A DNA stretch of 64,000 nt, from positions 1 through 64,000 of the forward strand of contig JAJDXM010000046.1 in assembly GCA_022823225.1 (NCBI GenBank), read 5' to 3'. The notes under the pieces were generated by a model. That model was not told where the DNA came from and made no database searches. It was given only the letters and a program-made list of their open reading frames with translations. The stretch is from Gemmatimonadota bacterium. Its GTDB lineage: Bacteria > Gemmatimonadota > Gemmatimonadetes > Longimicrobiales > Gaopeijiaceae. Positions 1 to 64,000 of the stretch are shown here, piece after piece. Position 1 is the first letter of the stretch, and each line of letters opens with the position of its first letter. The translations under genes and the position numbers were made by a program.

Positions 1-107
1 CCTGAATCCCCCTCCGCTCGCCATCCCTGCACCGTCACCGGCACTCCTCGCTCTCTCGTCACACGGTCCAACGGCACAATCACCACCCAGATACCGCCCT
101 CAGGTCG
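1..107. other. window edge, no gene seen
   Basis: These bases lie downstream of the SLC13 permease stop. I see no supported coding frame, RNA gene or clear terminator here. Confidence 0.5.
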
Positions 108-1859
108 CTACCCTGGCTCCGTGTGAGAAATCCGGGGTAGGGTGAGCGGCGTACCCAGCCGCGCGTAGTCCCCGAAGCGGTATCCGCCGGGGCCGTACAC
201 CATCAGGTTGGTCTGGTACGCGAGCGGCGTCATGAACGAGGCCGACGCGGAGAGCGCGACCGCGATCGCCACCGTCCGGGTGTCGATGCCGAAGCCCGCG
301 GCCGTCGAGATCGCGATCGGGAGCACGAGCGCGGCGGCCGCGTTGTTCGTAATGATCGAGCTGAGCGCGACCGTGCTGATGACGATCCCGGCCATGGCCC
401 CCGCCGGTCCCCAACGGCCGAAGCCTCCCGCCACCAGATCGGCGGCCGCCTGCCCCAGACCGGAGACCTCGACCGCCGCCGCCAGCCCGAACGCGGCCCC
501 GATGACCACGATGACGTCGAAGTCGATCGAATCCTTCGCTTCGTTCGGCGTCAGGATGCCCAGGCCGACCAGCGCGAGCGCGCCCAGCAGGGATAGGTGC
601 AGGATGGGCAGGACGTTGAAGGCCGCCCCCACCACGATTGCCGTCGCCACAACCAGAACGGTCCCCGCCTGGCGGGTGGGCGCCGGCGGAGGGCCCCCGA
701 GGAGCAGGATCAGCGCGAAGTCGTTCCGGTCCCGCCACCGGTCCGCGAAGCCCCGGTCGGAGATGACCAGGAGGGTGTCGCCCGGCTTCAGTTGAGCCAG
801 TGCCAGACGGCCGTGGATCGGTTCCCCCGCCCTGTGGATCGCCACGACCGTCGCCTGGTAGCGGGCCAGGAAGCGGACGTCCACCAGAGAATGCCCGACC
901 AGCGGCGATTCCGTCGCGATCACGGCCTCGAAGTACGCGTGCCTCGGGCTCCTGAACTCGTATGGGAGGTGTGGCTGCTGCGCCGAGGCCAGCCCCGAGA
1001 TGTCATGGAGCTCGAGAACCGCATCGGTGCCCCCCAGCACTGTCAGGAAGTCGCCGCCCCGGAGCACCTTGTCCGGCGCGATCTGGCCCGCGCCCTCGCC
1101 GCCGCGTTCGAAGTAGACGATTCTCGCCCCCTCCGGCAGTGCCGTCTGCGCGTGCGACACCGACTGCCCATCGAGCGGCCCCCCCGGTTCCACAATCATG
1201 CGCACGCTGAAGCTGCGGCCGCCGGTGCGCACCTCCTCATGCGGAGGCAGACGGTCGGGCAGAAGGTTGGGCGACAGGATTGCGTTGATCGCGAGGCCGG
1301 CCACCGCGATCGGCAGCGCGATCCGCGTCAGCTCGAACATCGTGAAGGGCGCGAGGCCATCCGCCTCCAGCAGTCCCGAGACCACCAGGTTCGTCGACGT
1401 GCCGATCAGGGTCGTCATCCCGCCCAGGATCGCCGCGAACGAGAGCGGCATCAGATACCGGGAAGCCGAATCGCCGCGCCGCTCCGCCCACTCCCCGACC
1501 TGTGGGGCGAGCATGGCGATGATCGGGGTGTTGTTGAGGAAGGCCGAGGCGGCTGCAACCGGAATCGTGAGGCGCGCCAGCGCCATGCGGACGCTGCGTC
1601 CGGCCCCCAGCGTGGCGTGCACGATCGGCTGGAGCGCGCCGGTCCGCTCCACCGCTCGCGCCAGCACGTAGAGCGCGGCAACGGTGATCGGGGCGGGGTT
1701 CGCGTACCCCTGGAAGGCCTCCGCCGGGGTCACCACCCCCGCGACCATCAGGATGACCACGGCGGCCATGAAGGTCACCGCCGGGGCAAACAGGTCGCGG
1801 GCGAGGAGCGCGACCGCCGCGCCCACCACCCCCAGGGTCAGCCAGGCTTCCCAACTCAT
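108..1859 (-). CDS. SLC13/DASS-family permease with two TrkA-C domains
   Basis: A predicted inner-membrane anion or dicarboxylate transporter of 583 residues. Hydrophobic helices fill roughly residues 1-200 and 390-575. The helix-breaking NNTP motif and the GTSTNLV motif in the first half, and SIITNNAAAA in the second half, are typical of the divalent anion:Na+ symporter family. Between the halves (about 215-380) lie two soluble segments resembling the TrkA-C regulatory domains found in the sulfate/silicate-type subgroup. The ATG is preceded by GGAGGAG with a 6-nt spacer, which fixes the start. Substrate cannot be read from sequence; sulfate, phosphate or C4-dicarboxylates are possible. Confidence 0.9.
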   Translation of the reverse strand: MSWEAWLTLGVVGAAVALLARDLFAPAVTFMAAVVILMVAGVVTPAEAFQGYANPAPITVAALYVLARAVERTGALQPIVHATLGAGRSVRMALARLTIPVAAASAFLNNTPIIAMLAPQVGEWAERRGDSASRYLMPLSFAAILGGMTTLIGTSTNLVVSGLLEADGLAPFTMFELTRIALPIAVAGLAINAILSPNLLPDRLPPHEEVRTGGRSFSVRMIVEPGGPLDGQSVSHAQTALPEGARIVYFERGGEGAGQIAPDKVLRGGDFLTVLGGTDAVLELHDISGLASAQQPHLPYEFRSPRHAYFEAVIATESPLVGHSLVDVRFLARYQATVVAIHRAGEPIHGRLALAQLKPGDTLLVISDRGFADRWRDRNDFALILLLGGPPPAPTRQAGTVLVVATAIVVGAAFNVLPILHLSLLGALALVGLGILTPNEAKDSIDFDVIVVIGAAFGLAAAVEVSGLGQAAADLVAGGFGRWGPAGAMAGIVISTVALSSIITNNAAAALVLPIAISTAAGFGIDTRTVAIAVALSASASFMTPLAYQTNLMVYGPGGYRFGDYARLGTPLTLPRISHTEPG

Positions 1860-1904
1860 TGCAAACTCCTCCGCTTGCTGTCGGGCCGCCTGCAGACCCC
1901 TTGG

Positions 1905-2243
1905 CTATCGACCGATAAGGAACCCGAGCAGCAGGTTCATGAGTGCGATCGCGACCGCGGCCATCAGCGCGGCGCGAAAGCTGCTGATCTCGAATCCCCG
2001 GACCACCGACGCGGTGAACTTGAGCGCGACCGCGTTGACCACGAGCGCGATCAGCCCGACGGTGAGAATGAGGAGCGGCGCCAGGATGGCGCCGAAGACA
2101 AACCAGATCAGCCCGTTGACCAGGCCGACGACGACAGCGCTGATCAGCGCCGGCACCGCACCGTCGACCTCGACGCCGTCGATCATCTTGCTCGCCACGT
2201 ACAGCACGCCCGCGCTGACCAGCGTATGGATCACGAATTCCAC
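1905..2243 (-). CDS. small four-helix membrane protein, phage-holin-family (DUF) type
   Basis: A 112-residue, almost wholly hydrophobic protein with about four membrane helices (near 4-20, 30-50, 53-75 and 88-110). It resembles the chromosomal 'phage holin family' membrane proteins related to YvlD. There is no lysis cassette or other phage gene nearby, so the holin name should be read as a family label only. The GTG start has GGAGG seven bases upstream. It lies 45 bp upstream of the permease on the same strand and may be co-transcribed with it. Function unknown. Confidence 0.75.
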   Translation of the reverse strand: MEFVIHTLVSAGVLYVASKMIDGVEVDGAVPALISAVVVGLVNGLIWFVFGAILAPLLILTVGLIALVVNAVALKFTASVVRGFEISSFRAALMAAVAIALMNLLLGFLIGR

Positions 2244-2380
2244 GACTCAACCTCCATGTCGCCTGGGTGTGAACACAGTAGATACATGAATGGGACGAGT
2301 GGGGGCCGCGCAAGGTTTCGCCGGCGGCCCCGCGCACCCTGCCGCCGGAGGCCCCGGCCGCCCCCGCCACACCATTCCCG

Positions 2381-4774
2381 CTACGGTATCAGATTCCGCC
2401 TTCCCGTGTTCCGCACGATGAACAGCCCGTCGCCGGTGCTCGTCATCACCACCACCCCGCTCTTGAAGTACGGGTAGTTGCTCCACGAGGCGCCTCCGTA
2501 CGGCGAGTTGTCGAAGAACGCGATCTCGACGGGGTTGGTGGGCTCCGTGATGTCCAGGATCCTGAGCCCCGCCCCGTAGTTCGACTGGTACATCAGGTTG
2601 CCGACGATGTACAGGTTGTGGTCCGTGTCCGGCGTGCTGGCGATGTAGTCACCCACATGCTGGGGGTCGTCGAGGTCCTCGAGGTCCCAGATCAGGGTCC
2701 GGGTGCCCTCGACCAGCCCCTGGGGCTCGTCTCCCTCGTCGTTCATGTAGAAGTAGCGGTGGTCGTCGGTGAGCCAGCCCTGGTGCGCGTACGCGACCGC
2801 CGGATAGGACGCGAACGAGATCGCGACCGGATTGTCCTTGTCCGTGACGTCGGAGATGCTCAGCGCGTTCTCGTTGGATCCCAGACAGATCTCGCGGCCC
2901 CGGTAGTCCTCGTCGGGACCGTGGTAGATGACGCACTGTGCGTCGTGGGAATACCCCGTGCCGCGCCGGCCCGTGTTCGTGTCGGCGAAGCACCCCGCGA
3001 AGACCGGGTGGGCGGGCTCGCTCAGGTCGAGCATGTGCAGTCCGCCGCCGCAGGTCTCGCCGCCCCCGCTGGCGCCCACCACGTACGCGTAGGGCGTTTC
3101 CGGATTGATCACGATGTTGTGGGCGCTGGCGATCCCGTCGTAGTGGAAGTCCGGCTCGAAGGTGACCGGCTCGCCGTTCACGTCGCGCAGGCGCCGCAGG
3201 TCGAACACCTGGACGCCGTGCTCGCCGGCGCCGTCGGCCACGATGTAGGCGTGGTCGGCGTAGACCTTCATGTCACGCCAGATCGCGCTGCGCGAGCCCG
3301 GGGTCTTGGGCAGGTTGCCCAGCATGACCGGGTTGTAGGGATCGGTGAGGTCGACGAAGGAGGTGCCGTCGGTACGCCCCACGATCGCGATCTCGCGCTC
3401 CGTCTCCGGATCGGTCCAGCCCCACAGGTCGTTCACGCGGGCCCCCCGGCCGCCGGCAAGCTCCTTGATCGGCAGGAAGGAGATGATGTTGACGTTGTCG
3501 CACTCGTAGCCCGCGGCGTCGTTCTCGGTGCACTCGATCTCCTCCTCGAGCCCGGTAATGGCGGGGAGACCGCGGTGATCCCCGAGCACGAGGTCGCCGT
3601 CGCCCCATCCACCTCCGGCACCGCGCTGGGCGATGACCACGCCGCCCGCGCGCTCGTCGACGCCGCTCGCGCCGATCGCCACGATGTCGCCCGCCACCGC
3701 GAAGGAGTTCCCGAAGGAGGCCCGCTCCCCGAGGGCCGGGTTGCCCGCTTCGGTGGCGCCGGTCCAGCCGGCCATCTCGTCCCAGGTGAAGCGATGCACG
3801 GTTCCGGCACCGTCAGCAGCCCCGGGCGCACCGACCCAGACCTCGTCACCGGCAAAACCGATCACCGACCCGAACCGGGAGCGCATTCCTCCGCTGAACG
3901 GCACGAGGTTCGCGCGGTGCTCCCAGCTGCCCGCGCCTTCGTCGAAAGTGTAGGTGACGACGCCCCCCGCACCGCCGCCCCCACTCGGCGCCCCGACCAG
4001 GGCCAGCGATCCCCGAAGCGCGATCGCCGACCCGAACCCGGCATCCTCGGCGAAGGCATCGGGCGCCTCCAGCCGGCCAAGAGGCGTGAATTCTCCCGAA
4101 GCAGCGTCCACCCCGAAGGCGTGGACTTCGACCGACGCCTCCCGGGTCGCCGCCGTGGCCACCAGCGCCAGGCCTCCGCTCAGCGCCACCCGCGTCCCGA
4201 AGGATGGGCCGGCCTCGCCGGGATAATAGCTGCCCCGCTGCGTCCACTCCGAGCCATCGAGCACGAAGAGGTACACGGCCCCCGCGCCCTCGTCCTCGCC
4301 CGGCGCCGACACCAGCACGGCCCCGCCGTCCAGCGACACCGACGTCCCGAAGCCGCCGCCCGGCGCATCCGACGACAGCCGCCCGGCCTCGGTCCAGCCG
4401 CCCCGCCCGTCCGCGCGGTACACGAAGACCGCCCCCGCGCCGTCCTCCCACGCGGGCGCCCCGACCATCACCAGGTCGCCCTCGGCCGCCAGCGCCCGCC
4501 CGAAACCATCGGGAGGCCCTGGAGCGGCCGACACGCTCAGCCGCCCGACCTCGCCCCAGGCGCCGCCGCTGCGCCCGTAGACGTATACCACGCCGGGAAG
4601 CGCTCCGGCCCCCGGTTCGCCGACCAGCACCTGCTGGCCGCCCACGGCGATGCTGGCGCCGTACTGCTGGCCCTCAAGGGTGCCGGGGGCCGCAAACGGG
4701 GCCGCGGCCATCGTCCATGCCGCGATGGCGGCCGCAATGAGAGAAGGTGCGAAGGGTCGGCGACAGGTCTTCAT
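2381..4774 (-). CDS. choice-of-anchor B family secreted beta-propeller protein
   Basis: A 797-residue exported protein. The start chosen is the ATG with GAGG seven bases upstream; it begins a signal peptide (MKTCRR, hydrophobic core, Ala-rich cleavage region near 27-32). The first half (about 35-400) is a chain of FG-GAP-like repeats with recurring 'FG..V.....VLVGAP' units, expected to form an integrin-alpha-like propeller. The second half (about 430-790) carries LVIVD-type repeats with phrases such as GTSFVDLTDP, VQVFDLRRL and LRILDITEPTNP, matching the choice-of-anchor B domain. Such proteins are cell-surface or secreted and their ligands are unknown. Its start is 134 nt from the lipoprotein gene that lies upstream on the same strand. 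Confidence 0.85.
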   Translation of the reverse strand: MKTCRRPFAPSLIAAAIAAWTMAAAPFAAPGTLEGQQYGASIAVGGQQVLVGEPGAGALPGVVYVYGRSGGAWGEVGRLSVSAAPGPPDGFGRALAAEGDLVMVGAPAWEDGAGAVFVYRADGRGGWTEAGRLSSDAPGGGFGTSVSLDGGAVLVSAPGEDEGAGAVYLFVLDGSEWTQRGSYYPGEAGPSFGTRVALSGGLALVATAATREASVEVHAFGVDAASGEFTPLGRLEAPDAFAEDAGFGSAIALRGSLALVGAPSGGGGAGGVVTYTFDEGAGSWEHRANLVPFSGGMRSRFGSVIGFAGDEVWVGAPGAADGAGTVHRFTWDEMAGWTGATEAGNPALGERASFGNSFAVAGDIVAIGASGVDERAGGVVIAQRGAGGGWGDGDLVLGDHRGLPAITGLEEEIECTENDAAGYECDNVNIISFLPIKELAGGRGARVNDLWGWTDPETEREIAIVGRTDGTSFVDLTDPYNPVMLGNLPKTPGSRSAIWRDMKVYADHAYIVADGAGEHGVQVFDLRRLRDVNGEPVTFEPDFHYDGIASAHNIVINPETPYAYVVGASGGGETCGGGLHMLDLSEPAHPVFAGCFADTNTGRRGTGYSHDAQCVIYHGPDEDYRGREICLGSNENALSISDVTDKDNPVAISFASYPAVAYAHQGWLTDDHRYFYMNDEGDEPQGLVEGTRTLIWDLEDLDDPQHVGDYIASTPDTDHNLYIVGNLMYQSNYGAGLRILDITEPTNPVEIAFFDNSPYGGASWSNYPYFKSGVVVMTSTGDGLFIVRNTGRRNLIP

Positions 4775-4907
4775 GGGATTGCCTCGTCCGTTGTGTTGCA
4801 GGGGTTCGGTCGGCTTCAATGTAAAGCCGACGGACGAACACGGGCCACCCGCCGCGGTCGCGCGCCCGGCCCCGGAGCACGGGCGCCAACCCGCAACCCA
4901 CCCCCCC

Positions 4908-5447
4908 TTACCGCCGCACGCCCGTGCGCACCTCCATGAAGAGATCGTCGTAGACCTGGCGGAACTCTTCCCGGACCGCCTCCGGCAGCGCGCCGGGATG
5001 CCAGCCCCGGCCGATCCGCGTGGTCACCTCGTTCTGCAGTTCCCAGATGACCCGGTACACGGCCCCGCCGCCGAACTCCGGCTCGAGCGCGCGTCCGCGC
5101 AGCACGAAGCGGTTGCGCGCATTGGAAACCCCCCTGACCTCTTCCTCCGCCACGACCTGCCGCTCCACCCAATTGCTCTCGTAGTAGAGCTCCTGGGTGC
5201 TCTGCTCACGCCGGTCGATCCGAAACGCGTGCTTCCGGATGATCATCTGGACACCCGCGTCCAGGGTGGCCGGGGTCATCCGCCCCATGTCCTCGCGCCA
5301 GTAGGTCCGGGAGTACTCGCGGACCCCCGCCAGGGCCGCGCACCCGGACGAGAGCACGGCCATCACCGCAAACCAGATGAAAACAGCACGCGGCCGGCAA
5401 AACCTCGCCGGCCGCGGCTGTTCCCACCTCTCGTGGGTCGTTCTCAC
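4908..5447 (-). CDS. predicted lipoprotein, paralogue of the next gene
   Basis: A 179-residue protein with an N-terminal hydrophobic stretch ending in a lipobox (LSSGC, Cys36). The mature part shares several blocks with the gene just upstream on the same strand: a YWREDMGRM / FWREDLGRM motif, a VVAEEE.RGV.NARNR motif and an ending EVRT..RR. The two are therefore tandem duplicates. The start is a GTG seven bases after the neighbour's stop, with no strong ribosome-binding site. I do not recognise a named family; position after a SusC-SusD pair suggests an envelope role tied to that system. Confidence 0.7.
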   Translation of the reverse strand: MRTTHERWEQPRPARFCRPRAVFIWFAVMAVLSSGCAALAGVREYSRTYWREDMGRMTPATLDAGVQMIIRKHAFRIDRREQSTQELYYESNWVERQVVAEEEVRGVSNARNRFVLRGRALEPEFGGGAVYRVIWELQNEVTTRIGRGWHPGALPEAVREEFRQVYDDLFMEVRTGVRR

Positions 5448-5454
5448 GGGATCG

Positions 5455-5997
5455 TCAGCGCCTGATCTGCGTCCTGACTTCGAGCATCAGATCGGTGTGG
5501 ATCGGACGGAACTCCTCGATGACCGACGCCGGCACGATGTCGGGGTGCCAGTTGGCGTTGGTCTCGGTCGTGACCTCGTTCTCGAACTGCCAGGTCATCC
5601 GGTAGTTGTCGATGTTCGCGGCGCCGGACTCCACGCCCCTGATCACGATGCGGTTGCGGGCGTTGGTGACGCCCCGCAATTCCTCCTCGGCCACGACCGC
5701 ACGCGGGATCCAGTCCAGCTCCCAGCGTGCCTCGCCCCCCAGCGTTTGCCTCTGCTGAAGGCGCAGCGAGTGCTTCTGCAGGATCTTCTGGAGCGCTTCA
5801 TCCATGGTCGGGATGTTCATCCGGCCGAGATCCTCGCGCCAGAAGTTCCGCGCCACGGGGCCCGCGCTCGCGCATCCCGAGACGACGATCAACAAAGCCA
5901 TCAGCGCCACGCAGGCAGCGAGCGGCCGGCCGCGGGCCGGCCGCCGCTGCACGCGCGACGCTGCAAAGCCGCTAACGACGCCTCTCAATGGTCTCAT
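5455..5997 (-). CDS. predicted lipoprotein overlapping the susD-like gene end
   Basis: A 180-residue lipoprotein if translation begins at the ATG at 5997, which lies inside the last codons of the SusD-like gene (26-nt overlap). A long basic N-region leads to a hydrophobic helix and a VVSGC lipobox (Cys42). An in-frame ATG at 6006 or a TTG a few codons downstream are alternatives. Mature sequence is paralogous to the following gene (FWREDLGRM, VVAEEELRGVTNARNR, EVRTQIRR). No recognised domain. It probably forms one operon with SusC, SusD and its paralogue. Confidence 0.7.
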   Translation of the reverse strand: MRPLRGVVSGFAASRVQRRPARGRPLAACVALMALLIVVSGCASAGPVARNFWREDLGRMNIPTMDEALQKILQKHSLRLQQRQTLGGEARWELDWIPRAVVAEEELRGVTNARNRIVIRGVESGAANIDNYRMTWQFENEVTTETNANWHPDIVPASVIEEFRPIHTDLMLEVRTQIRR

Positions 5998-7663
5998 CGT
6001 CAGCATTCTGTGCTGCTTTTCTCCACATTTCGAAGATTCTGGCCTTGTTCCGCAGGCCGGCCGGCGTGACATCGTCGAGGATGTCGGGCGCCGAGCTGGC
6101 TCCACCGGGACCGCCGAAGGTGTAGATCTCCATCAGCAGGAGATCGAGTTCGATGCCGGGAATCGGCAACTGCATCCAGCTGTGCTGCACCAGATCGCCC
6201 CAACCGCGGTCGTCGAAGTACGCTGTCCCCATCCCGTACAGGAACAACTCGATTCGCTTCTCGTACTTGAGGGCCGCCCAGAGGTCGCCGCAGGAACCGT
6301 CGTTATTCTTCGGCACGCAGCGGTCGCCACCCGGCGCCACACCGTTCACATCGGTGAACGGGGGCAGTTCGCCGTTCGCCCGCCACTTGTTCACGGTTTC
6401 CATGGCCGCGGCCATGTTGCCCAGGTTGTAGTTCGCCTCGGCGGCGATGAACTCGAGCTCCTTCTCGACCAGGTCGGGCCAGAACGTCTCGTAGCGATGT
6501 TCATACCAGGTGTACGCCCAGCGCCAGTCGATGTAGTTGGAGTAGTGATAGATGCCGCGGTCGGCCGGGAAGGGGCTGTTGCCCATGTAGCGATGGTACT
6601 TCCCGCACCTGGCACTGCTGGCGAACGGGCATGGCCCGACCGGCGCGATCCGGACGTCGTCCGTATCCAGGTCGAAGGGCGTGCGCTGGTCCAGCGGCGC
6701 ACTGATCCACTGCTGGTAGTTGCCCGACGCGTCCGACGGGCCGATTTCGCGGTTGTCCTTGCGGGTCCAGCCAGTGAACCACGCGTTGTACCGCTTCGGC
6801 TGGTGGATGCACCAGTTGCCGCCCGCTTCACGCACGCAGCCGTAGGGCTCCGAAAGCCCCATCTGCGCGTCGGCGAGGATCGCCGACCAGTTGAGCGCCT
6901 GGCGCTCGGCCGGCGTGCGCGGCATCTGCGTGCGGTAGCGCGTGCGCATGCCCCGCGCCACCTCGGCCAACCGGGGACCGTCCCAGTCGCCCGAGAATCC
7001 GTGCCAGGCCGACGGGATCGTGAAGCCGCCCCGCTCGGCACCCTGGATCACCTCCGCGTACAGCTCCTCGGCCTTCGCCCAGACCTGGTCGGACGGAACC
7101 GGTTCGAGCATGCCGAGTTCGTCCGCCGTCACCGCTTCGGTGACCAGGAACGCCTGGTCGTAGATCACGGCCAGGTTTGAGAAGTTCAACGCCTGGATGA
7201 ACTTGCCGAAGAGCACCAGGCGGTCGGTGTTGTCGGGTTCCCCGGGACCCTCCTGGATCCTCAGTCCCCCTTCGATGGCAAGCAGCCCGTCCCGCACTCC
7301 CGCAAGGGAGAGGTAGGACTGCTGCCAGGGATACCTGGCCACGGCATTGCTGCCGTACGATGCGTCGTTGTTCCAGGCGACCCGCGGCTCGGAACAGTTG
7401 TCCCGCATCCCGAAGTTGCCCCAGGACGAGGAGTGGGAGTCGGCGACACAGCTCATCACCGAACCCGGGTAAAAGCCCTGGGTGACGTTCTCCCAGGTCT
7501 GGAACCCGCCCGAAACCAGCGCTTCCACGTCCCCGGGGGTCTGGATGGCGCGCTCCCGGTCCGGGGCGTTCAGGTTCTGGACCTCGAGATCGAGGCATGC
7601 GCTCCCGGCTAGCACCGTGGCGACGCAAAGCCCGATCGTCGAGCTCAGTTTCTTCATTCTCAT
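5972..7663 (-). CDS. RagB/SusD family outer-membrane nutrient-binding lipoprotein
   Basis: A 563-residue SusD-type surface lipoprotein that would cap the adjacent SusC channel and bind substrate. It has a signal peptide with lipobox LAGSAC near residue 23, the N-terminal 'NLNAPDRERAIQTPGDVEALVSGGF' type region seen in the family, and a C-terminal segment where alpha-helical TPR-like sequences alternate with loops. The ATG has AAGGAG eight bases upstream. It starts 22 bases after the SusC stop, as usual for the pair. Substrate (glycan or peptide) cannot be inferred, because no glycoside hydrolase lies next to it. Confidence 0.88.
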   Translation of the reverse strand: MRMKKLSSTIGLCVATVLAGSACLDLEVQNLNAPDRERAIQTPGDVEALVSGGFQTWENVTQGFYPGSVMSCVADSHSSSWGNFGMRDNCSEPRVAWNNDASYGSNAVARYPWQQSYLSLAGVRDGLLAIEGGLRIQEGPGEPDNTDRLVLFGKFIQALNFSNLAVIYDQAFLVTEAVTADELGMLEPVPSDQVWAKAEELYAEVIQGAERGGFTIPSAWHGFSGDWDGPRLAEVARGMRTRYRTQMPRTPAERQALNWSAILADAQMGLSEPYGCVREAGGNWCIHQPKRYNAWFTGWTRKDNREIGPSDASGNYQQWISAPLDQRTPFDLDTDDVRIAPVGPCPFASSARCGKYHRYMGNSPFPADRGIYHYSNYIDWRWAYTWYEHRYETFWPDLVEKELEFIAAEANYNLGNMAAAMETVNKWRANGELPPFTDVNGVAPGGDRCVPKNNDGSCGDLWAALKYEKRIELFLYGMGTAYFDDRGWGDLVQHSWMQLPIPGIELDLLLMEIYTFGGPGGASSAPDILDDVTPAGLRNKARIFEMWRKAAQNADDETIERRR

Positions 7664-7685
7664 TGAATCGATCTCCTTTCGTGTC

Positions 7686-10600
7686 CTAGAACGTGAACTG
7701 CGCGCTCAGGCTGATCCGCCTCGGATTCGGATACTGGTAGCCGTCGACGCGGGAGATGATGCCGCCCACCTCCGGATCGAAGCCGGTGTATTCCGTCAGG
7801 GTGTACACGTTGCGGCCGATCAGGCTGACCTCGGCGCCCGCCACCCGTCCGGCGAACATCGAATCGAGCCAGTCGGGGTTGATCGAGTAGGTCACACTCA
7901 GCTCCCTGAGCTTGATGTAGTCGCTCTTCTCGATGAACCAGTCGTTGTCGGCGTTCGTGTTGTAGAGGATCTGGTAGTAGGCGATCGGCTTCTTCAGGTT
8001 GTCGGGCCTGCCGCCCTGGTCCATGTCGCCCGACCGGTTGTCCCGGTACGCCCACTGGCGGGTCCCGTTGTAGACGTCCACGCCGAGCTCGCCGTCGAAG
8101 AGCGCGTAGAGGGCAAGGCCGCGCCACCGGAAGTTGTGCATCATGCTGAAGTTGAGGTCCGGCATGGTGTTGCCGAGGTACACGAAGTCGGTGCACCCGG
8201 CGGCGCCCTGGCGGCGCTCCTCGCACACGGTGTCGCGGGTGTAGTTCTGCCCGTAGCTCCTGACCGGCAGACCCCACTGGAAGACGTCCTGGCCGGTCAT
8301 GCCTTCGCTGTTGGTCCCCCAGAGACCCTGCGCGATCCCGTCGGTGTAGTTCGCACCGCCGACCCAGACCATCAGCCCGTCGTCATTGACCTGGAACTGG
8401 CTGCAGTCCGTTCCCGCCGGGAGGTCGGTGCAGCTCTTGGCCCACTTGACTCCGTAGTGGGCGCCGTAGATCTCGCCCTCGCGCACGTAGCGGGTGCCCG
8501 TGCGATACGGAGGCCGGTTGAGCTCCGTGATCTCGGAGCGGGAGCGGTCGAGGTTCAGCCGCACATTGTACGAGAAATCCTCGGTGGACAGAATCGGCGC
8601 TTCCAGGGTGTACTCAATGGTGTTCGACTCGAGCGTGCCCGCATTCTGCGTCTGCGACGAGAATCCGCCGCGCGACCTCGCCAGAGGCACCGAAAGTATC
8701 TGGTCGGTATCCGTCTTGAAGGCGTAGACCAGGCTCGTGCTGAACCGGTTGAAGAGCACCATGTTCACCCCGATCTCGCTCTCCGTGGAGAGCTGGGGCC
8801 GGATGTCCTTGTTGCCCTGCACGTTGGGCCTGATCGAGCCGGCGCTGACGACATAGGTCTCGTACTGGGCCGAAAAACCCGGCCGCCGCCCCGCGGTGCC
8901 CCGCGAGAAGAAGACCTTGAATTCGTTCACCTGGTCCGGCACCGGCCACCAGCTCTCCATCGACGGACGATAGGCGAACGAGGTCCGGTAGTACGTCGCC
9001 CAGCGCTGGGAAGCACCGAAGAGGCTCGATCCGTCGCGGCGCACGACGCCGTCGAAGATGTACTTGCCCAGGTAGTCCAGCCCCGTGATCAGGAAGTAGC
9101 CTTCCTCACGGGTGGTGTTCTCGCTGGAACTCGCGTTGCGCGAGTCGGGGTCGGTGTTCTGGAGCTGCGGAACCCCCGCCGCCACGAAGTCGGATCCGTA
9201 GCCATAGAAGTAGTAGTAGTCCTGCGTCCGCTGCAGGTAGCGCGCCCGCGTCCGGGTGTTCAGGTCGCCGAAGGCCCGGCTGACCGACGCCGTCACCTCG
9301 GCGTTCACCGCCTGGCGGCGGGAGTTCGACCGGGACGTGGATCCCTGGCTGGGCGCGTCGCCGTCCTCCGCGTTGTAGGGGACGCCCGCGGGGAAGAGGT
9401 AGTGGTAGTTGTAGAAGTTGCGGTCGACCGCAAACACGGCCTCCACGTCCGCCCACGATGTCGGGTTCCAGCGCGAGTTCATCGCCGCCTTCAGGTCCGA
9501 GTTGAAGGTCATGGGGTCGGAAAGTTCCGCAAAGTAGAGCGGGTTGCTTGCCTGCGCCAGCGCGTCGGGCTCGTAGTAGAAGCAGCCCTCGTCGGGGCAC
9601 GCGTTGGACGGGTACTCGTTGCCCGTGCAGTTCTGGCGAACCGCGTCGTTGGGGCTGGTGCACGGGTCGCGCGCCAGCAGGTCGACGTACGGGCCCATGA
9701 AGGTCAGCCCATAGAAGCTGACGTTGGCCTGGTCGTTGTTGTTCTGCGTGTACACGGCGCTGAAGTTCATCGTCAGCCCGTCGCGCACGTTGTTGTCCAG
9801 GTTCATCCGGAAGCCCTTGCGCCCGAACCCGTCGAAGAACTGCGGGAAGATGCCCATGTCCCGGTGGTGCTCGAAGGAGGTCCGGTAGTTGGTGCCGCCG
9901 TCACGGCCCTCGACCACCCCGTAGTTCGTGAGCAGCCAGCCGTCCTGGAAGATCCGGTCGATGTGATCGTAGAGCGGCATGTGGGAAGGCCACTCGCCGT
10001 CCGCAAACGAGTTGTGGACGCCGTCGCCGTTCAGGTCCGGGTTCTCGATGTTGGGATCGGAGAGGTCGGTGATCCGGTTACCATCCACGGAGACCAGGTA
10101 CCCCTCCGAGTCGGTCTTCCACGGGTGGTTCTGCGAGAGCGGAATGCGCCCGACCTGCTGGTCGACGCCCGTCTCGTTGCGGTACTGCAGCCGGTTGTAG
10201 TCCCGGCCGCCGAAGCCCGCGCCCCGCTTGGTGAAGATCTGGATCACCCCGTTGGCGGCGCGCGAGCCGTACATCGACGCGCCCGCCGCGCCCTTGACGA
10301 TCTCGAAGCTCTCGATGTCGAGCGCCGCGATGTCGTCGAAGCTGCTGGTCGTGATCACGTTGTCCACGATGATCAGCGGAGTCTCGGATCCGGAGATCGA
10401 ACTCGCCGCACGCAGCATGATCTGCGAGGTGGACCCCGGGGTCCCGCTGGTGCTCTGCACCTTCACGCCGGGCACCTTGCCCACGAGCCAGCCCTCGGCC
10501 GATACCGGCGGTACCGGGAGGTCGGCGATGTCGACCTTGTCGACGGTGAAGGGCAGCTTGACCTTCGGAGTCCCGCGGGCCACGCCCGTGACCACGATCT

Positions 10601-10979
10601 CCTGGAGTTCGAGCGCCCCCTGGACGAGTTCGGCGTTCAGGATCGCGGTCTCACCGGCTACGACGGTCACCTCCAGGGTCATTTCCTCGAACCCCAGAAT
10701 GGAAAACGTGACCTCGTGATCGCCGGCGGACACCCCCGGGATCAGGTAGCGTCCCGATGGCTGCGTAAGAACGCCGGTTGGGGCGCCGTCAAGCCGGACG
10801 AGCGCGGACTCGAGCAACTGCCCGGTCGCGACGTTCGTTACGGCACCGCTGATCGCTCCGGTCTGCGCCACCACGCTCTGCGCGGTAAGCAGGCAGACCA
10901 GCCCCGCCACCGGAACGAGAAGGGCCTTCCTTCTCCAGTCCCGGGATCTGCGGGAGTTGTTCTGTTTCGTTCCACTCAT
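7686..10979 (-). CDS. SusC/RagA family TonB-linked outer-membrane protein
   Basis: A 1097-residue TonB-dependent transporter. The start at 10979 has AGGAGG six bases upstream and begins a signal peptide cleaved near the SVVAQ site. Residues about 35-115 form a carboxypeptidase-regulatory-like domain, followed by an EIVVTG TonB-box-like motif and a plug domain ending in the SusC signature around GSRAANGVIQIFTKRG. The rest is beta-barrel, ending in a Phe-terminated strand (AQFTF). With the following SusD-like lipoprotein it forms an energised uptake pair in the outer membrane. A longer frame upstream of this start exists but has no signal sequence. Confidence 0.92.
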   Translation of the reverse strand: MSGTKQNNSRRSRDWRRKALLVPVAGLVCLLTAQSVVAQTGAISGAVTNVATGQLLESALVRLDGAPTGVLTQPSGRYLIPGVSAGDHEVTFSILGFEEMTLEVTVVAGETAILNAELVQGALELQEIVVTGVARGTPKVKLPFTVDKVDIADLPVPPVSAEGWLVGKVPGVKVQSTSGTPGSTSQIMLRAASSISGSETPLIIVDNVITTSSFDDIAALDIESFEIVKGAAGASMYGSRAANGVIQIFTKRGAGFGGRDYNRLQYRNETGVDQQVGRIPLSQNHPWKTDSEGYLVSVDGNRITDLSDPNIENPDLNGDGVHNSFADGEWPSHMPLYDHIDRIFQDGWLLTNYGVVEGRDGGTNYRTSFEHHRDMGIFPQFFDGFGRKGFRMNLDNNVRDGLTMNFSAVYTQNNNDQANVSFYGLTFMGPYVDLLARDPCTSPNDAVRQNCTGNEYPSNACPDEGCFYYEPDALAQASNPLYFAELSDPMTFNSDLKAAMNSRWNPTSWADVEAVFAVDRNFYNYHYLFPAGVPYNAEDGDAPSQGSTSRSNSRRQAVNAEVTASVSRAFGDLNTRTRARYLQRTQDYYYFYGYGSDFVAAGVPQLQNTDPDSRNASSSENTTREEGYFLITGLDYLGKYIFDGVVRRDGSSLFGASQRWATYYRTSFAYRPSMESWWPVPDQVNEFKVFFSRGTAGRRPGFSAQYETYVVSAGSIRPNVQGNKDIRPQLSTESEIGVNMVLFNRFSTSLVYAFKTDTDQILSVPLARSRGGFSSQTQNAGTLESNTIEYTLEAPILSTEDFSYNVRLNLDRSRSEITELNRPPYRTGTRYVREGEIYGAHYGVKWAKSCTDLPAGTDCSQFQVNDDGLMVWVGGANYTDGIAQGLWGTNSEGMTGQDVFQWGLPVRSYGQNYTRDTVCEERRQGAAGCTDFVYLGNTMPDLNFSMMHNFRWRGLALYALFDGELGVDVYNGTRQWAYRDNRSGDMDQGGRPDNLKKPIAYYQILYNTNADNDWFIEKSDYIKLRELSVTYSINPDWLDSMFAGRVAGAEVSLIGRNVYTLTEYTGFDPEVGGIISRVDGYQYPNPRRISLSAQFTF

Positions 10980-11271
10980 GGCCACCTCCTGGCGTTTGGC
11001 GGATTGATTCAGTCCGCTTCCGTCAAGCACCGGAGTGACCCCGACAGTGACTCCGCTACAGGACATGGCGGGCATGAATACGTGGCGGACCGGTCACTCG
11101 ACCGGGCCGCCGCATATCCGCACGGTTACGCCAGCATAATGGGGAGCCGCTTCCGAAAGCGCAAGTACTTTGTCAACCGCCCCCTCGCCATTGACTGCCG
11201 GAGGCGCCGGAAATACCCTGCCAGTCCTCGCGAACCGCGAGCAATCGATCCCTTGTCCGAACGGTCGTTCC
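10980..11271. other. divergent intergenic region, SusC versus S9 peptidase
   Basis: This 292-bp gap separates two divergent genes. A plausible sigma-70 promoter points toward the peptidase (see separate entry). Toward SusC I see a TTGACA near 11170 on the minus strand but no well-placed -10 box. I see no riboswitch. Confidence 0.4.
11191..11219 (+). promoter_or_regulatory. putative sigma-70 promoter for the S9 peptidase gene
   Basis: A TTGACT hexamer, a 17-bp spacer and TACCCT lie about 50 bases ahead of the peptidase ATG. Read by eye only. Confidence 0.35.
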
Positions 11272-13620
11272 ATGCGAAACACCCCCGGCTTTCCGACCGC
11301 AGCCGCGATCCTCGCGGCAGCCTCCATCGCGCCCGCGCCGCTGGCGGCGCAGCAGCCGGCCGTGACCGTCACGGCGGAAGACTACGCGCGAGCGGAGTCG
11401 TTTCTGGCGGCGTCCACCAACGGGCTGGTGTACGGCGCCTCGGTCCAGCCGAACTGGCTTCCCGGCGACCGCTTCTGGTACCGGAGCACCCTGCCGGGCG
11501 GCGCGGAGTTCATCCTGGTGGACGCGGCGGCCGGCACCCGGGTCCCGGCCTTCGACCACGAGCGGCTGGCCGCCGCCCTGAGCACGGCCACCGGCGACGC
11601 CGTCGAACCCCTCGGCCTTCCATTCCGCACCTTCGAACTGAGCGGCGACGGGGGAACGCTGACCGCCGGGGTCGGCGAGTCACGCCTGCGCTGTGACCTT
11701 TCCGCCTATCGCTGCGCCCCCGCGGCGCCCGCCCCGCAGACCGATCGCAACGCCATCACCTCGCCCGACGGGCGCATGGCCGCCTTCATCCGTGACCACA
11801 ACCTCTGGGGGCGGGACCTGGAGACGGGCGCGGAGAGCCCTCTTACGACGGACGGGATCGAGGACTACGGCTACGCGACCAACAACGCCGGGTGGGTCCG
11901 GCGCGACTCGCCGGTGCTGCTCTGGTCGCCGGGCTCGGACATGATCGCCACCTTCCAGCACGACGCGCGGGGGGTGGGGATGATGCACATGACGACGACC
12001 CGAGTGGGGCGTCCCGAACTGGCGTCGTGGAGGTATCCGCTGCCGGGCGACAGCCTCATCTTCCGCATCAGCCGGGTCGTGATCCACGTGGGCGACCCGG
12101 CGGGCGGGCGGCCCCACCGCGTCGTGCGCCTGCGGATGCCGCCGGATCCGCACCGGTCGTCGATCACAGACCACGTCGCCGGGCCGGGCGGGGTGTTCCT
12201 CGACGTCGAGTGGAGCGCGGACGGTTCACAGTTGGCCTTCCTGTCGAACTCGCGGGACCACAGGCGCGCGCGACTCCGCGTGGCCGATCCGGAGACCGGC
12301 GTGGTGCGGGACGTCCTCGAGGAGACCGAGGAGACCTTCTTCGAGTCCGGCTCCGGCACGGTGAACTGGCGCGTCCTGAAGGATTCGGACGAGGTCGTCT
12401 GGTTCTCGAAGCGCCACAACTGGGGCCACCTGTACATGTACGATCTCGGGAGCGGAGAGCTTCGGAGCCGGATCACCACCGGAGACTGGAACGTGCGGCA
12501 GCTGCTCCGCGTCGACGAGCAGTCCCGGATGCTCTATTTCACCGGGACGGGGCGGGAGAGCGGCGACCCCTACTTCCAGTACCTCTACCGGATCGGGATG
12601 GACGGCAGCGACCTCACCCTGCTCACCCCGGACAGCGCGAACCACACCGTTTCGCTGTCGCCTTCGGGGAAGTACTTCATCGACAGCCATTCGAGGCCGG
12701 ACACGCCGCCGGTGACCGTCCTGCGTGACATGGACGGCAACGTCGTGCTGGAGCTGGAGCGCGCGGACATCTCCGAGCTGCTCGCAACCGGATGGCGCCC
12801 GCCCGAGCCCTTCGTCGTAAAGGCGCGCGACGGGGCGACGGACCTCTACGGCCTCATGTACAGGCCGACCCGCTTCGATCCTTCGCGCTCCTACCCCGTC
12901 GTCAACTACCTGTACCCGGGACCCCAGTCCGGAAGCGTGGGCTCGCGCTCCTTCCGGGCGTCGCGCGGCGACAAGCAGGCGATCGCCGAGCTGGGGTTCA
13001 TCGTGGTGGAGGTCGACGCGATGGGGACACCGGGACGGTCCAAGGCCTTTCACGATACATACTATGGGAACATGGGCGACAACGGACTCCCGGATCAGGT
13101 CGGGATGATCCGGCAGCTCGGCGCGCGGCACCCATGGATGGATCTGGAACGGGTCGGCATCTGGGGGCACTCCGGCGGCGGTTTCGCAAGCACCGCCGGG
13201 ATCCTGCGCTACCCCGACTTCTACAAGGTTGCGGTTTCGCAGGCGGGCAATCACGACAACCGCAGCTACGAGGACGACTGGGGCGAGAAGTGGCAGGGAC
13301 TGCTGGAGACCCGACCCGACGGCACCACCAACTACGACAACCAGGCCAACCAGCTGATTGCCGGGAACCTGAAGGGCAGGCTCCTGCTCGCCCACGGCAC
13401 GATGGACACCAACGTTCCGCTGTACGGCACGCTGCTGGTCGTGGACGCGCTGATCGCCGCGGACAAGGACTTCGACCTGATCATGATGCCCAACCGCGGT
13501 CACGGATTCGGGAACGAGCCGTATATGATGAGGCGTCGCTGGGATTACTTCGTGCGGCACCTGCTCGGGGTCGAGCCGCCGCCGTACACCATCGGCGCGG
13601 GCCGCGGGCCCGTCAGCTGA
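11272..13620 (+). CDS. DPP IV-type prolyl oligopeptidase family serine peptidase (S9B)
   Basis: A 782-residue exported peptidase expected to cleave dipeptides, typically after Pro or Ala, from peptide N-termini in the periplasm or at the cell surface. A signal peptide ends near PLAAQ. An eight-bladed DPP IV N-terminal propeller covers about 80-480, and an alpha/beta hydrolase domain covers 520-770. The catalytic triad is visible: Ser634 in GHSGGG, Asp712 in GTMDTNVP and His744 in NRGHGF. The Ser-Asp and Asp-His spacings (78 and 32) equal those of human DPP IV (630/708/740). The chosen ATG starts the signal peptide; no strong ribosome-binding site is seen. It may degrade peptides for uptake by SusC/SusD systems. 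Confidence 0.92.
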   Translation: MRNTPGFPTAAAILAAASIAPAPLAAQQPAVTVTAEDYARAESFLAASTNGLVYGASVQPNWLPGDRFWYRSTLPGGAEFILVDAAAGTRVPAFDHERLAAALSTATGDAVEPLGLPFRTFELSGDGGTLTAGVGESRLRCDLSAYRCAPAAPAPQTDRNAITSPDGRMAAFIRDHNLWGRDLETGAESPLTTDGIEDYGYATNNAGWVRRDSPVLLWSPGSDMIATFQHDARGVGMMHMTTTRVGRPELASWRYPLPGDSLIFRISRVVIHVGDPAGGRPHRVVRLRMPPDPHRSSITDHVAGPGGVFLDVEWSADGSQLAFLSNSRDHRRARLRVADPETGVVRDVLEETEETFFESGSGTVNWRVLKDSDEVVWFSKRHNWGHLYMYDLGSGELRSRITTGDWNVRQLLRVDEQSRMLYFTGTGRESGDPYFQYLYRIGMDGSDLTLLTPDSANHTVSLSPSGKYFIDSHSRPDTPPVTVLRDMDGNVVLELERADISELLATGWRPPEPFVVKARDGATDLYGLMYRPTRFDPSRSYPVVNYLYPGPQSGSVGSRSFRASRGDKQAIAELGFIVVEVDAMGTPGRSKAFHDTYYGNMGDNGLPDQVGMIRQLGARHPWMDLERVGIWGHSGGGFASTAGILRYPDFYKVAVSQAGNHDNRSYEDDWGEKWQGLLETRPDGTTNYDNQANQLIAGNLKGRLLLAHGTMDTNVPLYGTLLVVDALIAADKDFDLIMMPNRGHGFGNEPYMMRRRWDYFVRHLLGVEPPPYTIGAGRGPVS

Positions 13621-13636
13621 CGGCCGCGAGCCCGGT

Positions 13637-13666
13637 TTGCAACTTTTTCGGGTCGCAGGCTAACAT
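13637..13666 (+). promoter_or_regulatory. putative sigma-70 promoter
   Basis: TTGCAA, an 18-bp spacer and TAACAT lie between the peptidase stop and the next gene. The implied transcript would begin near 13673, which argues for the downstream TTG start of the following gene. Confidence 0.4.
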
Positions 13667-13735
13667 ATCTAATTGGAACGCGGACGCATCCGGCTGATCG
13701 GCCGTCGCCCGCACACACGGAGAAAGGAACCGATT

Positions 13736-14479
13736 TTGGCCAGCCAGTCAGTCAGAGCTGTCCTGCTGGGCGCCCTGGCGTTCGCCGCGGCCGGCGCCCC
13801 CGAGTCGGCGCAGCGGCTGGCGGCCCAGGACGTCGCGCGCCCGTGGCATGTCGCCGTCTGGATGAAGGGGGGTCACCAGCAGAACTTTGGCTACTTCGCG
13901 CAGTCCCAGCCCTCGGACATTCCCGACCTTCAGAACTATCTGTCGCAGTTCCGGGTCGAGCCGGCGAATCTGGTGGGCGCGGGGGTCGAGGTGCGCTTCC
14001 CGGAGCAGAGCATGGGCGTGCGTCTCGGGTGGGAGAGATCCGCCGTGACGGACGCGATCGGCAGGCTGGGAATCTGCAACGTGCTGGAGGGGCCGATCTG
14101 CGAGCCTGAGGTCGCCACGGCCCAGTTCCAGGCGCTCATGGGGGAATTCCGCTTCCTGATGCGGCAGAGAGCCGACCCCATCCGCCCCCTGTTCCTGGTA
14201 GGAGCCTCGATGCGGGAGATGGCCTTCGATACCCCCCCTTGCGATCCCGGCGCGGATGATCCGCTGATCTGCACGACCATCGTCGCGCTGTATGACAACC
14301 CGGTGCCGCACTTCTATCTGCGGATCGGCCTCGGGTTGGAGGCTACGCCGGGCCCGGTGGTCGTGAACTTTACGGGGAGCGCGGGGACCGGACGCTACGG
14401 AAGCGGCACCGACCACGTCCACGGCCAGTGGTACAACGAGTTCCGCTTCGAGCTCTCGGCCGGATACGTCGTCTACTAG
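13736..14479 (+). CDS. secreted protein of unknown function, possible outer-membrane barrel
   Basis: A 247-residue protein if translation starts at the TTG at 13736, which has AAAGGA about seven bases upstream and directly begins a signal peptide (hydrophobic core, cleavage near RLAAQ). An earlier in-frame start at 13673 lacks these. The mature part alternates short polar and hydrophobic stretches with Gly and aromatic residues (for example VGAGVEVRFP and FYLRIGLGLEATPGP), consistent with a small beta-barrel. Two Cys pairs near the middle could form disulfides. It ends ten bases before the GWxTD gene, so the two are probably co-transcribed. Confidence 0.7.
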   Translation: MASQSVRAVLLGALAFAAAGAPESAQRLAAQDVARPWHVAVWMKGGHQQNFGYFAQSQPSDIPDLQNYLSQFRVEPANLVGAGVEVRFPEQSMGVRLGWERSAVTDAIGRLGICNVLEGPICEPEVATAQFQALMGEFRFLMRQRADPIRPLFLVGASMREMAFDTPPCDPGADDPLICTTIVALYDNPVPHFYLRIGLGLEATPGPVVVNFTGSAGTGRYGSGTDHVHGQWYNEFRFELSAGYVVY

Positions 14480-14488
14480 CGAGGTGAC

Positions 14489-16402
14489 ATGAGGATGGTA
14501 CGCGTGACCCTGACTTGCTGCGCGGCGCTCTGGGCGGCACTGGCGGCGCCGGTTCCGGATCTGTCGGCGATGGCGGGCGCGCCTCGGGAGCAGAGTCCGG
14601 CCGCGGACGCGTACGAGCGCGGGCAGGAGCTGATCCGGGCGGGCAACCCCGAGGGCGCGCTCGTGCTGTGGACGGCGCTCCAGGACAGCCTGTGGGAGAC
14701 CGGGGCGGAGGATCCGCGCATCGGCGTGGCCTTCGTGCAGACCGTCGCGGAGTACGGCCTCGACGAATACCGCGAGGTCGGCTCCCAGATCTTCAACGTG
14801 TCGTTTTCCGGCCGGGCCGCGGCCAGTGAGGCGGGCAGGGACGAGATCCTCGCCGAGGGCCGGCGCACCTTCGCCCTGATGGACTCCGTCCTCGCCGCGA
14901 TCTGGCTGCGGGCCGGCGAGAGCGACCCCGGCATGCTGGCCCGGACGATCAAGAGATTCTGGGTCGAGCGCGACCCGACGCCGACCACGACGCTGAACGA
15001 GCGCCTGTTCGAGCACTGGGAGCGGGTCGTGCACGCGCGCCGGAACTACGTCTACAATCGCTCCTCGCCGTACCGCACCGACGACCGCGGGATCTTCTAC
15101 GTGAAGTACGGCGAACCCGACCGCATCGTCGCGGGGACCCTGACGATCAGCCCCTTCGACAGGAGCCGTCTGGGCGTGTCGATCGCCGACGTCGTCGCGG
15201 TCGACCTGGCGCCGCGGTATGAAATCTGGCGCTATGCCAACATCGACACCCCCAACTTCACCTATTTCCTCTTCGGCAACGTCGACCAGACGGGCCCCTT
15301 CGAGTACGTGAAGGGACTGAGCGATATCCTCGGCCCCAATGTCCGGACCCAGAGGATCAACGGGATGCGCGCGCAGTACTATCTGGAGTACTTCTACTAC
15401 ATCGAGCTCGGCGGCCGGATGGGCGGCCCCTACGGCGACCGTCTCGCCGAACTGGAGTCGCTGTGGGGCCAGGCCAGGCTGCCCCCCGAAGGCGTCCTCG
15501 AGGCGCGGTCGGCCGACCACGCGCTGGACGACACCCGCGAGGCGCAGCGGCCCAAGGTGCCTTCGCACTCCGAGTTCGACGACTCCCGCAAGAGCGAGCT
15601 TTCGGCCCAGGTGGCCCGGGTGATGGTCGACCAGGAGCCGCGCCTGCTCCTGTTCGCCGTTTCATCGCCGCGCTGGATACCCACGATCGAGCGGGGCGAA
15701 CTGGGCGGCGGAATCGCGCTCGCGCCCTTCTCGGCGTCGCACACGGTCGTCATGCGCGACCAGAGCCTGAACGAGATCGGGCGGGCCTCGATGGTCGCGG
15801 TGGACGAGGTTGGAGAGATCACCACGGTGCAGCTTCGCCACCTGCCCCAGATCGGACACCTGACCGTGGCGGCGGAGCATGTCATCGAGGGACAGGACCT
15901 CGAGGACGCCGAAGAGGTCGGCGTGCTGCCCGGACACCGGCATTTCGCCGTGGGTCCGCTCCTGCGGCGGGACAGCGTCGCGCTGGAGGTGAGCGACCTG
16001 ATCGTGGGGATTCCCCCGGAGTCGATCGCGGGACTCGACGGCATGCCGCTGCCGCTCCTGCCCGCCACGCAGTTCTCGCGGGCCGATCCCGTGCGGGTCT
16101 TCTTCGACATCTATCAACCCACCGGAGCCGAAGCCGGCGAGACGGCCCCCTTCAACATTCGCGTCCTCGTCTTCCCCTTCACCAGTCTGGCCTCGCCGGA
16201 GGAGCTGCTCCGGACCGAGGGTGCCGGGCGCACCGCCATTACGCTCGCCGTGGAGTCCGAAGCGCCGACGAGCCGCCACTACTTCGATCTCGACCTCCGC
16301 AACGAGACCCCGGGGCTGCAACAACTGGTGCTGGAGGTTACCGACCCTCGCACCGGGGCCTCCCGGGTGAGGGCGGTCGCGATTACCCTGCTGGCGAGGT
16401 AG
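14489..16402 (+). CDS. GWxTD domain-containing exported protein
   Basis: A 637-residue protein with an N-terminal signal peptide. Residues roughly 40-150 look alpha-helical (TPR-like: 'AYERGQELIRAGNPEGALVLW'). A segment near 150-200 contains RFWVERDPTPTTTLNE and, soon after, GIFYVKYGEPDRI, which together mark the GWxTD domain found mainly in Gemmatimonadota, Acidobacteriota and related phyla. The C-terminal half is rich in beta-strand-like sequence. Molecular function of this family is not known. It follows a small secreted protein by nine bases. Confidence 0.85.
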   Translation: MRMVRVTLTCCAALWAALAAPVPDLSAMAGAPREQSPAADAYERGQELIRAGNPEGALVLWTALQDSLWETGAEDPRIGVAFVQTVAEYGLDEYREVGSQIFNVSFSGRAAASEAGRDEILAEGRRTFALMDSVLAAIWLRAGESDPGMLARTIKRFWVERDPTPTTTLNERLFEHWERVVHARRNYVYNRSSPYRTDDRGIFYVKYGEPDRIVAGTLTISPFDRSRLGVSIADVVAVDLAPRYEIWRYANIDTPNFTYFLFGNVDQTGPFEYVKGLSDILGPNVRTQRINGMRAQYYLEYFYYIELGGRMGGPYGDRLAELESLWGQARLPPEGVLEARSADHALDDTREAQRPKVPSHSEFDDSRKSELSAQVARVMVDQEPRLLLFAVSSPRWIPTIERGELGGGIALAPFSASHTVVMRDQSLNEIGRASMVAVDEVGEITTVQLRHLPQIGHLTVAAEHVIEGQDLEDAEEVGVLPGHRHFAVGPLLRRDSVALEVSDLIVGIPPESIAGLDGMPLPLLPATQFSRADPVRVFFDIYQPTGAEAGETAPFNIRVLVFPFTSLASPEELLRTEGAGRTAITLAVESEAPTSRHYFDLDLRNETPGLQQLVLEVTDPRTGASRVRAVAITLLAR

Positions 16403-16404
16403 GG

Positions 16405-16451
16405 GGCGGCTGTACGCGGGCTGCCGCCAGTTCCGCGGACAGTCGCCGCGG
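16405..16451. terminator. paired inverted repeats between convergent genes
   Basis: Two GC-rich inverted repeats sit in the 72-bp convergent gap: GGCGGC/GCCGCC at 16405-16428 and CCGCGG/CCGCGG at 16433-16451. They could end transcription from both sides, but neither has a T-tract. Confidence 0.3.
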
Positions 16452-16474
16452 GGCCCCGGGAGCGGCGAATCGCC

Positions 16475-18469
16475 TCAGCAGGTCCGGCAGTTGTGGCTGT
16501 TCGCTGAACCCAGCTTTTCCAGGAGCGCGACCGTCGGCGGCAGCGGCGAAACGCGCTGTACGGGTCCGTTGGCCAGGTCGGCGACCGTCTGTCCCCGCCG
16601 GCTCACCGCGCGGATGTCGGCCCCGTTCTCCACGAGGTAGAGGATGACGTCGTGGTCGCCGCGCGCGGCCGCGTGATGGAGCGCCGTGTAGCCGTTGTGG
16701 TCGCGCTGGTTGACATCGGCGCCCAGTTCCTCGACGAGGTACCGCACCGCCGGCAGCCATCCGTGCGGAACGTGCCGGTGCGCGTTGCCCGCGAACCCTT
16801 CCCCATACCCGACGCCCGACGCGGCGTGGATGGGCCACACCCCCGGGCCGCCGGCCCGAACCGGCGGAAAGCCCGAGATGTCCGGCTCCAGGGCGCGGAG
16901 TGAATCCGCCACCTCGGCGGCCCGTACCAGGACGGCGCGCGTGTCGTCGTCCGCGGCGGCCAGCAGGTCATCGGGGAAGTCGCCGCGCCGGTCCTCCGGC
17001 AGGTCGTCCCGGACCGACTGCAGGAGCGCGACGCGGGCGGAGTCGGCCAGCTCGGCCCAGGTGGAATCGGAGTCGAGCTCCGTCCGGTTCCGGCGGGCCA
17101 GCTGCTCGTCCGGGGTGAGGCGGCGGCGCGGCGCGGGGGCGAGGGTAGCCACCGCGGGATCCGCGCCGTGCTCGGCCAGCAGGTGCATCGCGTCGACATC
17201 GGTCGCGTAGGCCGCGCGCCAGAAGGCCGTCGCCCCCGCCGTATTGACCAGCCCGCAGTTGCCGTTGCCGCACCCGCTGTACACCATGTACCAGGGGTGG
17301 ACCGTGAGACGGACGTCCGGGTCGGCGCCCTTTTCGAGGAGCGCCGCCATCACGTCCAGGTAGGTGGCCTTCTGGAGGCCCATCTCCTGGGGCTGGGGGT
17401 AGCGGGTGCGGGGCTGCCAGCGCGCGTTCACGGCCGCCCAGAGAGGGGTGGCGCCGTTGAGCGTGGCGGCGATGTTCGGGTCCGCGCCCCGGTCGACGAG
17501 GTTGAGCGCCAGATCGAACTGGCCGTTGATCGTGGCCATGAGCAGCGGCGTCGTGCCGTCGCTCAGAGAAGGCTGGTCGATTGCCGCGCCCCCGTCGAGG
17601 AGCGCCTCGGCCGCCTCGGTGTGTCCCTGGCGGGCCGCGTGCAGGAGGGCCGTGAGCCCACCCTTGCCGGTGATGCTCGGGCGCCGCGCGTTCTGCTGTT
17701 CGTCTTCTTCCTCGTCCTCCTCCGGTTCGGGGAGTCCCTCTTCGTAGACCGACCGCGAGGCGCGCACCGCCGCCTGGAACTCGCTCGCGGTGGGCTCGCG
17801 GTTGCCGCCCGTGAGCGCCGTGACCGCTTCGCCGCGGCGCCGGCCCGCGAGCCGGTCCAGCGCGGAGATGGTCTGCAGATCCTCCAGCTTGCTGGCGACG
17901 GCCGGGTCGGCCCCGGCCGCGAGCAGGGCGCGAATGGCGTCGGCGCGGTTCGCGGCCGCCGCGAAGATGAGCGGCGTCTGTGCCCACGCCGCCTCGCGCG
18001 CGTTCGGATCGGCGCCCCGCTCCGCGAGGGCCGTGACCAGTTCGGACGAGCCCGCGGCGGCGGCAAGGTGGAGCGGGGTGGTGCCGGCGGCGGTGGTGGC
18101 TGCTGCGTCGGCACCGGCGTCGAGGAGGAGTGTCGCAACCGCCGCGCTCCCGCTGCGCGCGGCCACGTGCAGCGGCGTGTAGCCGCCGATGCGGGTGACC
18201 GGCTCGATGGCCGCCCCCGCGTAGAGGAGCATCCGCGCGAGATCCGCGTCGCCGCGCTCGGCGGCCCAGTGCAGCGCGGTCATGCCGTCTCCCTGCGCGG
18301 CGTTGACGTCGGCGCCGTCGGCGAGCAGAGCGCGCACCGCGGCAAGGTCTCCCCGCATGGCCGCGTCGGCAACCGGGGAATCGGCGGGGGCGGGGGCGGA
18401 TGCCAGCAGCGCGCCCGCGAGCGCCGCCGCGAGCAGGCCGCGGGCTGCCAGGGTGTTTGAGGTCTTCAC
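16475..18469 (-). CDS. secreted ankyrin-repeat protein
   Basis: A 664-residue protein starting at a GTG with GGAGGG upstream and a clear signal peptide (MKTSNTLAARG, Ala/Leu-rich core). Ankyrin repeats with the DG.TALHWAA..GD / LL..GAD.N pattern run from about residue 35 to 215 and again from 275 to 430. A less repetitive stretch with charged helices (about 440-560) is followed by two final repeats (YLVEELGADVNQRDHNGYTALHHAAARGD). The C-terminus ends CRTC. Ankyrin repeats bind proteins; export suggests a periplasmic or surface partner. It follows the DUF1552 and DUF1592 genes on the same strand and is likely part of the same system. Confidence 0.85.
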   Translation of the reverse strand: MKTSNTLAARGLLAAALAGALLASAPAPADSPVADAAMRGDLAAVRALLADGADVNAAQGDGMTALHWAAERGDADLARMLLYAGAAIEPVTRIGGYTPLHVAARSGSAAVATLLLDAGADAAATTAAGTTPLHLAAAAGSSELVTALAERGADPNAREAAWAQTPLIFAAAANRADAIRALLAAGADPAVASKLEDLQTISALDRLAGRRRGEAVTALTGGNREPTASEFQAAVRASRSVYEEGLPEPEEDEEEDEQQNARRPSITGKGGLTALLHAARQGHTEAAEALLDGGAAIDQPSLSDGTTPLLMATINGQFDLALNLVDRGADPNIAATLNGATPLWAAVNARWQPRTRYPQPQEMGLQKATYLDVMAALLEKGADPDVRLTVHPWYMVYSGCGNGNCGLVNTAGATAFWRAAYATDVDAMHLLAEHGADPAVATLAPAPRRRLTPDEQLARRNRTELDSDSTWAELADSARVALLQSVRDDLPEDRRGDFPDDLLAAADDDTRAVLVRAAEVADSLRALEPDISGFPPVRAGGPGVWPIHAASGVGYGEGFAGNAHRHVPHGWLPAVRYLVEELGADVNQRDHNGYTALHHAAARGDHDVILYLVENGADIRAVSRRGQTVADLANGPVQRVSPLPPTVALLEKLGSANSHNCRTC

Positions 18470-18574
18470 GGTGCCGCTATCCCTCCGTTGATGCAGTCCG
18501 CGGACAAAGCCGCCCGAGCGGCGAGGCGCCGGGCTGGCGAGGCGGGACGAAAGGCGCATCCTGTCCACGGGCTG

Positions 18575-19975
18575 CTAAGCCGGGGAGGTCGTCGTCAGTG
18601 GGAACTCGCCCGTGCTGTCACCGAAGCTGTCCATCTCCATGCCGAGGCCGTTCAGGGCGGTGAGCATCGCATTCGCCATGGGCGTGCCGTCGGGCGCCTT
18701 CAGGTGCAGGTTGCCCTCCAGGAGTCCGTTGGCGCCGCCGAGCAGGATGAGCGGGCAGCGGCGGTGGTTGTGCAGGTTCGCATCGGCCATCGGTGAGCCC
18801 CACATCACCATGGTCTGGTCGAGGAGGCTGGATTCGCCGTCCATCGTGTTCTTCAGCTTGTCCAGGAAGTACGGGAGCTGGCCGACGCGGTACTGGCAGA
18901 TCCTGTTGAACTCGAGGATCGACGACTCCCTGCCGCCGTGGTGGGACGCGGGATGGAACGGCCGGTTCGAGCCGCTCTCGGGGAAGACCCGGTTGTCCGC
19001 GTCGCGGCCGGTCTTGAACGAGATGACCCGGGTCATGCCCGTCTGCAGGGCCAGTACCTGCAGGTCGAACATGATCCGCATGTGCTCCGAGAAGGAATCC
19101 GGCACCCCGGCCGGCGCCTCCGGCATGTCGCGCTCGTCGCCGCCCGTGTTGCGTGCCTCGACCGCCGCGATCCGCCGCTCGATCTCGCGCACGTTGTTGA
19201 GGTAGCGGTCCATGCGGAGCCGGTCGGCCGCCCCCAGTTCCCTCCTGAGCGTGGCGATCTCACCCGCCATCCAGTCGAGGATGCTCCTGCGGGACGCAAG
19301 GCGCGCGGCCCGCTCCTCCGGCGTCCCCCCGGCCCCGAAGAGCATGTCGAAGGCGACGCGCGGGTCGCGGATCATCGGGAGCGGCTCGTTGGGCGAGGAC
19401 CAGCTGATCGTGTCGGTGTACGCGCAGGAGTAGTTGTAGGTGCAGCCGCCCGCCTGATCGAGGTTCTCGATGCAGAACTGCATGGAGGGCAGCGGCGTGT
19501 CCTGGCCGAAGCGCCGGGCGTACATCTGGTCCAGCGAGGTGCCCACGTAGATGTCGGATCCCTGGGTCTGCTTGGGGTGGGACTGCGTCAGGAACACCGC
19601 GCTCGAACGGAAGTGGTCGCCGCCGATCTCCGGGGTGCTGAACGCCTCCGCCATGCGGCAGTCGGTGTTGCTGACGATCGTGAGGTGCTCCTGGTAAGGC
19701 GAGAGCGAGGTCAGCGCGCTTTCGGGGATGATTTCGAAGTCCTTCCCCGTCGTGGCCGGTGCGAAGAGATGCTGCGTCGCGGCCCACTCGTTGCACCCGG
19801 CCAGCCCGTGCACCTCTTCGATGCACACGAGGCGGGTCGGCTGCGAGAGAACGGCATGGGCCGCGCGGGCGCGGCCGGCCGGAACCATGGCGTCGAGCAG
19901 GGGGAGCGCCGCGGTGGCGCCCAGGCCCCGGAGGAAGGTGCGCCGCGCGATGTGCTTGCCGGTGATGAATTGCAT
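18575..19975 (-). CDS. Tat-exported DUF1552 domain protein
   Basis: A 466-residue protein starting at an ATG with GGGAG upstream. Residues 9-16 (ARRTFLRG) and the following hydrophobic run form a twin-arginine signal, so it is probably folded, perhaps with a cofactor, before export. The body matches DUF1552 in layout: GLAGCNEW near the start, RSSAVFLTQSHPKQT, a central helical RMDRYLNNVREIERRI segment, MIFDLQVLALQTGMTRVISF (with M before I-M-F here) and a C-terminal MVMWGSPMADANLHNHRRCP. The gene starts 29 bases after the DUF1592 stop, the usual pairing in Planctomycetota and Gemmatimonadota. Function is not established. Confidence 0.85.
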   Translation of the reverse strand: MQFITGKHIARRTFLRGLGATAALPLLDAMVPAGRARAAHAVLSQPTRLVCIEEVHGLAGCNEWAATQHLFAPATTGKDFEIIPESALTSLSPYQEHLTIVSNTDCRMAEAFSTPEIGGDHFRSSAVFLTQSHPKQTQGSDIYVGTSLDQMYARRFGQDTPLPSMQFCIENLDQAGGCTYNYSCAYTDTISWSSPNEPLPMIRDPRVAFDMLFGAGGTPEERAARLASRRSILDWMAGEIATLRRELGAADRLRMDRYLNNVREIERRIAAVEARNTGGDERDMPEAPAGVPDSFSEHMRIMFDLQVLALQTGMTRVISFKTGRDADNRVFPESGSNRPFHPASHHGGRESSILEFNRICQYRVGQLPYFLDKLKNTMDGESSLLDQTMVMWGSPMADANLHNHRRCPLILLGGANGLLEGNLHLKAPDGTPMANAMLTALNGLGMEMDSFGDSTGEFPLTTTSPA

Positions 19976-20004
19976 GATCGTTCCGATCTCCCTGGGGCTC
20001 CCGC

Positions 20005-22548
20005 TCAGCGGCGCCCGGTCCGTTCGCCGGGCCTCGCCGCGCCGCTCTCTTCCACGGCGGCGGGCGTGGCGGCCCGTCTCATTCTGAATGCGTCGCTGCC
20101 CACCACGCCCAGGACGAGTGACGATACACTGTAGTCGTTCTCTTCGGCCAGCTGCACGATCTTCCGGATCGCGGGCCGGTCGTAGTGCTCGACCCTTCGG
20201 CCGAGCGCGTATGCCATCAGGTTTTCGGTGAAGTTGCGGACCAGCGGCAGAGGGCGCTTGAGGAGCACCGCCGACAGTTCGGCCGGCGTGGCCACCGGGG
20301 TGCCGTCGTAAAAGTCGCCGCGGGTGTCGAGCGGGACGCCGTTTTCCAGCGAACGCCACTTGCCCGTAACGTCGAAGTTGTCGAGCGCGAGTCCGATGGG
20401 GTCCATGAAGCGGTGGCACGATATGCAGCGCGGATCCTCGCTGTGTATCTGCATGCGCTCGCGGGTGGTGAGCATCCGGCCCTCCTGCGCAACCTCGGTC
20501 TCCTCCAGGTCCGGGATGCCTGGAGGCGGCGGGGGCGGGGGGGTGCCCAGCAGCACCTCCATTACCCACTTGCCGCGGAGCACCGGGGACGTCCGATTCG
20601 CCAGCGAGGTGAGCACAAGGATGCTCCCGTGTCCGAGCAGTCCACCGCGCCGGTCGTCGGGGTAGGGCACCTTGCGGAATTGGCTGCCGGGCGCGGCCGG
20701 GAAGCCGTAGTGGGCGGCCAGGCGCTCGTTGACGAAGGTGTAGTCGGCTCGGAAGAGATCGAGGACGCTCCGGTCCTCCTCGACGAGGCTGTTGAAGAAG
20801 AGCTCCGTCTCGTAGCGCATGGCGTCGGCGAGATTGTCGTCGAAATTCGGATAGAAATTCGGATCGGGGTGCACCTTGTAGAGATCCTGCAGGCGCAGCC
20901 ACTGGCCCGCGAAACGGCTGCCGAGGGCCCGCGCGCGCGGGTCCAGGAGCATGCGGCGGGCCTGTCGGATGAGCTCTTTCTCCTCCAGCAGCCCGCCGTC
21001 CGCCGCGGCCAACAGCAGCGCTTCATCGGGCGGCGCCCCCCACAGGAAGAAGGAGAGCCGGGATGCCAGGTCCACGCTCGCGACCGGGTAGATCTCGCCG
21101 GGCTCGACCCCCTCCGGCTCCTGCTCGGTCCGGAAGACGAAGCGCGGGCTGGCGAGCAGCGCCTCCAGCGCCATGCGAACCCCGCTCTCGAACCCGTCTT
21201 CCGCGGCCCCGTCTTCGTAGAACCGTATCAGGCCGTCGATATCGGCGTCCGCAGCGGGGCGTCGGTAGGCACGGCTGGCGAGAGCCTGGATGATCCGGCG
21301 TGCGCACGGCGCCTCTTCCTCCGCCGAAGTCGGTCTGCAGATGAAGATCCGGCTCCGGACCGGGTTGTCGGACACGCCGGTGGCGTTGGTCGGTCCGGAG
21401 ACCGCCAGCTCCCGCACATGCGGCAGGGTGGTGATCCCGGAGCCGCCTGATCCGCCTCCGGCCATCGACCAGTCGTGGGGCCGGATCAGGTCTTCGTAGG
21501 GCCCGTCGAAGCCCCGCACGAAGGCGGCCGAAACGCGCTTCTGGCCGGCGCGGATGAAGACCGGACCCGTGCTGATGGGCGTCGCTCCGCGTCCGTCGGC
21601 TCCCGCTCCGGTGCGGGCGTGATGAAGCAGGGCTACCCGCTCCCCGTCCACCGAGATGTCGATGTCCTGAAAGCGCGTATTCGACCCGGAGGAGAAGCCG
21701 AGCTGGAAGACGTATTCGCCGTCCGCGGGGAAGACGTGCTCCACGACGACCCCGCCACGCGTCCCGTAGGGCGCTCCCTCAACGTGGTCCCAGGGATGCT
21801 GTGACACGTACTCCGAATTCTTGTAGCGGCGGTCCACCGCGGGTGCCCTGCGGTCGCCCACCGCCCAGCGGCTGATTTCGGCCGCAGCGTTCAGATAGGC
21901 CTCGATCAGGGTGGGCGACAGCGTCTGCACGTCGGCAATGTTGTCGAAGTTGGCGCTCATCTGGTCGGCCGGAAGCCATTCGCCGGCGTCCACCGTGAGT
22001 CCCAGAAGGTCCTGGATCGCGTATTCGTACTCCGCGCGGTTGAGGCGTTGGAAGGTGCGCACGCCTGGGTCCGGGTCTTCGGCAGCGGCCGCGTCGAGCA
22101 CCCGCTCGAGGCTCTCCACCAGTGCGAGCAGCGTGTCCCCGGCAGGCCTCGGCACCCCCGGGGGCGGCATCATCCCGGCGCGCAGCTTGCGCACCATCTT
22201 CTCGGCGACTTCCGCGTCGCGGTCCGCCTCCTCCACCACGAAGTCCTCCAGGGAGAGGTTGCCCAGCAGGCGGCGCTGGTTGTGACATCGGGCGCAGACC
22301 TGCCGTACCACTTCGGTCTCGGGCGAGGTCGCTGCGAACAATGGTCGCGCCCGGACAGGCTGCGTTGGCTGGGACGCATGCAGCCAGGTCGGCTCGGAAG
22401 GGGCGGCAGGGAGCACCCGGGCCTTCCCGGACGGCACCACCATCGGCGACGAGACGGACCCCGCCTCCACCACCTTCCGCGCGTCATCCCGGCCAGCCAC
22501 GACAAGGAACAGGCCCACTGCCAGGAACGGAACAGCGAGTGATTTCAT
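20005..22548 (-). CDS. DUF1592 domain cytochrome-like exported protein
   Basis: An 847-residue protein with an N-terminal membrane or signal helix. A CARCH heme-binding motif at residues 85-89 opens a PSCyt1-like domain, and a second CISCH motif lies near residue 725, so up to two c-type hemes are possible. Between them the order resembles DUF1587 (FQRLNRAEYEYAIQDLLGL), a jelly-roll carbohydrate-binding-like segment (about 250-380), DUF1595, DUF1592 (LASRLSFFLWGAPPDE) and DUF1588. DUF1585 closes the protein. This multidomain set is known from Planctomycetota, Verrucomicrobiota and Gemmatimonadota. A redox partner for the adjacent DUF1552 protein is a reasonable inference. Confidence 0.87.
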   Translation of the reverse strand: MKSLAVPFLAVGLFLVVAGRDDARKVVEAGSVSSPMVVPSGKARVLPAAPSEPTWLHASQPTQPVRARPLFAATSPETEVVRQVCARCHNQRRLLGNLSLEDFVVEEADRDAEVAEKMVRKLRAGMMPPPGVPRPAGDTLLALVESLERVLDAAAAEDPDPGVRTFQRLNRAEYEYAIQDLLGLTVDAGEWLPADQMSANFDNIADVQTLSPTLIEAYLNAAAEISRWAVGDRRAPAVDRRYKNSEYVSQHPWDHVEGAPYGTRGGVVVEHVFPADGEYVFQLGFSSGSNTRFQDIDISVDGERVALLHHARTGAGADGRGATPISTGPVFIRAGQKRVSAAFVRGFDGPYEDLIRPHDWSMAGGGSGGSGITTLPHVRELAVSGPTNATGVSDNPVRSRIFICRPTSAEEEAPCARRIIQALASRAYRRPAADADIDGLIRFYEDGAAEDGFESGVRMALEALLASPRFVFRTEQEPEGVEPGEIYPVASVDLASRLSFFLWGAPPDEALLLAAADGGLLEEKELIRQARRMLLDPRARALGSRFAGQWLRLQDLYKVHPDPNFYPNFDDNLADAMRYETELFFNSLVEEDRSVLDLFRADYTFVNERLAAHYGFPAAPGSQFRKVPYPDDRRGGLLGHGSILVLTSLANRTSPVLRGKWVMEVLLGTPPPPPPPGIPDLEETEVAQEGRMLTTRERMQIHSEDPRCISCHRFMDPIGLALDNFDVTGKWRSLENGVPLDTRGDFYDGTPVATPAELSAVLLKRPLPLVRNFTENLMAYALGRRVEHYDRPAIRKIVQLAEENDYSVSSLVLGVVGSDAFRMRRAATPAAVEESGAARPGERTGRR

Positions 22549-22668
22549 GCGCAGCCAATTCTCGCGAGGAGTGCTTGCCCGGCGGCCCGCGGCATCTGGC
22601 CCCGCGCGGCAACGCTGTGCTCATGCACAGGCCGACACGGCACGGACAAACCGCCACGGGCCTATTGC

Positions 22669-22697
22669 AGCGTAGTCCCGCCGTGGGCTGCGTGCAA
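22669..22697 (-). promoter_or_regulatory. putative promoter of the DUF1592-DUF1552-ankyrin set
   Basis: On the minus strand TTGCAC, a 17-bp spacer and TACGCT lie about 120 bases ahead of the DUF1592 start, within the 232-bp gap 22549-22780. No other feature is apparent in that gap. Confidence 0.3.
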
Positions 22698-22780
22698 GAG
22701 TTCCCTGGAGCTGCTCCTTGAGGCGCATGGCGTCGAGATGACCGGCGAGTTCCCCTGGTCTGGCGAACCGGGGCGCGCTA

Positions 22781-23227
22781 CTAACGCCTGAGCAACGATC
22801 GATACAGGGGCTCGCGAATCGTCAGGTACACGGTCTCTCCGGGACCTGCGGTCACGCGATTGGTCGTGAATCGACTGCCCGCCAGGATATCGATGCGGAT
22901 CTGGAGTTCGTCCACCGTCGTCCACGGGATCGTGAAGGTTTGCTTGCCGTTCCCCGACACGACCCCGAGCCGCCGTTCCATGCGGGAGACTGCCCTCACG
23001 GTAGCCTCGTTGAAGCCGTGATTCTCCACCTCGATCTGGAGGCTTCGGGCCTGAACTCCTTCCTCGAAGGGATTGGGGGCCCTGCGGCCCGTACACCCCC
23101 CGGCCGCGAAGACGGCGAGCGGCAGAACCAGGAGCGCGGGACTGCGCACGCCGCACCGCGCCCGCAGGGCCGGACGCCCCCGCCCACCGCCCGCGGGACG
23201 CCTCTCTCGCCTTGCCGGATGTATCAT
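22781..23227 (-). CDS. predicted small lipoprotein
   Basis: A 148-residue protein starting at an ATG with GGAGG five bases upstream. A very basic N-region and hydrophobic helix lead to a lipobox (FAAGGC, Cys near 45). The mature domain of about 100 residues looks beta-rich (LQIEVENHGFNEATVRAV, TNRVTAGPGETVYLTI), like a small Ig-fold or carbohydrate-binding-like domain, but I cannot name a family. It is 43 bases downstream of the large VPS10-like gene on the same strand and may be co-transcribed. Confidence 0.7.
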   Translation of the reverse strand: MIHPARRERRPAGGGRGRPALRARCGVRSPALLVLPLAVFAAGGCTGRRAPNPFEEGVQARSLQIEVENHGFNEATVRAVSRMERRLGVVSGNGKQTFTIPWTTVDELQIRIDILAGSRFTTNRVTAGPGETVYLTIREPLYRSLLRR

Positions 23228-23270
23228 CGTGACCTCCAATCCGGAGTGCCGCCTGCCCCGGCGGCCCGCG

Positions 23271-26200
23271 TCAACTTATCAGGCGCCTGTCCTCGATCGG
23301 TTCGAGTCCCTCCCGGATCAATATGTCGTTGAGCTGTCCCAGATCCCGCTGAATGACGATCTGCATCTTCGAAAGCTGCGCTTCCAGAAGCGCCGAGAGC
23401 CGTTGGAAGACCTGGTAGGACTGATCGGTCGGCCGGGCCTCGGCTCCCTCCACCACGCTCAGGAGCGCCGCCAGCTTGTTGTTCAGCTTGATCGGGTAGT
23501 TCAGCGGATCCTGGTTGCTCTGGTTCTTCACCTGGTAGATCTCGGCCTCGACCACCCCCAGACTGTCCTCCACGACGCCCGCCTGAAATGCGATCTCTTC
23601 ATTGTCGGTCTCCTCCAGCCGCTCGCCGATCTGCCCTCTGATGTCGCGCACCTTGATCACCGCCTCATTCGCCTCCGAGACGCGGTCGCGGATCTCTATG
23701 GCCAGGTCGAAGCGCTCCTGCAGGTCGGCCACCGTGACGCCCTCCAGATTCGGATTGATCAGGACTTCGAAATCCTGCGTCTGGGGGCCCCCCTCATCGA
23801 CCGTCATCCTCACCGTGTAGCTCCCGGGCACCGCCATCGGACCCATCGGACCAGCGGCCCACATGATCCGCCCCTCGAAGTCCGTCCAGGCCGGGTGCCG
23901 CAGGTCCCAGCGGAAGGTGTGCGCACCCTGCTCCACCGACGGTCCCCGACCACCGCCGAAGCCGCCCCGGCGCCCCGGACCCGCACGCGCCCGGTCTTCT
24001 TCGCCGCCACCCCCTCGCGCGACCCCCTCATAGCTGCGAATCACCTCGCCCCACTGGTCAAGCACTTCGATCGTTACGCTCTCGGCGTCCTCGGCCAGGT
24101 AGTACTGGAAGAGCGCACCGTTGTCGATCCCGCGAACCGGGTCGGGCGGGTCGAAGAGCCACGAGGATGCCGCGGCAACCTGTTCATTCAGCTGGCGCAG
24201 CGGCCCGATGCCCTCGAGCACCCAGAACGAGCGGCCGTGCGTCGCGATCACCAGGTCGTTCTCCTCCACGACCAGGTCCGAGACCTGCACGACCGGCAGG
24301 TTGAGCGAGAGGGGCTGCCAGCGTGCACCGTCGTCGAAGGACACGTACACGGTGCGCTCCGAGGCCGCGTAGAGCAGCCCGGGACGCTGGGGGTCCTCGC
24401 GCGTCGCGCGTATGAAGTCGTCACCCGGCAACCCGTCCACGATCTCTTCCCACGTTTGGCCGTAGTCCGCGGTCTTCCAGATGTAGGGGCTGCGGTCGTC
24501 GTCCACGAGGTAGCGGATCCCGGAGACGTACGCCTTGCCCGGAGTGGTCGGCGATGCCTCGATGGTGTTGATGCGCACGTGGTCGGGAGCGTCCGGAGGC
24601 GTGACGTTCGTCCAGTTCGTGCCCCCATCGCGAGTAATGTGGACCAGCCCGTCGTCCGAACCCGCCCAGATCACCTGCGCGTCGAAGTAGGACGGGGCGA
24701 TTGCGAATACCGTCGCGTAGGTCTCGACCCCGGTCTGGTCCCTCGTGATCGGGCCGCCGGAGGGTCCCATCGTCGCGGGATCCGCCCGGGTCAGGTCAGG
24801 GCTGATCTGCTCCCAGTTCTGCCCCTCCGTCGTGGTCCTCCACACCTTCTGCGTGCCCGTGTAGAGCACCCCCGGGTCGTGGTGCGAAAACACGATCGGG
24901 AAGGTCCACTGCACCCGTTCGACAAGGTCCTCCGACGACTGGCCCATCGGGTTCTCCGGCCAGACGTTGACGGCCCGGGTGTGGCCGGTGCGCATGTCGA
25001 AGCGCGACAGGCTGCCGCCGTAGCACCCGGCGTAGAAGACGTTGAGATCCACCGGATTCGGCGCCACGTAGCCGCTCTCGCACCCCCCGACCGCGTAGTA
25101 CCAGGTCCGGTTGCCCGGCCCGCGGGCGGCCATCTGGCCCCAGCCACGCACGGGGATGCACGCGGTGGAGTTGTCCTGCTGGCCGCCGCAGATGTGGTAC
25201 GGCGTGTGCTCCGTGGTGATCACGCGGTAGAACTGCGCGGTCGAATAGTCCTGGTCGGTCCAGGAGCGGCCTCCGTTGAAGGAGACGTTCGCGCCGCCGT
25301 CGTTGGCGTTGACCATCCGGTCGGAATCGTCCGGCGCGATCCACAGGTCGTGGTTGTCTCCGTGGGGCACCCCGATGCCGCCGAAGGTCGCACCGCCGTC
25401 GCGGGAACGGTAGAACCCCGTGTTGAGGGCGTACATGACGTCCTCGTCGTTGGGGTCGGCGTACACCCGCGTGTAGTAGAAGGCCCTCTGGCGCAGCCGG
25501 CGCTCTTCGTTGACGCGCTCCCAGGTGGCGCCGGCATCGTCGCTGCGCCACACGCCCCCGTCCGGCTCGTGCTCGATCAGCGCCCAGACGCGGTTGGGGT
25601 TCGCGGGCGAAACGGCCACCCCGATCTTTCCCACCGGCCCGTCGGACAGCCCGATGTTGCCTGTGATCTCGGTCCAGCTCTCTCCCCCGTCGACCGACTT
25701 GAAGAGCCCGCTGTCCTCGCCCCCTGACGACATCGCCCAGGAGCGCCTCCACGCTTCCCAGATCGAGGCGTAGAGCACATCCGGATTCGTGGCGTCGACG
25801 CTGATGTCCACGGCACCCGCCTTGTCGCTGCGGAAGAGGACCTTGCGCCAGGTCGCCCCGCCGTCTGTCGTCTTGAAGACGCCGCGCTCGGGATTGTCGG
25901 CCGAGTGCTTTCCGAACGCCGCCGCCCAGGCCACGTCGCAGTTCTCGGGGTGAATGCGGATGCGGGCGATGTTCTGGGTCTCGCGCAGGCCGACATGCTC
26001 CCAGGTCTCGCCGCCATCGGACGACTTGTAGGCGCCGTCCCCCTGCTGGATGTTCCCGCGCAACTGGGTCTCGCCGGTGCCCATGTACACGATGTCCGGG
26101 TTGCTTTCGCACACCTCCACGGCGCCGATCGATGCGCTGTTGATCTGGCCGTCCGTGACGGGTCGCCAGTTGAGGCCCCCGTCGGTGGTCTTCCAGAGTC

Positions 26201-26426
26201 CCCCGCCCGTGGTTCCCATGAAGTAATCCATCGGCCGGGCCGTGGAGCCGGCCACTGCGATCGACCGGCCACCGCGGGGCGGTCCCACGTTGCGCCAGGA
26301 CAGGGAACTCCACAGGGACTCGTCGTACGCCTCCTGCGCGCCCGCCGGCGTGTGGACGGTGACCGTGGCCGCAAGGACGGCCATGCACGAAAAGAGCTTG
26401 AATGCCGCGAAGTACCGGTGCCGCAT
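23271..26426 (-). CDS. VPS10/BNR-repeat secreted beta-propeller protein
   Basis: A 1051-residue exported protein with a signal peptide (cleavage near PAGAQ). Residues 40-720 hold repeated 'GGLWKTTDGG.NW' / 'SSDGGETWEHVG' units, the Asp-box motif of BNR and sortilin (VPS10) propellers; the count suggests two propellers. After about 760 an FN3- or FlgD-like beta domain with a Gly/Arg-rich insertion follows (GGGGEEDRARAG), and the last 170 residues are predicted alpha-helical. Related proteins are annotated as glycosyl hydrolases or VPS10 proteins, but no glycosidase catalytic site is evident. The ATG has GAGGAG ten bases upstream. Confidence 0.85.
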   Translation of the reverse strand: MRHRYFAAFKLFSCMAVLAATVTVHTPAGAQEAYDESLWSSLSWRNVGPPRGGRSIAVAGSTARPMDYFMGTTGGGLWKTTDGGLNWRPVTDGQINSASIGAVEVCESNPDIVYMGTGETQLRGNIQQGDGAYKSSDGGETWEHVGLRETQNIARIRIHPENCDVAWAAAFGKHSADNPERGVFKTTDGGATWRKVLFRSDKAGAVDISVDATNPDVLYASIWEAWRRSWAMSSGGEDSGLFKSVDGGESWTEITGNIGLSDGPVGKIGVAVSPANPNRVWALIEHEPDGGVWRSDDAGATWERVNEERRLRQRAFYYTRVYADPNDEDVMYALNTGFYRSRDGGATFGGIGVPHGDNHDLWIAPDDSDRMVNANDGGANVSFNGGRSWTDQDYSTAQFYRVITTEHTPYHICGGQQDNSTACIPVRGWGQMAARGPGNRTWYYAVGGCESGYVAPNPVDLNVFYAGCYGGSLSRFDMRTGHTRAVNVWPENPMGQSSEDLVERVQWTFPIVFSHHDPGVLYTGTQKVWRTTTEGQNWEQISPDLTRADPATMGPSGGPITRDQTGVETYATVFAIAPSYFDAQVIWAGSDDGLVHITRDGGTNWTNVTPPDAPDHVRINTIEASPTTPGKAYVSGIRYLVDDDRSPYIWKTADYGQTWEEIVDGLPGDDFIRATREDPQRPGLLYAASERTVYVSFDDGARWQPLSLNLPVVQVSDLVVEENDLVIATHGRSFWVLEGIGPLRQLNEQVAAASSWLFDPPDPVRGIDNGALFQYYLAEDAESVTIEVLDQWGEVIRSYEGVARGGGGEEDRARAGPGRRGGFGGGRGPSVEQGAHTFRWDLRHPAWTDFEGRIMWAAGPMGPMAVPGSYTVRMTVDEGGPQTQDFEVLINPNLEGVTVADLQERFDLAIEIRDRVSEANEAVIKVRDIRGQIGERLEETDNEEIAFQAGVVEDSLGVVEAEIYQVKNQSNQDPLNYPIKLNNKLAALLSVVEGAEARPTDQSYQVFQRLSALLEAQLSKMQIVIQRDLGQLNDILIREGLEPIEDRRLIS

Positions 26427-26479
26427 GTTGCGACTTCTCCTCGTCTGGAGTGGGTTGAACGGGAAGGATCACGCGGTCA

Positions 26480-26509
26480 AGGATACCGACGCCGGCGGGC
26501 GACAATCAA
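26480..26509 (-). promoter_or_regulatory. putative sigma-70 promoter for the VPS10-like gene
   Basis: On the minus strand TTGATT, an 18-bp spacer and TATCCT lie about 55 bases upstream of the ATG, in the gap between the lipoprotein cluster and this gene. Confidence 0.42.
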
Positions 26510-26571
26510 GGAATGCCGTCCGGACGCGCGACCCGCGCCATTGCGGAGGCGGCGGCGGCCCGGCCGGCGAT

Positions 26572-27057
26572 TCAGCGGCCCAGCGGGATCCTGAAAATCG
26601 GAATCAGCGTGCCGACGGGATTGCCTCCATCGCCGTCAGGGTCGTTGGATCCGCCCACCACGACCTCCCGGATCACCATCACCATTCCGGCCCCCGCGAG
26701 GCCGGCGACGACGCCGCTCCGCACCAGGGACAGTTCCTTGCTGGCAAACCCCTCCAGGCCCTCCCGCGAGATGGCCAGCGACTGCCGGAACTGCCGCGAC
26801 CCGGCGATCTCCTCGGGCACCCTGAAGGTAACGACCGAGACGAAGACCGTATCGCCGGCGGCCCCAGCGTAGCGCCCGTCGATGGTCCGCGTCAGTTCGC
26901 CGGTCTGTTCGCTGACGCGCAGCGCCTCCTCGTCGCTCAGATTGACCCGCACGTCGCTCCCCACCTGGGGCACGCCCTGCAACGGCGCATAGGTATAGCA
27001 CGCCGTCCCGAACGCGACGGCGATCAGCGGCAACAGCTGCGCCCCCCGACGCTTCAT
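26572..27057 (-). CDS. predicted lipoprotein of unknown function
   Basis: A 161-residue protein with signal peptide and lipobox FGTAC (Cys20). The mature part has a beta-rich segment containing VGSDVRVNLSDEEALRV and TGELTRTIDGRYAG, a form seen in small uncharacterised Gemmatimonadota lipoproteins, and a hydrophobic stretch near 115-130 (GVVAGLAGAGMVMVI). GGGAGG lies eight bases before the ATG. It is the last gene of the second SusC/SusD cluster, 16 bases after its neighbour. Confidence 0.7.
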   Translation of the reverse strand: MKRRGAQLLPLIAVAFGTACYTYAPLQGVPQVGSDVRVNLSDEEALRVSEQTGELTRTIDGRYAGAAGDTVFVSVVTFRVPEEIAGSRQFRQSLAISREGLEGFASKELSLVRSGVVAGLAGAGMVMVIREVVVGGSNDPDGDGGNPVGTLIPIFRIPLGR

Positions 27058-27073
27058 TTCGCAAACCTCCCGG

Positions 27074-27511
27074 TCACAGCAGCTCGAAGTCCTGCAGGAT
27101 CTGCTGGTTGAAGACGTAGATGTAGCGGACCGGGTCCTCGGTCATGGCGTCGACGTTGCGGTCGAAGTCCTTGTCGCCGTCCAGGTAGATCCTGACCTGC
27201 ACCCTCACGGCACTGGAATCCACCGGCGTACCCATCAGGAAGAAGCGCTGCTCCGCGCTGATGTTCCAGCTGCGGTCGAAGGGCAGCGAAACCACCGTCG
27301 TGTCGGATTCGAAGAGCTGAACCGACATGGCGCCGGACTCATCGTTGGTGGCAATGAACTCGGTCGAAGTGACCACCAGAAACGTCTCCGCCTCGCCCTC
27401 CATCGTAACCCGGACCGTCTCCGGACTCGGGTCCTCCCACCAGACACAGCCCCACACCATGAGAGCCGCCACCAGACCGACGGACACCAGGGGTGGTTTC
27501 CAAATCGTCAT
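27074..27511 (-). CDS. predicted lipoprotein of unknown function
   Basis: A 145-residue protein with signal peptide and lipobox (LMVWGC, Cys22). The mature part reads as one beta-sandwich-like domain with alternating hydrophobic residues. No family recognised. It sits between the SusD-like gene and another lipoprotein gene on the same strand. The upstream gap holds two strong hairpins, so it may be partly uncoupled from susD. Confidence 0.68.
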   Translation of the reverse strand: MTIWKPPLVSVGLVAALMVWGCVWWEDPSPETVRVTMEGEAETFLVVTSTEFIATNDESGAMSVQLFESDTTVVSLPFDRSWNISAEQRFFLMGTPVDSSAVRVQVRIYLDGDKDFDRNVDAMTEDPVRYIYVFNQQILQDFELL

Positions 27512-27555
27512 CTTCCGATTCCTCCGAAACCGGCTCCGCCCCGAATGCGTGCACC

Positions 27556-27616
27556 GGCGGGGCCCGGGAGCGAACCCCCGGACCCCGCCCTCGAACCCGC
27601 CGGAACTTCTTCCGGC
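27556..27616 (-). terminator. two inverted repeats after the second SusD-like gene
   Basis: A GGCGGGG...CCCCGCC repeat with a long, nearly perfect stem lies at 27556-27589, and a perfect 7-bp stem with a CTTC loop (GCCGGAA/TTCCGGC) lies at 27599-27616. They follow the SusD stop on the minus strand. There is no T-tract; they may attenuate or stabilise the upstream mRNA rather than terminate fully. Confidence 0.4.
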
Positions 27617-27641
27617 CGGTCCTCAGCCGAACGCGCCAACC

Positions 27642-28940
27642 CTAGCAGGGATGCAGCGCGTTCTGTGGATGGTGACAGTTGGCCAGGATCTCGACGCGCG
27701 TAATCGGCAGCATGGTCCCGGGCGTGGTGAGCGCCTTGGACCCGCCGAGCCAGTTGCTGCTGGGCACGCCGAAGCGGTAGTGATCCTGAAGCCGCTTGTA
27801 CTGCAGGAACAGGTTGACCCTGCGCTCGTGCTGCAGCATCTCGCTCGCGGGGATCTGCCCCGAATAGGCCGTGAGCCCGTCAAGTCCCTCGCGGATCATG
27901 TTGATATGGTTGGTGAAGCCTCCCATGTCACCGCTCGCGAGCGCCGCCTCGGCGACGATCAGCCGCATACCGCGTTCGCCCACCACCGTGACCGGCGCAT
28001 ACCCGTCCGCGTCGATGAACTCGGTGACCCGCGCAATGTACCGGGTGTCCAGCGCACCTTCGATCGGATCCATCAGGATGTGCTCGATGAGATCTCCCTC
28101 GTCATCCTTGGACGCGTATTCCGGACCGATCTGCAATTCGTTCCGCTCGGTCACCTGCCACGAAAGGCTGTTGCCGACGGTCGAACCGCTGTACTGAAAG
28201 CGGTACGCCCAGTCGGTTCCCTCGATCATGCCGAGCACCGCCATGGCGTCGCTGTTGGCGTTCGAGTCGTTGATCAGCGGGTTGCCCGGCGCCGAACCCG
28301 CGGGGTTGAGCAGGTTCCAGATCGCCTTCTGATGGTAGGCCTGGGCCCGGGCGGCCTGCGCCCGCATCGCCGTCTCGCCACCGCCCGACATCGCGGCGGT
28401 GAAGTAGTCGATGGCCTGGTCGAAGACCGAGGACATGTTGTCCGGTCCGATGAGGGGACCAGGCTCGGTCCGGTTGCTGAAGGCGAAATCGTCGAACATC
28501 TGCGCGATCGCCGAATAGGCAACGCCCGCGTACAGGGCGGCTCGCGCCCCACGGGCCTGCATTTCAGGCGTGCTCTCGTGTTCGGCGATCAGGTCCACGG
28601 CGAACTTGCTCATCCAGCGCGCCTGGGCGATGCCCGGGAAGGCACCGTCGGCGAACTCGTTGCCCGGGTTGTCCGGGGTCCCCTGGTTGAGCTCGTTCCA
28701 TGCATCCCGGGAACCGATCCAGTCGATCTCGTCCCCGATTGCCGAGTAGGGTGCATAGATACTGGCGATTCCGCTGGCTACCAGCGCCTGGGACCCGTTG
28801 ACGGCGGCGTCCGCCGCCTGGGTGGTGCGAATATCCTCTTCGACGAGCGCGTTGGGGTTGTCGACATCGAGAAGGCCGCAACCACTCAGCAACAACGCAA
28901 CCCCGGCTGCCGGGAGGACAGACATTGAATACCTTTTCAT
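27642..28940 (-). CDS. RagB/SusD-like outer-membrane lipoprotein
   Basis: A 432-residue lipoprotein (LLLSGC lipobox, Cys21) partnered with the SusC-like gene 19 bases upstream. The mature start LLDVDNPNALVEEDI matches the SusD N-terminus, and helices with TPR character follow (AARAALYAGVAYSAIAQMF). It is shorter than the first SusD in this window (563 residues), as in the SusD-like subgroup without large loop insertions. It would cap its SusC partner. Substrate unknown. Confidence 0.82.
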   Translation of the reverse strand: MKRYSMSVLPAAGVALLLSGCGLLDVDNPNALVEEDIRTTQAADAAVNGSQALVASGIASIYAPYSAIGDEIDWIGSRDAWNELNQGTPDNPGNEFADGAFPGIAQARWMSKFAVDLIAEHESTPEMQARGARAALYAGVAYSAIAQMFDDFAFSNRTEPGPLIGPDNMSSVFDQAIDYFTAAMSGGGETAMRAQAARAQAYHQKAIWNLLNPAGSAPGNPLINDSNANSDAMAVLGMIEGTDWAYRFQYSGSTVGNSLSWQVTERNELQIGPEYASKDDEGDLIEHILMDPIEGALDTRYIARVTEFIDADGYAPVTVVGERGMRLIVAEAALASGDMGGFTNHINMIREGLDGLTAYSGQIPASEMLQHERRVNLFLQYKRLQDHYRFGVPSSNWLGGSKALTTPGTMLPITRVEILANCHHPQNALHPC

Positions 28941-28959
28941 CTTTCTATCTCTCCTCTCT

Positions 28960-31900
28960 CTAGAAGCCGACCCGGAACGAGAACGTGAACCTCCTCGGCA
29001 CCGGTACCCCGAAGGCCTCGGTCGCGGTGAGGAAGTTGCAGCTCACGCCTCCGCCGGTGCAGTTGGCGGACGGGTTGATCTCCGGATCGATGCCGCGGTA
29101 GTCGCCGAACATGAACAGCTTCACGTTGCGTCCGCCGACCGTGGCCGTGGCGTTGCGCAGTCCCCACCGCTCGATCATGTCGCCGGGCAACCGGTAGGAG
29201 AGCGAGATCTCGCGCCAGCGAATGAAGTCCGAAGTCCAGATCTGGTTCATCCCCGACATCGGTGCAAGCGCCCGATACTCCCTCGCCCACTCCAGCGCCG
29301 CATCAAGGCGCTGCTCGGCGGTTGACGCCGGGTTCAGGAGGACCGAACCCACCCGGGCGGTCCCGGGAACGTTGCGGCCGATCACCGCGTTGGCTTGGCG
29401 GAAGGCACCCGTCAGATCCTGCGTGTGGAAGTTACCGAACTTGTATTCGAAGTTCGTCGTGAGCGAGAAGTCGCCCAGGAAGTCGATGTCGGCCCCGAAG
29501 GAGCCTGCGAAGTCCGGGTCGGGCTTGCCGATGTACTGCATGAGGTACTCGGCCGAACCGCCGGCGCAACCCACCGGGATCACGTCGAAGTGCTGCAGTT
29601 CGCGGGGCTCGCTGAAGTACTCCAGCGCCGCGGCTCTGGATGGCTCCACGCACCGCTCAACCCCATCGCCCGGCAGGTACAGCGGGAGCGCCATGTCCGG
29701 ATCCAGGATCGCGCCCAGGAAGGAACCGGGTGCGCGTCCCTCGATCAGGAAGTTGCGGTACCGCGGATAAGACCCGCCCGTCTTGAGAGGGGGCGCGCCG
29801 CCGAGGTCCGTCACGACCTGGTCGAGATAGGCCGTGTTGGCGAAGACGTTGATGCTCAGGTCCGCTGAGTTGTAGACGGATCCGTTGAGCGTCACCTCGA
29901 GCCCGCTCGCGTCGAGCTGCCCGATATTGTCCAGCTGCGTGCGCGTGAAGCCGCCCGTCACCGGAAACTGGCGAGCCACGAGGGCGTCGGTGGTGACCCG
30001 GGTGAAGTAGTTGACGTCGAGCGCCACGCGGTCGTTCCAGAGCCCGAGATTGGCTCCGATCTCGATTTCGTCGGTAACCTCGGGCTTGAGCGCCTGGTTG
30101 CCCAGGTTGCCCGGGGCCAGGCCTGCACCGACCTCGGCCGGCCGCGGAACGAAGGTCGTGAACTTGTCGAAAGCGCCCGGCTGGAGCCCCGCCTGGCCCC
30201 ATGCGGCCCGGAAGCGGAGGCTGGACAGCATCTCGTTGTCCCATTCGAAGAGATCGGTGGGAACAACGGAGAGCCCGACCTTCGGATAGGTCGCGGTGGC
30301 GAATTCGGAGCCGAAGGCGCTATTCGCGTCGAAGCGCGCGCCCACGGTCAGGAAGGCCCAGTCCTGATAGCCGACCTGCTCCTGGAAGTACCCGCCGGCG
30401 TTGACCACGCGGGTCCAGCTCTCGGAGGTGGACTGGTCGGCGCCGGCGCTGGCGACTTCGAGGCCGGGCCCCGGGAAGCCGTCACCGTTGCCGCCGTGGT
30501 AGACGTTCTGGCTCAGGAATCCCTGCGCGCCCGCGGTAAGCGTGCTGCTGAAGTCGCCCAGGAAGTCCGTCTCGTACGAGAGCTTGAAGTCGCCGGTCAC
30601 TTCGCGGTTGTTCCGGTCGCCGAACCAGCGGATGCCGTCGGTGTTGTAGCCCGAGAAGTTGTCGACGTTCCAGCCGAAGGGGTAGAACGAGACGTTGGTG
30701 CCGTTGGAGATGTCGATGCCGAAGGTGCCGTCGAAGACGAGACCCTCCATGACGTTCCAGTTGGCGTTGATGCTGCCGGCGAAGTGCTCGACATCCTCGG
30801 TGGACTCGGCTTCGGCGGTCTCGCGCATGGTCGCGAAGGCGCGGCTGCCGTAGAAGTTGTTGTCGTCCGCGAGCCGCATCTGGCCCATCAGAGCCAGCGA
30901 GAAGACGCCGTAGATGTTGTTGCCGCCACGCATGCGGGTCTGGTTGAGCTCGGAGTAGAGCCCGGTGACCCGCAGGCGGAGGTTGTCGAAGGGGAAGATC
31001 CCGATGTTCATCGTCGCCTGGCGACGTCCGATGGTATCCTCCGACTTGAGCTTCTGGTTGTTCGGAAGGATGCCCTCGAGGGTGCTGAACGGCCCGTTCT
31101 CGTCGTGCACGCGCGCCGACACGAAATACGTGATGAGGTCGGCGCCGCCCTCGACGGACCCGGAGTAGGTCTGCGCGTAGCCGGTGTTATAGAAGTCCTC
31201 GAGATAATTCTCCGAATAGACCTCGAAAGGCTGGAGGTTGACGCCCCAGCGCGAGTTCATGCGCGCCACCTGCTCGGCATCCCGGGGGAAGTCCGCGTGC
31301 GGAACGAAGCGGTCCAGCGGCGCCCGGATGGCGGTCTGGTCCGTCTGCACCGACCAGCGCGCCGCGCCCTGGCGGCCCCGCTTGGTGAAGATCTGGATCA
31401 CGCCGTTGGAGGCTTCCGTGCCGTACAGCGTTGCCGCCGCCGCACCCTTGAGAATCTCGATGCGCTCGATCGAGTTGGGATCGATGTCGTCGATCCGGCG
31501 AGTGGATGCTTGCGCGGCACCCCATCCGCCGCCGCCGCCGCGGTCGATCCGGACACCATCCAGGTAGATGACCGGCTCGTTCGTCTGGGACAGCGAAGCG
31601 GAGCCGCGGATGCGGATGCGTCCGCTGGCCCCGGTGTCGCCGCCGCCGGGAAGCCCGACGACTCCGGCTTCACGGCCCTGGAGCACGTCGCTGAAGCTCG
31701 TGATCGGGACGTCCTGGAGCCTGCCGACATCGACGGTCGCGATCGAGTTGCCGAGCTTCTTCTTCTCGGTGGCCACGCCGGTCCCCGTAACGACGATCTC
31801 GTCCATGTTGAGCGCCGTCACGGTCAGGCCGATCTCCACGCGTTCCGTGTCGCCTTCACTGACCGTCACGGTCTGCGACACCGTCCGGTATCCGAGCAGC

Positions 31901-32160
31901 TGAGCGGTCAGCGTGTACTCGCCGACCGGCACGTTGAGGAAAAGATACTGGCCGGTGTTGCTGGTGAGTGTTCCGAAGGCCGTCCCTTCGAGGTACACCT
32001 GTGCCGACGCCAGCGGCCGGCCCGACCCGGCGTCGGTGATCTGTCCGGAGACGGATCCGGTTTCCTGGGCCTTCAATGGAAAGACGAAGCCGGCCACGAG
32101 GGCCAGAGCCAGTCCTCCCGCCCCACTTCTGAGGCTTCTGCCAACCAGGTTACGTGTCAT
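28960..32160 (-). CDS. SusC/RagA family TonB-linked outer-membrane protein
   Basis: A 1066-residue TonB-dependent transporter with signal peptide (cleaved near PLKAQ), carboxypeptidase-regulatory-like domain (about 32-115), an EIVVTG TonB-box-like motif and a plug domain. The SusC signature around GTEASNGVIQIFTKRG is present. The barrel ends in a terminal Phe (FRVGF). GGGAGGG lies six bases before the ATG. It heads a likely operon with a SusD-like protein and two lipoproteins. It is only distantly like the first SusC here, so the two pairs probably take up different ligands. Confidence 0.92.
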   Translation of the reverse strand: MTRNLVGRSLRSGAGGLALALVAGFVFPLKAQETGSVSGQITDAGSGRPLASAQVYLEGTAFGTLTSNTGQYLFLNVPVGEYTLTAQLLGYRTVSQTVTVSEGDTERVEIGLTVTALNMDEIVVTGTGVATEKKKLGNSIATVDVGRLQDVPITSFSDVLQGREAGVVGLPGGGDTGASGRIRIRGSASLSQTNEPVIYLDGVRIDRGGGGGWGAAQASTRRIDDIDPNSIERIEILKGAAAATLYGTEASNGVIQIFTKRGRQGAARWSVQTDQTAIRAPLDRFVPHADFPRDAEQVARMNSRWGVNLQPFEVYSENYLEDFYNTGYAQTYSGSVEGGADLITYFVSARVHDENGPFSTLEGILPNNQKLKSEDTIGRRQATMNIGIFPFDNLRLRVTGLYSELNQTRMRGGNNIYGVFSLALMGQMRLADDNNFYGSRAFATMRETAEAESTEDVEHFAGSINANWNVMEGLVFDGTFGIDISNGTNVSFYPFGWNVDNFSGYNTDGIRWFGDRNNREVTGDFKLSYETDFLGDFSSTLTAGAQGFLSQNVYHGGNGDGFPGPGLEVASAGADQSTSESWTRVVNAGGYFQEQVGYQDWAFLTVGARFDANSAFGSEFATATYPKVGLSVVPTDLFEWDNEMLSSLRFRAAWGQAGLQPGAFDKFTTFVPRPAEVGAGLAPGNLGNQALKPEVTDEIEIGANLGLWNDRVALDVNYFTRVTTDALVARQFPVTGGFTRTQLDNIGQLDASGLEVTLNGSVYNSADLSINVFANTAYLDQVVTDLGGAPPLKTGGSYPRYRNFLIEGRAPGSFLGAILDPDMALPLYLPGDGVERCVEPSRAAALEYFSEPRELQHFDVIPVGCAGGSAEYLMQYIGKPDPDFAGSFGADIDFLGDFSLTTNFEYKFGNFHTQDLTGAFRQANAVIGRNVPGTARVGSVLLNPASTAEQRLDAALEWAREYRALAPMSGMNQIWTSDFIRWREISLSYRLPGDMIERWGLRNATATVGGRNVKLFMFGDYRGIDPEINPSANCTGGGVSCNFLTATEAFGVPVPRRFTFSFRVGF

Positions 32161-32468
32161 GAGTTGCCCTCCCTTTTCGAGTTATCCGGCATTTGACACA
32201 CCCTTCTATGCTTGATCCGGGACTTTCCCGGTCAGGGCCCGCGCTCGACATCCACCCCCAACCCAACGCATATAGCGAGGGCGGGCAACGCACGGGCGCA
32301 AATCGACCGCACGTTCCCGCACCGCCAATATTCATGCCTGGCCCGTCCCTGTCAAGGAACATTCGTATGCACCGGCGTGTACACCCGCAGGGGTCTCCTG
32401 CCCAGCCCCGTTCCAGGGCGCCGTTTCGCCCGGGGGACCCGAATGTTCATGCGGCGGGCAAGGCGCCC
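32161..32468. other. 308-bp intergenic region upstream of second susC
   Basis: No gene is visible. It contains the promoter noted at 32327-32355 and an implied leader of about 160 bases to the SusC start. The part from 32360 to 32468 adjoins the RidA stop and holds nothing I recognise. Confidence 0.5.
32327..32355 (-). promoter_or_regulatory. strong sigma-70-like promoter for second susC
   Basis: On the minus strand a perfect TTGACA (32350-32355), a 17-bp spacer and AATATT (32327-32332) are present. It points to the SusC gene and implies a long untranslated leader. Confidence 0.6.
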
Positions 32469-32855
32469 TCAGCCGACCCGGGCGATCACCTCGATTTCCA
32501 CGTCCACGCCCTTCGGGAGCCCCGCCACCGCGACCGTCGCACGCGCGGGCCGGTGACCGCCGAAGTGGCTTTCGTAGACCGTGTTCATTTCGCCGAACAG
32601 CGCCATGTCGGAGAGGTATACCGTGGTCTTGGCCACCGTCTGCAGGCTCCCTCCCGCGGCATCCAGGACGGCGCCCAGGTTGCGCAGCACGCGGTCGGCC
32701 TGCACGCCCACGCCGCCCTCCACGAGCGAGCCCGTCGCCGGGTCGATCGGGATCTGCCCCGACGCGAAGATCCAGCCGTCGGCCACGATGGCCTGTGAAT
32801 AGGGGCCCAGCGCGCCGGGCGCCCGGTCGGTGTGCACGGGAACGAGAGGTGGCAT
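32469..32855 (-). CDS. ridA: RidA family reactive-intermediate deaminase
   Basis: A 128-residue cytosolic enzyme that hydrolyses reactive enamine/imine intermediates from PLP enzymes. Typical features are GPYSQAIVADGWIFASGQIP near 17-36, the central YLSDMALFGEMN region and the conserved Arg in RPARATVAV, ending VEIEVIARV. AAAGGAG nine bases ahead of the ATG fixes the start, although the open frame extends upstream. It lies 55 bases after the PfkB kinase gene on the same strand. Confidence 0.93.
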   Translation of the reverse strand: MPPLVPVHTDRAPGALGPYSQAIVADGWIFASGQIPIDPATGSLVEGGVGVQADRVLRNLGAVLDAAGGSLQTVAKTTVYLSDMALFGEMNTVYESHFGGHRPARATVAVAGLPKGVDVEIEVIARVG

Positions 32856-32910
32856 GGGTGCGGTCTCCTTTGGGGATGGGTTCCGAAGGGAACTGAATGA
32901 TTTGAAGAGT

Positions 32911-33915
32911 TCATCGGTGGTCGTATGGGGTTGCGGCGCCCGGTGACTGCGGCAGGGATGCGGCGATTTCCGCTTGCGAAACGGTCGCGACACCGACCTT
33001 GGCCACGCCGGCCGCGGCCGCCGCGGCGGCCACCGAGACGGCGTCGTAGAGTCCGGTGCCGGCCGCCAGGGCGACCGCAACCACCGCGGCTACGATGTCG
33101 CCGGCGCCGGACACGTCGTAGACCGAGCGGGCGCGGGCGCTCACCCGCCTCGGCGCCCCTCCCGGCGAGACGAGCACCATGCCGTCGGCGCCCAGTGTCA
33201 GCAGGAGGTGGTCGCAGCCTGTCCGCGACCTGGCGCCTTCCATCCAGTCCGGGTCATCCGGACGCGCCGGCTCCCCCATGGCGGCTTCGAGTTCTCGGCG
33301 ATTCGGCTTGAGAAGGTGGGCCCCGTCGTAGGCGGCGAAGTTCCGTTGCTTGGGATCTGCCACCACGGGGACGCCGTGCGTCGCGGCCACCGCGAGGGCG
33401 TGCCCGATCAGCGACGCGGACAACACTCCCTTGTCGTAGTCCGCGATGACCAGCGCCCGGGCCCCCGGAAGCGCGTCGCCCAGGTGCGCGGAGAGCTCCT
33501 CCCGCGTGGACCGGGGCACCGGCGAGTGCTCCTCCCGGTCGATGCGTACCACCTGCTGGCCGCGCGCCAGGATCCGCGTCTTCACTGTGGTTGCACGGGA
33601 GCGGTCCACCGCCAGCCGGCAGAGCGCTCCCGTCCGGCACAGGGCGTCTTCGAGCGCACGGCCCGGCGCGTCAGCGCCCACAACGCCGATCACGTCGCAC
33701 CGCGCGTCCAGCGCGCGCACATTCGCGGCGACGTTGGCCGCCCCCCCAGCCGCGTCCCATTCACGTTCCACGAGCACCACCGGCACCGGCGCTTCGGGCG
33801 AGACCCGGTCCGCCGGTCCGGCCACGTAACGGTCGAGCATCAGGTCGCCCAGCACCACCACGCGCGTCTTCCCGAATCCGGCCGCGATACGGCGGAAGCG
33901 CCCGCGGTCGATCAC
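32911..33915 (-). CDS. rfaE1: PfkB-family kinase, heptose-7-phosphate kinase (RfaE1/HldE N-domain) type
   Basis: A 334-residue ribokinase-fold enzyme predicted to phosphorylate D-glycero-D-manno-heptose-7-phosphate at C1 for LPS core synthesis. Evidence: LGDLMLDRYV near the N-terminus, AGGAANVAANVRAL, DPKQRNF, LLKPNRRE, and the anion-hole/catalytic motif VYDVSGAGD near residue 265 (Ser in place of the usual Thr). There is no C-terminal adenylyltransferase domain, so another gene must supply it if the pathway is complete. The start is a GTG 13 bases after the upstream stop. Another sugar kinase of the family cannot be excluded. Confidence 0.8.
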   Translation of the reverse strand: MIDRGRFRRIAAGFGKTRVVVLGDLMLDRYVAGPADRVSPEAPVPVVLVEREWDAAGGAANVAANVRALDARCDVIGVVGADAPGRALEDALCRTGALCRLAVDRSRATTVKTRILARGQQVVRIDREEHSPVPRSTREELSAHLGDALPGARALVIADYDKGVLSASLIGHALAVAATHGVPVVADPKQRNFAAYDGAHLLKPNRRELEAAMGEPARPDDPDWMEGARSRTGCDHLLLTLGADGMVLVSPGGAPRRVSARARSVYDVSGAGDIVAAVVAVALAAGTGLYDAVSVAAAAAAAGVAKVGVATVSQAEIAASLPQSPGAATPYDHR

Positions 33916-33928
33916 CCCGGGAGACCCT

Positions 33929-35290
33929 TCACTGCAACCAATCGCCGAGCGGGAGCACGGCCACGCGCACGCGGCCCTCCCCGGCCGGGTCGGTCCAGGC
34001 CAGCATCAGCCGTCCGGGATCGAGCCGCGCGATGCGGGGAAAGCCGGCCGCGCGCCCGGAATCGGTGTCCGCCAGCGTCATCGGCGCGCCCAGGGTCCCG
34101 CCGGGCGCGGCGAGGCGCCCCAGGATCCGCGCACCGGCCGGGGTCCGCTCGATCCAGGTCACAAGCGCCGAGCCATCGTCCAGCATCACCACGTCCACGC
34201 GGCCGGCCGGCTGTCCCGAGTCCACCCTCGCAGGCAGCCCGAAGCTTGCGGCGCCGTCCTCCGAAAAGGCGACGTTGACGCGCGCCCGCCCCTCCGGTGC
34301 CGTGAACCAAGCCACCGCGACGCGCTCGTCCCGCGCCGCGATCGCGGGGCCGTTGACCGGACAGCCACCGATCACCCAACCGTCTTCGTGAACGGAGACC
34401 GGGTCGGTCCATCCCGAGTCCAGGAGGCGGGTGACGGAGATGTCGCGGACTTCGCCCTGAACCCGGTCACGGTATACGAGTACCGGAACACCGTCTGCCA
34501 CGGCAGCGTCGGTCTGGCAGCACTCACAGGTGCGATCGTCAACGACGGTCTCCGGCCCGGCGGCCGGCCCCGCCGCACCGGCGCGGCCCGCTTCCGCCGG
34601 TCCACCCACCGCCGGCCCCGCTGCAGGCGACACGGGCAGCGAACGGGCCCGGAGCGACATCGGCCCGCCCGGCTCCACCATGGCGCGCCCGTCGAGCCAG
34701 GCGGCCCACACCGCTCCCCCGGACTCGAAGAGCGACACGAATCCATGCTCGGTCGGCGTCCCGTCCTCGTGGGGCGTCCAGGGCTCGACCCAGCTGGCCC
34801 CGCCATCCACCGACCATGACAGGCGAACGCCGTAGTCGTAGGTTCCCTCGCCTCCCCTCCACAGCCAGTGCGCCACCAGCAGGTCGCCAAAAGCGTGGAT
34901 CGACGGGAAGTCGGCCCAGTTGACGAAGAAGCGGTCTCCCTGCGCCACCGTCGACGGCCTGCCCCAGGTGCTGCCGTCGAAGAAGGAGGCGGCCACGCGG
35001 TGTCCGGACGGGTCGGGTTCGGTCCAGCTCATCCAAATACCTCCGCGGGCGGGAGCCAGGAACGGCTGGCCGCTCCCGGGGGGCGCCGGCGAGGTGATCG
35101 CGGAAGCCCCGGCGGTGACTGAAGCATCCCGGCGGGCAACCGAAACACCACTCCGGGCGCCGGTTTCGTCCGCGTCGCCCGCGCAACCGCCAACCGTCAG
35201 CCAGAGCGCGGTTGCGACGATGAGGGCGCTTGGCGAACGTCTCTCCGAATGCGTTCTCGCCGCCTTCCGCAGGAAGCTCACTGTGGTCAT
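33929..35290 (-). CDS. BNR/sialidase-fold lipoprotein with a CxCC motif
   Basis: A 453-residue lipoprotein (signal peptide, lipobox VGGC near 37). The body is a predicted six-bladed propeller with Asp-box-like phrases (LSWSVDGGASW, VAFSEDGAASF). A conserved-looking TCECCQTDAAV motif lies near 250, followed by VYRDR; this Cys-rich motif recurs in uncharacterised 'exo-alpha-sialidase' annotated proteins of Bacteroidota and Gemmatimonadota. I see no set of sialidase Arg-triad residues that would support real sialidase activity. The start is the ATG that begins the signal peptide; an earlier in-frame start is less likely. Confidence 0.75.
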   Translation of the reverse strand: MTTVSFLRKAARTHSERRSPSALIVATALWLTVGGCAGDADETGARSGVSVARRDASVTAGASAITSPAPPGSGQPFLAPARGGIWMSWTEPDPSGHRVAASFFDGSTWGRPSTVAQGDRFFVNWADFPSIHAFGDLLVAHWLWRGGEGTYDYGVRLSWSVDGGASWVEPWTPHEDGTPTEHGFVSLFESGGAVWAAWLDGRAMVEPGGPMSLRARSLPVSPAAGPAVGGPAEAGRAGAAGPAAGPETVVDDRTCECCQTDAAVADGVPVLVYRDRVQGEVRDISVTRLLDSGWTDPVSVHEDGWVIGGCPVNGPAIAARDERVAVAWFTAPEGRARVNVAFSEDGAASFGLPARVDSGQPAGRVDVVMLDDGSALVTWIERTPAGARILGRLAAPGGTLGAPMTLADTDSGRAAGFPRIARLDPGRLMLAWTDPAGEGRVRVAVLPLGDWLQ

Positions 35291-35535
35291 TCCGCTTGCA
35301 GGGGTGTATTGTCCATTAGGTTTCGAAGGTAAAAGATGACGCATCCCGCGGCCTGCGGTAAGGCCGCGCCGTGATCGGGCCCGGGGACCCTGGCGGCACA
35401 GGCAGTGTAATAGGCGTAGCGTACCATGCGTATCTTGGCCCGGCGGGTCCTGCCTGCCAGGAATGGCGAATTCAGCGGTCCGTGACGGGGATCGACCCGT
35501 CCGGCGCCGCTCACGACACAGGGAAGAGGTTGACC
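35291..35535. other. divergent intergenic region with a hairpin
   Basis: This 245-bp gap separates two divergent exported-protein genes. It has a perfect 8-bp inverted repeat CGCGGCCT/AGGCCGCG at 35347-35368. No convincing promoter hexamers on either side by eye. Confidence 0.4.
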
Positions 35536-38500
35536 ATGACAGCAGCAGTCGGAAACAACCGGAACCGCGGGGGCCGCATCCTTTGTTGGGCCGGGGCCGT
35601 CGCGCTCCTGCTGACCCTTCCGGTTCCGGCCTCCGCCCAGTACTTCGGCCGCAACAAGGTGCAGTACGAGAACCGCGAGTTCAAGGTGCTCACCACCAGG
35701 AACTGGGATATCTACTTCTACCCTGAAGTCTACTCGGAGGAAAACTCCGCGATCGAGGACATCGCGCGCCTTTCCGAGCGCTGGTATGAGCGCCTTTCCA
35801 GGTTCTTCCAACACGACTTCGCGATCACCAAGCCGCTCATCATCTATGCCGATCACCCGGACTTCCAGCAGACCAACACGCTCTCGGGCGCAATCGGGCA
35901 GGGGACGGGAGGCGTTACGGAATCCCTCAAGGACCGGGTGATCATGCCCCTGACCGTATCGTACCAGGAGACCAACAATGTCCTGGGGCACGAGCTGGTG
36001 CATGCCTTCCAGTACGACATTACCAAGAGCCGCAGCTACGGCGGAATCATGAGGCTGGCCGGGCTGCCGCTGTGGGTGGTGGAGGGGATGGCGGAATACC
36101 TGTCGCTTGGACGCGAGCATCCGCATACGGCGATGTGGCTCCGCGACCACCTCTACAGGGACGAGAAGCCCACCCTTGCCGAGATCTCCCGGAATCCCAA
36201 GTACTTCGCCTACCGTTTCGGCCAGGGCATCATTTCCTATCTGGGCGGGATCTACGGGGACGAGTCCATTCAGGACTTCTACCGCACGGCGCTGCGGGTC
36301 GGATGGGAACCGGCCATCGGCGAGGTGTACGGCCTGTCCCAGGATACCCTTTCGATGCAGTGGTGGGACGCGGTCGAGGCCGCATACGCGCCGCTGATGG
36401 CGGGCCGGACCGGTCCCTACGAGACCGGCGACGTGCTCCTTTGCGTCGAGTGCGGCGGAGGCCGGGTGAACGTCTCGCCGTCGCTGAGTCCCGATGGGCG
36501 CTACATCGTCTACCAGTCGGAGAAGGACCTGTTCTCGATGGACATGTTCGTTGCCGATGTGGAGACCGGACGGATTCTGCGTCCCCTGCAGCGCAACGAG
36601 ACTCCGGTGATCGACGGCATCCGCTACCTGGATTCGAGCGGCTCCTGGTCGCCCGACAGTCGAAAGCTCGCCTTCGTGGTCCTCGCCGGCGGGAATCACC
36701 AGCTCGCGATCATGGACGTCACGAGCGGCAGGCTGGAAGACCGGATCGTGATCGAGCAGCTCGGGGCGATTCAGAACCCGGCGTGGTCGCCCGACGGCTC
36801 ACGGATCGTGTTCACCGGACTGAAGGGCGGGGTCTCGGACCTCTACGCCTATGATCTCGACACGGAGACGGTCAGCCAGCTGACCAACGACAAGTACGCC
36901 GACATGCACGCCGCCTGGTCGCCCGACGGAAGCACGCTGGCCTTCGTATCGGACCGCGGTCCGGAGACCGACTTCGTCGAGCTGACGTTCAGCAACTACG
37001 TGCTGTCCTTCCTGGATATCGAGTCGCTCGAGGTGACGCCGATGGAGGTCTTCGCGAACGCGAGGCACACCAACCCCGTCTACGACCGGAGCGGCGAGGG
37101 CGTCTACTTCATCTCGGACGTGGACGGGTTTGCCGATGTCTTTCACGTGAACCTGACCGATGGCGGGCACCGCCGGATCACCCGGACGGTGACCGGAGTG
37201 AGCGGGGTCACCGCCCTCTCCCCCGCCCTCTCCTACTCGCCCGCCAAGGACCTGCTGGCGTTCTCCGTCTTCCACGAGCGCGGCTTCATCGTCAATGTCG
37301 CCCATCCGGACGACATCAGCTACGCGGACGTGGTGGCGTCCGGGGACGTCCAGACCGGCCGCCTGCTGCCTCCGGGGCTTCCCGGAGTCCGCAGCCGCGT
37401 CGCGACCTACCTCGACGATCCGTACATGGGGCTCGTGGCCGAGGAGGTGTACACCGTGGACCAGGCCGAGGAATACCGTCCTTCGCTGGCACTCGACTTC
37501 GTGGGCCAGCCCGGTATCGGGGTGAGTACCGACCAGTTCGGATCCTATGTGGGAGGTTCGGCGTACGCGTATTTCAGTGACATGCTCGGGGACCGCCTGC
37601 TCGGTGTCTCCGCCCTGGCCAACGGGAGCTTCAAGGACATCGGCGGACAGGTCTTCTACATGAACCAGAAGAACCGGTGGAACTGGGGGGTAGGCGTTCA
37701 GCACACACCGTACCAGCGCCAGTACTACACCCAGACGAGGGACCGATTCACCGTCCTGCGCGAGCGCATCTATATCGATGCGGTCGACGGCCTGCTCGCG
37801 TTCCCCCTGTCCGCCACGCGGAGGATCGAGGGCGGTGTCGGCTTCACGCGCTACGGGCACGCTCTGGAGGAGGAGATCTACTACATCAACCAGTTCGGCC
37901 AGCTGATCGACTTCGAGCGCACCGGGCGGCAGGGACGCGACCCGCTGTACCTCGGTTCCGCGTCGCTTGCCCTCGTGGGAGACAACTCCTACAGCGCGTT
38001 CACCAGCCCGGTTCGGGGGCAGCGGTATCGGTTCGGCGTGGAGAGCACGCTCGGCACGGTCGGCTTCCAGGGAGTCACGGCGGACTACCGGCGCTACTTC
38101 AACTTTACCGGCCAGCTCACATTCGCTTTTCGGGGCCTGCACCTCGGCCGCTACGGAGACACCGCGGAGCTGGACAGGCACCAGCTGGGCCCATTCTTCC
38201 TCGGATACGAGACCTTCATCCGCGGCTATGCGTACAATTCGTTCGACGACATCCGCCAGTCGCGGCGGTGTGAGCTGTCCAACCTCGGCTCGACCTGCCC
38301 CGAGCTTGACCGGCTCTTCGGGCACCGGGTGGCCGTCGGCAACGCCGAAATCCGCATTCCGTTCACCGGCGTCGAGGAATTCGGGATCATCCCCTTCCCC
38401 TACGTTGCGGTCGAGCTCGTCGCCTTCTCCGACATCGGCATCGCCTGGGACAGCGAGCGGCCGGCGGAATGGGGTTGGTCACGCGACTCCGCCGCACGCA

Positions 38501-38637
38501 TACCCGTGGCAAGCAGCGGCTTTTCGGCCCGCGCGAACATTCTCGGGATGCTGATCCTGGAGACCTACTACGCCTATCCCTGGCAGCGCCCCACCAAGGG
38601 CTGGCACTGGGGCTTCCAGATCGCTCCGGGCTGGTAG
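35536..38637 (+). CDS. exported metallopeptidase-like, TolB-propeller, outer-membrane barrel fusion
   Basis: A 1033-residue protein starting at an ATG with AGAGG upstream and a signal peptide ending near PASAQ. Residues 35-270 resemble the peptidase MA (gluzincin) fold: HELVH at 152-156 supplies the zinc site, and EGMAEY at 183-188 gives the likely third ligand. About 300-600 is a TolB/WD40-like propeller with repeated WSPDG and LAFVS phrases. The last 400 residues alternate aromatic and Gly-rich strands (GQRYRFGVESTLGTVGF) and end in an outer-membrane-type aromatic terminus (APGW), consistent with a BamA-like or other beta-barrel. Substrate and partners unknown. Confidence 0.82.
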   Translation: MTAAVGNNRNRGGRILCWAGAVALLLTLPVPASAQYFGRNKVQYENREFKVLTTRNWDIYFYPEVYSEENSAIEDIARLSERWYERLSRFFQHDFAITKPLIIYADHPDFQQTNTLSGAIGQGTGGVTESLKDRVIMPLTVSYQETNNVLGHELVHAFQYDITKSRSYGGIMRLAGLPLWVVEGMAEYLSLGREHPHTAMWLRDHLYRDEKPTLAEISRNPKYFAYRFGQGIISYLGGIYGDESIQDFYRTALRVGWEPAIGEVYGLSQDTLSMQWWDAVEAAYAPLMAGRTGPYETGDVLLCVECGGGRVNVSPSLSPDGRYIVYQSEKDLFSMDMFVADVETGRILRPLQRNETPVIDGIRYLDSSGSWSPDSRKLAFVVLAGGNHQLAIMDVTSGRLEDRIVIEQLGAIQNPAWSPDGSRIVFTGLKGGVSDLYAYDLDTETVSQLTNDKYADMHAAWSPDGSTLAFVSDRGPETDFVELTFSNYVLSFLDIESLEVTPMEVFANARHTNPVYDRSGEGVYFISDVDGFADVFHVNLTDGGHRRITRTVTGVSGVTALSPALSYSPAKDLLAFSVFHERGFIVNVAHPDDISYADVVASGDVQTGRLLPPGLPGVRSRVATYLDDPYMGLVAEEVYTVDQAEEYRPSLALDFVGQPGIGVSTDQFGSYVGGSAYAYFSDMLGDRLLGVSALANGSFKDIGGQVFYMNQKNRWNWGVGVQHTPYQRQYYTQTRDRFTVLRERIYIDAVDGLLAFPLSATRRIEGGVGFTRYGHALEEEIYYINQFGQLIDFERTGRQGRDPLYLGSASLALVGDNSYSAFTSPVRGQRYRFGVESTLGTVGFQGVTADYRRYFNFTGQLTFAFRGLHLGRYGDTAELDRHQLGPFFLGYETFIRGYAYNSFDDIRQSRRCELSNLGSTCPELDRLFGHRVAVGNAEIRIPFTGVEEFGIIPFPYVAVELVAFSDIGIAWDSERPAEWGWSRDSAARIPVASSGFSARANILGMLILETYYAYPWQRPTKGWHWGFQIAPGW

Positions 38638-38643
38638 GGTCCG

Positions 38644-38666
38644 GGCCCGCCGGCCGCCGGCGGGCC
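38644..38666. terminator. perfect 10-bp hairpin between convergent genes
   Basis: A GGCCCGCCGG stem, a three-base loop and the exact complement sit in the 40-bp convergent gap. It could stop transcription from either side. No T-tract on either strand. Confidence 0.5.
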
Positions 38667-38677
38667 GGCGCGGGACA

Positions 38678-39625
38678 CTAGAGGATCCTTATGGTGATGT
38701 AGCGGCCGGGGTTCTCCCTGATGTCGTTGAGCAGTTCCTCAAAGCTCGTCGCTGCGTCGTTCAGCGTGTTGTAGAGCGTCTCATCGACCGACAGCCTCCC
38801 GAGGGTCCCCTCTCCCCGCTCGATTCGGCCCAGAATCACGCTCAGGGACTCGGCCGAGCCGGCGAGCGTTTCGGCAGTGCGGTCCAGGTTGGCGGCGGTT
38901 GCCTCGGCCGATGCAAGGAGGCTCTGCCACTCCTCCGAACCGCTCACGCGCTCCAGGTTCTCGGCGGTCCGCTGGAACTCTTCCAGCGCGGCGCGGACCT
39001 GCGCGCTCCAGCCGCTGGTCATGTCGGCTGCGTCGTCGAAAAAGTCCCGCAGCGACCGCACGGCGGCCTCCGTGTTCGCCACAATCGAGTCCGAAAGCAC
39101 CCCCTGGACCCTCGCGAGCACGCCCGTCGCCTCGTCCGCCACGCCCGCGGCCACATCGAGCGCACCCGCGACGTTTGCCCCGGGAAGCAGGGTTCCCGGC
39201 TCGACGAATCCCGGACCTGGGCCGGTCACTACAGATACGACCATCCCGCCCAGGAATCCCGTGGAGTGCACTTCCGTCCGGGATCCGACCGGGATCTGCC
39301 AGCCGCGATCGATTTCGAGGGTGAGCAGGACTCCGTCTTGCCCGGTCAGGTCGAAGCCTCGTACGCGGCCGATGTGCACCCCGCGCATCGTCACGGCATC
39401 GCCGCTGCGCATCCCGCCCGCGTCCTCCACCTGGGTCAGAACGGTGTAGCGCCCCCTGAAGGTCCCCGGGTTGGTCATTGTGAAGAGAACTATGAAGAAG
39501 CCTGAGAGACCCAGGATGACGAAGAGCCCCACGCGGAGTTCCCGCACCCGCCTGGTGGCCGGAATGGTCCGCAGGATCTCGTCGTCCGAGGGTTGCCGGC
39601 TGTCCGGCGGCACCGCGTTATTCAT
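38678..39625 (-). CDS. mlaD: MlaD/MCE-family lipid transport substrate-binding protein
   Basis: A 315-residue protein with one N-terminal membrane helix (about 31-52) and an MCE domain (about 55-150: VEDAGGMRSGDAVTMRGVHIGRV, GFLGGMVVSV). The remainder is a long helical region that could form a periplasmic tunnel or coiled coil. It would span the periplasm side of a phospholipid or hydrophobe ABC transporter. Its ATG overlaps the mlaF stop by four bases (ATGA). Confidence 0.9.
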   Translation of the reverse strand: MNNAVPPDSRQPSDDEILRTIPATRRVRELRVGLFVILGLSGFFIVLFTMTNPGTFRGRYTVLTQVEDAGGMRSGDAVTMRGVHIGRVRGFDLTGQDGVLLTLEIDRGWQIPVGSRTEVHSTGFLGGMVVSVVTGPGPGFVEPGTLLPGANVAGALDVAAGVADEATGVLARVQGVLSDSIVANTEAAVRSLRDFFDDAADMTSGWSAQVRAALEEFQRTAENLERVSGSEEWQSLLASAEATAANLDRTAETLAGSAESLSVILGRIERGEGTLGRLSVDETLYNTLNDAATSFEELLNDIRENPGRYITIRIL

Positions 39626-40404
39626 GACATTTCCACCACGTCCAGGGCTGCCTCGGCAGCCGCGCGATCAACAAAGGCCCTGACGACCGGGTCGGCCTCG
39701 GTCTGAAACTCGTCGGGGGTTCCGCAGAAGCGAATGGATCCACCCTCGAGCATGGCCACCCGGCCACACATCCACAGCGCACCCTCCACATCGTGAGTGA
39801 CAAGCACCGATGTCACCCGGAGCTCTCTGGAGAGTCGCCTGATCAGTCGCTCGATGGCCGCCGTATTGACAGGGTCGAGGCCGGTGGTCGGTTCGTCCCA
39901 AAGGAGAATGCGTGGCCGTCCCACGATAGCCCGCGCAATCCCCACGCGCTTCTTCATCCCTCCCGAGAGCTCGGCGGGAAGGACGGACATCACCTCCCTT
40001 GGATCCAGGTTCACCAGCTCGAGCGCATCCCAGACCGCCCGCGCCACTTCAGTCTTCGGCATCCGGCGCAGCCGGTCCTCGGGCAGGCCCATCTCGACGT
40101 TGTCGTACACGGTCATCGAGTCGAAGAGGGCCGCGTACTGAAAGACGTATCCGACCTGTTTTCTGACTGTATCCAGGATGCCCCTGGCGCCGTGGTAAAG
40201 AGACTCGCCGCGCACCTCGACGTCTCCGCGGTCGGGGACGACCAGGCCGATCGTCGTCTTCAGCAGGACGCTCTTTCCGGTTCCCGAAGGCCCGAAGAGC
40301 GCAAACATCTCGCCCTCGTGGATTTCGAGGTTGACACCGGAAAGAACCGGGCGCTTGAAGGACTTGTGGGTGTCCAGGTAGCGGATTACGGGGGCGGGCT
40401 TCAC
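39622..40404 (-). CDS. mlaF: MlaF-type ABC transporter ATP-binding protein
   Basis: A 260-residue cytosolic ATPase. Walker A GPSGTGKS is at 38-45, the signature motif is LSGGMKKR, Walker B reads ILLWDEP and the switch His is in VLVTHDVEGAL. Methionine-rich SGGM and the 'ALFDSMTVYDNV' Q-loop region are typical of the Mla/Ttg2 subfamily. The start is a GTG seven bases after the mlaE stop. It energises the permease MlaE. Confidence 0.93.
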   Translation of the reverse strand: MKPAPVIRYLDTHKSFKRPVLSGVNLEIHEGEMFALFGPSGTGKSVLLKTTIGLVVPDRGDVEVRGESLYHGARGILDTVRKQVGYVFQYAALFDSMTVYDNVEMGLPEDRLRRMPKTEVARAVWDALELVNLDPREVMSVLPAELSGGMKKRVGIARAIVGRPRILLWDEPTTGLDPVNTAAIERLIRRLSRELRVTSVLVTHDVEGALWMCGRVAMLEGGSIRFCGTPDEFQTEADPVVRAFVDRAAAEAALDVVEMS

Positions 40405-40411
40405 CGGGCTG

Positions 40412-41200
40412 TCACTGCAGGAAGAGCGGCGGGAACATGGCGTCGAGGATAAAGATGGTGAGCAACTGGAACATCACGGAATCGGTCGTGGTGCGGCCGA
40501 CCCCCTCGGCCCCCCCGGAGGTTCGGAATCCCATGTGGATCGCGATGACCGGGAACGCGAAGCCGAAGGTGATCGCCTTCATGAACGAATAGAACACATC
40601 CCACGACTGCCAGAGAAGGCGGGCCCCGAACAGAAAGGTCTCGTAGCCCAGATCGAGTGTTATCTCGGCCACGATCATGCCTGAAAGGGAACCCACGAAG
40701 TCGGCGAACCCGACCAGCGCGGGCATCACCACGATCCCGGCCAGGACGCGGGGCGCCCCGAGGATGATCAGCGGGTCTCTCCCGAGTGACCGGTAGGCGT
40801 CGATCTGCTCGGAAACGACCATGGTGCCGAGCTCGGCGGTGATGCGCGCGCCCACCCTTCCGACCAGGATCACGGCGGTCAGCACGGGTCCCAGTTCCAG
40901 GATCACGCTGGTGACGGTGATGCTTCCCACCACGTACAGGGGAACCGTGGAGGTGAGCTGGTAGCCGCCCTGCTGGGAGGTGACGATACCGGTCAGCACG
41001 GCGGTGACCATCACGATGGGCACGCTCTGGAGCCCCATGATCTGAAGCTGCCGGACGAATTCCTTGAAGGAGACGCGAAGCCGCACAGTGGCGGAGAAGG
41101 TGGCCCAGACGAGCAGTCCCAGCTGGCCGGCGTGCTCGGCGCAGATGTCCCACCGTTTTGCCACCCACCTGACGGGACGCTCGAGAAACCCGCTGCTCAC
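40412..41200 (-). CDS. mlaE: MlaE-family ABC transporter permease
   Basis: A 262-residue inner-membrane permease with about five to six helices and the MlaE core motifs (GLQSVPIVMVTAVLTGIVTSQQ with its ELGPVLTAVILVGRVGA region and TTTDSVMFQ near the end). I place the start at the GTG at 41200, which overlaps the upstream gene's stop as GTGA. The open frame runs farther upstream but that part is low-complexity and overlaps the preceding gene. Confidence 0.9.
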   Translation of the reverse strand: MSSGFLERPVRWVAKRWDICAEHAGQLGLLVWATFSATVRLRVSFKEFVRQLQIMGLQSVPIVMVTAVLTGIVTSQQGGYQLTSTVPLYVVGSITVTSVILELGPVLTAVILVGRVGARITAELGTMVVSEQIDAYRSLGRDPLIILGAPRVLAGIVVMPALVGFADFVGSLSGMIVAEITLDLGYETFLFGARLLWQSWDVFYSFMKAITFGFAFPVIAIHMGFRTSGGAEGVGRTTTDSVMFQLLTIFILDAMFPPLFLQ

Positions 41201-41739
41201 CGGGCGGAGCGGCGTCGCGGGGCGTTCCGTGCGCGCGCCGGGCTCAGCACCAGTCCCACCGAAACGGTCTGCTCGTTGATCGATTCGGAGCCGATCTGCT
41301 GGCGGTATTCGGCGTAGGGCCAAAGCACCGGAAGCACACGAATTCGAATCCCGAAGATCAGGTTGACGGACCAATCGCCGGAATCGTCCGACTGACCGTC
41401 GCTGAACCGCCGATAGTTGGCGCCCAACCCGAGATAGAGAGGCGTCGGCGGCACCGCCAGGAGCTGCAGTCCGGCGTCGGAGGCGGAACACGTGCCGCAA
41501 TCGGGGAAGAAGTGGTCGTATGTGCCCGCCAGCGTCAGTCCGCCGGGGAGGAAGCTCAGATCGACCTCCGCGCGTCCCCCGACGCCGAAGGAGCCGCCCA
41601 GAAACTGCGTCTGCCACGCGCCGTGAGCGCCCGCGCGTACCTGGGCCGTGGCGGGCGTGGGCCAGGCGGCCAGGCCGGCGAGGACGACGAGAATCAGCCG
41701 GTGGCGACCCGACGTCCGTCGTTTTGATAGGTCAGCCAT
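41197..41739 (-). CDS. small exported beta-barrel-like protein heading the Mla operon
   Basis: A 180-residue protein with a signal peptide (cleavage near PATAQ). The mature part shows short Gly/aromatic beta-strand patterns (VGGRAEVDLSFLPGGLTLAGTYDHFF, LYLGLGANYRRFSDG), consistent with an eight-stranded outer-membrane barrel, and a CGTC motif. Its stop overlaps the mlaE start by four bases, so translation is coupled. A role as an outer-membrane partner of the Mla system is inference. Confidence 0.75.
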   Translation of the reverse strand: MADLSKRRTSGRHRLILVVLAGLAAWPTPATAQVRAGAHGAWQTQFLGGSFGVGGRAEVDLSFLPGGLTLAGTYDHFFPDCGTCSASDAGLQLLAVPPTPLYLGLGANYRRFSDGQSDDSGDWSVNLIFGIRIRVLPVLWPYAEYRQQIGSESINEQTVSVGLVLSPARARNAPRRRSAR

Positions 41740-41788
41740 GGTACGGGAATCTAACGCATCGCAATCGCCCTTGTAGTATCATTGTGGG

Positions 41789-42376
41789 ATGGATCGACCT
41801 CTCCCCTGGCTTCTGGCCACCGCGGTGTTGACTGCGGGCGAAACGGCGTCCCGGCCGCTTCCGGGCGCGCACGACCCTGTCGAGGCTCCGCCGGCTCCTG
41901 GCGCCGCGGTCCCGCACCCGGCACCACATCCCTTCCGGCTCTCCGTTGCCGACGCCGGAATCGCGGGGGCGACGCTGCACGCGCGGATCCGGTTCTTCTG
42001 GGACGATCTGCAGATCGCGGTGATCGAGCACACCTCCGACATGGACTTCAAGCTGGCGCCGACGCAGCAGGTGGATGCCGCGATCGAGCGGTACATCAAC
42101 CACATGCTGGTGATCAGGGCCGGCGACGACGTCTTGCCGGGGAAGGTCACCGCGCGCGGAATCGATGAGGCGGACGTCATCGACGAGGTCATGTGGTGGT
42201 ACCGGGTCGAGTACCCTGTGGACGAGTCGATGGACCGCCTGCATGTACGGAACCGCCTGCTGTTCAACATGTTCGAAGACCAGCAGAACATCATCCACCT
42301 GAAGACGAGGCGGGGACGGGAACGCGCGTACCGGTTTCACTGGGGGAACGACCACGTCACGATCCGGCTGAATTGA
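41789..42376 (+). CDS. DUF6702-like exported protein
   Basis: A 195-residue protein with an N-terminal hydrophobic leader. The mature part begins HPFRLSVADAGIAGATLHARIRFFWDDL, which fits DUF6702 (short 'HPFYVS...' proteins with a ferric-reductase-type or copper-related context elsewhere). It continues with a beta/alpha pattern, a WWYRVEYPVDESMDRLHVRN segment and ends in HWGNDHVTIRLN. It diverges from the Mla operon with a 49-bp gap. Function unknown; family call is moderate. Confidence 0.65.
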   Translation: MDRPLPWLLATAVLTAGETASRPLPGAHDPVEAPPAPGAAVPHPAPHPFRLSVADAGIAGATLHARIRFFWDDLQIAVIEHTSDMDFKLAPTQQVDAAIERYINHMLVIRAGDDVLPGKVTARGIDEADVIDEVMWWYRVEYPVDESMDRLHVRNRLLFNMFEDQQNIIHLKTRRGRERAYRFHWGNDHVTIRLN

Positions 42377-42413
42377 GCCCTGAAAAGCCGTTGCACGGGC
42401 TGCCGGGCGCGGA

Positions 42414-43538
42414 TCAGCGGGATTCCATCTTCCACACGACGATTCCACCTGCCTGCTGACCCACTTCCACATCCGCCACGCGCTCGAAGGTCGTCAGGTC
42501 GAAAATGTCAACCTTGCCCGGCTCGGCCCCGACCCCCTCGACGCTGACGAACGCGAACCGCCCGTCGAGGCTCACGGCGACACCGTGCGGAACGGTGGTC
42601 GAGGAAGGAACGGTCGCCAGCTGTTGCCGCGTGCCGGTGTCGAAGAACTGCACCGCGGCGCCCGCCTTCAGGGTTGCCACGAGAACCCGGTCGTCCGGCG
42701 AGAGCGCGAGGTTGTAGGGACCCGGTCCGGTCTCGAACACGTGCCTGAGCGACCAGGACGACCGGTCCACCTCCACAATGCGGTTTCCGCGGTTGCAGGC
42801 AACGTAGAGGCGGTCGCTCCCGGCGGCGGGGACAACCCATGTCGGCGAACAGCTCGGAGCCCCGCCGGCCCCGCCCGCGCGATGCTCCCCCCCGCCCCGT
42901 CCCGGCGCGATCGGACCCTCGGCGCCCACCGCAAGCGAGAAGCGGCGGGAGACGTCGAAGGTGCGCGTGTCGATCTCGACGAGCTGGTCGTCCATCATGC
43001 ATACCGAATAGAGGTACGCGCCGCCCGGTTCCAGGCGGGCGCCGTGGGGCATGGCGCAGGTCTCCACCTGCTCCACCTCGATCATGTCGGGGGTGTACAC
43101 CACCGAAACGGTGGACGGCACCATTTCGCCGTGCAGATTGAAGTTCGCGACGAACGCGTAGAGGCCGTCGCCGGTCAGGGCGAGGGTGGCGGGAAAGTAG
43201 CCCAGCAGTATGGGATTCCCCACGAGCGTATCCGGGCCCGCGTGAAACTTCCACAGCTTGCCGTCCGGCACGCCGTGGGCCGTGGTCATGTAGAGGAACC
43301 GGCCCGAGACGTTGAGGCCGTGCGGCCCCTCGGTCTCGGTCGCCATCTCGCCCACCTCGACCGTGTTTTCCAGAACCGCGCCTTGTGGTCCGAAGCGAAT
43401 CCGGTGGAGCAGGTCCGCCGACTCGGCCACCACGTATACGTAGTGGGTGTCCGAAACCGGGAACTGCAGGGCCGCCAGGGGCGGGGCCACGGCGGGACCG
43501 AGGGCTTGCAACGCGGCCAGCGTCGCCCACAATGTCAT
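42414..43538 (-). CDS. YncE-like beta-propeller protein
   Basis: A 374-residue exported protein with an N-terminal signal-like hydrophobic region. Repeats such as YVYVVAESADLLHRI, NLALSPDDRVLVATL and GVAVSLDGRFAFVSV are YVTN-type blades of a seven-bladed propeller. A Gly/Ala-rich insertion (about 215-235) interrupts the middle and adds Cys. YncE relatives are periplasmic proteins of uncertain function; other relatives act in cofactor or lipid binding. Confidence 0.75.
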   Translation of the reverse strand: MTLWATLAALQALGPAVAPPLAALQFPVSDTHYVYVVAESADLLHRIRFGPQGAVLENTVEVGEMATETEGPHGLNVSGRFLYMTTAHGVPDGKLWKFHAGPDTLVGNPILLGYFPATLALTGDGLYAFVANFNLHGEMVPSTVSVVYTPDMIEVEQVETCAMPHGARLEPGGAYLYSVCMMDDQLVEIDTRTFDVSRRFSLAVGAEGPIAPGRGGGEHRAGGAGGAPSCSPTWVVPAAGSDRLYVACNRGNRIVEVDRSSWSLRHVFETGPGPYNLALSPDDRVLVATLKAGAAVQFFDTGTRQQLATVPSSTTVPHGVAVSLDGRFAFVSVEGVGAEPGKVDIFDLTTFERVADVEVGQQAGGIVVWKMESR

Positions 43539-43578
43539 GCGAACATTACAGATGTCAGGTTCTCCTTACGTCCAGCGT

Positions 43579-43608
43579 TTGTCGCTCGCGCGGAACCGCC
43601 CGTGTAAT
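43579..43608 (+). promoter_or_regulatory. putative promoter for the CorC/HlyC-type gene
   Basis: TTGTCG, an 18-bp spacer and TGTAAT lie about 95 bases ahead of the TTG start in the 165-bp divergent gap. Confidence 0.3.
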
Positions 43609-43703
43609 GCTAGGTTATGGACTGCATGTCCGGCGAGGCAAGGGGGTGGCTGCCGATCCCCCGCGGTCCGCCGGCAATCCAACTCGAACCCTGCCACTGA
43701 GAC

Positions 43704-44939
<1,236 letters not shown>

Positions 44940-44971
44940 CGGCGACCGCGTTCCCGGACAGGAAGCCAGGA

Positions 44972-44994
44972 GCCCCGGGCAACCCCCGGGTGGC
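44972..44994. terminator. hairpin between convergent corC-like gene and lspA
   Basis: CCCGGG on both sides of a five-base loop (44974-44979 and 44985-44990) in the 67-bp convergent gap. Short stem and no T-tract. Confidence 0.25.
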
Positions 44995-45006
44995 CGCCGA
45001 GCACGG

Positions 45007-45540
45007 CTAGGAACCTGCCTCGACCTCCGGCGCAGCCGCCGTCTTCATCCCGGCGCGTTTGAGGTTGCGCTCCTCCTGCCAGAACGAGATGGCCAGCAGG
45101 ACGGCGCCGCAGGAAATCGCCATGTCGGCCACGTTGAAGATCGGCCAAAGCATGAAACCGAGGTCGACCGGCCCGATGAAGTCGACCACGCCCCTTTCCC
45201 ACCTCACCCGGTCGAACAGGTTGCCGAGCGCCCCGGCGATCACAAGCGACAGCGAGACGATGCGCGTGTGGTCCGTCCCTTGTGCCCGCACGAGAAGTAC
45301 GACCATCAGACCGAGGGCGAGCAGCGCGACCGGGATGAAGAACCAGCGCGGATCGTCGCCGATCGAGATGCCGAAGGCGGCTCCGGTGTTCAGCGCGAAG
45401 GTGAGGGGCACGTAGCCGCCCAGAAAGTCGGGCCTGGAGACCTCTTCCTGGAGTACGTCGACCGCCCAGCGCTTGGTGATGATGTCGGCGACGAGGATAA
45501 TGGGCAGAAGAACGCCGAGGATCGTCAGCTTTCGCTTCAC
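45007..45540 (-). CDS. lspA: lipoprotein signal peptidase II
   Basis: A 177-residue inner-membrane aspartyl peptidase that removes signal peptides from prolipoproteins, consistent with the many lipoproteins in this window. Four hydrophobic helices are present. Conserved motifs are NTGAAFG (51-57), GNLFDR (105-110), and the catalytic Asp residues at VVDF (Asp120) and NVADMAI (Asp139). It lies 70 bases from the tmRNA gene upstream on the same strand. Confidence 0.95.
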   Translation of the reverse strand: MKRKLTILGVLLPIILVADIITKRWAVDVLQEEVSRPDFLGGYVPLTFALNTGAAFGISIGDDPRWFFIPVALLALGLMVVLLVRAQGTDHTRIVSLSLVIAGALGNLFDRVRWERGVVDFIGPVDLGFMLWPIFNVADMAISCGAVLLAISFWQEERNLKRAGMKTAAAPEVEAGS

Positions 45541-45610
45541 GGGGAGTTTCTCTTGAGGAGGCCGCCCCGCGTGGCAGGGGTTCGCACGCGGCAGCGGCGT
45601 GTGTGGGTAG

Positions 45611-45967
45611 TGGAGGCGGCGGGAGTCGAACCCGCGTCCGCGAATGGATCCTGCTAGACCTCTACGTGCGTAGATCGCTGCTTGTTCTCGCTACCGGCAG
45701 GAGCGGCGAACAACCCTGCCGGAGCCAGCCACTTCTGGAATCTCGCCTGCCGGTCCGGTGGCGTGAACCGGCAAGCCAGCCCGAATCGTCGACGCCTCGC
45801 CGGTCCGCCTCGGGCGGGCGGTCCGGGAAGCGGGTCGCCTGTTGGTCAGGCGGCCAGAGCCAAGTTGTCGTTGGCGTTTGTATCGTTTTCCGGGAGGTTT
45901 TGCGAGGTCCCCGGACCTCGGCACGCAGCCTCGCATTCACCAAACCCGTCGAAGCCGTGTCGCCCCC
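45611..45967 (-). ncRNA. ssrA: tmRNA (transfer-messenger RNA)
   Basis: The RNA rescues stalled ribosomes by trans-translation. Its 5' end reads GGGGGCGACACGGCTTCGAC and its 3' end has a T arm (GCGGGTTCGACTCCCGC) then CGCCTCC and A. GGGGGCG pairs with CGCCTCC with one G-U, forming the acceptor stem. CCA is not encoded. The resume reading frame (45875-45846) encodes ANDNLALAA then TGA; the tag ends in LAA as required for ClpXP degradation. About 357 nt, a normal size. Its 5' end is six bases after the dusB stop. Confidence 0.95.
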
Positions 45968-45973
45968 ATGCTA

Positions 45974-47062
45974 TCAATCAACGGCCCCGGCACGACCGCA
46001 CGGGCTCGCAACCGGCACCTTCGTAACGATAAGGTCTTCGGCAGGCGCGGAAAACCCCTCCACCGGCCGGTGGCCGCCGGTGCCATGGGCCGCCAGATAG
46101 TCATCCAGGACGGCGCGCACCTCGCCCAGGTCGCACACCTGGAAGAGGCGCTGCCGCAGCGAGCGGCCGTCCGGGAGCCCCCGGGTGTACCAGCCCAGGT
46201 GCTTTCTGAACTCGCGGACCGCCTTTTCGGCATCGTGCTCGAAGGCCACGGCGTTCTCCGCGTGACGGACACAGATCTCGAACCGGGTCCGCACGCCGGG
46301 TTCGTCCGGTACCGCCATCCCGTCGAGCGCGGCCCGGGACTGGCGGAATAGCCAGGGTGCACCGTGCGAGCCCCTCGCGATCATGATGCCGAGGCACCCC
46401 GTCGCCTCCTGCATCCTGCGGGCGTCGTCTCCGGTGCGGACGTCCCCGTTTCCGATCACCGGGATGTCGACGGCGCGAACCAGTGCGGCGATCTCCTTCC
46501 AGCGGGCCTTGCCGGAATACATGTCGGCGCGGGTGCGGGGGTGCAGCGTGATCATGCGGGCGCCCGCATCCCGGCAGACGCGCCCGATTCCCACCGGATC
46601 GCGGCTCGCCTCGTCGAACCCGGAACGGATCTTCACGGTCACCGGGAGCGCAGTGGCCTGCCTCACCGCCCGGATGATCCTTGCGACCAGCCCCAGGTCC
46701 CGCAGGCACCCGGATCCTCCGTTGCGCTTCACCACCTTCTTGACCGGACAGCCGAAGTTGATGTCCACGAAGTCCGGGGCGTACGTTTCGGCGACCAGCG
46801 CCGCGGCTTCTCCCATCGTGCCGGGATCCGCGCCGAAGATCTGCACCCCGATCGGGCGCTCTTCGTCGTCGAAGCGCAGGTAGCTCGCCGTGCGTTCGTT
46901 TTCCCGCACGATGCCCTCGGCGCTCACGAATTCGGTGAGCACGACATCCGCTCCGAATTCGCGGCACAGTCTGCGAAACGGCGACTCCGACACTCCCGCC
47001 TGAGGCGCGAGAAACAGCGGTGTCGGGGGATCCCCGGGGATTGTCAGCGGCAGACTGTTCAT
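45974..47062 (-). CDS. dusB: tRNA-dihydrouridine synthase
   Basis: A 362-residue flavoenzyme that reduces uridine in tRNA. FMN-barrel motifs are LAPQAGVSESPFRRLC near 18-33, VDINFGCPVKKVVKRNGGSGCL with the catalytic Cys119, RMITLHPRTRADMYSGKA, and GNGDVRTGDD. The C-terminal helical domain (EFRKHLGWYTRGLPDG) is characteristic of DusB. The ATG start is clear. tmRNA begins six bases after the stop, so the tmRNA precursor may read through from this gene. Confidence 0.93.
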   Translation of the reverse strand: MNSLPLTIPGDPPTPLFLAPQAGVSESPFRRLCREFGADVVLTEFVSAEGIVRENERTASYLRFDDEERPIGVQIFGADPGTMGEAAALVAETYAPDFVDINFGCPVKKVVKRNGGSGCLRDLGLVARIIRAVRQATALPVTVKIRSGFDEASRDPVGIGRVCRDAGARMITLHPRTRADMYSGKARWKEIAALVRAVDIPVIGNGDVRTGDDARRMQEATGCLGIMIARGSHGAPWLFRQSRAALDGMAVPDEPGVRTRFEICVRHAENAVAFEHDAEKAVREFRKHLGWYTRGLPDGRSLRQRLFQVCDLGEVRAVLDDYLAAHGTGGHRPVEGFSAPAEDLIVTKVPVASPCGRAGAVD

Positions 47063-47158
47063 GCATCCAACATAGCGGGGTGGTCATTCCCGCGCGGCGC
47101 GCGTACCTTCGGCACCGCCCCCACTTCACGCCAGCCCAGGGAGCTGCCACGACCGCCA

Positions 47159-47611
47159 ATGTTGCTTCGGGACTATCTGACGCCGGAACGGGTCGACCTC
47201 CATCTGGACGGCACGACGAAGGAGGAGATCCTGGATGCCATGGTGGCGCTCCTTATGCTGGACGACCGGTCACGGGAGATACTGTCGCGCACCCTTCGGC
47301 GCCGTGAGAATCTGGGTTCCACCGGGATTGGAAGGGGCATCGCGATCCCTCACTGCCGCTCCCTTGTGGTCAACCGCCTGCACCTCGCGTATGCACGCCG
47401 TCCCGGCGGCGTGGACTTTCAGTCGATCGACGGCCAGCCCGTCTCGCACTTCTTCCTCATTGTCGCGCCGCCGCTCGAGGTCTCCGGGCAATACCTGCCC
47501 ACGCTCGGGCGGATCGCGCAGTTCGCCCGCGATCCCGGGGTGCCCGAAAGGCTGGAGGCGCTTGAGTCGGCGGAGCAGCTCTTCCAGCTTCTGGAAGACA
47601 AGGGAATGTGA
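47159..47611 (+). CDS. PtsN/fructose-type PTS EIIA protein
   Basis: A 150-residue EIIA-2 domain protein. The phosphorylatable His65 sits in GIAIPHCR, the family signature, with LTPERVDLHLDG at the start. It is most like PtsN (EIIA-Ntr), which is regulatory rather than a transporter part. The start is the ATG before LLRDYL; an upstream frame is open but overlaps dusB's start region. AGGGAG lies 14 bases upstream, so the start is moderately certain. No EIIB or EIIC is adjacent. Confidence 0.87.
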   Translation: MLLRDYLTPERVDLHLDGTTKEEILDAMVALLMLDDRSREILSRTLRRRENLGSTGIGRGIAIPHCRSLVVNRLHLAYARRPGGVDFQSIDGQPVSHFFLIVAPPLEVSGQYLPTLGRIAQFARDPGVPERLEALESAEQLFQLLEDKGM

Positions 47612-47688
47612 AGCGGGGGACCGGGACCATGCGGTCCGCGAAGGACCCGGCGGGTATCCGCGGGCAGCCCGCCAACTGGCCGGCCGGA

Positions 47689-48126
47689 CTACTTCGTGAC
47701 GTACATCTTGATGAAGTCCTTTTTTCCGCCGACGGTCATCTGCACCAGATAGATGCCGGAGGCGACAAGGTTGCCGTTGCGGTCGCGACCGTCCCAGTAG
47801 GCCTCGTAGCGGCCCGGAGCCGGGTATTCCATCTGAAGGACCGGCAATCCGTCGCCCCCCGGCACCCTGAGGGCGCGGGGCGAGGCCACGTACTGGGTAA
47901 GGATGTTGAAGATCCTGATCGAAACCGCGGGCGGTTCCCCATCCTCGAACAGAGACTCGTCAAGGGTGAACGGGATTCGAGTCTCGGGATTGAAGGGGTT
48001 GGGGTAGTTCTGTTCGAGCTTGAATCCCTTCGGCGGCTCGTCCTCGCGCACAGGGGGATCCTGAGCGGCCACACCGGCGGCGCCGCCCGAACAGAGTAGC
48101 AAAAGGACGCACAGTACGCGTCTCAA
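47689..48126 (-). CDS. small secreted protein made of a T9SS-like/FlgD-like Ig domain
   Basis: A 145-residue protein with a signal peptide (cleavage near VAAQ) and one domain. The motif NYPNPFNPETRIPFTL and the end GIYLVQMTVGGKKDFIKMYVTK match the type A sorting-domain/FlgD-Ig pattern usually found at the C-terminus of large secreted proteins. Here it makes up nearly the whole mature protein. The start is a TTG with AGGA seven bases upstream, and a strong promoter lies ahead. Function unknown. Confidence 0.78.
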   Translation of the reverse strand: MRRVLCVLLLLCSGGAAGVAAQDPPVREDEPPKGFKLEQNYPNPFNPETRIPFTLDESLFEDGEPPAVSIRIFNILTQYVASPRALRVPGGDGLPVLQMEYPAPGRYEAYWDGRDRNGNLVASGIYLVQMTVGGKKDFIKMYVTK

Positions 48127-48146
48127 CGTGTTGTCCTGCCTTCGAG

Positions 48147-48191
48147 TCAGTAGCGTTGGTACGATCGCCCCTCCCAGGGCTGCGGAGTCAT
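48147..48191 (-). CDS. possible 14-codon leader ORF
   Basis: Within the transcript expected from the promoter at 48209-48238, an ATG after AAGGGTGAG starts a 14-codon frame (MTPQPWEGRSYQRY) ending 20 bases before the next gene. Nothing proves translation; it has no obvious attenuator codon run. Confidence 0.2.
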   Translation of the reverse strand: MTPQPWEGRSYQRY

Positions 48192-48208
48192 CTCACCCTT
48201 GCCAGCAC

Positions 48209-48238
48209 ATAGTACCGGAAACCGATTCCCGATGTCAA
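48209..48238 (-). promoter_or_regulatory. strong sigma-70-like promoter
   Basis: Minus-strand TTGACA (48233-48238), an 18-bp spacer and TACTAT (48209-48214) point to the small sorting-domain protein gene. It sits in the 184-bp gap after selB. Confidence 0.6.
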
Positions 48239-48310
48239 GCGGATTCTGCGCTCGCTCCGGGTGCTGTAGGTAGGACACCGCCGGGGCCCGAAGCGTTGCC
48301 CCGGGACTTG

Positions 48311-50248
48311 CTATGGCAGACTCGTTGCCACGCTGCGGGCGCCGTCGGCGCGGTCGGTGACTCCCGTCGCGTCGAAGTGACCCAGAAGGGGAATGAGGTG
48401 CTTGCGCGTGACCGGGAGAATCCGGCGAAAGTCGGCCGGGCCGAGGCCTTCCCTGCCCCCGAGCGCCTCCACGACCCTCCGTGCCGCCTGGTCCAGAACC
48501 CGCTCCGCGAACCAGAAGGTGTCGCCGACAAGCCGTATTCGTCCCCGGCCGGCCAGAAAACCCAGCAGCGGGCGCAACGCTGCGGGCGTTGTCGCGAGGT
48601 CGGCCGCGAGTTCGGCCTCCGTCGGCGCTTGCAGCCCCGCCCCCGTCAACACCTCCATCAGCCGGACTGCCAGCTCTTCTTCCCCGGACGAGAGCACGGC
48701 CTCGAAACCGGGGAGACGCGCCAGCCTTCCCTCGGTGACCAGAGCGCCGTCCCGCGCGAGACGCGCCGCGATCCCGTCTGCCAGGGCGGGGTGCGCCCGG
48801 CGGGGCAACGAGGTCCGAAGTCCGGCCAGCGGCGCCCCGGCCTCCAGCGAATGGTCCCTGTGATGACGTTCGACGGCGGCCAGGATCCGGGCCTCGCCGG
48901 CACTGACGATGGCCGGGTCGAAAAGGGTCCCTTCGATGAGGACGGGCGCCGTGCGGCCGGACCTCGCGCGAAAGCCGGCGCGCTGCGAGCCCCCCGCCTG
49001 GCCGGAACCGGCCGTCCACCCCGCCAGCACGCCAGCGGATGCGGCATCGAGCCCGGCCCAGCCGGCCAGCGCGGCGGCGCCTGCCAACGCGGCGTCGCCC
49101 CCCCGGGTGACCCGCTTGAGCGCGGCCCGCTCATCCTTCGTGAGACGCTTCCGCTTCGGCGGCGCCGGTTCCAGGACGACACCGCCCGCGATCGTCGTGA
49201 CGGGCGAGTAGGAACGCACGACGAATCGGTCGCCGGAACGCGCCACCACCGCCGATTCCAGGCGCAACTGCGCCAGGGCGGGGCTGCCCGGGGCCACCTG
49301 CCCGGCATCGAAGAGCGCCAGGCGCGCCATGATCTCGACGGTGCCGAGATGGACGCGGACCCGCTGTCCCGGTTCGAGCTTCCAGCCGGTGCCCGCCATG
49401 GCCAGGAGTTCCACGGTGAGCATCATTGATGGGCGCCAGCCGGGGTCCGTCACCAGCACGTCTCCCCGTGCGACGAGGCCGCGACGCACCGTGGCTCCGG
49501 TCAGCGCCACGGCGGTGCGCTGGCCGGCGACGGCCTCGGTCATCTGTTCGCCGTGTACCTGCAGGGCCCGGACGCGTGCGTCGCCGCCGCGGGGCAGAAC
49601 GCGAACGACCTCGCCGCGCGCCAGCCGCCCCGACCAGAGCGTTCCGGTCACCACCGTTCCGGTCCCCTCCACCGCGAAGACCCGGTCGACCGGAAGCCGG
49701 AAGAGGTCCTCCGCCGTGCGCACCCGCGCCCGCGACCCGCAACGCACGAGGGCCTCGGAGAGCGCGGCCAGGCTGGCCGGATCCCGAATGGAGGTGGGAA
49801 TCACCTCGGCGTCGCGGTAGGGCGTGTCTTCCAGGAGGTCCTGCACATCCTCGCGCACCAGCTCCAGCCACTCGTCGTCGACCAGATCGGCCTTGGTGAT
49901 GGCGACCACCATCGCCCCCACGCCCAGCAACCGCACGATCGCCATGTGTTCGCGCGTCTGGGGCATCACGCCCTCGTCGGCAGCGACCACCAGAAGAACG
50001 AGGTCCATACCCGTCGCCCCCGCGACCATCGCTCGCACGAAGCCCTCGTGCCCGGGGACATCCACGATCCCGAAGGCGCAGTCCTTCGTGGGCGCGTAGG
50101 GCGCAAAGCCGAGTTCGATCGTGATGCCGCGCGTCTTCTCCTCGACGAGCCGGTCGGTGTCTACTCCGGTCAAGGCGTGAACGAGCGCGGTCTTGCCATG
50201 GTCGATGTGGCCCGCGGTACCAAGGATGAGATTAGTGGCGCGGCCCAT
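48311..50248 (-). CDS. selB: selenocysteine-specific translation elongation factor SelB
   Basis: A 645-residue GTPase that delivers Sec-tRNA to UGA codons with a SECIS element. Residues 1-170 hold the G domain: GHIDHGKT (13-20), DVPGHE and TKAD. Domains II and III follow ([31 protein letters not shown]). The C-terminal part (about 380-645) holds the winged-helix repeats that bind SECIS, with a low-complexity Ala/Gly insertion near 390-430. The chosen ATG lies inside the end of recO (17-nt overlap); a TTG 15 bases upstream is an alternative. No selA, selC or selD is seen here. Confidence 0.95.
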
Positions 50249-50999
50249 CACCCCGGCTCGCAAGGTCCGGTTCCAGAAAGCGCAGCGAGCTCAGGCGGTC
50301 TCCACCGAGCATGTGGTAGGAGGTGAAGTCCCGCAGCAGCGAGATGTGCGCGCGGCGGCCCCGCAGCTCACTGGGAGCGTCTCCGGCGAGGAGCCGCTTC
50401 AGCTGCTCGCGGGCGTGCGGTCCGATCCGGCGAGATCCGCCCCACGAAGGGCAGCACGAACCTCCGACGCCTCCCGCCTGCATTTCGAACCACCCCATCT
50501 CCTCGGAATCGAGAGGGCGGCCACAGCAAAGGCATGCGGCCAGCTCGGGGCCGAACCCAAGCGTGTGCACGATGGTCCAGGCCAGGGCCAGCACCTGGGC
50601 CAACACCTCTTCCGGGGGTGCGGCCTCGAGCCGGTCGAGCCCGCTCGAGATTGCCCGATAGAGCCCGGCATTCGGCTCCTGCCACGTGTGGCGTAGCACG
50701 AGTTCCGCCGCTGCCGACGCACCGGCAAGGCGCGAAACGTCCCGCGCCAGACCAAAGCGCGAGTTCACGGGTGCGAACTCGCGGAGGGTCTGAAGGTCGC
50801 GTGTCTCGCGAAACACGAAGACCGCCATGCCTTCGCTGAAGGCGCCTGCTCCGCCGTATCCACGCGACGCTCCGCGCTGCCCGCCCTTTGCGATCACGCT
50901 CACCAGGCCGAGTTCGAGCGTGAAGAACCGCAGGATTCGACTGCTCTCCGAGTATGGGTGGGTACGGAGGAGAATGGCCTCCGTCTTCACTGCCGACAT
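50232..50999 (-). CDS. recO: DNA repair protein RecO
   Basis: A 255-residue protein that loads RecA with RecF and RecR. The OB-fold N-terminus (TEAILLRTHPYSESSRILRFFT) and the C-terminal zinc-finger region (CLCCGRPLDSEE and SCCPSW) are visible. The end overlaps selB by 17 nt. It starts ten bases after the stop of the next gene upstream, implying one operon. Confidence 0.93.
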   Translation of the reverse strand: MSAVKTEAILLRTHPYSESSRILRFFTLELGLVSVIAKGGQRGASRGYGGAGAFSEGMAVFVFRETRDLQTLREFAPVNSRFGLARDVSRLAGASAAAELVLRHTWQEPNAGLYRAISSGLDRLEAAPPEEVLAQVLALAWTIVHTLGFGPELAACLCCGRPLDSEEMGWFEMQAGGVGGSCCPSWGGSRRIGPHAREQLKRLLAGDAPSELRGRRAHISLLRDFTSYHMLGGDRLSSLRFLEPDLASRGDGPRH

Positions 51000-51009
51000 T
51001 CGCTCACCT

Positions 51010-52089
51010 TCACCCTTTCAGCTCCCTGAGCAGCGCTCCCCGTTTCCGCGCGTACTCCCCGTCAGCGATTTCGCCTGCGTTCCGTGCTTCGTCCAGCCTC
51101 GCCACCGCGATCAGGAGCTCTCGCCGACGGCCTGCTCGCGCCCCCGGGCTCCCGCCCCGCGACCGCGAGCGCAGGGCCAAGATCGATCCCGCCGCCGTCA
51201 GGGCCAGCGCCAGGAGGGCGGCCAGGAACTGCATCGAGCGGCCATCCGTGAGGGTCGCGCCCCGCTCGACAACCACGACCGCGCCCGCCATCTCGCGGCC
51301 CGCAAAGCGGCGGAACGTTCCGCCGTCCATCTCCATCGGCCCGAGCGAGGCGAGGCCTGTGACCGACAACTCACCCGCCGGTTCGCTGAAGAGGAGCTCC
51401 ATCGAGCCGGTGGCACCCTCCATCGGCAGCGTGAAGTTATCCTCCGGCACGCTGTAGCGAAACAGATAGACGTGTTCGCCCGGAGGGATCGGCGCCGACA
51501 CGTGCACCCGGCCGCCGCTGAAGGAGGCGGCCTGCGGGGCGACGTCGCTCGGGCCGACGCTGAAGCCGAGCGCACCCGGCGGAAGGGCGTGCGACCAGGT
51601 CGCGCCCTCCTCGCTCGCGACGAGCGTGACCTCCATCTCGTTCTCGACCTCGAAGAGATCCGTTACGAACCAGCCCGGTCCCGGCTGGGCGCGCTCCACG
51701 AAGACGTTTCTGATCCGCACCGGCAATCGCGTGTCGGGCCCGACACCCACGCGGCGGTAGGCTTGCACGACGTATGTCCCGCCGATGTCGGCGGGTCCGG
51801 TGACCGGGCCTCCGAAGTAGAGTACGTTCTCGAAGTGGACCGAGGCAAAGAAGACATCGCCCACTGTGGAATCGGAGGCCGTCTCGACGGCGAACTCGAA
51901 CCGTCCCCCGGCGGCGATCCGCACGCTGTCCACCTTCCCGGTAAGGTCGGGCGACGAGGGAGACACGCGGTGGAGAACCACCGTGCCGCTGTCGGCCGGC
52001 TCGCTTCCGATGCGGACCTCGCCAACCAGGAGAAAGCCGCCCCGAGACTGCTGCGCCGACACCGGGAAGGGGAACGCCGCCGCAAGCAA
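51010..52089 (-). CDS. exported protein of unknown function with C-terminal membrane helix
   Basis: At least 359 residues. From the TTG at 52089 the signal peptide (cleavage near PVSAQ) would be unusually short. The same frame stays open upstream to a CTG at 52182 that overlaps the nuclease stop as CTGA; starting there would give 390 residues and a proper basic N-region and hydrophobic core. The mature part is beta-rich (LVGEVRIGSEPADSGTVVLHRV) and ends with a helix near 290-308 followed by a charged tail resembling a short C-terminal SHOCT-like motif (ARLDEARNAGEIADGEYARKR). Function unknown. Confidence 0.68.
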   Translation of the reverse strand: MLAAAFPFPVSAQQSRGGFLLVGEVRIGSEPADSGTVVLHRVSPSSPDLTGKVDSVRIAAGGRFEFAVETASDSTVGDVFFASVHFENVLYFGGPVTGPADIGGTYVVQAYRRVGVGPDTRLPVRIRNVFVERAQPGPGWFVTDLFEVENEMEVTLVASEEGATWSHALPPGALGFSVGPSDVAPQAASFSGGRVHVSAPIPPGEHVYLFRYSVPEDNFTLPMEGATGSMELLFSEPAGELSVTGLASLGPMEMDGGTFRRFAGREMAGAVVVVERGATLTDGRSMQFLAALLALALTAAGSILALRSRSRGGSPGARAGRRRELLIAVARLDEARNAGEIADGEYARKRGALLRELKG

Positions 52090-52178
52090 CAGGAGTACAC
52101 GGCCACGCCCGCAACAGCACTGAAGGCGGCGAAGCGCCGAGTTGGCCGGGCGCCCTGCTCCCGGGCTGCGACGTCGAC

Positions 52179-52691
52179 TCAGCTCTCGAACCGTCCCAGA
52201 TCCTCCGGACGGAGGCCCCGCAGATGTTCCTCCAGCGCCTCGCCGCTCATCGTGGATTCGTCCTCGTCCTCGGCACCGCCCTCCTGCCCCGCGTCGATCA
52301 CTTCCGCCGCCGACTCGAGCAGCGCTTCATCCGCATAGATGCGGGCCTCCGCCCGCAGGGCGATTGCGATCGAGTCCGACGGCCGCGCATCGACCGAGAT
52401 AAGCTGGCCGTCGCGGTCGATGATCAGTTCGGCGAAGTAGGTGCTGTTCTGCACACGGGTGATGAGCACCCGCTGCAGCGTGCCCCCCAGGCCGCCCACG
52501 ATCGATACCAGCAGGTCATGCGTGAGCGGGCGCTGGAATGTGATGCCGCCCATCTGCATGGCGATCGCGCTCGCCTCTCCGGGACCGATCCAGATGGGCA
52601 GCACGCGGTCGCTCGCCGTGTCCTTCAGGATCACCACCGGCGTGTTGGACTTCCGGTCGAAGGCGAGGCTCTGCACGCTTACTTCGATCAT
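52179..52691 (-). CDS. bifunctional nuclease family (DUF151) protein
   Basis: A 170-residue protein of the DUF151/bifunctional nuclease family. The core is MIEVSVQSLAFDRKSNTPVV, LPIWIGPGEASAIAMQM, HDLLVSIVGGLGG and VDARPSDSIAIALRA. An acidic C-terminal tail follows. The start at 52691 has GGAGGGGGA upstream; the open frame continues upstream but lacks homology. Related plant and archaeal proteins have nuclease activity; the role in bacteria is unclear. Confidence 0.9.
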   Translation of the reverse strand: MIEVSVQSLAFDRKSNTPVVILKDTASDRVLPIWIGPGEASAIAMQMGGITFQRPLTHDLLVSIVGGLGGTLQRVLITRVQNSTYFAELIIDRDGQLISVDARPSDSIAIALRAEARIYADEALLESAAEVIDAGQEGGAEDEDESTMSGEALEEHLRGLRPEDLGRFES

Positions 52692-52840
52692 GATGTCCCC
52701 CTCCGTCTCGTGGCTCCCCGGTGCGGCTTCAGTACGGAGATGATCGCCCCGCCACCGCGGTTGCACAACCCGCCGGGCACGCGGGACACGCCCGGCCTTG
52801 AACGGGGCGGCCATCCCGCCGGCCGGGGAGCCTCACGCAC

Positions 52841-54112
52841 TCATAGCCCCAGGGCGAGCCTCAGTTCATTCACCCGGTCGATGCGTTCCCAACCGAAGAG
52901 GCGAATCTCGCGCCCCCCTGCCTCCACCGTCCCGGGCGCCCGGCCGAAGTGCCCGAACGCCGCTGTTGGACCAAAGACCGGTGCCGCCAGCCCCAGGTCG
53001 CGGATGATCGATTCGGGACGGAAGTCGAACACCTCCCGCACCGCGCGCGACAGCTCCCCGTCGCCGAGCCCGGAGGCTGCGGTCCCGAAGCTGTCCACCC
53101 AGACCTGCACCGGCTCGGCAACCCCGATCGCGTAGGCGAGCTGCACCTCGCACCGGAAGACGGCCCCCGAGGCGACGAGGTTCTTCGCAGCCCACCGCGC
53201 TGCGTAGGCACCGCTGCGGTCGACCTTGGTGGCGTCCTTGCCCGAGAAGGCCCCGCCGCCGTGACGCCCGAATCCGCCGTAGGTGTCGACGATGATCTTC
53301 CGGCCGGTGAGACCGGCGTCGCCGTGCGGTCCTCCCCGGACGAAACTCCCGCTGGGATTGATGTGGTAGACCGTCTCCGCGTCCTCGCCGGCCGCGAACC
53401 CGGCCAGGGCCGGGCGCACCACCTTCTCGGCGAGTTCATCCCGTATGCGGGCGTGGGTCAGGCCTTCCTCGTGTTGCGCGCTCAGAACGACCGTCCCGAT
53501 CCGGCGGGGCCGCCAGTTGTCGCCGTACTCGAAGGTGACCTGCGATTTTCCGTCGGGCCGAAGCCACGGAATCTCGCCGCTCCTGCGCGCAGCGGACAGC
53601 CTGCGCACCAGCGCGTGGGCCGCGGAGATCGGCGCGGGCATCAGTTCGGGCGTGTCGTCGCAGGCGAAGCCGAACATCATTCCCTGATCGCCGGCGCCGA
53701 GGGGTTTCCCCTTTTCGCGCGCCTCGTCGACCGCGGCCCCGATCTCGGGTGACTGTTCGTCAAGCTTGACCAGTACCTCGCAGGAATCGGCGTCGATGCC
53801 GTATTCGCCGCGGGTGTAACCGGCAGCCCTGATGGTCCTGCGGACCAGTTCGGGAATGTGCAGACGGCTCTCGGTTGTGATTTCGCCGGCGACCAGGGCG
53901 AAACCGGTGGTCACGAGCGTCTCGCATGCAACCCGGCTCTGCGGGTCGTCCTTCAGAACGGCATCGACGACAGCGTCCGAAATCTGGTCGGCAATCTTGT
54001 CGGGGTGCCCCTCCGTAACGGACTCGGAAGTGAAAAGGCGGCTCAAGTGGCTGTAACTCGCGAAAACGGGGTCTGGGTTGGCATTCCGGATGCGTGCTGC
54101 CGCATCCGGCAT
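52841..54112 (-). CDS. metK: S-adenosylmethionine synthetase
   Basis: A cytosolic enzyme making SAM from methionine and ATP. Motifs are [32 protein letters not shown] and [14 protein letters not shown]. The given ATG yields 423 residues, but homologues start at MSRLFTSES, which corresponds to a TTG at 54046 giving 401 residues. Neither start has a good ribosome-binding site. A 9-bp inverted repeat lies between the two starts. Confidence 0.94.
54086..54109 (-). promoter_or_regulatory. perfect 9-bp inverted repeat at the metK 5' end
   Basis: CCGGATGCG, a six-base loop and CGCATCCGG. If metK begins at 54046 this lies in its leader, where it could act as a translational control hairpin. It does not fit a SAM riboswitch fold that I know. 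Confidence 0.3.
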
Positions 54113-54213
54113 GGAACGTTACAAGGATGTCGGGGAAGAAGGAATCGCCGGGCGCCGGTCCGGCAGGCGGCGCGGACAGCGCGAATCCGCTGCCGGCCGC
54201 TTTCGGCGGCGGA

Positions 54214-55980
54214 CTATTCCGCGCGCTGCCCGCTCTCTGCCGTGCGCGCAACCGACTGCTGCAGGATCCGCCGGGCCTCCGCGCTGGTGTGAGCCGCAAG
54301 CACCCTGGCGGAGGCGGCGCGCACATCCTCCATTCGGGAGCCGCGTATGAGGTTCCTGATCTCGGGGAGAGCGGGCCAGGCAACCGAGAGCGACTCCACA
54401 CCGAGTCCCATGAGCAGGAGCGCTCCTGCGGGACGCGCGGCCAACTCGCCGCAGGCGCCGACTTCGATCCCGGCCGCACGACCGGCCTCCGCGATCAGGG
54501 AAATCAGCCTCGGCACGGAGGGGTGGAAGGGATCGAAGAGGTCCGAGAGGCCGGTGTTGGTACGGTCGACGGCCAGGGCGTACTGGACGAGGTCATTGGT
54601 GCCGATCGAGAGAAAGTCGGCGCTGGCCGCCAACTCCGGCGCCGCCAGCGCCCCGCCCGGAGTCTCGATCATGGCGCCGACCTTGACATCGTCCCTGAAA
54701 GGCTCCCCACGACGTGCCAGCTGCTCGCCGGCCACCTCCAGCAGCCCCCGGAACGCCACCATTTCCCGGGTGCTGTTTACCAGCGGCACCATGATGCGGA
54801 CATCGCCGTGAACGGCGGCCCGCAGAATCGCGCGAAGCTGCACGAGGAAGAGTTCGGGCTCGTCCCGGCACACACGGACACCCCGTCTCCCCAGGAAGGG
54901 GTTGTCCTCGGTTGGCATGTGCAGAAAGAGCGGAAACTTGTCGCCCCCGAGATCGAACACCCGGATGAGCACGGCCTGCGTGGAAAAGGTCTCCGCAACT
55001 GCCCGGTAGGCCAGATACTGCTCCTCCTCGTCCGGGAACGCGCGGCGCCCGACCACCAGGAATTCCGTGCGGAAAAGCCCGACTCCCTCCGCGCCGAGCG
55101 CCCGCGCGCGCCGCGCTTCCCCGGGCAGATCCAGATTCGCCCGAAGGGTCACGCCGACGCTGTCGAGCGTGATGGCCGGTTCGCTCGCGGCCGACACGAC
55201 CCGACGCGTCCAGCCCATGATCCTGGACCGGCGCCGTTCGAACCGCTCCGCCTCCGAGTCCCCCGGGTCGACCACGACGCGTCCCATGCGCCCGTCCACG
55301 ATGATCGCGTGGCCATCGCTCGCCCGTGCAAAGACGTCCCCCAGCCCCACGACCGCGGGGACCTCCATTGACCGCGCGAGGATCGCCCAGTGGGAGGCGC
55401 GCGACCCGCCGTCGGTGGCAAGTCCCTTCACGGTGCCCGGATCGAGGCCCGCGACGAAGCTGGGCGTGAGTTCACGGGCCACGATCACGGCATCCGGTTC
55501 GTCGTTGGTCTCCCAGGGGCTCCCGAGCCCCAGCAGCCGGTTGAGAACGCGCAGCTTCAGGTCCTGGAGATCGTTCAGACGGTCGAGGACCATCGAGTGG
55601 GAGGTGCGTGCCCAGAGCTCCCGCAACTCGAGCATTCGCCACTCGAAGGCCCGTGCGGCGGTGACCCGGTGCTCGGAGATGTAGCGTCTGGTGCCCTCCA
55701 CCACCTCCGGGTCCTCCAACATGAGGATCTGCGGATCGAAGATTCGGGCCTCCACGGATCCCAGGAGCGTCTCGGTCTCGGCCTTGAGCCGCTCCAGATG
55801 ACGCCGGGCCCACAGGAGCGCCTCGTCGAAGCGCTCCAGTTCCCTGCCCGCACCACCGGGGCGGACCGTCGCCCTGGGCGCCTCGGGCACATGCCAGTCC
55901 AGCTTGCGCACGCGCCCAAAGGCGATGCCGTCGGAGGCCGGGAAGCCCTCGAGACGGATGGAGGATTCGGCATCACTCAT
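54214..55980 (-). CDS. ptsI: PTS enzyme I (PEP-protein phosphotransferase)
   Basis: A 588-residue cytosolic enzyme that passes phosphate from PEP to HPr. The phospho-His197 lies in GSRASHWAILARS (less canonical than GGRTSHAAI). The C-terminal PEP-binding barrel has FRTEFL, MVPLVN, TNDLVQYALAVDR and the catalytic Cys in VGACGEL. The start overlaps the ptsH stop through ATGAGTGA. Confidence 0.93.
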   Translation of the reverse strand: MSDAESSIRLEGFPASDGIAFGRVRKLDWHVPEAPRATVRPGGAGRELERFDEALLWARRHLERLKAETETLLGSVEARIFDPQILMLEDPEVVEGTRRYISEHRVTAARAFEWRMLELRELWARTSHSMVLDRLNDLQDLKLRVLNRLLGLGSPWETNDEPDAVIVARELTPSFVAGLDPGTVKGLATDGGSRASHWAILARSMEVPAVVGLGDVFARASDGHAIIVDGRMGRVVVDPGDSEAERFERRRSRIMGWTRRVVSAASEPAITLDSVGVTLRANLDLPGEARRARALGAEGVGLFRTEFLVVGRRAFPDEEEQYLAYRAVAETFSTQAVLIRVFDLGGDKFPLFLHMPTEDNPFLGRRGVRVCRDEPELFLVQLRAILRAAVHGDVRIMVPLVNSTREMVAFRGLLEVAGEQLARRGEPFRDDVKVGAMIETPGGALAAPELAASADFLSIGTNDLVQYALAVDRTNTGLSDLFDPFHPSVPRLISLIAEAGRAAGIEVGACGELAARPAGALLLMGLGVESLSVAWPALPEIRNLIRGSRMEDVRAASARVLAAHTSAEARRILQQSVARTAESGQRAE

Positions 55981-56239
55981 CGAACCCGCGCCTCACCAGC
56001 CTGGCGAGCGCCTCCACCGCCCGGTCGGCATCGGCCCCTTCCGCGGTGATCGTCAGCTCGCTCCCCTGTTCGGCGGCGAGCATCAGGACCCCCATGATGG
56101 ACTTGGCATTCACCTCCAGGTCGTTCCTGGACACCTGAATCGATGAAGCGAAGCTCCCCGCCAGCTTCACGAACTCGGCCGACGGCCGTGCGTGCATGCC
56201 GGCTGCATTCGGGACCTGCACCGTCTGCGCGCGGGTCAT
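55973..56239 (-). CDS. ptsH: HPr phosphocarrier protein
   Basis: An 88-residue HPr. The EI-phosphorylated His16 is in AGMHARP and the HPrK target Ser47 is in KSIMGVLML. It overlaps the EIIA gene by four bases upstream and ptsI by eight downstream. Having both sites intact, plus hprK in the operon, implies Ser-phosphorylation control. Confidence 0.94.
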   Translation of the reverse strand: MTRAQTVQVPNAAGMHARPSAEFVKLAGSFASSIQVSRNDLEVNAKSIMGVLMLAAEQGSELTITAEGADADRAVEALARLVRRGFDE

Positions 56240-56646
56240 GGATCGGCAACGGTGTGGCGGTTGCCGACGATCGATCCCCGGGCCTTTTCGGCCAGCCGCG
56301 GGATCAATTCGTCGAAGGCAAGTCTCCGATTGAAGACAAAGTCGAGCAGCATCGGCAGATTGACGCCGGTGACGACCGGCGTCTCCGGGTAGTCGCGCAC
56401 CAGGATCATGGCCGACAGATGGCAGCTGCCGCTGGGGAGATCCGTGAAGATCACGTTGCGCGACTGCGCGAGGACGACCCGGGTCCGTTCGCACAGATCG
56501 TCGCAGCCAAGTCCCCGGTTGGGGACCGCGACCAGTTCCTCCGGCGTCACGCCCGCGATCTGGCGAACCGCATCCACGAGTCCCTCGGCGAGTCCCCCGT
56601 GGGCGACGACGACCCCTCTCGCTGGCGCTAGCGTCGCTTCACTCAT
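56236..56646 (-). CDS. PTS mannose-type EIIA protein
   Basis: A 136-residue EIIA-Man domain. His16 in VVAHGGLAEGLVDAV is the likely phosphorylation site; TDLPSGSCH and VVTGVNLPMLLDF follow. There is no EIIB/C/D partner nearby, so a regulatory role is likely. It overlaps hprK and ptsH. Confidence 0.88.
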   Translation of the reverse strand: MSEATLAPARGVVVAHGGLAEGLVDAVRQIAGVTPEELVAVPNRGLGCDDLCERTRVVLAQSRNVIFTDLPSGSCHLSAMILVRDYPETPVVTGVNLPMLLDFVFNRRLAFDELIPRLAEKARGSIVGNRHTVADP

Positions 56647-57610
56647 AATCCTCGATCAGTGAATCGCGGGGGTTCATTGCGCGCCGCAGACCGTCGGCAA
56701 AACGGGTGGGAACGTCCACGCCACCGTAGGCGAGGAGCTGGTTCATGGCGATCACCTCGCTGATCACCGTCAGGTTCTTCCCGGGATTGATCGGGATGAT
56801 CAGCCGCGGGATCTCCACCCCGAGGATGCTGGTGAACTCCCGGTCGAAGCCGGTCCGGTCGTATTCGCGGGCGTCGTCCCATACCTGCAGGTCGACGATG
56901 ATCTCGACCCGCTTGCGCTGCCTCGTGGCCCGGGTTCCGAACATGGAGGCGATATCGACGATCCCGATGCCCCGGATCTCCATGTGAAAGTTCTGAAGTT
57001 CGTGTGCCTTTCCCATCAGCACGTCGTTCCCCCTGCGGGAAACCAGCACCAGGTCGTCGGCTACGAGGCGGTGGCCGCGCTGAACCAGGCTGAGGACGCA
57101 TTCCGACTTGCCGATCCCGCTCGGGCCGGTGAAGAGAAGGCCAATGCCGTATACGTCGGCCAGCGAGCCGTGCACGGTCGTGGCAGGCGCCAGCACGTCC
57201 TCGAGGTACGGTTTGCAGGCCCGGAAGAAATCGGCCGTCACCAGCCCCGTCCGGAAGACCGGCACGCCGGCGCTGGTTGCGACTTTCAGAAACGAGTCCG
57301 GCACCTCCTGCCCCCGGGTGACGAACACGGCTGGAACACGGTGCGCGAACAGGGCCTCAAGGCGATCCCGCGCCTCGATGGTATCGAGCGTTGCCAGGTA
57401 GCTCATCTCGGTCTTGCCGAACACCTGCGGGCAGTTTTCCGGAAACCGCGCCGTATAGCCGCTCAAGGCCAGCCCGGGCTTGGAGAGATCGGGGTTGGTG
57501 ATGCTGCCCTCAAGGGAGATCCCGGTCGTGAGCAACTCGAGCTCAAGCGCCTCATTCCGGGCGCGGAAGAGTTCGCGCAGCGTGATCGACGCCTGGGGGG
57601 GTCCGTCCAC
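56639..57610 (-). CDS. hprK: HPr kinase/phosphorylase
   Basis: A 323-residue enzyme acting on Ser47 of HPr. Key features are HGSLADVYG with the conserved His147, the Walker A GPSGIGKS (162-169), HRLVADD, and the signature MEIRGIGIVDI. Its end overlaps the EIIA gene by eight bases (ATGAGTGA). It follows hpf by six bases. Confidence 0.94.
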   Translation of the reverse strand: MDGPPQASITLRELFRARNEALELELLTTGISLEGSITNPDLSKPGLALSGYTARFPENCPQVFGKTEMSYLATLDTIEARDRLEALFAHRVPAVFVTRGQEVPDSFLKVATSAGVPVFRTGLVTADFFRACKPYLEDVLAPATTVHGSLADVYGIGLLFTGPSGIGKSECVLSLVQRGHRLVADDLVLVSRRGNDVLMGKAHELQNFHMEIRGIGIVDIASMFGTRATRQRKRVEIIVDLQVWDDAREYDRTGFDREFTSILGVEIPRLIIPINPGKNLTVISEVIAMNQLLAYGGVDVPTRFADGLRRAMNPRDSLIEDYE

Positions 57611-57616
57611 GGGCTG

Positions 57617-57919
57617 CTACTGGTTCCGGAATGCCTTGCGCCTCTGGCGGTCTCTCTTCAGGATCCGCGTCATATGCCGGTCCAGTTCGTCGAGCGCCAC
57701 CCTGAAGTCCGACCCCTGTCCGCTGGCTACCACGGCCTGGCGCCGGCGCCGGGAAACGATGGCCTCGGAGGTGTGGTCGCGGCCCTCCAGGCCAAACACG
57801 AAACTCACTTCCATCACGGCCGGATCGAAGCGGGGCCAGCGCTGGGCGAGTTCTTCGGCCTTCGTCCGCACCGCGGGGCTGATCTCACACCTGTGCGCGG
57901 TAATCCTCGTAGGAACCAA
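57617..57919 (-). CDS. hpf: short ribosome hibernation-promoting factor
   Basis: A 100-residue HPF/YfiA-family protein that binds stalled or dimerising ribosomes. The start is a TTG six bases after AAGGAGG. The sequence runs VPTRITAHRCEISPAVRTKAEELAQRW, then DFRVALDELDRHMTRILKRDRQRRK at the end. It lacks the long-HPF C-terminal dimerisation domain. It heads the regulatory PTS operon. Confidence 0.87.
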   Translation of the reverse strand: MVPTRITAHRCEISPAVRTKAEELAQRWPRFDPAVMEVSFVFGLEGRDHTSEAIVSRRRRQAVVASGQGSDFRVALDELDRHMTRILKRDRQRRKAFRNQ

Positions 57920-58008
57920 GTCACGCCTCCTTCGTTGAACCTGTGATTGAAATGTTCGTCCCTTGCGCTGCACGAGCCCGGGTCGGCGGCGCACCTTCCG
58001 CTCCAAGT

Positions 58009-59151
58009 CTAGCTTGCCCGTGCAACCGACTCCAGATAACCCTCCACCGCGTCCGCGACGCGATCCCAGGAAAACCCCGCGGCCATCTCTCTCGCCGCCT
58101 TCCCCATGCGGTCCCGCTCGGAAGGCTCCATGACCCGCGCCAGGGCCCCGGCGAGCGCATCCACATCGCCGTGCGGAACGATGACGCCCGTCTCGCCGTG
58201 GCGCACCGTCTCGCGCAGCCCGGGCGAGTCCGAAACCACCGACGGCGTTCCGCAGGCGGACGCCTCCAGGCTGGCGATCCCCCATCCCTCTCTTGGGGAT
58301 GTCAGCACATGGACCCAGGCGCGAGCGAGCAGTTCCGCCTTTTCGCTCTCGGAGACGAAACCCGCAAACCGGACCCGATCACCGATGCCCAGGCGCCGCG
58401 CAGTCTCCTCGAGGTCCTTCCGCGCATCCCCCTTGCCGGCAACGATCAACTTCACATCGGTCCCGAGCTCGGAGAGGCGTGCGACTGCACGCAGCACCAG
58501 GTCGACGCGCTTGTACCGCTTCAGGCGGCCAAGGTAAACGATGGACGGTTCGTCGAAACGGGCCGCCGCCGGGCGCAGCCGGTCAAGTTCCACGCCGTTG
58601 CGGATCACGGTGATGTCCGCGCCGTCGAGCCCGCGGCGCATCAGGTCTTCCCGCGTGCTGTCCGACACGGCGACGCAGGGCAGCCCCCGGTAGGCATCGG
58701 GGATGATCCGCTCCAGCAGCCAGGTCGCGCCGGCGAGCGCCACATTCGCCTCGCGGAAGGCGGTCGCGCCGAAAAGGTGATGAACCAGCAGACACGCGGC
58801 GCCCGCACGCACCCAATGTGGCACGAGCAGCGGGGCCTTGTTGAGGTCCTCGACCACGATGTCGAAGGGCTCGCGCCGGAGGTGTCGCGCATAGTACACC
58901 GGAGCCGCCAGGTTGAAGGTGTAGCGGCGACCCGTGCGATGCACCCTGATTCCGTCGACATCCAGCAGGCGCTCCCGGGCCCCGGCCCAACCCGAGCAGA
59001 GAAGGGTTACCCGGTGCCCGCGCCGCGCGAGCCGACCGAAGACCTGGTGGAGATGCACCTCCGCACCTCCCGCGCTCGGGTTATGCCGATCCTGCCAGTT
59101 CACGACCAGGATCCTGAGGAACCTGCGCTTCGGTTCCGCGGCGCGGGTCAC
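58009..59151 (-). CDS. GT4-family glycosyltransferase
   Basis: A 380-residue GT-B glycosyltransferase. N-terminal VVNWQDRHNPSAGGAEVHLHQVFGRLARRGH and C-terminal VYLGRLKRYKRVDLVLRAV and EGWGIASLEASACGTPSV (with the EX7E-type Glu pair) are typical. It probably transfers a sugar to a lipid or polysaccharide. The start is a GTG seven bases after nusB's stop. An earlier start would overlap nusB. Confidence 0.88.
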   Translation of the reverse strand: MTRAAEPKRRFLRILVVNWQDRHNPSAGGAEVHLHQVFGRLARRGHRVTLLCSGWAGARERLLDVDGIRVHRTGRRYTFNLAAPVYYARHLRREPFDIVVEDLNKAPLLVPHWVRAGAACLLVHHLFGATAFREANVALAGATWLLERIIPDAYRGLPCVAVSDSTREDLMRRGLDGADITVIRNGVELDRLRPAAARFDEPSIVYLGRLKRYKRVDLVLRAVARLSELGTDVKLIVAGKGDARKDLEETARRLGIGDRVRFAGFVSESEKAELLARAWVHVLTSPREGWGIASLEASACGTPSVVSDSPGLRETVRHGETGVIVPHGDVDALAGALARVMEPSERDRMGKAAREMAAGFSWDRVADAVEGYLESVARAS

Positions 59152-59158
59152 GGGCGAC

Positions 59159-59602
59159 TCAGCGAGCCTGAGCCGCCCGGTACACGGCGTCGAGCACACC
59201 GTTCACGAAGCGGGGCGATTCGTTCCCGCCGTAACGTTCCGCCAAGCGCACGGACTCCTGGATCGCCACCCTGCCGGGAAGATCCGGCAGGAAGAGGATT
59301 TCGGTCGCACCCAGGCGCAGTATGCCACGGTCCATGACCGACAGGCGATCGAGCCGCCAGTTGTCCAGGCAGGCCGAAATCGCCTCCTCGACACGGTCGC
59401 GATTGTCGCCGAAGGCTCCGACCAGGCGCTCCAGGTATCCGATCCTGCCGGAGGCTACCAGCCGCTGCTCAAGAGTCTCCGCGAGCGCCTCCCGGAGCGT
59501 CAAATGCCCTCCTTCCGTCTCCCACCGGTAGTGGACCTGCAGAAACCAGGCCCGGGACCGGGTGCGCCGCCGCCGCTCCTGCGGGTCGAAGGTCTTTCTC
59601 AA
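59159..59602 (-). CDS. nusB: transcription antitermination factor NusB
   Basis: A 147-residue RNA-binding factor for rRNA antitermination. Helical motif RTRSRAWFLQVHYRWE begins the domain; LSVMDRGILRLGATEILFLPDLPGRVAIQESVRLAERYGG and RFVNGVLDAV complete it. It starts at a TTG whose TGA tail is the ribH stop (TTGA). The ribH-nusB neighbourhood is common in bacteria. Confidence 0.92.
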   Translation of the reverse strand: MRKTFDPQERRRRTRSRAWFLQVHYRWETEGGHLTLREALAETLEQRLVASGRIGYLERLVGAFGDNRDRVEEAISACLDNWRLDRLSVMDRGILRLGATEILFLPDLPGRVAIQESVRLAERYGGNESPRFVNGVLDAVYRAAQAR

Positions 59603-60066
59603 GTCTCGTCGCGCTCCCGAACCACTTCGCGAAGGGCAAGCAGGGCCAGCGCCGACTCGGCGATCTCCGCTCCCCTGTTGGCCCCGGAGGGAAGTGCGCG
59701 GGCCAGCGCCTGCTCGGCGTTGTCGGTGGTGAGAACGCCGAAGACGACGGGGGTGCCGGAATCCAGCGCCACGCGGCCCAGGCCGTCGCTCGCGTGGCCC
59801 GCCACGTAGTCGAAGTGCGAAGTCTCTCCCCGGATGACGCAACCGATGGCGATCAGAGCGTCGTGCCTGGCCTCGGATACGATCCACTGCGCCGCCTGGG
59901 GGAGATCCCATGCCCCCGGGACATGGAATGACTCGATCCTGTCTTCGCCGATGCCTTCCTGCACGAGGCGTTCGCGGGCCGCCCGTTCCAGGTGGCCGGT
60001 GATCATGCTGTTAAACCGGGCAACGAGCAGCGCGATCCGCGGCCCGCCATCCTGCTTCCCGCTCAT
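59599..60066 (-). CDS. ribH: 6,7-dimethyl-8-ribityllumazine synthase
   Basis: A 155-residue enzyme joining the DHBP and pyrimidine precursors. ARFNSMITGHLERAA, HVPGAWDLPQAAQ and GCVIRGETSHFDYVAG are the core motifs (His in SHFDYV). The ATG at 60066 shares one base with the ribBA stop; a GTG one codon earlier is possible. The operon order supports the role. Confidence 0.94.
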   Translation of the reverse strand: MSGKQDGGPRIALLVARFNSMITGHLERAARERLVQEGIGEDRIESFHVPGAWDLPQAAQWIVSEARHDALIAIGCVIRGETSHFDYVAGHASDGLGRVALDSGTPVVFGVLTTDNAEQALARALPSGANRGAEIAESALALLALREVVRERDET

Positions 60067-61298
60067 CACTCGCGATCACCCGTTGCGGTTCGCGCGACAG
60101 CCGGCTCGCGCGACCGGGAAAAAGCGTCTGCGCGCACTCCCTCGAACGGCTCCCGCCCAAGCACCTGGAGGGCATAGCCGTCCAGTCCGACGATGTGGCG
60201 GCGACTGTTCGTGAGCAGCCGGATCGAACTCAGTCCGAGATCGAGCAGGATCTGCGCGCCGACCCCGTAGTCGCGCAGCACCTGCCGCGTGCCTCCACCA
60301 TCCGCGCCCGCGGCCGACTCCCCCGCACCCGTGCCGTCCCATTCCGGGCGGTGAGGCCGCGACGGCGGATGTGTCCCGAGCCGCTTGATCAGGTGATCGC
60401 CGGCGCGGGCGCGGTGGATGTAGACGATGACCCCTTCTCCTTCGGACCGGATCCTCCTCATCGCGCCGGCCAGAAGGTTGCCGCCGGGCTCGTCCAGCGA
60501 GGCGAAGGTCTCCCCGAGAGGATTCTCCGCATGCATCCGCACGAGCACGCCGGACTTGCCCTCGACCTCTCCCCGGACGAACGCCAGGTGGACCCGCTCG
60601 TCGATCTCGGTGCGGTAGCCGATCACCCGGAAATCTCCCCACGCGGTGCGCAGCCCCGACTCCACCACCCTGGTGACAAGGCGCTCTCGCGCGAGGCGGT
60701 GGGCGACGAGTTGCTCGACGGTGATGAATCGGAGATCGTGGCGGGCGGCCATCCGCTCCAGTTCGCTGCGGCGGGCCATAGTGCCGTCCTCGTTGAGGAT
60801 TTCACAGATCACCCCGGCCGGGGTCAGGCCCGCGAGCCGCGCGAGGTCGACTGCCGCTTCGGTCTGGCCCACCCGCCGCAGCACGCCCCCGCGGCGGGCC
60901 CGCAGCGGGAAGATGTGCCCGGGACGGCGCAGGTTCTCCGGGCTGGTCTCGGGATCGGCAAGCACCTGCACCGTTCGGGCGCGGTCGTGCGCGGAGATCC
61001 CGGTGGTCACGCCGAAGCGGCGGTGGGCGTCAACCGAGATGGTGAACGCGGTGCCCTGGGGGTCGGTGTTCCGTTCGGTCATCAGCGGGAGCTCGAGGGC
61101 GTCCGCGCGATCGGGCGTGAGCGCAACGCAGATCAGTCCCCGGCCGAACTTGGTCATGAAGTTGACCAGATCGGGGGTGATCCTGTCCGCGGCGCAAACG
61201 AGGTCCCCCTCATTCTCGCGGTCCTCATCGTCGGCCACGATCACCAGCTTTCCCGCGGCGACATCGCGTATGGCCGAGCGGACGGAATCAAACGGCAC
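60066..61298 (-). CDS. ribBA: RibBA-type protein with intact-looking RibB fold and degenerate GCH II half
   Basis: A 410-residue fusion. Residues 1-200 are DHBP synthase: DDEDRENEGDL (23-33), RPGHIFPLRA and the acidic/Thr motif NEDGTMAR. The residue at the usual catalytic His (HTEA) is Gln145 (VGQTEA). Residues 215-400 match GTP cyclohydrolase II in frame, but the zinc ligands of RibA are lost (AENPLGETFASLDEPGG, 257-273) and the Arg-rich GTP loop is replaced by HRARAGDHLIKRLG. A Pro/Gly-rich insertion (310-336) follows. GCH II activity is therefore doubtful. Confidence 0.9.
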   Translation of the reverse strand: MPFDSVRSAIRDVAAGKLVIVADDEDRENEGDLVCAADRITPDLVNFMTKFGRGLICVALTPDRADALELPLMTERNTDPQGTAFTISVDAHRRFGVTTGISAHDRARTVQVLADPETSPENLRRPGHIFPLRARRGGVLRRVGQTEAAVDLARLAGLTPAGVICEILNEDGTMARRSELERMAARHDLRFITVEQLVAHRLARERLVTRVVESGLRTAWGDFRVIGYRTEIDERVHLAFVRGEVEGKSGVLVRMHAENPLGETFASLDEPGGNLLAGAMRRIRSEGEGVIVYIHRARAGDHLIKRLGTHPPSRPHRPEWDGTGAGESAAGADGGGTRQVLRDYGVGAQILLDLGLSSIRLLTNSRRHIVGLDGYALQVLGREPFEGVRADAFSRSREPAVARTATGDRE

Positions 61299-61944
61299 GG
61301 TCGCGCACCCTCCCCTCGGATCCCGGGTTCCGGCGCTCCATGATCCGCTTCACATACTTTCCGATGAGGTCGGCCTCGGCGTTGACGGGATCGCCCGGGC
61401 GCAGCGAGAAGAAACCGGTGTGTTCCCAGGTATACGGTATCAGAGCCACCTGACAGATCCTCCTGTCCCGCAGTCCGTTGACCGTGAGGCTCACGCCGTT
61501 GAGCGCGATCGATCCGTGCAGAACCGTGGCGCAATGGACCTGGTGCGGCAGTACGAAGTCGAGCAGACGGGTGTTCTCGATATGTTCGAGTCCGCGGAAG
61601 GTCGCGACCCCGTCCACATGCCCCTGTACCAGATGCCCATCGAGGCGATCACCGGCGCGGAGCGCGCGCTCGAGGTTGACCCGCGAGCCGGGACGATAGC
61701 CGCCCGCGATGGTGCGCTCCAGCGTGGCCGCGCCCGCCTCGACCGCGAAGCTGCCGTTGCCGGGCGCGCGAACGGTCAGGCAGGCGCCGTCGACGGCAAC
61801 CGACTGGCCGGGCGCGAGGTCGCTGGCGAACGGCGCCGCGATCTCCATCGTGCGGCCGCCCCCCTGTTCGCTGACCGAGACGACCTCGCCTACCGCTTCG
61901 ATGATTCCGGTGAAGATGGGATTACACTCTCCGGTCGAGGACAA
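61288..61944 (-). CDS. ribE: riboflavin synthase (alpha subunit)
   Basis: A 218-residue enzyme that dismutates lumazine to riboflavin. Two homologous barrels are seen: FTGIIEAVGEV with SVAVDGACLTV near 49-59, and HIENTR...SIALNGVSLTVNG in the second half. The start is uncertain; TTG at 61944 overlaps ribD by 23 nt, and a typical 'MFTGIIE' start would need the ATC before TTC. It overlaps ribBA by 11 nt. Confidence 0.92.
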   Translation of the reverse strand: MSSTGECNPIFTGIIEAVGEVVSVSEQGGGRTMEIAAPFASDLAPGQSVAVDGACLTVRAPGNGSFAVEAGAATLERTIAGGYRPGSRVNLERALRAGDRLDGHLVQGHVDGVATFRGLEHIENTRLLDFVLPHQVHCATVLHGSIALNGVSLTVNGLRDRRICQVALIPYTWEHTGFFSLRPGDPVNAEADLIGKYVKRIMERRNPGSEGRVRDRAV

Positions 61945-63070
61945 TGAGGGTATCGTTACCGAATCTCACCGGGTCGGTGCGGGCCTGCCAGCCCCCTGCG
62001 CGGACGGACGCCCCCGGGCCATCGCCGGTGACGGCCGGCGGGAACGCCGGCACGCCGTCGCTGCCGATCAGGACCGGCGCGACAAAAAGGTAGATGCGGT
62101 CCACCAGTGCGTCGGCAAGCAGGGATCCGCCCACAGCCCCGCCACCCTCGCAGAGAACGCTGGTCACTCCACCTTCGCGGAGGCGAGCCAGCAGCGCGCC
62201 AAGATCGAGCCCGCCGGGTCCGTCGGGAACCGCAACGATGTCCGCCGCGTCCCCCAGGCGCCGCCGCAGTGCCGTTGCCGCCCCGCGCGAGGTCGCCACA
62301 ATCGCCCGCGCTCCATCCGCCGCCGAGAGCGCGCGCATCCGGGCGGGCACCCGGCCCCTCCTGTCCAGCAACACGCGGACCGGAGGCACCCGCGGCGTTA
62401 CGGACCCCCTGGCCGTCAGCTGCGGATCATCGGCCTCCCAGGTACCCCGGCCGACCAGAATCGCATCGAAGCCGGCCCGGAGCCGGTGCACTTCGCACCT
62501 GGACTCCTCCCCGGTCAGCCAGACGCGCTGCCCACCGGCGGGCGCGATTCGTCCGTCCAGGCTGACCGCGAGCTTCAGCGCCAGCCAGGGCCGCGGTCGC
62601 GCGGGGGCGTGAAAGAAGAAGGGATTCTCGACCGCCCACTCGCCGCGGTCACCAAAAGGTCCGTCCACAGTCATTCCCCGGCGTCGCAGCCACCCGGCCC
62701 CGCCACCCTCCACGGTTCCGGGCTCGGCCGCCCAATAGACCACTCGGGAGACTCCGGCCCCCCGGATTGCGGCAGTGCACGGGGGTGTCCTGCCCGTGTG
62801 GTGGCACGGTTCGAGGCTGGCATAGAGGGTGGCATCCCTCGCGTCGCCGGCCCCCGCCAGCGCGGCGACCTCCGCATGCGCGCCCCCGACGATCTCGTGA
62901 CAGCCTTCGCCCAGGACCCGCCTTCCCCTTGCCACCACCGCTCCCACCATCGGGTTCGGATGGACTCGACCCCACCCCTTCCGGCCCAGTTCAATCGCAC
63001 GCATCAGAAGTCGACCGTCCGTCCTGCTCAGGCGGCCACGACGGACCGCGCCCCGCAGCGAGGGAATCAA
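61922..63070 (-). CDS. ribD: riboflavin biosynthesis deaminase/reductase
   Basis: A 382-residue bifunctional enzyme. The deaminase domain has HAEVAAL and a zinc site SLEPCHHTGRTPPC; the reductase domain starts near LKLAVSLDGRIA. I chose the TTG at 63070, which overlaps the preceding stop as TTGA and precedes the 'MRAIELGRKGWGRVHPNPMVG' core. An ATG at 63004 is an alternative that would trim the N-terminus. Upstream frame is non-homologous. Confidence 0.91.
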   Translation of the reverse strand: MIPSLRGAVRRGRLSRTDGRLLMRAIELGRKGWGRVHPNPMVGAVVARGRRVLGEGCHEIVGGAHAEVAALAGAGDARDATLYASLEPCHHTGRTPPCTAAIRGAGVSRVVYWAAEPGTVEGGGAGWLRRRGMTVDGPFGDRGEWAVENPFFFHAPARPRPWLALKLAVSLDGRIAPAGGQRVWLTGEESRCEVHRLRAGFDAILVGRGTWEADDPQLTARGSVTPRVPPVRVLLDRRGRVPARMRALSAADGARAIVATSRGAATALRRRLGDAADIVAVPDGPGGLDLGALLARLREGGVTSVLCEGGGAVGGSLLADALVDRIYLFVAPVLIGSDGVPAFPPAVTGDGPGASVRAGGWQARTDPVRFGNDTLIVLDRRV

Positions 63071-64000
63071 AACGTGATCCGAAATGCCGCGGAGGCAAAC
63101 CAGGTGAGGCCCAACGGATCGTATGTTCCCCCGCGCTCTGCGAAGGGGTCGGGAACGCCTTCCGCCGCGCCGACCTCCGCAGACAACTGGGTAATCACGA
63201 AGTTGTACCAGCCGCTCACAAAGTAGAGCATGCGTTCCGAAGCGATGTGCCCGGTTACAATCGAGGCATCGGTGGTCCCCCGCGGGACGGACAGGCGGGT
63301 GTCGCCGGCGTAGCGCTCCCACCCCACACCACCCATGACCCCCACGACAAACCAGTTCTTCCCCGCGACGGCGCGCAGGGACGAAACCGTCAACTCCGGG
63401 TCCGCCTGCGCCGCGGTGCCGGCGTCCACGGATCCGGCCCGCAGTGTGCCGTGCCACCGACGGGTGGCCGAGACGGAGATGCCGGGAACGGTGAACGACT
63501 CGCGCAGGAGACCGACGCGCGCGCCCAGCCCCACCCCGGAACTCGAACCGGTCACCCCGGCGCCATCCGGAAGCCGGACGTGCGAATAGGAAGCGATCAA
63601 GTCCAGCGAAAGAACCCCCCCGATGCTCGGGCCCAACCGCAAGCCGTCCAGGACCCCTGCGATCGCGTCCACGCGCAAACCCGCGAGGGTCAGCGTCTCC
63701 TTCCCCTCCAGTTCGGTGACTCCGGCGGCCCCCACGGGCGGTATTCCCACCCCCAGCAAGCCGCCGGAAACCGCCAGGCCCAGACGCGGCATTCTTCCGA
63801 GGCGATGCCCGAGGGTGCTCGGGTTCCCGGGGATGTCGCTTCCCAGCGATCCCACCAGTCCCACCCCCTGCTGCAGTGCGATCGCGGCCAACCCGATCTC
63901 ACGGCACGGTGACAGCGAATCGGGGTGTTCGGCGCAGCGCTCGACCAGCTCGGTCAGGCCCCGCACATCGGAACGACCGAGTATCGTCTGCTGGGCCGAA
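63067..64000 (-). CDS. partial exported protein upstream of the riboflavin operon
   Basis: At least 311 residues; the 5' end lies beyond the window. The visible N-part SAQQTILGRSDVRGL suggests a signal peptide cleaved near the edge. A helical segment rich in Cys and Leu (LVERCAEHPDSLSPCREIGLAAIALQQGVG) precedes a beta-rich domain with Gly and aromatic repeats ending FRITF, typical of an outer-membrane barrel. Its stop overlaps the ribD start. No family name can be assigned. Confidence 0.72.
   Translation of the reverse strand, partial: SAQQTILGRSDVRGLTELVERCAEHPDSLSPCREIGLAAIALQQGVGLVGSLGSDIPGNPSTLGHRLGRMPRLGLAVSGGLLGVGIPPVGAAGVTELEGKETLTLAGLRVDAIAGVLDGLRLGPSIGGVLSLDLIASYSHVRLPDGAGVTGSSSGVGLGARVGLLRESFTVPGISVSATRRWHGTLRAGSVDAGTAAQADPELTVSSLRAVAGKNWFVVGVMGGVGWERYAGDTRLSVPRGTTDASIVTGHIASERMLYFVSGWYNFVITQLSAEVGAAEGVPDPFAERGGTYDPLGLTWFASAAFRITF

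Follow-up and report, generated by a model that had tools for sequence, protein, structure and literature searches.

What is a zinc-peptidase motif doing at the front of a chain that ends in an outer-membrane barrel? The question is raised by one gene in the window, the whole stretch of 64,000 nucleotides from a Gemmatimonadota genome that was analyzed here. From the letters alone, an earlier note had read HELVH and EGMAEY, propeller repeats and a C-terminal barrel in this single 1033-residue chain. All three modules proved to be real, and HELVH (152-156), EGMAEY (183-188), and the PD40 repeats lie where they were first noted. A signal-peptide-like start is followed by a gluzincin-like domain with HExxH...EGxAEY, a TolB-type propeller, a variable linker, and finally what is predicted to be an Omp85 (BamA) superfamily barrel with 16 strands:

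35536..38637, + strand: whole gene, an open reading frame of 1033 aa plus stop
35536..35637, + strand: signal-peptide-like N-terminus, aa 1-34, ASA/Q, read from the translation
35677..36405, + strand: gluzincin-like peptidase domain, aa 48-290, Pfam BSP matched by 55/55 aligned domains at E<=0.01
35989..36003, + strand: HELVH, aa 152-156, with predicted zinc ligands H152 and H156 and catalytic E153, invariant in 74/74
36082..36099, + strand: EGMAEY, aa 183-188, with E183 as predicted third zinc ligand, E183 and E187 invariant in 74/74
36421..37314, + strand: TolB-like propeller, aa 296-593, from the PD40 profile and TolB fold matches
37315..37497, + strand: variable linker, aa 594-654, about 60 residues with the lowest conservation
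37498..38634, + strand: predicted Omp85-type 16-strand barrel, aa 655-1033, from the AF2 model, fold match, and profile
38218..38229, + strand: IRGY, aa 895-898, within the long loop that joins model strands 11 and 12, RGY invariant in 55/55
38269..38298, + strand: C912 to C921, cysteine pair on the IRGY loop, invariant in 55/55 homologs

A GTG 55 codons upstream of the ATG is a possible longer start. We favor the given ATG because it is preceded by a purine-rich stretch (GGGAAGAGG) and gives a signal-peptide-like start. Judged by eye from the translation, the first residues look like a Sec signal peptide that ends in ASA/Q35, and Q35 is kept in 51/55 homologs of alignment A1. This alignment holds the query and 54 of 63 matching ORFs (n=55, rows with 31-78% identity to the query). 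Left out were the query itself (L001), the same genes as longer loci (L027, L028, L030, and L040), a sequence equal to L046 (L018), a partial one (L020), a near-duplicate of L025 (L026), and L023, which bears the motif and was needlessly dropped.

An invariant gluzincin motif

H152, E153, H156, E183, and E187 are invariant in 55/55 rows of A1 and in 74/74 distinct matching ORFs among all homologous loci collected, paralogs included. The motif is therefore not a product of chance, and that reading was rejected. The hallmark of gluzincins (clan MA; BSP, M9-like), an HExxH followed downstream by a Glu in an EG motif, is present in all 74; in the window protein, E183 lies 27 residues after the second His. 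In M1 and M9 enzymes, an EG motif of this kind supplies the third zinc ligand, and it is by analogy to these enzymes that we take E183 to be the third ligand here.

Matches to peptidase families point in the same direction. Among the 55 aligned domains, BSP is matched by 55, DUF6055 by 33, Peptidase_MA_2 by 24, and M9 collagenases by 23 (E<=0.01 for BSP, Peptidase_MA_2, and M9). In the window protein, the BSP match spans just 49 residues and scores 25.1 bits for the domain alone and 22.5 bits for the whole protein, against a cut-off of 23.8. The peptidase domain is also the best conserved part of the chain, with a mean majority fraction of 0.69 and 26/253 columns invariant in A1. Its motifs suggest a gluzincin metallopeptidase domain that would bind zinc and act as a protease.

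It could be argued that the domain is a pseudo-peptidase that merely binds peptides, since its match to any solved peptidase is weak: solved peptidase structures gave no convincing sequence match, and the fold search gave no peptidase match, though the peptidase part of the model is weak and that search scarcely covered it. However, the catalytic Glu and all predicted ligands are identical in all 74 ORFs, even in paralogs, and we find this explanation scarcely credible.

A TolB-like propeller in place of POTRA domains

The middle of the chain matches PD40 repeats in four stretches (Pfam, E 2.6e-25). In the fold comparison, residues 284-571 align with TolB (4pwz; Z 24.1, rmsd 2.4, 240 residues aligned) and residues 296-582 with the TolB-like 2ojh (Z 24.5). 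We call the propeller TolB-like and not TolB because it scores 120.7 bits on the TolB equivalog, under the curated cut-off of 343.15; a better TolB candidate in the same genome, on contig C58, is likewise below threshold at 234.9 bits. Conservation in A1 is intermediate for the propeller (mean majority fraction 0.61, 14/300 columns invariant) and lowest around the linker, where residues 601-655 have a mean majority fraction of 0.50 and 1/55 columns invariant. This variable linker stands in the POTRA position, and no POTRA family is among the Pfam matches at E<=1. A TolB-like propeller directly before an Omp85-type barrel, without POTRA, is the WD40-Omp85 architecture.

An Omp85-type barrel beside a separate BamA

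The earlier note had left the choice between a 14- and a 16-strand barrel. An AF2 model built from 14 sequences has 16, at moderate confidence (mean pLDDT 60.8, pTM 0.40); a model from the single sequence was useless (mean pLDDT 30.8). The strands were counted by hand from the DSSP list between residues 675 and 1031, leaving aside a 3-residue strand at 660-662, and the first two have pLDDT under 50.

By fold, residues 655-1033 match Deinococcus BamA (8xnb; Z 21.1, rmsd 4.6, 309 residues aligned), the mitochondrial SAM complex (Z 20.3), and TamA (Z 19.2). By profile, hhalign gives P 89.9 and E 1.7e-6 against 30 distinct BamA barrels, the organism's own entered twice, with P 0.4 for the reversed BamA profile as a control, and P 47.7 against TamA. 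A hmmsearch with A1 detects BamA at 1.5e-5, and PF01103 does not detect the window protein as a single sequence. There was no hhalign match to the patatin-Omp85 protein and the further Omp85 protein on contig C63 of the same genome (P 0.4 and 1.3), to a TonB receptor (P 0.1), or to a 180-aa barrel of the window, so that all comparisons other than BamA and TamA lie at P 0.1-1.3. Because the other Omp85 relatives fall in this range, membership in Omp85 rests on BamA, TamA, and the fold. Model and fold match, with the profile match to BamA, point to a barrel of Omp85 type.

Sequence details of the barrel fit this assignment. Both IRGY and the cysteine pair lie in one long loop of the model (875-930), which connects strands 11 and 12. 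We take IRGY to be the loop-6 motif of Omp85 barrels, (V/I)RG(F/Y); R896, G897, and Y898 are identical in 55/55 rows of A1. The FxDxG strand is kept as well (G968 in 55/55, D966 in 54/55), in a barrel with a mean majority fraction of 0.58 and 30/378 columns invariant.

Is the window protein then the BamA of this organism? That candidate was rejected. PF01103 finds four other Omp85 proteins in the genome: BamA, followed by an OmpH/Skp-like ORF (contig C76); a TamA-like protein, followed by a TamB-like ORF (C4); the further Omp85 protein on C63; and a PlpD-like patatin-Omp85 (C47, L081:2761-5052), the names on C4, C63, and C47 being read from translations. With the window protein as an additional member, the genome has at least five Omp85-type proteins. 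A separate BamA is present in 41/41 genomes, one as a partial match, and the window protein is thus not the housekeeping insertase.

It might still be an insertase for specific clients, its barrel inserting outer-membrane or lipoprotein clients selected by the propeller while the peptidase removes a propeptide or tail. The retained loop-6 RGY and FxDxG strand, which a mere anchor would not need, are consistent with this. However, POTRA domains are absent, a canonical BamA and a TamA-like protein are already present, and no client gene is linked outside the organism's own family; we regard such an insertase as quite unlikely.

Gene neighborhood

The genes on either side are the following:

33929-35344, - strand: divergent 471-aa ORF with no Pfam or NCBIfam match, upstream in 27/57 homologous loci
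38678-41617, - strand: mlaD, mlaF, and mlaE (MlaD, MlaF-like ABC, MlaE), downstream and convergent with the gene

MlaD is encoded downstream in 35/57 distinct loci, within 600 bp in 32. The 22 loci without it consist of all 16 taken from the phylum's other families and 6 with 2 to 1500 downstream bases. Most loci belonging to the same family keep the mla order, against 0/16 from other families. It is tempting to place the protein in a Mla lipid-transport route, acting with the adjoining mlaDFE in outer-membrane lipid homeostasis, the more so as a section title in the PlpD paper states that membrane lipids change when plpD is deleted (PMC11116518). However, the link is missing in every locus from other families, and the gene and mla are not one operon because they are convergent. 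A neighbor that is both convergent and limited to one family says little about function, and we consider a Mla role very improbable. No operon partner hinting at quality control was seen in the loci.

Two further genes may be recorded here. A SusC/RagA-like TonB-dependent receptor with a carboxypeptidase-regulatory-like N-terminal domain lies at 28960-32160 on the - strand of the window, and contig C52 of the same genome (L078:1-2892) encodes another protein with a Peptidase_MA_2 match, with TPR-like repeats flanking it.

Distribution and inheritance

A protease anchored by its own barrel would be unusual, according to the earlier note, but the protein is no rarity of this genome: a relative (E<=1e-40) is found in 148/150 genomes sampled across the Gemmatimonadota, this one included. 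Fusions of Omp85 with a propeller or with an enzyme have been on record since 2014. All nine sampled families have matches, with up to four per genome, some of them pieces of one gene. The distant family f9 has versions with 971 and 977 residues, which retain HEMVH...EGLAEY and LRGY.

The two genomes without a relative, G098 and G053, look like cases of assembly gaps. In G098, mlaD stops 155 bases short of a contig end, and G053 yields no mlaD either, which weakens the idea that the gene was lost in two strains. One copy in G093 is cut by contig ends, and one in G122 (L153) is split into two frames, the break lying in the linker between propeller and barrel. In G075, a single-contig genome of the same family that is counted among the 148, the last 221 residues alone were found in the 10 kb examined (L142), so the gene may be dispensable.

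The midpoint-rooted tree of the 55 sequences has two groups, with support of 0.68 and 1.0 on its two sides. Each group contains one copy from G006 and one from G024, whereas the two from G013 sit within a single group, in different subgroups. Within the phylum, the three parts of the chain covary in pairwise identity (r 0.89-0.93, 1485 pairs), as expected for a chain inherited as a single unit.

A pattern scan of contigs returned 13 loci, titled Gemmatimonadetes, Gemmatimonadota, or Longimicrobiales, and says little on other phyla because the patterns were derived from the query alone. The 25 pattern matches among viral contigs include no confirmed relative. Plasmid records gave 46 matches, and among the 15 listed just one matched beyond the propeller, a "basic secretory protein-like protein" on plasmid pSR116 of Salinibacter ruber, which belongs to another phylum (WP_118831798.1, L114:3414-5315). 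It has 46% identity over query residues 34-579 and stops after the propeller; no barrel could be read in the next annotated gene or in the ORFs listed nearby. Peptidase and propeller thus form a module of their own. The ORF that follows reads as a serine-carboxypeptidase-like protein.

Location and proposed role

Where would the enzyme work? Because the N-terminus of an Omp85 barrel faces the periplasm, the N-terminal domains would be periplasmic unless threaded out. We propose that the protein is exported to the outer membrane and belongs to the Omp85 superfamily, with a gluzincin metallopeptidase and a TolB/BamB-like propeller in place of the usual POTRA domains. Its 16-strand barrel would lie in the outer membrane with the N-terminus on the periplasmic side, so that propeller and peptidase hang below it. 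The probable task of the propeller is to bind clients or partner proteins. The peptidase would act at the outer membrane, much like BepA, and trim or degrade envelope proteins that are immature or misassembled; it is built into the barrel protein and would not dock on BAM. A periplasmic, outer-membrane-anchored metallopeptidase for quality control or processing of envelope proteins is the role that we rank first, on what we judge to be an even balance. That an HExxH peptidase can act on barrels at the outer membrane as a real role is known from BepA (PMC8423444). We also count in favor of the quality-control role that the Salinibacter form shows peptidase and propeller as a free protein of exported type.

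Alternatively, peptidase and propeller could be passed outside as an autotransporter-like passenger and digest external protein. Many enzymes of the BSP and M9 families, which the peptidase domain matches, are secreted. The chain has a signal-peptide-like start, a long variable linker, and a C-terminal barrel as in type V systems, and a linker of 60 residues is long enough for crossing a barrel. However, two folded domains would need passage across that barrel, and in the Omp85 barrels studied, the N-terminal domains stay periplasmic (PMC11116518). PlpD, long thought to export its patatin domain, was found to hold this enzyme domain exclusively in the periplasm (PMC11116518), which leads us to favor a periplasmic enzyme and to consider a surface protease unlikely. 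The proposal of a surface or periplasmic protease on its own barrel was upheld for the barrel, now named as Omp85 with 16 predicted strands, while nothing that we found favors surface exposure.

The quality-control role can be taken further. If the Omp85 barrel has given up POTRA and gained a propeller that binds clients and a zinc peptidase of its own, the protein may be a single-chain station for outer-membrane assembly and quality control throughout the phylum, in which folding or destruction of a client is decided within one protein. We see this as possible, if speculative.

What would this mean for the phylum? A three-domain protein that is near-universal in the sampled Gemmatimonadota hints at a built-in enzyme, as yet unstudied, for quality control in the cell envelope. 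Outer-membrane biogenesis has Omp85 proteins at its core, and their POTRA-less subfamilies are barely studied; the PlpD paper, in the parts drawn on here, describes the WD40-like and metalloprotease subfamilies as not well characterized (PMC11116518). An invariant protease motif on a phylum-wide Omp85 barrel offers a clear test case of an enzyme built into an assembly scaffold, and shows a possible site of envelope quality control in bacteria with hardly examined outer-membrane machinery.

Comparison with known systems

Heinz and Lithgow (2014; PMC4104836) defined ten Omp85 subfamilies, WD40-Omp85 and "Metallo" among them, and several lack POTRA, which is thus not required. WD40-Omp85, likened there to a BamA-BamB fusion, shares with the window protein an N-terminal WD40-like propeller, nearest TolB, on a POTRA-less Omp85 barrel. 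The window protein differs in its extra N-terminal gluzincin domain; the survey, in the text available, gives WD40-Omp85 none and does not contain the word "peptidase" (PMC4104836). The same proteins may stand unrecognized among its WD40-Omp85 members. A 2026 review of BAM mentions WD40 for BamB alone in its accessible text. The propeller-Omp85 kind is already known, and we found no description of the peptidase-bearing form, a gluzincin-propeller-Omp85 fusion, in the open-access literature.

The Salinibacter ruber protein WP_118831798.1 shares peptidase and propeller with the window protein, but has 633 aa and lacks what follows them. PF00149, we assume, is the calcineurin-like phosphoesterase family and not one of peptidases. 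This is the domain of the "Metallo" subfamily, which likewise joins an enzyme to an Omp85 barrel and for which periplasmic quality control has been proposed (PMC4104836); the domain of the window protein is peptidase-like. PlpD and other patatin-Omp85 proteins also fuse an N-terminal hydrolase to an Omp85 barrel, but PlpD combines a patatin lipase with one POTRA (PMC11116518) where the window protein has a metallopeptidase-like domain and a propeller; neither patatin nor POTRA is among its Pfam matches at E<=1, and the same is true of M48 and TPR. The last two make up BepA, which shares the HExxH motif and is a zinc peptidase for barrel proteins at the outer membrane (PMC8423444). In contrast to BepA, which is soluble and docked on BAM, the window protein has a BSP/M9-like domain that is covalently joined to its own barrel.
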